A stretch of 20,177 nt of DNA, taken from positions 1-20,177 of IMG/VR virus record IMGVR_UViG_3300032241_000194; one strand, written 5' to 3'. Position 1 is the stretch's first letter; each line of letters starts with the position of its first letter. This document shows, one piece after another, positions 1 to 20,177 of this stretch. The notes below the pieces were generated by a model that was not told the DNA's origin, did not search any database, and worked only from the letters and a program-made list of their open reading frames with translations. A program made the translations under genes and the position numbers. Origin of the DNA: a virus.

Positions 1-2025
1 GGAGGAACACAGGCCGCATTAACAGCAGTTAATGGAGGTATAATTTACTCAGGTGCATCAGCAATGGCAATCAGTGCTGCTGGATCTGCGGGTAACGTAT
101 TAATTTCAGGTGGTGCAGGTGCACATACTTGGTTAAGCACTGGTTCTCTTTATGTAGGTCGTGCTGTATTAGCTGATAGTGCCACTACTTATTCAGGTAC
201 AGCAGTTAATCCACAGGCACTAACAGCAGGTACTGGTCTATATGGCAGTGCAACTTACAACGGAAGTGCTGCTATAACATTTATTAATAATGGTGTACTA
301 AGTTTTGCAGGTGGTACCACTGGACTAACTCCAGCAGCAGCAACTACTGGATCAATTACTTTGGCTGGTACATTAAACGTAGCCAATGGTGGTACAGGTC
401 TTATATCTCTAACCGCTAATTATATTCCATATGGAAATGGAACTAGTGCATTTCAATCTAGTGCTAATTTACAGTTCAATGGAACAAGTCTTGGATTAGG
501 TGGCAATATTGCTACAAATAGCTTTCAATATACACAGACTGGTGCTGCATTAGGGACTAGTGCAGGTAACCAAACATTATTATCCACATATAATGTTAAT
601 ACAGGCAATCAAGATTATCTTGAAATTACCAATACTCGATATGCTGCAGGATCTACATGGACCACGGCAGGTATGCGTCTTCAACAAAAAGTTGATGCTA
701 CTTGGATGGCCTATATGCAATTCAATACCAGCTTGGCTAACGGTGGTATAGTTTGGGGATCAGGAACAACTACCACTAGTGCAAATAGCATTTCTGCAAG
801 ATTAATATTAGATAGCAGCGGTAATTTATATCCAGCAGCAACAAATACTTACAATTTAGGAATATCGGGTAACGTATGGGCTAACGTATATGCAACAACA
901 TTTAATGGTAACCTTACCGGCAATGTTACGGGAACAGTTAGTGGATCGGCCGGTTCTGTAGCTAATTCATTAACGGCAGGTACTGGTTTAAGCGGTACCG
1001 CATATAACGGATCTGCGCCAGTTACATGGACTAACGCAGGTGTTACAAGTGCTGTAGCTGGTACAGGTATCAGCGTATCTGGTGCAACTGGTGCTGTTAC
1101 AATTAGCAACACAGGTGTAACTACTTTTGCAGGTGGTACAACTGGCCTAACTCCAGCATCGGCCACAAGTGGTGCAATTACTCTAGCTGGTACATTAGCT
1201 ACAGCTAACGGAGGTACTAACCAAACCTCTTGGACTGCTAACGGTATTGTATATGCATCAAATGCTACTACCCTAGCTAATGGTAGTGTACTAACTTTTA
1301 ACGGCGCGTTACTTGGAGTTACTCAGGCCTCCGCCGGAAACGCTGCTTTACTCCAATTACAAAATACTAGTAACGGTAGTAATTTAACTGTAGATAGTGC
1401 AGCTAGTGCAGGCAGTTATCTTTCAAATGCTACTGCAGGCGATACAATTATAAGAACCGAATCTAACTCTTTAGGTTTAGGAGGCTCAGTAGGATTAAAA
1501 TTTGGTACTGCGGCTACATCACTTGGTAGTTGGGTGCCAGGTACTGCTGGGTTAAGCATACTTACTACGGCTACTATATCTTTAGGAGTAAACGTTGGTA
1601 CTGCATCTGGTGCTACAACCGGACAGATCAACGCATCCAACGAAATCACAGCATACTCTTCGGACCGTAGATTAAAAACTAATATAAGACCTATTGACAA
1701 TGCTGTTACCAAAGTGTTATCATTACAAGGAATAATTTATAATTGGAATGATATTGCAGCACAATATGGATTCAGCACTTCACAAAATCTTGTAGGATTA
1801 TTTGCACAGGATGTTGAAGCGGTTTTACCAGAAGCTGTAAGACCCGCACCATTTGATAATGATGGCGAAGGTGGCAGTAAATCGGGAGAACATTATAAAA
1901 CCATTCAGTACGAAAAATTGGTACCGTTACTAATCGAAGCAATCAAAGATCAACAGACACAAATTGCTCAACTTCAAGCCACTGTTACTAACCTGGTCAA
2001 TAAATACCAGGCAACAGGAGAATAA
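1..2025 (+). CDS. Long tail fibre protein with C-terminal S74 chaperone domain (5' end outside window)
   Basis: The frame is open from base 1, so the first in-window ATG (64) is probably internal and the gene is cut by the window edge. Most of the visible protein is Gly/Ala/Ser/Thr-rich fibre sequence with repeated LTAGTG and GGTTGLTP motifs; a 24-codon block at 304-375 recurs at 1126-1197. The C-terminal ~120 residues match the peptidase S74 intramolecular chaperone domain: a SDRRLK motif at 1660-1677 gives the Ser and, five residues on, the Lys of the self-cleavage dyad, followed by GLFAQDVEAVLPEAV and a terminal coiled-coil (KLVPLLIEAIKDQQTQIAQL). In known S74 fibres this domain trimerises the shaft and is then cleaved off just before the Ser. 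The product should be a trimeric host-recognition fibre. The next gene starts 3 nt after the stop codon. Confidence 0.9.
   Translation, partial: GGTQAALTAVNGGIIYSGASAMAISAAGSAGNVLISGGAGAHTWLSTGSLYVGRAVLADSATTYSGTAVNPQALTAGTGLYGSATYNGSAAITFINNGVLSFAGGTTGLTPAAATTGSITLAGTLNVANGGTGLISLTANYIPYGNGTSAFQSSANLQFNGTSLGLGGNIATNSFQYTQTGAALGTSAGNQTLLSTYNVNTGNQDYLEITNTRYAAGSTWTTAGMRLQQKVDATWMAYMQFNTSLANGGIVWGSGTTTTSANSISARLILDSSGNLYPAATNTYNLGISGNVWANVYATTFNGNLTGNVTGTVSGSAGSVANSLTAGTGLSGTAYNGSAPVTWTNAGVTSAVAGTGISVSGATGAVTISNTGVTTFAGGTTGLTPASATSGAITLAGTLATANGGTNQTSWTANGIVYASNATTLANGSVLTFNGALLGVTQASAGNAALLQLQNTSNGSNLTVDSAASAGSYLSNATAGDTIIRTESNSLGLGGSVGLKFGTAATSLGSWVPGTAGLSILTTATISLGVNVGTASGATTGQINASNEITAYSSDRRLKTNIRPIDNAVTKVLSLQGIIYNWNDIAAQYGFSTSQNLVGLFAQDVEAVLPEAVRPAPFDNDGEGGSKSGEHYKTIQYEKLVPLLIEAIKDQQTQIAQLQATVTNLVNKYQATGE
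1999..2006 (+). promoter_or_regulatory. Possible late promoter AATAAATA before the glycine-rich gene
   Basis: AATAAATA lies in the last codons of the fibre gene, 22 nt before the ATG at 2029. An AGGAG Shine-Dalgarno sequence (2016-2020) lies between them, 8 nt from the start. The predicted mRNA would have a leader of about 17 nt. The motif also simply encodes Asn-Lys-Tyr, so it may be chance. Confidence 0.3.
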
Positions 2026-2028
2026 ACC

Positions 2029-2262
2029 ATGGCAGTTTTACCAGCCACTGGCCAGGCAATTGCAATGGGTGCGGTATATGTTGCAGCCGGTGGTGGCGGA
2101 TTTGCTGGTACAGCTACTCGCGCACAGTTAGCCGGTCTTAATATTAAGCTCAGTGCTACATTAGGTGTAAGTTATGGTGGTAAAACATTAGGCACAACAA
2201 TTAGTTTCTCGTCAACATTTGGCGGAAAAACAGTTCCATATACTTATTACGGTAATTTATAA
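2029..2262 (+). CDS. Small glycine-rich fibre-associated structural protein (77 aa)
   Basis: A 77-residue protein with a Gly run (residues about 21-24) and a C-terminal half made of short Gly/Ser/Thr beta-type segments; YGGKT and FGGKT form an imperfect repeat. The SFSSTFGGKT stretch resembles the short Ser-Gly-Lys motifs I recall from small virion proteins next to fibre genes in T4-like phages, which is a weak match from memory. A clear AGGAG sits 8 nt before the ATG, and the gene follows the fibre stop by 3 nt, so it is translated with the fibre. It may be a fibre-tip or fibre-attachment protein, by analogy with the glycine-rich gp38 adhesins encoded after fibre genes in T2-type phages, though no homology to gp38 is claimed. 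There is no signal peptide or catalytic motif. Confidence 0.75.
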   Translation: MAVLPATGQAIAMGAVYVAAGGGGFAGTATRAQLAGLNIKLSATLGVSYGGKTLGTTISFSSTFGGKTVPYTYYGNL

Positions 2263-2263
2263 T

Positions 2264-2740
2264 ATGAAAAAATCAAAAGTTAATTTAGATAAAATTTTAA
2301 AACAAGCAAATCTAGGCCCCAGTCGTTGGGAATTAGATAATATTACTTGGAACGATCGTGCTTCTAACCCTACTACTTTAAAAGAATTCTTAAAAAGAAT
2401 TTCAGAATTAAAATCTCTAACTAAACCTACTTCAGAACAAAAATCAGAATTAACTATATTGTTAGAATTAGCCGATGAACTAGATGAAGAAGATTGCATG
2501 GAATTATTATCCAACGAAGACGAAGTTGTAAAACATAATTTTATCGAAACCATAGCACGACATAGTGCATTAGAAGTATTGACGAATAATCGAGTTAGTT
2601 ATGAGACTATGAATACCATGTGTAAACTAAGTCCTAACGATTTTATTCTCGCATCCAAACGTACACAAGATTTAATTAATTCCATTCGAGAATTGGTTAT
2701 ACAAGGCGAAACATTAAGTTCAGACGTAGCTGGTGCATGA
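2264..2740 (+). CDS. Unknown 158-aa protein of the fibre cluster
   Basis: I do not recognise the family. The protein starts MKKSKVNLDKIL, is predicted to be mostly helical, and has an acidic centre (ELADELDEEDCMELL, about residues 68-82). It has no membrane segment or obvious catalytic motif. I chose the ATG at 2264, 1 nt after the preceding stop codon, over an in-frame ATG at 2219 that would overlap the glycine-rich gene by 44 nt and has no ribosome binding site. Its stop codon overlaps the glycosyltransferase start (ATGA), so it is translationally coupled on both sides. Its place between fibre and glycosyltransferase genes suggests a role in fibre assembly or modification, for example as a chaperone, but nothing in the sequence proves this. 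Confidence 0.75.
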   Translation: MKKSKVNLDKILKQANLGPSRWELDNITWNDRASNPTTLKEFLKRISELKSLTKPTSEQKSELTILLELADELDEEDCMELLSNEDEVVKHNFIETIARHSALEVLTNNRVSYETMNTMCKLSPNDFILASKRTQDLINSIRELVIQGETLSSDVAGA

Positions 2741-3405
2741 AAAAAGAATCTGTCTTCTCCTCTAGTCAGTGGAGCCTTAAGAAAAGTAAGTTAGCCGTTT
2801 TAGTTCCATGTAGAGATATGCTACATTCGGCATTTGCTATGTGTTTGACCGAATTAGTCAAACTCAATACTATGAATAACATCGATACTCATGTTGTCAT
2901 GGATGCCAGTACAGTATTACTAACACAACGAGCTAGATTAGCAAATGAAGCACAGAAAATCGGAGCCGAATATATGCTTTGGTTGGATAGTGATATGGTA
3001 TTCCCCGCCACCACTGCTATGCGTCTAATGGCTCATAAAGAATCTGTGGTAGCAGCAAACTATGTTCGTAGACAATTACCTGCTAAAGGTGTTGCTTATG
3101 AAAAGATCGGAGACTGGATAAATCCTTTACCATTTGAATCCCAAAATGAACTAGTTCCAGTAGAAGGTATTGGTATGGGTTGTATGCTGGTCAAGACTAG
3201 CATACTAAAAGAAATTCCCAAACCTTGGTTTGAATTTCATTGGACCGAAGAAAGCAATGACCATCTAGGTGAGGACATGGACTTTTGCATAAAATTGAAA
3301 AAGGCCGGATACACTGTTAAAGTGGATACTAACCTAAGTATGGAACTACGACACATGGGAACATGGGCCTTTGGCCCCGATTTAATTAAATTAAATCAAG
3401 TCTAG
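2737..3405 (+). CDS. GT-A fold glycosyltransferase-like protein (222 aa)
   Basis: The protein resembles family 2-type glycosyltransferases, which move a sugar from a nucleotide-sugar donor. Visible features are an N-terminal beta strand LAVLVPCRD (residues 19-27), a hydrophobic strand ending in the metal-binding DXD motif LDSD (D84, D86), a GIGMGCMLV strand (about 145-152), an acidic GEDMDFC motif (E179, D180, D182), and a late His (H206) in RHMG. This is the usual GT-A order, and the length suits a minimal catalytic domain without membrane anchor. The start overlaps the previous stop (ATGA), which ties it to the fibre cluster. Its acceptor could be fibre, capsid or host surface glycan, and the sequence does not decide. 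The last 15 bases overlap the 3' end of the opposing Nudix gene. Confidence 0.75.
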   Translation: MKKESVFSSSQWSLKKSKLAVLVPCRDMLHSAFAMCLTELVKLNTMNNIDTHVVMDASTVLLTQRARLANEAQKIGAEYMLWLDSDMVFPATTAMRLMAHKESVVAANYVRRQLPAKGVAYEKIGDWINPLPFESQNELVPVEGIGMGCMLVKTSILKEIPKPWFEFHWTEESNDHLGEDMDFCIKLKKAGYTVKVDTNLSMELRHMGTWAFGPDLIKLNQV

Positions 3406-3831
3406 TAATAATTCTAATTTTGTTTTAATAATTTTATTATTGAGACTGGTCTTTACAGCCTGGTGTAATGGTTTGGGCCATTTATTAAAATCTACCCAAG
3501 CATATCCTTGATGCTCGGCATTTAGTGTAGGAATAAATTCTTTTTCCACAATTAATACATAGGTATTATAGTAAAAATTCTGATCATTGCTAATGAATAA
3601 TTCTAACGGCACTACTTTTTTAATTTTAGGTGTTATTCCAACTTCTTCAGAAATTTCTCTATTAAGTGCATCAAACGCAGTTAAATCCGCAGGTTCTTTC
3701 TTTCCACCGACTAGTCCCCAAGTGCCCGCAGTTTTTCCTTGTGTTCTTAACAACAATAAAAATCTTTTAGTGTCTCGAGATAAGAATAATCCACCACTAC
3801 AAATAATTTGATTTACAGAACTATTGACCAT
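3391..3831 (-). CDS. Nudix hydrolase (146 aa)
   Basis: Nudix enzymes cleave nucleoside diphosphates linked to another group, such as oxidised dNTPs, ADP-ribose or Ap4A. The family signature is visible at residues 42-66: GGKKEP, then REISEEVGI, which matches REUxEExGU exactly. The front half is atypical: the usual first Glu is Asp (D49) and the loop before the Arg has one extra residue. The total length is normal for a single-domain Nudix protein. The substrate cannot be told from sequence. The start lies inside the end of gp15 (19-nt overlap) and has only a weak Shine-Dalgarno, so translation is probably coupled to gp15. It is the last gene of the minus-strand gp14-gp15 operon and ends in a 15-bp overlap with the glycosyltransferase gene. 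Confidence 0.85.
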   Translation of the reverse strand: MVNSSVNQIICSGGLFLSRDTKRFLLLLRTQGKTAGTWGLVGGKKEPADLTAFDALNREISEEVGITPKIKKVVPLELFISNDQNFYYNTYVLIVEKEFIPTLNAEHQGYAWVDFNKWPKPLHQAVKTSLNNKIIKTKLELLLDLI

Positions 3832-5213
3832 AACTGCTTAGAATATATGCCTTCAAAACTCTTGCTCCATTCTGTGCCGTCCCACATATACTGTATTCCA
3901 GTATATGTATTAGTTATGTAAGTAGTGGGTTGTGATATTTGAGAATCGAATACTATGCTCCAATGCGCTCCGTCCCATTGTATAATGTCATTGGCATATG
4001 CCTGGAAATCGGTATCATCATGATTTTTCCAAGCTCGTGGACCACTATATCCAGGAGTTCCGAATTCAGGAACCACATTGATGTTTTCTAAAATTAAATA
4101 TCTAGATCCCGGAGAGATTACATTTTTAGGATCGAATGTTTCGGGATTAATAATAGCGTCTACTGTTCCTCTTCCTTGAATAATAGTATTACTGGGAATT
4201 GTATCCGGATCAAAATTTAATAACATTCGACTATTATCGTTAGCATCTAAACTAATATATGCAACAATAAAAGTTCCGTCGGGTTTTTGTAATCTTAATT
4301 GACTAAGTCCAGCACGGAATTGTCCGGGATATAAATCTAATAACTGCAACCAATCAACAGTTCCTGGTGGCATAGTAGTATCATTAGCATCTTTGTTTAT
4401 GCTATTAGATAATAAACTGGCAACATTGTTTAGAACTAATAATTCAAAATCTCCGGGAGTAACTACGGTAGTGAACAAAGGTTGTCCTAATCCGGGATAT
4501 ACTGCCGCGGGATCATTATAATCTGTAATAATAACACCCTGCTCATCACTAAAAGCGTTGGCAATAATTTTTGTAATAATACCTAATCGTTTAACCTTAG
4601 CAGGAGGAGTAATCCATACCGGTGTGAAGAATGTTAAATTCATAATATCGATATCTTGTTCAACACCTTGCGGAATTGATCTACTACTCCAAGTGATAGA
4701 TTCTTGCTGTAAAATTGTTAAACTAGTCCAGTCGAGATAGTTATCGGTAGTTTGTAATTCTAAACTGGGAGTAAACAAATAGGCCAATTGTTCCCATATT
4801 TGCAATTTTTGATCAGTATTGGTAGTCCATATATCCGCAGCAAATGTTAATTTATAAGGTGCAGGCATAATACGTTCTACAGTATATCCTAACCCTTGAG
4901 AATTTAAATATTGTCCAGATTCCTCATCGAATGCTCTTTCTCGAATTTGTACCTTGTCGACAAAAGTAGGATCTTGCAATCTTGTTTGATCAAATTCTAT
5001 ATTTTTAATATAGCAAGCAATAAATGGAGCAGTAGGAACGACATTTTCCGAATTCTTTTTCAATGCCGCCGAGGCTTGACGGTTAGGATCTCCATACATA
5101 ACTGGAACTTGGTGTAATTTACCCATTCCATCTTTATAAGAAAAATTACTCATTACTCTTATGTATTGAGTAAGATATCTTCTAATTTGACCATCATAGA
5201 ACCATTGTGACAT
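3813..5213 (-). CDS. gp15: Tail sheath stabiliser and completion protein, gp15-like (466 aa)
   Basis: T4 gp15 forms the ring that caps the finished sheath and tube and joins the tail to the neck. The first ~215 residues follow the T4-like pattern: WFYDGQIRRY at the N-terminus, HQVPVMYGD (35-42), APFIACYIKNIEF (62-74), ERIMPAPYKL (113-122), DIWTTNTDQKLQIWEQL (127-143) and PVWITPPAKVK (198-208). T4 gp15 has 272 residues, so this protein carries about 190-250 extra C-terminal residues, ending in two WDG-x-x-W modules (413-418 and 444-449). I associate this long form with cyanophage-type T4-like viruses. The ATG lies 1 nt after the gp14 stop codon, so translation is coupled, and the end overlaps the Nudix start. 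Confidence 0.85.
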   Translation of the reverse strand: MSQWFYDGQIRRYLTQYIRVMSNFSYKDGMGKLHQVPVMYGDPNRQASAALKKNSENVVPTAPFIACYIKNIEFDQTRLQDPTFVDKVQIRERAFDEESGQYLNSQGLGYTVERIMPAPYKLTFAADIWTTNTDQKLQIWEQLAYLFTPSLELQTTDNYLDWTSLTILQQESITWSSRSIPQGVEQDIDIMNLTFFTPVWITPPAKVKRLGIITKIIANAFSDEQGVIITDYNDPAAVYPGLGQPLFTTVVTPGDFELLVLNNVASLLSNSINKDANDTTMPPGTVDWLQLLDLYPGQFRAGLSQLRLQKPDGTFIVAYISLDANDNSRMLLNFDPDTIPSNTIIQGRGTVDAIINPETFDPKNVISPGSRYLILENINVVPEFGTPGYSGPRAWKNHDDTDFQAYANDIIQWDGAHWSIVFDSQISQPTTYITNTYTGIQYMWDGTEWSKSFEGIYSKQLWSIVL

Positions 5214-5214
5214 T

Positions 5215-6423
5215 TTAATTATCCGCCCGAGGTTTTAATGCTTGACTTAATGCCTGTCTCTCTTCGACAACTTTTCCGTTAATGGTTGCAGTATTAGTAT
5301 TGTTAATAAACCCTGATTTTTGAGTTTGTCGAACTGGTTTACCAGCAAATACCCCACTAGCAACATCTTGTTGACCAAATTGATTCATGGTCATCTGAAC
5401 ATTTTTTTCATATAAATTCCAGACATTACCATCGAATCTATATAATGCATTAGGCATATAATCAGTACGAAGATAAAATGCACCTGTTGCTGGATTGACA
5501 GTAAAAGTTATTCCCGAATCAAACGGAGCAGCATTAGGTGGAACACCATCTCCTGTCAAATAACCAATATATAAATTTTTTGTAGGAGTATGTAACACTA
5601 CACTAGCATCTAACACTGCTTGTTCTGTGCTAGCATCATCCATCATGCCGCTGGCATCAGCCACATCGACCAATCCTGATTCTACAGTAGGAATAATATA
5701 AAAACTTCTAGTATTATATCCGCTGACAGGAGCATCTAGCATGGCCTGTTCAACAATTTGATCATTAATGGCTATAGACTGATTATAAGTACTCATTAAA
5801 TCACGCAGTGTGCTTCCATCTTGATTTCCTGCATCTGCGTTAAAGATTTGGCTAAATTCTTGACTGTCTACTAATGGTACACATTTAGCTCTTAATAAAT
5901 GAGGATACCAAGTTTGGCTAAATCCTGACGTAGGACGACTAACATCCTGCACCACATAAAATCTTTTTAATGCTACTAAATTATTATCTAATGCGTATTC
6001 GTCTTTTAAATGCGGTAATTCTATAACATCGCCGGGCATTATTTTTCTTTGTAATAGTTCAACAGTACTGCGCAGATGAAAATGCATTAGAACTGTATCA
6101 TTTTGCAGGAATAATCCAAATTGACTTAGATTAAAATCTAAATCCTGCATTTGATAAATTCCTCGAATAGCATAAACATCGGGACTGTAATTTCTATCTC
6201 TATTTTCCATGAATAACACATCTTGTATACCTAATTCAGGAACTGAATTATTGCTATTATTTGGAGTAGTAGGTGAAGAAGTGCCATCTTCTGGAGTTAC
6301 AGACCCTAAAAATTTGTGTATAAACACATCTGTGCCGCCCACTTGAAATTCTTCATTAATAGTGCGATCTAAAAACTTAAAATCGGCACCTTTTTCTGGT
6401 TTATACATAGATAGTCTTGGCAT
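5215..6423 (-). CDS. gp14: Neck protein gp14-like (402 aa)
   Basis: gp14 works with gp13 in the neck below the portal, where it makes the head competent to accept a tail. The sequence resembles the gp14 form of marine T4-like phages: YKPEKGADFKFLDRTI near the N-terminus, VGGTDVFIHKFLG (28-40), ENRDRNY (73-79), LSQFGLFLQND (99-109), GDVIELPHLKDEY (131-143), GFSQTWYPHLLRAKC (167-181) and PLVDSQEF (183-190), ending in ERQALSQALKPRADN. It is much longer than T4 gp14 (256 aa). An FDG-x-x-W module (330-335) lies in the C-terminal part. It is the first gene of a minus-strand operon with gp15. The start codon is 7 nt from a late promoter motif and lacks a Shine-Dalgarno. A second in-frame ATG five codons later is possible. 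Confidence 0.85.
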   Translation of the reverse strand: MPRLSMYKPEKGADFKFLDRTINEEFQVGGTDVFIHKFLGSVTPEDGTSSPTTPNNSNNSVPELGIQDVLFMENRDRNYSPDVYAIRGIYQMQDLDFNLSQFGLFLQNDTVLMHFHLRSTVELLQRKIMPGDVIELPHLKDEYALDNNLVALKRFYVVQDVSRPTSGFSQTWYPHLLRAKCVPLVDSQEFSQIFNADAGNQDGSTLRDLMSTYNQSIAINDQIVEQAMLDAPVSGYNTRSFYIIPTVESGLVDVADASGMMDDASTEQAVLDASVVLHTPTKNLYIGYLTGDGVPPNAAPFDSGITFTVNPATGAFYLRTDYMPNALYRFDGNVWNLYEKNVQMTMNQFGQQDVASGVFAGKPVRQTQKSGFINNTNTATINGKVVEERQALSQALKPRADN

Positions 6424-6430
6424 AGTATTG

Positions 6431-6438
6431 TATTTATT
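6431..6438 (-). promoter_or_regulatory. Late promoter AATAAATA of the gp14 operon
   Basis: Read on the minus strand, AATAAATA ends 7 nt before the gp14 ATG. In T4 the TATAAATA motif spans about -13 to -6, which places transcription start only 2 nt before the start codon. No Shine-Dalgarno is present. It forms a divergent promoter region with the fibre promoter at 6480. Confidence 0.6.
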
Positions 6439-6479
6439 GAACTATTGTTCGACGCAGGATGCAAGTTAAACAAATACGG

Positions 6480-6486
6480 CTAAATA
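6480..6486 (+). promoter_or_regulatory. Late promoter CTAAATA of the collagen-like fibre
   Basis: CTAAATA lies 36 nt before the fibre ATG at 6523. The predicted mRNA would have a leader of about 30 nt containing the AGGA Shine-Dalgarno. The motif is in the short non-coding gap (6424-6522) between the divergent gp14 and fibre genes, where a promoter is needed. Confidence 0.55.
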
Positions 6487-6512
6487 TTGATACGATTACC
6501 AAATAACACTCT

Positions 6513-6516
6513 AGGA
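6513..6516 (+). promoter_or_regulatory. Ribosome binding site deciding the fibre start
   Basis: AGGA is placed 6 nt before the ATG at 6523. It supports that start over an in-frame TTG at 6487, which would lie at or before the predicted transcription start and has no ribosome binding site. Confidence 0.65.
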
Positions 6517-6522
6517 AAATCT

Positions 6523-8763
6523 ATGACTACAACATCCACTACAACATCTACACAAGGCGTGCAGGGATCCCAGGGATCTCAAGGAATTCAGGGTAGGCAG
6601 GGGACGCAGGGTTATATTGGTGGCCCAGGCACACAAGGCAGCTCAGGATTAACTGGATCGCAAGGAGGTCAAGGTGTGCAAGGCAGACAAGGTACCCAAG
6701 GATATAATGGACCTCAAGGCGCCATTGGTATTCAAGGTTCCATTGGTAGTCAAGGATTAATAGGCACTGGCCTACAAGGCAGTCAAGGTGCTGGTGGATC
6801 CACTGGCATTCAGGGAGGTGTTGGCGTACAGGGATATAGCGGTATACAAGGAATACAAGGATTACTAGGCCACCAGGGTACACAAGGCAGTATTGGTGTA
6901 CAAGGATATAGCGGTATATCGGGTATACAAGGATTACCAGGAATACAAGGCATTATTGGCCCTCAAGGTTGGGTTGGCAGTCAAGGTAATGATGGCAGAA
7001 CAGGATTATTAGGACCACAAGGAAGCCAAGGCAGCATTGGCAGTCAGGGCAGTATTGGCAGTCAAGGTGGTCAAGGATCTATTGGACAACAGGGTGTTCA
7101 AGGACAAGTAGGTGCATTTGGTACACAAGGTTCGACAGGTACCGTTGGATCACAAGGTATTCAGGGATTTCAAGGAACACAGGGCTATCAAGGAGCAATT
7201 GGAACACAAGGTATAAAAGGATCTACTGGTACACAAGGTATCTCGGGCTTGCAAGGAATTGCAGGATCTCTCGGGCCTCTAGGACCACAGGGTGCAGTTG
7301 GATCATTGGGTTTAACAGCAGGTACAGGTATGACATTAACTCAATCGTCCGGTACAACTTTTATTTCTCTTGCATCACCATTAACAGCAGGTACAGGTAT
7401 TACATTAACTCAATCATCTGGTACAACTATTATATCTCTAGATACATCATCATTAATAGCAGGAACAGGTATTACATTAACTCAATCATCTGGTACAACT
7501 ATTATATCTCTTACATCGTCTACTTCATCTACAATAACTGTAACTCCGTCTGTGGTTACTTCGAACACAATTCCAACGTTAGCATTAGGTTATACACAAG
7601 CAGAAATTGCCTATTGTACATGTAAAGATTCTTCAAATGTAAATTATGTTAATAATACTAACGGATATGTTCCGACAACTTGGAACCTAAATTACTTGCC
7701 TGGCGATTTACGAAGATACGGCGCCGCATGTAATGGATATATTAGTCTTGGAAATAATCAAGGAGTTGTAGGAACCCCCGACGATACAGCGTTAAATACT
7801 GCTGCTTGGATGTTGTCTAATTACGGGCAAGATATTATCTTTCCTAGTGGATATGTAGTAACACTAAATAGTCCTCATACAATTTCGTGTCCTCCAAATT
7901 TTACTGGTCGTATTGTAGGGTATGGGTCTACTATTGTTTCTAATTATACGGGGACATTATTAACAATTACGTCTCCTTCCCAATATATAAGTTATAGTTC
8001 TCCTCCCCGGTTGACCGCAGCCGCACCTTACGGGGCAGGAATGCAGATACAAGGAATAACATTTTGCCAATTAAATGTTGCTGGAGCAACCGGAGCAATT
8101 TTAGTTAACGGTCCTGCTTGGCATGTTACAATCGAAAACTGTGCGTTCCTTGCATGGGGTGGTAGTACAGCTTATTCCGCAATTACATTTTCCGAATCTA
8201 CTCAAGGTAATGCGGCTACTGCACCGCTTTACAGTAGGGTGAGAAATTGCCAATTTAATAGTGCGCAGCAAGCAGGAACAGCAGCAAATTACATGCCAAA
8301 AGCAATTACATTATTAGGTCAGTGTAATGCTACGGTTATAGAATCATCAACATTTGCACAAGTTACTAATGCAATATATTTTCAACCACCTAATCCAGGA
8401 TATACAGGTAGTGGAACTTTAACTAATTGGAGTGCGTTATCTAATGGTGTTTCTATCACTAACAATTCTTTTGAGAACGGAAGCAATGCAATTTATGTTA
8501 ACGGAGGAACAACAGGAGGAACATGGAATAAAGGATGGGGATTAGCTGGATTAATAGTTACAAATAATCGTGCAGAAAACTTAACTACTTCCTTTTTAAA
8601 TTTAAATGGTTTTAATTCTACCACAGGAACATATGCAACATTTGTTTCTGGAAATTTTGCATTATTGTCTTCAGGAATTCCGGTTGTAGTAAATCCAAAT
8701 AGCTTGCCAATTCATACTTACACTGGTGCTATTTCAGTAACTACAATTACAGACCAAGTATAA
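6523..8763 (+). CDS. Collagen-like fibre with tailspike-type beta-helix domain (746 aa)
   Basis: The predicted fibre has four parts. Residues 1-11 are a Thr/Ser-rich head. Residues 12-263 are 83 Gly-X-Y triplets, most with Gln in the third position, broken only once by a two-residue Gly-Thr step (81-82); this should form a rod-like triple helix. Residues 264 to about 335 hold three near-identical repeats with the core AGTGITLTQSSGTTIISL. The C-terminal part (about 397 to the end) starts RRYGAACNG, then DDTALNTAAW (420-429) and IFPSGYVVTL, the usual opening of right-handed parallel beta-helix domains in tailspikes and pectate-lyase-like proteins, followed by Asn- and Gly-rich coils. Such domains often bind or cut polysaccharide, but no catalytic residues can be assigned. 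It is probably a second receptor-binding fibre or neck/capsid fibre, divergent from gp14. Confidence 0.85.
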   Translation: MTTTSTTTSTQGVQGSQGSQGIQGRQGTQGYIGGPGTQGSSGLTGSQGGQGVQGRQGTQGYNGPQGAIGIQGSIGSQGLIGTGLQGSQGAGGSTGIQGGVGVQGYSGIQGIQGLLGHQGTQGSIGVQGYSGISGIQGLPGIQGIIGPQGWVGSQGNDGRTGLLGPQGSQGSIGSQGSIGSQGGQGSIGQQGVQGQVGAFGTQGSTGTVGSQGIQGFQGTQGYQGAIGTQGIKGSTGTQGISGLQGIAGSLGPLGPQGAVGSLGLTAGTGMTLTQSSGTTFISLASPLTAGTGITLTQSSGTTIISLDTSSLIAGTGITLTQSSGTTIISLTSSTSSTITVTPSVVTSNTIPTLALGYTQAEIAYCTCKDSSNVNYVNNTNGYVPTTWNLNYLPGDLRRYGAACNGYISLGNNQGVVGTPDDTALNTAAWMLSNYGQDIIFPSGYVVTLNSPHTISCPPNFTGRIVGYGSTIVSNYTGTLLTITSPSQYISYSSPPRLTAAAPYGAGMQIQGITFCQLNVAGATGAILVNGPAWHVTIENCAFLAWGGSTAYSAITFSESTQGNAATAPLYSRVRNCQFNSAQQAGTAANYMPKAITLLGQCNATVIESSTFAQVTNAIYFQPPNPGYTGSGTLTNWSALSNGVSITNNSFENGSNAIYVNGGTTGGTWNKGWGLAGLIVTNNRAENLTTSFLNLNGFNSTTGTYATFVSGNFALLSSGIPVVVNPNSLPIHTYTGAISVTTITDQV
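7312..7514 (+). repeat. Three tandem coding repeats in the fibre
   Basis: Copies begin at 7312, 7381 and 7453 (periods 69 and 72 bp) and encode the same beta-type segment. Copies 2 and 3 share a run of almost 50 identical bases, which suggests a recent duplication or ongoing homogenisation by recombination. The block links the collagen-like rod to the beta-helix domain. Confidence 0.85.
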
Positions 8764-8782
8764 TTAATAAGATAAAAATATT

Positions 8783-9493
8783 ATGAACGAAACAGAAAAT
8801 GAAAGACAAAAAGTAGTAGAATACATTCAAGCAATGTTAGGATCAGGTATGATTGACGTCGAACTAGATCCTGTTCATTATAATACTGCTATAGATCGTT
8901 CATTAAATAAGTTCCGTCAACGCAGCAGTAACTCTACTGAAGAAAGTTTTGGTTTCATAACTATACAGCCTGGAGAAAATGATTACGTTCTTCCTAAAGA
9001 AGTGATGGCAGTTAGACAATTATTTCGAAGAAGTATAGGTTCGCGTACCGGCGGCGGAGACGGCGGTAGTTTGTTTGAACCATTTAATTTAGCTTATTCC
9101 AACACCTATCTTCTAGCATCGACTAACATGGGTGGACTAGCAACTTACTATGCCTTTGCCAGTTATCAAAAACAAGTAGGTAAAATGTTCGGTAGCGATA
9201 TTAATTTTACTTTTAATAAAACTACTAAATTATTAACTCTCATGCAAAGACCATATGCTTCAGAAGAACTACTAGTATGGATGTATAATTATAGACCAGA
9301 TTTTAATTTATTGCAGGATCCTCAGGCATCGCAGTGGTTGCGTGATTATAGTTTGGCCACTTGTAAGATTATATTAGGTGAAGCCCGAGAAAAATTTGCG
9401 ACCATTGCTAGTCCTCAAGGTGGTACCCAATTAAATGGAGCAGCACTTAAAGCAGAAGGTAAAGCCGAAATAGAAGTCTTAGAAGCAGACTAG
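8783..9493 (+). CDS. gp13: Neck protein gp13-like (236 aa)
   Basis: gp13 forms the neck ring under the portal together with gp14 and is needed for head-tail joining. Supporting features are the N-terminal helix with VVEYIQAMLG and ELDPVHYNTAIDRSLNKFRQR (about residues 27-47), typical of gp13-type connector proteins, then PGENDYVLPKEVMAVRQLFRR (63-83) and a C-terminal LLVWMYNYRPDF followed by helical SQWLRDYSLATCKIILGEAR. It is shorter than T4 gp13 (309 aa). It lies 19 nt after the fibre gene and reads away from gp14, its partner in the T4 order. No clear Shine-Dalgarno is visible; GATAAAAA just upstream might be a degenerate late promoter, but I do not call it. Confidence 0.75.
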   Translation: MNETENERQKVVEYIQAMLGSGMIDVELDPVHYNTAIDRSLNKFRQRSSNSTEESFGFITIQPGENDYVLPKEVMAVRQLFRRSIGSRTGGGDGGSLFEPFNLAYSNTYLLASTNMGGLATYYAFASYQKQVGKMFGSDINFTFNKTTKLLTLMQRPYASEELLVWMYNYRPDFNLLQDPQASQWLRDYSLATCKIILGEAREKFATIASPQGGTQLNGAALKAEGKAEIEVLEAD

Positions 9494-9541
9494 TTCAACT
9501 ACAAAGACGGTGGCACACCACTTACTTTTGTTATAGGATAA

Positions 9542-9570
9542 TTGACATCTTAATAAATCTATAATATACT
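9542..9570 (+). promoter_or_regulatory. Possible sigma70-type promoter of the dNMP kinase
   Basis: TTGACA (9542-9547, perfect -35) and TATACT (9565-9570, one mismatch to TATAAT) are separated by exactly 17 nt in an 82-nt gap between gp13 and the kinase. The start codon is only 6 nt past the -10, so the transcript would begin at about the ATG and be leaderless. A host-polymerase promoter here would allow early expression of a nucleotide-metabolism gene inside a late region. Confidence 0.45.
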
Positions 9571-9575
9571 AAAGT

Positions 9576-10214
9576 ATGATTATAGGAATCACTGGTTTTA
9601 TTTCCAGCGGCAAAGATACCGCAGCAGATTATTTGGTTAATTTTCACCAATTTAGGCGTGAAAGTTTTGCTAGCACACTCAAAGATTCTGTAGCCGCAGT
9701 ATTTGGGTGGGATCGTGCTATGTTAGAAGGGCGCACAAAAGATGCCCGAGAACAGAGAGAGCAAGTAGATACCTGGTGGGCAGAACGATTAGGTATGCCT
9801 AATTTAACTCCTAGATGGGTATTACAATATTGGGGAACAGAAGTCTGTCGTCAAGGATTCCATGACAATATTTGGATTGCCAGTTTAGAAAATAAACTAC
9901 GCAATAGTCATGATGATGTTGTTATTACTGACTGCCGTTTTCCTAATGAAATTTTAGCAATTAAAAGAGCGGGTGGCATGGTTGTTTGGGTACGCAGGGG
10001 CGAATTACCTGAATGGTATAATGATGCTTGCGATGTAAATGCGGGTGAAAAATGTAGTAATTATGCCCTCGCTTTAGAGCGTATGAAACAACGAAATGTT
10101 CATGCTAGCGAAACTGCTTGGGTAGGAACCAAATTTGACTATATTATTGACAATAATGGATCCATTCAAGATCTATACGATCAGATGAAAACATTAGTTA
10201 AAAATCCGGGGTAA
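9576..10214 (+). CDS. gp1: Deoxynucleoside monophosphate kinase, T4 gene 1 type (212 aa)
   Basis: The enzyme phosphorylates dNMPs to dNDPs with ATP, feeding phage DNA synthesis in the cytoplasm. The P-loop is GFISSGKDT (residues 7-15), followed by AADYLV as in T4 gp1 (SGKDTTAD). Further shared motifs are LQYWGTEVCR, DCRFPNE with AIKRAGGMVVWVRRGE, and a C-terminal HASE...DNNGSIQDLYDQMKTLV that parallels the T4 gp1 C-terminus. The length (212) is close to that of T4 gp1. The first Met is needed because the P-loop begins at residue 7. There is no Shine-Dalgarno, and a sigma70-like promoter ends 6 nt upstream. The last 17 bases overlap the opposing HNH gene. Confidence 0.88.
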   Translation: MIIGITGFISSGKDTAADYLVNFHQFRRESFASTLKDSVAAVFGWDRAMLEGRTKDAREQREQVDTWWAERLGMPNLTPRWVLQYWGTEVCRQGFHDNIWIASLENKLRNSHDDVVITDCRFPNEILAIKRAGGMVVWVRRGELPEWYNDACDVNAGEKCSNYALALERMKQRNVHASETAWVGTKFDYIIDNNGSIQDLYDQMKTLVKNPG

Positions 10215-10533
10215 GATCCCCTTGCCTCCAACGAACACCATCTTTATGCAAGACTCGTTGGCAGTTAGCACATACTGTTTTAAGATTTGTAAATCTACAA
10301 TTCGTTAAATTTCCGTCTATGTGAAACACATTAAATGTTTCTGTATGTGGAGATTTAAATCCACATCGATCACAAGTTGTCTTTTTTTGATATCCTGCCA
10401 ATGCCCATAATGGCCGGGTGGTTGTATTTCCTCTAGCGCAGTGATCGCATCGAGATCTATAAAATGCCTTACCCTTTTTATAGTAGTTTATAGCAACAGG
10501 CCGTTCTCCACATTTTTTACAAAGTTTTCTCAT
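10198..10533 (-). CDS. HNH endonuclease-like zinc-finger protein (111 aa)
   Basis: The protein has two paired Cys-x-x-Cys zinc-binding sets: C5/C8 with C29/C32, and C54/C57 with C88/C91. Between the second pair is FHIDGNLTNCRFTNLKTVC, which fits the HNH/endonuclease VII-like nuclease core (H71, N75, N83). It is a small stand-alone HNH protein like those found as free-standing endonucleases between late genes of T4-like phages. Possible roles are homing, nicking during packaging, or a non-catalytic DNA-binding protein. I chose the ATG at 10533, which has AAAGGG 6 nt upstream, over an in-frame TTG at 10560. It opposes its neighbours: its 3' end overlaps the kinase gene by 17 bp and its promoter diverges from that of gp18. 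Confidence 0.8.
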   Translation of the reverse strand: MRKLCKKCGERPVAINYYKKGKAFYRSRCDHCARGNTTTRPLWALAGYQKKTTCDRCGFKSPHTETFNVFHIDGNLTNCRFTNLKTVCANCQRVLHKDGVRWRQGDLTPDF

Positions 10534-10535
10534 AG

Positions 10536-10557
10536 ACTGCCCTTTTACTGCCCTTTT
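10536..10557 (-). repeat. Tandem 11-bp duplication containing the HNH ribosome binding site
   Basis: On the minus strand AAAAGGGCAGT occurs twice in direct succession, perfectly conserved, just before the HNH start codon. Each copy contains an AAAGGG Shine-Dalgarno-like sequence; the proximal copy is correctly spaced, 6 nt from the ATG. Confidence 0.8.
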
Positions 10558-10563
10558 CAAATG

Positions 10564-10570
10564 TATTTAA
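10564..10570 (-). promoter_or_regulatory. Late promoter TTAAATA of the HNH gene
   Basis: On the minus strand TTAAATA lies 30 nt before the HNH ATG. The predicted transcript would start around 10558 and its leader would hold both copies of the duplicated ribosome binding site. It is back to back with the gp18 promoter 22 nt away. Confidence 0.45.
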
Positions 10571-10592
10571 CACTATTTTTTTCGGAGAAGCG

Positions 10593-10600
10593 CATAAATA
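10593..10600 (+). promoter_or_regulatory. Late promoter CATAAATA of the sheath-tube unit
   Basis: CATAAATA is an almost exact T4-type late promoter 32 nt before the gp18 ATG, in the short non-coding gap between divergent HNH and gp18. The predicted leader of about 27 nt includes a strong Shine-Dalgarno. It should drive gp18 and gp19 up to the terminator at 14406-14432. Confidence 0.65.
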
Positions 10601-10617
10601 AAACAAAGTAATCCATT

Positions 10618-10623
10618 AAGGAG
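10618..10623 (+). promoter_or_regulatory. Strong ribosome binding site of gp18
   Basis: AAGGAG, 9 nt before the ATG at 10633, is the strongest Shine-Dalgarno in the window. This fits the high copy number required of the sheath protein. Confidence 0.75.
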
Positions 10624-10632
10624 ATCGACACA

Positions 10633-13600
10633 ATGGCCACATTAGCATCACCAGGCGTATCAATATCAGTAACCGATGAAAGTTTTTATACTTCATCTGG
10701 TCCAGGAACTGTACCACTAATTTTTGTTGCGTCAGCAGAAAATAAAAAGAATTCTTCGGGAACAGGAATAGCACAAGGTACAACTCCTGCATATGACGGC
10801 CAAATTTGGTTGATCACTAGCCAAAGAGATTTAGTAGATACTTTCGGAACACCGTTGTTTTATACTGATTCTAGCAATAATCCTGTAAATGCAGGCGAAC
10901 AAAATGAATACGGATTACAAGCAGCTTATAGTTTATTAGGAATTACTTCACAAGTTTATGTAGCTCGCGCACCGATCGATTTAGGAGCATTATCTGCATC
11001 AACTAGTATTCCTGAAGGACCTCCTGTAGCAGGTACATATTGGTTAGATACTAACTCCAGTGCTTTCGGCATTGAAGTATGGAATGCTAGTGGTCGCGGT
11101 TCGTTTAGCTCAGTAACACCTTTAATCATAAACAATGACAACACTGCTACATCATTGACTGTTGGAAATTCAGGAATACCATTAGATAGTTTCGGTACAC
11201 CTGGAAGTTATGCCGTTGTCGTTACATCAGATAATGACGCAACAATGCCGCAATCAGTATGGTACAAAACTACAGCTACTAACAACTCTTGGGTAGAAGT
11301 TGTTGATTATTTCGCTGGCGGTGCAAATCAAAGTACTGTAAGAGTAACGGTTAGCCCACATACACAATACCCCGATTATAATAATACTACTCCTACTGGA
11401 AGTATTTGGATTAAGACAACTCCCCCAGGAAACGGAGCTAATTGGGTTATTAAAAATTACAGTGGTGTGACAAATACATGGAACACCGTAAATGCACCTA
11501 TTTACAATAGCACAGTGCAGGCAATTAGCCAACTAGATCGTGCAGGCGGCGGAACAAATATTCCTGCTGGCACATTGTTTGTTGAATCTGATCCTACTCA
11601 CAGCTTCCTTAGCGGCGGCGCAGTTCGTTCAGAATTTAAAGTATGGAGAAGACATGCCACTAGCCCAACAACAATAACTAGTGCTCCATCTACTGCTGTT
11701 AATCCATCCACTGCAGAATTTACTATTAGAGAGACTTCTAATAACACATCAACATGGGGTCCGGTTGTAACTATTACAGTACCCCCAGGTGGTGGATTTT
11801 ATATCGGTTCGTTGATAGCTTCTGCTATTAATACATCCGGATTGGTAAATGTCAGTGCATCATTTGACAGCAATACTAATAGATTATCTTTAACACATAA
11901 ACTAGGTGGTGATTTTGAAATTTTAGATGGCGTAAATAATCCATTAGCTAATGCAAACTTATATTCCACTAGTGTAGCTAATTTATATGCTGCTCCCGCG
12001 TATGACGATAACGGCTTCGGTAGCGGATTCATTGCTTCGAATTGGAAACCACTGGTTTATGAAGCATCGAATAATACTCCATATACATTACCAGATAATG
12101 GTACATTATGGTATGACGCAAGACTACATGATGTAGATATCATGATTAATGATGGTAGTAAGTGGGTAGGATATAAACATTATAACGGATTCCTAAATGG
12201 GTTAACCAACGGAGTTAACCACACAGATCCAAGCGGTCCGATAGTAAGTGCTACAGAACCTACTACTCAACAAGACGGCTCAACTGCATTAGCAGATGGA
12301 GATATTTGGGTTGACACTTCAGACATCGATATGTATGGAAAGAATGTTTATGTATACGATGGCACAGTGCTTAAATGGATCCAACAAGATGTAACTGACC
12401 ATGTCAGTCCTAACGGTTGGGTATTCTATGATGCTCGTTGGTCAGATAATGGTCAAGATGATATGGAATATGTAACTCCTATTTCAGATCTATTAGTCAG
12501 CAATTATGTAGATCCAGACGTTGTTGATCCTGCATTGTATCCAAAAGGTACACGTCTATGGAATCTACGTCGTTCAGGATTTACAGTTAAGAAGTATGAA
12601 GCAGGTTACATTAATATCAATGCTAATAACGGATTAAATGCTGCATATGGCAATGATATTATGAATGGTGCTTCACCATACAGCTTAGATCGTTGGGTAT
12701 CGATTAGCCCAAATAATGATATGGGTGTAGGAACTTTTGGTCGCCTTGCACAACGCTCAGTTGTTGTTAAAGAATTAAAGTCATTTGTTGACACTAATTT
12801 AAAAATTCGTGACACTGATACTGTAAACTTTAACTTAATTGCTTGCCCGGGCTATCCAGAAATGATTAGCAATATGGTAGGCCTAAATACTGATAGAGGA
12901 TTAACTGCACTAGTTGTAGGTGACACTCCTTTTAGATTAGAAGGCAATGCTAATGCGTTAACAGCATGGGGAACAAATTCAGCCAATGCTGCTGACAATG
13001 GTGATGACGGACTAGTAACTAAGGATACATACACAGCAGTATGGTACCCAAGCGGAAGAACTACAGACAATAGTGGAAATAACATTGTTGTTCCTTCCAG
13101 CCATATGATGTTAAACACTATCATTAATAGTGATAATGTCAGCTATCCATGGTTTGCTCCTGCAGGAACTAACCGAGGTAAAATTATTAACGCATCTAGC
13201 GTAGGTTATGTCGACTCGGTTACAGCAGAATTTAAAACAGTATCTCTATATCAGGGATTACGTGATGCGATGGCACCATTAGAGATTAATCCAATTGCTA
13301 CAATTCCTGGAGTAGGACTAGTTAGCATGGGTCAATATACACTATCTCCTGTTGCTAGTGCATTGGATCGTATTAATGTTGCAAGATTAGTAGCATACTT
13401 ACGCCAAAAACTGCCTTTAGCGGTCAAGCCATTCTTGTTTGAGCCCAATGATAGTCAAACACGCAATGAAGTCAAAGCCGCCGTGGAAAGTATTTTAACT
13501 ACTTTAGTTGGTCAACGTGCTCTCAACGATTTCGTTGTAGTATGTGATAGCAGCAATAATACTCCTACAAGAATTGACCAAAGTCAATTATGGGTAGACA

Positions 13601-13722
13601 TTGCAATTGAACCAGTTAAAGCTGTTGAATTCATCTACATTCCATTACGCTTACTTAATACCGGAGCTATTGCATCAGGTAACTTAGGTGCTGGATTTCC
13701 AGGAAGCAGTTCCGGAGTTTAA
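10633..13722 (+). CDS. gp18: Contractile tail sheath protein, gp18-like, with large insertion (1029 aa)
   Basis: The sheath surrounds the tube and contracts to drive it through the host envelope. The N-terminus (MATLASPGVSISVTDESFY) and the following LIFVASAEN and SQVYVARAP segments are typical of gp18. The C-terminal part (from about residue 640) has the conserved sheath core, including LDRINVARLVAYLRQKL and the FVVVCDSSNNTP strand. T4 gp18 has 659 residues, so ~370 are extra, mainly between about 117 and 630. This insertion contains repeated modules starting with G-x-(Y/I/L)-W at about residues 134, 256, 490 and 556, with a related VWYK segment near 209. Two carry a DG-x(2-4)-W turn (507-511, 576-582). 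It is probably a surface-exposed decoration domain. It has a strong promoter and ribosome binding site, and gp19 follows after 27 nt. Confidence 0.93.
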   Translation: MATLASPGVSISVTDESFYTSSGPGTVPLIFVASAENKKNSSGTGIAQGTTPAYDGQIWLITSQRDLVDTFGTPLFYTDSSNNPVNAGEQNEYGLQAAYSLLGITSQVYVARAPIDLGALSASTSIPEGPPVAGTYWLDTNSSAFGIEVWNASGRGSFSSVTPLIINNDNTATSLTVGNSGIPLDSFGTPGSYAVVVTSDNDATMPQSVWYKTTATNNSWVEVVDYFAGGANQSTVRVTVSPHTQYPDYNNTTPTGSIWIKTTPPGNGANWVIKNYSGVTNTWNTVNAPIYNSTVQAISQLDRAGGGTNIPAGTLFVESDPTHSFLSGGAVRSEFKVWRRHATSPTTITSAPSTAVNPSTAEFTIRETSNNTSTWGPVVTITVPPGGGFYIGSLIASAINTSGLVNVSASFDSNTNRLSLTHKLGGDFEILDGVNNPLANANLYSTSVANLYAAPAYDDNGFGSGFIASNWKPLVYEASNNTPYTLPDNGTLWYDARLHDVDIMINDGSKWVGYKHYNGFLNGLTNGVNHTDPSGPIVSATEPTTQQDGSTALADGDIWVDTSDIDMYGKNVYVYDGTVLKWIQQDVTDHVSPNGWVFYDARWSDNGQDDMEYVTPISDLLVSNYVDPDVVDPALYPKGTRLWNLRRSGFTVKKYEAGYININANNGLNAAYGNDIMNGASPYSLDRWVSISPNNDMGVGTFGRLAQRSVVVKELKSFVDTNLKIRDTDTVNFNLIACPGYPEMISNMVGLNTDRGLTALVVGDTPFRLEGNANALTAWGTNSANAADNGDDGLVTKDTYTAVWYPSGRTTDNSGNNIVVPSSHMMLNTIINSDNVSYPWFAPAGTNRGKIINASSVGYVDSVTAEFKTVSLYQGLRDAMAPLEINPIATIPGVGLVSMGQYTLSPVASALDRINVARLVAYLRQKLPLAVKPFLFEPNDSQTRNEVKAAVESILTTLVGQRALNDFVVVCDSSNNTPTRIDQSQLWVDIAIEPVKAVEFIYIPLRLLNTGAIASGNLGAGFPGSSSGV

Positions 13723-13749
13723 TAGTATAAAAGAATAAGGAATAATTAA

Positions 13750-14385
13750 ATGACAATTTCAAATCTAGCATATTTTAGCGTACCGCTATCAACAGATCAA
13801 AGTTCACAGTCTCAGGGACTGTTAATGCCAAAGTTAAAGTATCGCTTCCGCGTTACTTTAGACGGGTTTGGTGTAGCAGGAACACCTAGTACAGAACTTA
13901 CTAAACAAGTTATGAATGTGACTCGACCAGTAGCACAGTTTGAAGAAATCAAACTAGCTGTTTATAACAGTACAGTTAAGCTAGCAGGTAAACATTCATG
14001 GAATGACGCTACATTAACACTACGCGATGACATAACTGGAGCAGTAACTGGTAAGGTTGGCGAGCAGATGCAGAAACAATTCGACTTCTTTGAACAAAGT
14101 TCTGCTGCTTCAGGTATTGATTATAAATTCCTAATGCGTGTAGAACTGTTGGATGGTGGCAACGGTGCTTATACTCCAACAGTGTTAGAAGCTTTCGAAT
14201 TCCACGGTTGCTGGATCAAGCAAGTAACATACCAAGGTGGCGATTATGCTAGTGCAACAGATCCTATGGATATTGCACTATCAATTTGCTATGATAACGC
14301 ACTACAATTAAACGGCGCAGGTCAATTGACTGGCATTGGTCAATCAGTGGGTCGTACAATTGGTACTATGGCACTTGGTGGATAA
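13750..14385 (+). CDS. gp19: Tail tube protein gp19-like (211 aa)
   Basis: gp19 stacks as hexameric rings to make the inner tail tube through which DNA passes. Its position directly after the sheath gene is the conserved T4 order. The sequence has the tube pattern: LMPKLKYRFRVTLDGFG (about residues 25-41), MNVTRPVAQFEEIKLAVYNSTV (55-76), WNDATLTLRDD and a C-terminal beta region with FEFHGCWIKQVTYQGGDY (147-164), then DPMDIALSICYDNA. The length is slightly above that of T4 gp19 (163 aa). AAGGA lies 8 nt before the ATG. It is the last gene of the gp18-gp19 unit and is followed within about 20 nt by a strong intrinsic terminator. Confidence 0.9.
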   Translation: MTISNLAYFSVPLSTDQSSQSQGLLMPKLKYRFRVTLDGFGVAGTPSTELTKQVMNVTRPVAQFEEIKLAVYNSTVKLAGKHSWNDATLTLRDDITGAVTGKVGEQMQKQFDFFEQSSAASGIDYKFLMRVELLDGGNGAYTPTVLEAFEFHGCWIKQVTYQGGDYASATDPMDIALSICYDNALQLNGAGQLTGIGQSVGRTIGTMALGG

Positions 14386-14405
14386 TTAACATTAAATTGT
14401 TAATA

Positions 14406-14432
14406 AAAAGCCGGGCAACCCCCGGCTTTTTT
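14406..14432 (+). terminator. Intrinsic terminator after gp19
   Basis: A perfect 10-bp stem, AAAAGCCGGG with CCCGGCTTTT, encloses a 5-nt loop and is followed by a short T run. It ends the sheath-tube unit and lies 4 nt before the next late promoter. A weaker AT hairpin (14386-14403) lies directly upstream. Confidence 0.9.
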
Positions 14433-14436
14433 ATTG

Positions 14437-14444
14437 GATAAATA
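14437..14444 (+). promoter_or_regulatory. Late promoter GATAAATA touching the next start codon
   Basis: GATAAATA is followed by only 5 nt before the ATG at 14450. With the T4 geometry (motif from -13 to -6) the transcript would begin at the A of the start codon. No Shine-Dalgarno exists. It lies directly after the gp19 terminator. Confidence 0.65.
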
Positions 14445-14449
14445 TTGCT

Positions 14450-15571
14450 ATGAGTAATGCCTTTACAAATTTCCTTAGTGGGTTAGGCAATGGCCTATTG
14501 GGTAATGGCGGCGCTAGTATGAAAGATTACCAGCACGCCAATAGACTTTATGTAGAAAATAACTATTCTCGTACTCCCAAAGTTGGGTTTCTTTATTTTA
14601 TTAATTTTAACATAAATCCAACGGTATTAAGCAGCCTTCCTTCCACTTCTTGGATTAAAAGAAAGCATTATAGAGATGTAGGGTTACTAGTAAAAGAAGT
14701 AGATCAACCTAAATTCACAGTACAAACAGAAACATTAAATCAGTATAATAGAAAAACGGTTGTACAAACTAAAATAGTTTATCAACCAGTTAGTATAAAA
14801 TTTCACGACGACAACAGCGATATTAGTAACAATCTTTGGACAACGTATTATCATTATTATTACATGGATGGTGTATACGGTGCTAGTAATAACGGAAAAT
14901 TAAACGACCCTCAATATGGAAATACAAAATTTCAACCGGTCAATTATCCTTATGGTCTAAACAATAATCAAAATTATCCATTTTTTGATAGCATTGACAT
15001 TTATGTTTTACACAGGGGCCATGGCGAATCTGATTTTACGCAAATGACATTGGTTAACCCACTAATTACAGAATGGGCACATGATAGTTTAAATCAAGAT
15101 GAAGGTAATAAAATACTAACTAATAGAATGACACTGTCTTATGAATCTGTAATATATAATCAAGGAAAACTTAAAAGAGGAAATCCTCGAGGATGGGTTC
15201 CGATTTATTACGATACTACTCTTAGTCCGATTAAATCCAGCATTGATAGTCTGGGAGGTGTACTTACCGGATTTAATGATATATTTGGAGAAAACGGATC
15301 CCTAGCCAATGCTTCTAGTCCATTAGATTTAATAGGAGTAGCATTGCAAACAAAAAATTTATTTCAAGGAACTACCGCTCTGGTGAATTCCGGACAAGCC
15401 GCACGACAAGGATACAGTATATTAGGTGGTGTACTAGCAGGATCGGCCGTAGCAGGGTTAGCCACTCCATTTCCTAACAATAATTCTTCTGGTATTCTTA
15501 GTACTAACAATTCCAGTGTTAATGGGACTACTCAAGCAACACCATCTACAGTGGCAACTAAAGGACCTTAA
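14450..15571 (+). CDS. Tail-tube-fold structural protein, possible tube initiator or baseplate protein (373 aa)
   Basis: The middle of the protein has the pattern of the phage tube/tube-initiator fold: VGFLYFINFNINP (45-57), VGLLVKEVDQPKF (77-89), NQYNRKTVVQTKIVYQPV (98-115) and SIKFHDDNS (115-123), then FDSIDIYVLHRG and a strand-rich RMTLSYESVIYNQG. The last ~110 residues are Gly/Ala/Ser/Asn-rich and probably flexible. I infer a protein at the tube end or baseplate, comparable in role to T4 gp54 or gp48, but I cannot say which, and direct homology to either is not evident. An internal ATG at codon 24 (MKDYQHANRLY) has no better ribosome binding site. It opens a unit continuing through gp4 and gp16, with the promoter 5 nt from its start. 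Confidence 0.6.
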   Translation: MSNAFTNFLSGLGNGLLGNGGASMKDYQHANRLYVENNYSRTPKVGFLYFINFNINPTVLSSLPSTSWIKRKHYRDVGLLVKEVDQPKFTVQTETLNQYNRKTVVQTKIVYQPVSIKFHDDNSDISNNLWTTYYHYYYMDGVYGASNNGKLNDPQYGNTKFQPVNYPYGLNNNQNYPFFDSIDIYVLHRGHGESDFTQMTLVNPLITEWAHDSLNQDEGNKILTNRMTLSYESVIYNQGKLKRGNPRGWVPIYYDTTLSPIKSSIDSLGGVLTGFNDIFGENGSLANASSPLDLIGVALQTKNLFQGTTALVNSGQAARQGYSILGGVLAGSAVAGLATPFPNNNSSGILSTNNSSVNGTTQATPSTVATKGP

Positions 15572-15573
15572 CT

Positions 15574-15954
15574 ATGGCCTCATTATACACAAATTTACCA
15601 CCAGTATCTAATAATAATGCTAATGCCGGTAGTGTTTTACAGGCTGTAGCTAATTATTATGCGGCACCTATTCAGCTGGATGCTAACGTCTTAACTGCAA
15701 TAATTAGTTTTTTTACTCAACGAGGGTTTGATACAACTGCGGCACAGGCATTGGCAACAGTGATTATTAGTCAAGCAAGAAAAGATAATCTTAATCCTTT
15801 GCAAATTGTTGATACTATGAAAGGATTAACTAATGTAGAGATTAGTGCATTGGTAGCAGAAATAATCAATTATACTAGATACAAAACTAGTTTTTTAGGA
15901 TACGGTCAAACATATATTACTAATGCCACAGTGAACAGAAATGTTTTACCATGA
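15574..15954 (+). CDS. Small structural-module protein of unknown function (126 aa)
   Basis: No family with known function is recognised. The protein is largely helical: an N-terminal Asn-rich stretch, then helices with LQAVANYYAAPI, VLTAIISFFTQRGFDTTAAQALATVIISQARK and EISALVAEIINYTRYKTSFLGYG, and a hydrophilic C-terminus. There is no signal peptide or membrane span. AAGGA lies 8 nt before the ATG, inside the end of the preceding gene, which ends 2 nt upstream; its stop codon overlaps the gp4 start (ATGA). The tight coupling between a tube-fold protein and the head completion protein suggests a virion or assembly role. I recall similar small proteins in this position in other marine T4-like phages, but without an assigned function. 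Confidence 0.7.
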   Translation: MASLYTNLPPVSNNNANAGSVLQAVANYYAAPIQLDANVLTAIISFFTQRGFDTTAAQALATVIISQARKDNLNPLQIVDTMKGLTNVEISALVAEIINYTRYKTSFLGYGQTYITNATVNRNVLP

Positions 15955-16394
15955 GTTTAAAGTTTAGTCAAGGTACTTATAAATTAAAAAATCCCGAAAA
16001 ATATATGGGCAATAGAATGCCTTTATATAGAAGCAGCTGGGAATATACTTTTATGGCATTCTGTGATAATAATCCCAGTATACAAGAGTGGGTCAGCGAA
16101 GGAGTAAAAATTCCTTATAGAGATCCATTAACTGGAAAACAAACAGTATATGTTCCAGATTTTCTTATTACATATATTGATAAAAACATGAAAAAGCATG
16201 TGGAATTAATTGAAATAAAACCTGCTAACCAAATGTTAAGAGAACGTATAGGTAAAAATCCCTATAATCAAGCACAGTATGTAAAAAATATGGCTAAATG
16301 GAAAGCCGCAGGAATCTGGTGTAAAAATCAAGGCATACATTTTCGGGTAATTAACGAAACAGATATTTTCCACAATGGATCCAAAAAGAAATAA
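15951..16394 (+). CDS. gp4: Head completion protein gp4-like (147 aa)
   Basis: In T4, gp4 (gene 50/4) acts on the filled head before tail joining. The sequence follows the T4 protein closely in pattern: NPEKYMGN (14-21), YRSSWEYTFMAFCDNN (26-41), WVSEGVKIPYRDP (47-59) and YVPDFLITY (67-75). The arrangement E31, PD (69-70) and EIK (88-90) fits a PD-(D/E)XK nuclease-like fold, with all key residues present; whether it cuts DNA is not known from the sequence. The start overlaps the previous stop (ATGA) and gp16 follows after 8 nt, so it is part of one cotranscribed unit. The length is close to that of T4 gp4 (about 150 aa). Confidence 0.88.
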   Translation: MSLKFSQGTYKLKNPEKYMGNRMPLYRSSWEYTFMAFCDNNPSIQEWVSEGVKIPYRDPLTGKQTVYVPDFLITYIDKNMKKHVELIEIKPANQMLRERIGKNPYNQAQYVKNMAKWKAAGIWCKNQGIHFRVINETDIFHNGSKKK

Positions 16395-16402
16395 GTAGTA
16401 TT

Positions 16403-16873
16403 ATGACTAAACGACTAGAAGAAGTATTAAACATAGCACCTACAGAAGAACCTGTAATAGAGCCAACTCCTGTAGTAGAACAACAGGTAATTAATCTTCA
16501 AGATAAATTAGAAGAATTTGATAAAATTGCATCTGCATTACCCCGTGTAAAAGGTCTAGGAGACATGGCAGATGCAGAGTTCGATGCATTGGCAGCTAAA
16601 GCAGAACAGGCCTATGATGATCTGATGGATTTAGGAATGAATGTAGAAGCTAGATACGGATCCCGTATGTTTGAAGTAGCTGCTAACATGATGAACGCTG
16701 CTATTGCTGCTAAATCTGCTAAGATTGACAAAAAGCTAAAAATGATTGATTTACAGCTAAAAAAATTAGCTCTTGATAAGAAAAATAGCAATAATGACAC
16801 CGTAGAGGGCGAAGGATACATACTTACAGACCGTAATAGTATCCTGGAAAAACTCAAGAATTTGAATAAATAA
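16403..16873 (+). CDS. gp16: Terminase small subunit gp16-like (156 aa)
   Basis: The small terminase subunit forms a ring that regulates the gp17 motor and recognises DNA for packaging. The protein has a low-complexity Pro/Glu/Val N-terminus (about 13-28), then helices ending in RYGSRMFEVAANMMNAAIAAK (84-104) and a strongly charged coiled-coil-like segment (about 105-128, KIDKKLKMIDLQLKKLALDKK), the central oligomerisation helix expected for gp16. Its length matches T4 gp16 (164 aa). There is only a weak Shine-Dalgarno; the gene follows gp4 by 8 nt. Unusually, two other genes separate it from gp17, which has its own promoter. The last codons and stop overlap the late promoter of the next gene. 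Confidence 0.85.
   Translation: MTKRLEEVLNIAPTEEPVIEPTPVVEQQVINLQDKLEEFDKIASALPRVKGLGDMADAEFDALAAKAEQAYDDLMDLGMNVEARYGSRMFEVAANMMNAAIAAKSAKIDKKLKMIDLQLKKLALDKKNSNNDTVEGEGYILTDRNSILEKLKNLNK
16865..16872 (+). promoter_or_regulatory. Late promoter AATAAATA overlapping the gp16 stop
   Basis: AATAAATA covers the last codons and part of the stop codon of gp16 and ends 7 nt before the ATG at 16880. Transcription would begin about 2 nt before the start codon. There is no Shine-Dalgarno, so the gene either has a near-leaderless transcript or relies on coupling to gp16. Confidence 0.5.
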
Positions 16874-16879
16874 AACATT

Positions 16880-17476
16880 ATGAAGAATTTTAAAGATTAT
16901 CTATCAGAATCTATCGCCGCCAAGAAACACGAGTTTCGTGTTAAGGTTGCCGGTACTATTACTAAAGAACAAGAAGCAAAACTTGAATCGATATTAAGTC
17001 GATATCAAGTAGATGCTTTTAAAAAATTAAAAACTACCCCAGTTCAATCCTTACCGTTGGATTTTCCACAAGTACGCAACTGCGAAGTAAATATTTTTGA
17101 AGTTGTATTAGGATACCCTACAACACAGCAAGAATTAACAGAATATATCAGTACAGGATTAGGAATTAGTAAACAGAATTTAGCAGTAGTCCGTCCAGGT
17201 GAACCTAGCGAACAATATCAAACTCCAGAAGAAAAAAGAGAAGGCGCTTTATTAGACGATCCCGATTATAAAGAAGCCGGTTCACCAAAATTTGAAGATT
17301 ATTATGGCGACAAATATAACACTGGTTTTGTTAAAGAATTAAATGATATCTTAAAATTACAGCGTAAAGAAAGAGGAGAAGTTATCCCTACAGAAGGTGA
17401 TGCTACTTATCTTACTAACACCCCTGTCTATACCAAGAGTGCAATAGCGCAGGCTCCAGACCCAAGGAAAAAATAA
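16880..17476 (+). CDS. Possible prohead-targeted protein with capsid-targeting-like N-terminus (198 aa)
   Basis: The body of the protein is not recognised. The first eleven residues, MKNFKDYLSES, match in length and pattern the capsid-targeting sequence of T4 internal proteins (MKTYQEFIAEA), which is cut by the prohead protease gp21 after the Glu of an (L/I)-x-E motif. Here L8-S9-E10 is in the same place. The rest has an alpha/beta segment (about 15-105, with VAGTITKEQEAKLESILSRY) that could be a ferredoxin-like domain, then a charged, probably flexible C-terminus (EEKREG, RKERGE). It may be packaged into the head or be a core protein that is trimmed; this is inference. It starts 6 nt after gp16 and is followed at 2 nt by another candidate core protein. 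Confidence 0.65.
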   Translation: MKNFKDYLSESIAAKKHEFRVKVAGTITKEQEAKLESILSRYQVDAFKKLKTTPVQSLPLDFPQVRNCEVNIFEVVLGYPTTQQELTEYISTGLGISKQNLAVVRPGEPSEQYQTPEEKREGALLDDPDYKEAGSPKFEDYYGDKYNTGFVKELNDILKLQRKERGEVIPTEGDATYLTNTPVYTKSAIAQAPDPRKK

Positions 17477-17478
17477 TC

Positions 17479-18474
17479 ATGCAAATGATCGATGTACTAA
17501 AGCGTTTACAAGAATTAGACGCAAATAATTCAAATGTTATTAAAGAATCTACAGTAGAAGAATGTGGTCCTATGGGAATGATGCCTTCGCAACCAAAGAC
17601 TCCTGCTACGATTAATATCACCGCAGATAGCGGCGAAGAATTAGGCAGCATGTTATCTGCTATTATGAAATTAGCTGGTGTTAATAAAGTTGAACCCAGC
17701 CATTTAGGTGTTGAGCATGAGCCAGCTGTAATATCTGCTACACCGTCTTTAGGAGTTGGCCCTTCCGCTAGCGACAGTGAAGTTATGCGCGGCGTAATCG
17801 ATAAGATGAATCCAGAAGTAGACGGTGACGAACTACATCGCTCAGGCGAAGAAGAAACAGACGAAGCGGATTCGCATAGTGCAGAATTCGATAACACACC
17901 TAATGATCCTAGAGATACACCGTCGTTCGATGCTAATGAATATTCTGCACATCCAAATGATGGAGATGGAAATGATAAGCAAGGAAAGCCAAGAACTATG
18001 GCACAACCTGCTGCTTTAGAAGATCGCCTAATGGCAGATTATAAGAAATTTATTTCTGAAGATTGGAGAGATGAAGTATCGGGTGGATCAGATTTTTCTT
18101 TCGGCGTACATAATCCCAATGACGCCCGTATGACTAGCCCCAGAGGAACTGGCATTAGCGCCGGTGGTCTTGGCGGCGGGGATGATGAAGAAGGCGATGT
18201 TGAAAAGCCACAAGTAAAGAAAAAAGAAGAAGCACCTATCGTAGGTAAAGTAGAATTAAATTCTGAGTTAGTAAATCACGCAATTAAAAAATTCGGTCCT
18301 TTAGTAGCTAAACGCAATGGTTGGCAACAAAATGAGAAAGGTGATTGGTTTTTTCCAGTAAGACAAGGAATGAAAGGCGAAAAATTAGATAGTTTACTAT
18401 TACACATGAACACAACTTATGGTAAACCAGGACATCCGTTAGTAGTTGGTAGTAAAGACATGGATGTTACATAA
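17479..18474 (+). CDS. Acidic head-associated protein of unknown function (331 aa)
   Basis: The N-terminal MIDVLKRLQELDANN and the C-terminal domain (about 255-331, FGPLVAKRNGWQQNEKG and MKGEKLDSLLLHMNTTYG) resemble a family I recall only as hypothetical proteins in marine T4-like phages. The centre (about 95-170) is strongly acidic and low in complexity, rich in Asp, Glu, Asn, Ser and Pro, as in scaffold or core proteins. Possible gp21-type (L/I)-x-E cleavage sites include LQE (10-12), IKE (21-23) and, inside ADYKKFISED, ISE (192-194); the last resembles a capsid-targeting peptide in an internal position. AAGGA lies 10 nt before the first ATG; the second, at 17485, matches the usual family start but is spaced less well. 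A strong terminator follows. Confidence 0.7.
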   Translation: MQMIDVLKRLQELDANNSNVIKESTVEECGPMGMMPSQPKTPATINITADSGEELGSMLSAIMKLAGVNKVEPSHLGVEHEPAVISATPSLGVGPSASDSEVMRGVIDKMNPEVDGDELHRSGEEETDEADSHSAEFDNTPNDPRDTPSFDANEYSAHPNDGDGNDKQGKPRTMAQPAALEDRLMADYKKFISEDWRDEVSGGSDFSFGVHNPNDARMTSPRGTGISAGGLGGGDDEEGDVEKPQVKKKEEAPIVGKVELNSELVNHAIKKFGPLVAKRNGWQQNEKGDWFFPVRQGMKGEKLDSLLLHMNTTYGKPGHPLVVGSKDMDVT

Positions 18475-18497
18475 CATATTTTAAGGCGTAGCCACTC

Positions 18498-18525
18498 AAA
18501 TAGGCTCTTCGGAGCCTATTTTTTT
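18498..18525 (+). terminator. Intrinsic terminator before gp17
   Basis: A perfect stem, AATAGGCTC with GAGCCTATT (extended by one A-T pair), is closed by a TTCG tetraloop and followed by a T run. It ends the unit that began at 14437 and lies 1 nt before the gp17 promoter. Confidence 0.92.
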
Positions 18526-18526
18526 G

Positions 18527-18534
18527 ATTAAATA
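18527..18534 (+). promoter_or_regulatory. Late promoter ATTAAATA touching the gp17 start codon
   Basis: The motif is separated from the gp17 ATG by 5 nt, the same distance as at 14437-14450. The predicted transcript starts at the A of the ATG. There is no Shine-Dalgarno, and the terminator just upstream means gp17 needs its own promoter. Confidence 0.6.
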
Positions 18535-18539
18535 ATGAT

Positions 18540-20123
18540 ATGGCGTTAAAGTCACAAAACAAATTAGTTAAAACTGCTCATACTACACAAAAGTTTACTA
18601 ATCAACAAATCGAAGAATTAGCAAAATGTCTGGATCCGGTTAACGGCCCCCATTATTTTCTTGATAATTTCTTTCATATTCAACATCCTGTTAAAGGTAA
18701 GCTAAAGTATACAGCATTTGAATACCAGCGTAGACTTATAGATTCCTATCATGATCATAGATTTAATGTAAACTTATTACCTAGACAGACAGGTAAAACT
18801 ACCACAGCAGCAGGCTATTTGTTATGGTATGCAATGTTTATTCCGGATTCGACTATATTAATTGCAGCACACAAATATACCGGTGCTAAAGAAATTATGA
18901 GCAGAATAAGATTTGCTTACGAACTTTGCCCTGATCATATTAGACCGGGTTGTACCAGTTATAACAAAGAAAGTATAGAATTTGATAATGGTTCGCGTAT
19001 TGTGGCACAAACAACCACAGAAACTACAGGACGTGGTATGTCGCTATCTCTCTTATATGCTGACGAATTTGCGTTCGTACCACCCAATGTCGCTAGCGAA
19101 TTCTGGACCTCAATTTCTCCCACATTGGCCACAGGTGGTAAAGCAATTATTACATCAACACCAAATTCGGATGAAGACCAATTTGCTCTAATTTGGAAAG
19201 AAGCCAATAAAAGATTTGACGAGCATGGTAATACAACTGTATTAGGTAAAAATGGATTTTTTCCATTTAAAGCACACTGGACAGAGCATCCGGATCGTGA
19301 TGAAAAATGGAAAATAGAAGAAATGTCTCGTATTGGCGAAGAAAGGTTTCGTCGTGAACATGAATGCGAATTCTTAGTATTTGACGAGACATTAATTACT
19401 GCTATCAAACTTGCTGATTTAGAAGGAATGGAACCTATAATGAAAATGGGGCAAGTGCGATGGTATAAAAAAATAAATCCTAAATGTACATACCTAGTAG
19501 CATTAGATCCCAGCTTAGGTACAGGCGGCGACCCCGCAGCTATCCAAGTATTGGAATTGCCATCGTTTACCCAAGTGGCAGAATGGCATCATAATACCAC
19601 TCCAATACAGGGACAAACTAGAATATTAAGGGATATTTGTAATTTCATTAATAGCGAATTTGAGAAAAAAGATACTATAGCCAGCTTATATTATTCTATA
19701 GAAAACAATACCGTAGGAGAAGCCGCATTAATATCCATCGAAGAAATTAGCGAAGAAACTATATCAGGTCTATTCCTCAGCGAACCTGTAAAAAAAGGTC
19801 ATGTACGCAGGTTCCGCAAAGGATTTAATACTACACACAGTAGTAAGATCGCCATTTGTGCAAAATTAAAGCATCTTATAGAAACAAATAGAATGAAGAT
19901 TAATTCTAAACAATTGATATCAGAATTAAAGACTTTTGTGGCAAAAGGCATTAGTTTTTCTGGAAAAACGGGCAGTAATGACGATTTAGTTAGCAGTATT
20001 TTATTAGCATTGCGTATGGCTATGATTCTGCAAGAATGGGATCCTGCGGTATATGATAAATTCCGTGAAGAATTTGATAACGAATGGGAAATGCCTTTGC
20101 CCATTTATATAAACACATATTAG
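18540..20123 (+). CDS. gp17: Terminase large subunit gp17-like (527 aa)
   Basis: This is the ATPase motor and nuclease that packages concatemeric DNA into the prohead. The ATPase domain shows Walker A PRQTGKTT (81-88, K86), Walker B LLYADE (171-176, with catalytic E176) and motif III ITSTPN (204-209). The nuclease domain shows the RNase H-like acidic triad: D323 in ALDPSLGTGGD, E388 in SIENN, and D481/D482 in GSNDDLV. All catalytic residues are present, so the protein should be active. It is shorter than T4 gp17 (610 aa), lacking mainly N- and C-terminal extensions. The gene is its own unit: a terminator and a late promoter lie directly before it, and it is transcribed separately from gp16. 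Confidence 0.97.
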   Translation: MALKSQNKLVKTAHTTQKFTNQQIEELAKCLDPVNGPHYFLDNFFHIQHPVKGKLKYTAFEYQRRLIDSYHDHRFNVNLLPRQTGKTTTAAGYLLWYAMFIPDSTILIAAHKYTGAKEIMSRIRFAYELCPDHIRPGCTSYNKESIEFDNGSRIVAQTTTETTGRGMSLSLLYADEFAFVPPNVASEFWTSISPTLATGGKAIITSTPNSDEDQFALIWKEANKRFDEHGNTTVLGKNGFFPFKAHWTEHPDRDEKWKIEEMSRIGEERFRREHECEFLVFDETLITAIKLADLEGMEPIMKMGQVRWYKKINPKCTYLVALDPSLGTGGDPAAIQVLELPSFTQVAEWHHNTTPIQGQTRILRDICNFINSEFEKKDTIASLYYSIENNTVGEAALISIEEISEETISGLFLSEPVKKGHVRRFRKGFNTTHSSKIAICAKLKHLIETNRMKINSKQLISELKTFVAKGISFSGKTGSNDDLVSSILLALRMAMILQEWDPAVYDKFREEFDNEWEMPLPIYINTY

Positions 20124-20131
20124 CATAAATA
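20124..20131 (+). promoter_or_regulatory. Late promoter CATAAATA after gp17
   Basis: CATAAATA begins at the base after the gp17 stop codon and ends 7 nt before the ATG at 20139. It repeats the arrangement seen before gp14 and the gene at 16880, again without a Shine-Dalgarno. Confidence 0.6.
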
Positions 20132-20138
20132 ATTGAAT

Positions 20139-20177
20139 ATGCAGCCTATACAAATAATCAGCCAGGATGTTTTCGAC
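20139..20177 (+). CDS. Start of a further gene, cut by the window edge
   Basis: Thirteen codons are visible (MQPIQIISQDVFD), open to the window end, 15 nt after the gp17 stop and 7 nt after a late promoter motif. Too little is present to name the product. The position after gp17 suggests another late structural gene. Confidence 0.55.
   Translation, partial: MQPIQIISQDVFD

Follow-up and report, generated by a model that had tools for sequence, protein, structure and literature searches.

How late genes are translated when the promoter box lies almost on the start codon is the question raised by this locus. The window (the whole stretch of DNA analysed here, 20,177 bases) is a fragment deposited as an IMG/VR record and is part of a large T4-like myovirus, judged by a gene content that includes tail sheath, tube, terminase, head-completion and connector genes. 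Its terminase is closest, among isolates, to that of the Pseudomonas jumbo phage PA5oct (55%), followed by those of Phosso, Vibrio 2.275.O and the GAP32/CBB group. No genes for gp55, gp33 or gp45 were found on the window fragment.

Five of the 18 TAAATA motifs in the window end 5 or 7 nt ahead of an ATG, and the gene starts assigned to this class in the initial annotation (14450, 16880, 18540 and 20139 on the plus strand, 6423 on the minus strand) all hold. In the following features, the gap is the distance from the TAAATA core to the ATG.

5215..6423, minus strand: virion structural gene, 402 aa, predicted leaderless (PHROG 11591, E 6e-78)
6431..6436, minus strand: TAAATA core, gap 7 to ATG 6423
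8783..9493, plus strand: head-tail adaptor Ad2 (gp13-like) gene, whose family carries a gap-5 TAAATA
14405..14433, plus strand: hairpin and T-tract, intrinsic-terminator-like, ending just 5' of the fused promoter
14439..14444, plus strand: TAAATA core, gap 5 to ATG 14450, predicted +1 on the A of the ATG
14450..15571, plus strand: tail-tube-like gene, 373 aa, predicted leaderless mRNA (PHROG tail tube protein, E 7e-14)
16867..16872, plus strand: TAAATA core that overlaps the end of the preceding gene, gap 7 to ATG 16880
16880..17476, plus strand: 198-aa gene, predicted leaderless mRNA (0-3 nt leader)
18498..18525, plus strand: hairpin and T-tract terminator, directly 5' of the terminase promoter
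18529..18534, plus strand: TAAATA core, gap 5 to ATG 18540
18540..20123, plus strand: terminase large subunit, predicted leaderless mRNA (PHROG, E 6.5e-119)
20126..20131, plus strand: TAAATA core, gap 7 to ATG 20139
20139..20177, plus strand: start of the next late gene, virion structural protein family, cut by the contig end

None of the four complete near-class genes carries a Shine-Dalgarno (SD) match of at least 4 bases, and the fifth, at 20139, has AATTGAAT ahead of its ATG and no SD by eye. Only 0.04 near matches were expected by chance over 21 starts, compared with the five seen (Poisson P=6e-10). TAAATA was depleted across the window as a whole, with 18 occurrences against 40.7 expected and no fewer in any of 100 shuffles; AT-richness thus fails to account for the near matches, as had been suspected at the outset. 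The gene at 5215..6423 is gp14-like by gene order, and its relatives show a back-to-back, predicted leaderless arrangement. The PA5oct gene at the position equivalent to the 16880 gene encodes a virion protein; for the family of the 20139 gene, the PHROG match of a homologue was weak. In the gp13-like family of ATG 8783, nine of 13 members have a gap-5 motif, and the window copy has a degenerate one (GATAAAAATATTATG) and no SD. The hairpin at 14405..14433 has a predicted RNA fold of -16.6 kcal/mol (z -4.3), and the order hairpin, T-tract, promoter is common to most listed relatives of the 14450 gene.

All three window starts located 30-36 nt from a TAAATA motif carry an SD, in agreement with the earlier observation on three units whose motif lies at least 30 nt upstream. 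The fibre start is the ATG at 6523, not the TTG at 6487.

6481..6486, plus strand: TAAATA core, gap 36 to fibre ATG 6523, SD AGGA at 6513-6516
10564..10569, minus strand: TAAATA core, gap 30 to the HNH endonuclease start at 10530, SD AAGG
10595..10600, plus strand: TAAATA core, gap 32 to sheath ATG 10633, SD TAAGGAG at 10617-10623

The T4 late box occupies -13 to -6 (PMC1524935), and T4 late promoters have no conserved -35 element (PMC7892883). With the box so placed, a gap of 5 would put +1 on the A of the ATG. A pyrimidine-purine step peaked 5/6 nt past TAAATA in the leadered late promoters of T4, PA5oct and Syn9 (0.48-0.50), and this peak was weaker in the far promoters of the window's own relatives. 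In gap-5 genes of these relatives, base -1 was T or C in 99% of cases. Members with a gap of 6 or 7 would retain 1-3 nt ahead of the AUG or need a shifted initiation point. TAAATA, which served as the search string, was positionally enriched, and in gap-5 genes it begins at -11. The first two positions of the T4 box were not conserved; weak conservation of -13 has been reported for other T4-like phages (PMC1524935). By positional enrichment, this hexamer ranked first or close to first in the pelagiphage HTVC008M and in two large relatives, G001 and G003. An alternative PA5oct motif, ATTTANAT, present close to a small number of starts, showed no enrichment across the genome and was rejected. 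Homologues of the PA5oct late sigma were present in three large relatives, G001, G002 and G003 (41-48% identity), and a late sigma is annotated in HTVC008M.

Gap distances were then counted in relatives, namely 80 viral contigs fetched with the terminase as bait. Starts were set as the first ATG, blind to the motif, with an ORF caller that accepted ATG only, which gave 1010 genes. Gaps of 4, 5, 6 and 7 nt were found in 15, 155, 34 and 33 genes of the 80 contigs, respectively. This near class thus comprised 237 genes, orthologs included, versus 5 for the reversed-string control. The zone of 8-16 nt was almost empty (about 12 motifs in all among the 1010 genes), and a second, broad class lay at 17-35 nt. 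SD matches of at least 4 bases occurred in 4% of near, 85% of far and 50% of remaining genes (Fisher p=2e-63 for near versus far, orthologs included), as scored by a simple match to one anti-SD core that may not be that of the hosts. The peak at 5-7 nt and its anticorrelation with SD strength, both predicted in the initial annotation, were therefore found, and the flat distribution named there as the contrary outcome was absent, with a sharp peak at 5 nt instead. A search of genome contigs for a relative, intended as a route to the host, found none.

Because the gap counts include orthologs, proteins were clustered into families; very small families, in which near and far counts are uninformative, were left out. 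The analysis showed that near or far placement is a property of the gene family. Near motifs were found in 69 of 76 terminase family members and in 63 of 66 copies of the gene next after terminase, a gap of 4-7 nt occurred in 50 of 54 members of the 14450 family, and the gp13-like family also belonged to the near class. Sheath (32/33), tube (43/53) and HNH (25/28) orthologs were predominantly far. The family of the 16880 gene represents a natural experiment, with 36 near members largely devoid of SD (2/36 with one) and 17 far members that mostly carry it (12/17; p=2e-6).

A further arrangement was observed where two such genes meet head to head. In several relatives, the gp14-like and gp13-like genes diverge from a single 27-29 nt spacer in which TATTTA and TAAATA stand back to back. 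IMG/VR was scanned for the pattern CAT-N5-TATTTA-N4-TAAATA-N5-ATG, which sets the start codons 26 nt apart. As a result, 82 contigs were identified, compared with 3 for a reversed control pattern, and both ATGs opened frames of at least 60 codons in 63 of the 80 readable cases, which represent about 45 protein families. A 26-nt mirror spacer would have no room for an SD leader in either direction. In the window, the gp14-like and gp13-like genes are separated by a tail-fibre gene. The minus-strand box at 6431 is probably the remaining half of a mirror promoter, and the plus-strand box at 6481 now stands ahead of the SD-led fibre gene.

The near class extends beyond the immediate relatives. Each of four large relatives contains 9-12 near-class genes, and HTVC008M, from a separate lineage, contains 11, with at least 11 starts deposited by others lying exactly 5 nt past the box. 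In contigs related to HTVC008M, the peak recurred, with a gap of 5 in 20 of 494 distinct genes, and SD was present in 22% of near and 95% of far genes. On the terminase tree, the trait requires at least two changes, which points to several origins or to repeated loss. Aeh1, with a published box CTAAATA at -12, was considered as a leaderless case and rejected (one match versus one in the control). Phage-encoded bS21 was likewise considered as a partner of leaderless translation, and no association was found: bS21 is present in PA5oct, which has nearly no near class, and in HTVC008M, and a search of eight relatives (incomplete contigs) did not find it.

Taken together, gp55-type late promoters very probably make leaderless mRNAs, mostly for low-copy virion genes, and sheath, tube and capsid genes keep SD leaders. 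These T4-type late promoters would be recognised by host RNA polymerase carrying a gp55-type late sigma, for which the -10-like TAAATA box would suffice. Transcription would begin on the start codon or within about three nt of it, yielding late mRNAs that lack SD and whose 5'-terminal AUG would be used by a leaderless, 70S-type route. The leaderless units would mainly be genes for low-copy virion and packaging proteins (terminase, the gp13-like and gp14-like connectors, baseplate and completion proteins), and units with an SD and a leader of about 12-30 nt would include the high-copy genes (sheath and tube) together with others. If the AUG is active solely at the 5' end, a leaderless gene probably depends for its translation on its own late promoter alone, with no contribution from read-through transcripts.

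The initial annotation had suggested that the two classes might separate high-output units (sheath, fibre) from low-output ones (terminase, gp14). Sheath, tube and capsid are made in hundreds of copies in T4. In both lineages, HTVC008M included, sheath, tube and capsid genes have a strong SD, and terminase, connector, baseplate and completion genes tend to be predicted leaderless. The proposal thus fits two lineages as a tendency, to which the portal gene is an exception, since it is not leaderless in G001-G003. For leaderless initiation, the AUG has to lie at the 5' end of the mRNA or close to it (PMC9031893). Given this requirement and the terminators often found ahead of the fused promoter, the arrangement should limit output and block read-through translation. 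It is quite possible, though we put it somewhat below an even chance, that one kind of promoter serves two late translational classes, SD-led for bulk products and leaderless for limited virion parts, by means of 14-bp cassettes and bidirectional 26-nt cassettes, with late-only expression built in through translation from the own promoter only.

A simpler view of purpose is genome compaction, whereby promoters drift onto start codons in short intergenic space and no functional two-class system exists. The tight intergenic spaces and the mirror pairs at 26 nt speak for it. However, a gap of 4-7 nt was found in none of the genes of T4 (0/206), Syn9, KVP40 and GAP32 and in a single PA5oct gene, although these phages use the same box; moreover, the 8-16 nt zone is nearly empty and the class is fixed per gene family. 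We regard compaction as unlikely, if the most serious of the alternatives. It would also give leaderless mRNAs, so it touches the purpose of the arrangement and not its structure.

Structure itself is at issue if TAAATA beside the ATG acts as an A/U-rich translation element (an S1-type or standby site) inside longer transcripts instead of as a promoter. Many bacteria can use A/U-rich leaders in place of an SD, and the near genes at 16880 and 20139 closely follow a co-directional gene. Against this, large operon-internal families have almost no near or far motifs (0 near in families 3-5 and 9-12). Furthermore, the near motif often comes directly after an intrinsic terminator, the divergent genes of mirror pairs, 26-29 nt apart, have no transcript reaching them from upstream, and the same hexamer precedes SD-led units by 17-35 nt. 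This explanation is therefore highly improbable, and promoter-start fusion is the preferred reading of the near motif.

The starts on which this reading depends are correct. In the four complete near-class ORFs of the window, the ATG is the first ATG, GTG or TTG after the in-frame stop. Conservation of the N-terminus began at residue 1 in families 1, 6 and 20 and close to it elsewhere; the first residues of the terminase varied. An internal in-frame start with an SD of at least 5 bases within 40 codons was found in six of 141 distinct near genes (five families), and the outcome that the initial annotation had set against its own proposal, downstream starts with good ribosome binding sites, was thus not seen. 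That the late promoter is real but the true starts lie elsewhere, at internal SD-led codons or under upstream promoters, draws on the unproven start codons of metagenomic contigs and the variable terminase N-terminus, and has very little probability against these conserved N-termini, the few internal starts and the lack of upstream in-frame start codons. By pattern, gap-5 starts comprised 169 ATG, 39 GTG, 16 TTG and 5 CTG. Leaderless GUG starts were considered for the GTG cases and rejected: 38 of the 39 belong to a conserved hairpin element without an ORF, and the remaining one opens only 32 codons.

Both parts, T4 late promoters and leaderless genes, are known. A search of the open-access literature found no description of their combination, whether as start-codon-fused late promoters, leaderless late mRNAs or mirror-image leaderless pairs, for T4-like phages. 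The combination predicts that leaderless mRNAs form a regular class among the late genes of abundant phages, most of them uncultured and those of SAR11 among them. It provides a sequence rule for annotating start codons and operons, and its mirror form is a minimal cassette for bidirectional expression. How leaderless mRNAs compete for ribosomes late in infection, and whether virion stoichiometry is set by leader type, become testable questions.

Several known systems share features with this class. Pelagimyophages, that is HTVC008M and its relatives, share the gap-5 class; a published search for their middle and late promoters was unsuccessful (PMC7029224), for which promoter-start fusion may be one reason. 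Short late promoters also occur in the large phages phiKZ and AR9, and in the phiKZ late motif TATG the G is the transcription start (PMC5312081). However, these two phages use phage multisubunit polymerases, and AR9 leaders span 26-491 nt. Lambda cI is a single repressor gene transcribed from a host sigma-70 promoter, in contrast to the class of late structural genes described here. Its message is a leaderless phage mRNA that starts at the AUG (PMC9031893, PMC3160421). Leaderless genes of bacteria have a TA-like signal about 10-12 bp 5' of the start codon (PMC3160421), and thus the same diagnostic geometry and SD absence. Their signal is the cellular sigma-70 -10 box, whereas the box here is that of a phage late sigma, defines one of two late classes and occurs in back-to-back pairs. 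The T4 late promoter (TATAAATA, gp55/gp33/gp45) is also a close counterpart, with an identical core equally far from the predicted transcription start. Most T4 boxes precede the start codon by 12-35 nt and are followed by an SD; here, unlike T4, one quarter to one half of the start-proximal TAAATA promoters are fused to their ATG, with no conservation at positions -13/-12.

The gp14-like and gp13-like genes of the window (6423-8783) are separated by a collagen-like tail-fibre gene, and only a degenerate late-promoter box is retained at the gp13-like start (8783). In relatives, the two genes diverge from a single 28-nt bidirectional promoter and are leaderless by prediction. A mirror-image promoter pair (back-to-back TATTTA/TAAATA), also predicted to be leaderless, was found on a 517-kb viral contig (L305:9208-9239), indicating that the arrangement reaches very large phages.

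Close to the late region, viral contigs share a conserved element in which a sigma-70-like promoter overlaps a hairpin; it occurs at further sites and at:

L030:4150-4220, sigma-70-like promoter, hairpin and T-tract
L053:13950-14030, sigma-70-like promoter, hairpin and T-tract

The promoter takes the form TTGACA-N17-TATAGT in some copies, the hairpin (CTGTGTATA..TATGCACAG) is followed by the T-tract, and TAAATA lies within the element. The same DNA thus looks like both promoter and terminator.

The deposited start of the terminase of the Pseudomonas jumbo phage PA5oct (NC_071039 128846; L081:18847-18873) falls within a terminator hairpin. An in-frame ATG 27 nt downstream (ATGGCAGCA), likewise lacking a Shine-Dalgarno, is the better start.

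The gp13-like adaptor gene (Ad2; loci in L172, L177, L311 and at window 8783) is predicted to be leaderless in the window's group. Since 276-aa genes in L172 and L177, with TAAATA ending 5 nt before the start codon, match the start of Ad2 in pelagiphage HTVC008M, the pelagiphage gene is very likely leaderless by prediction as well.
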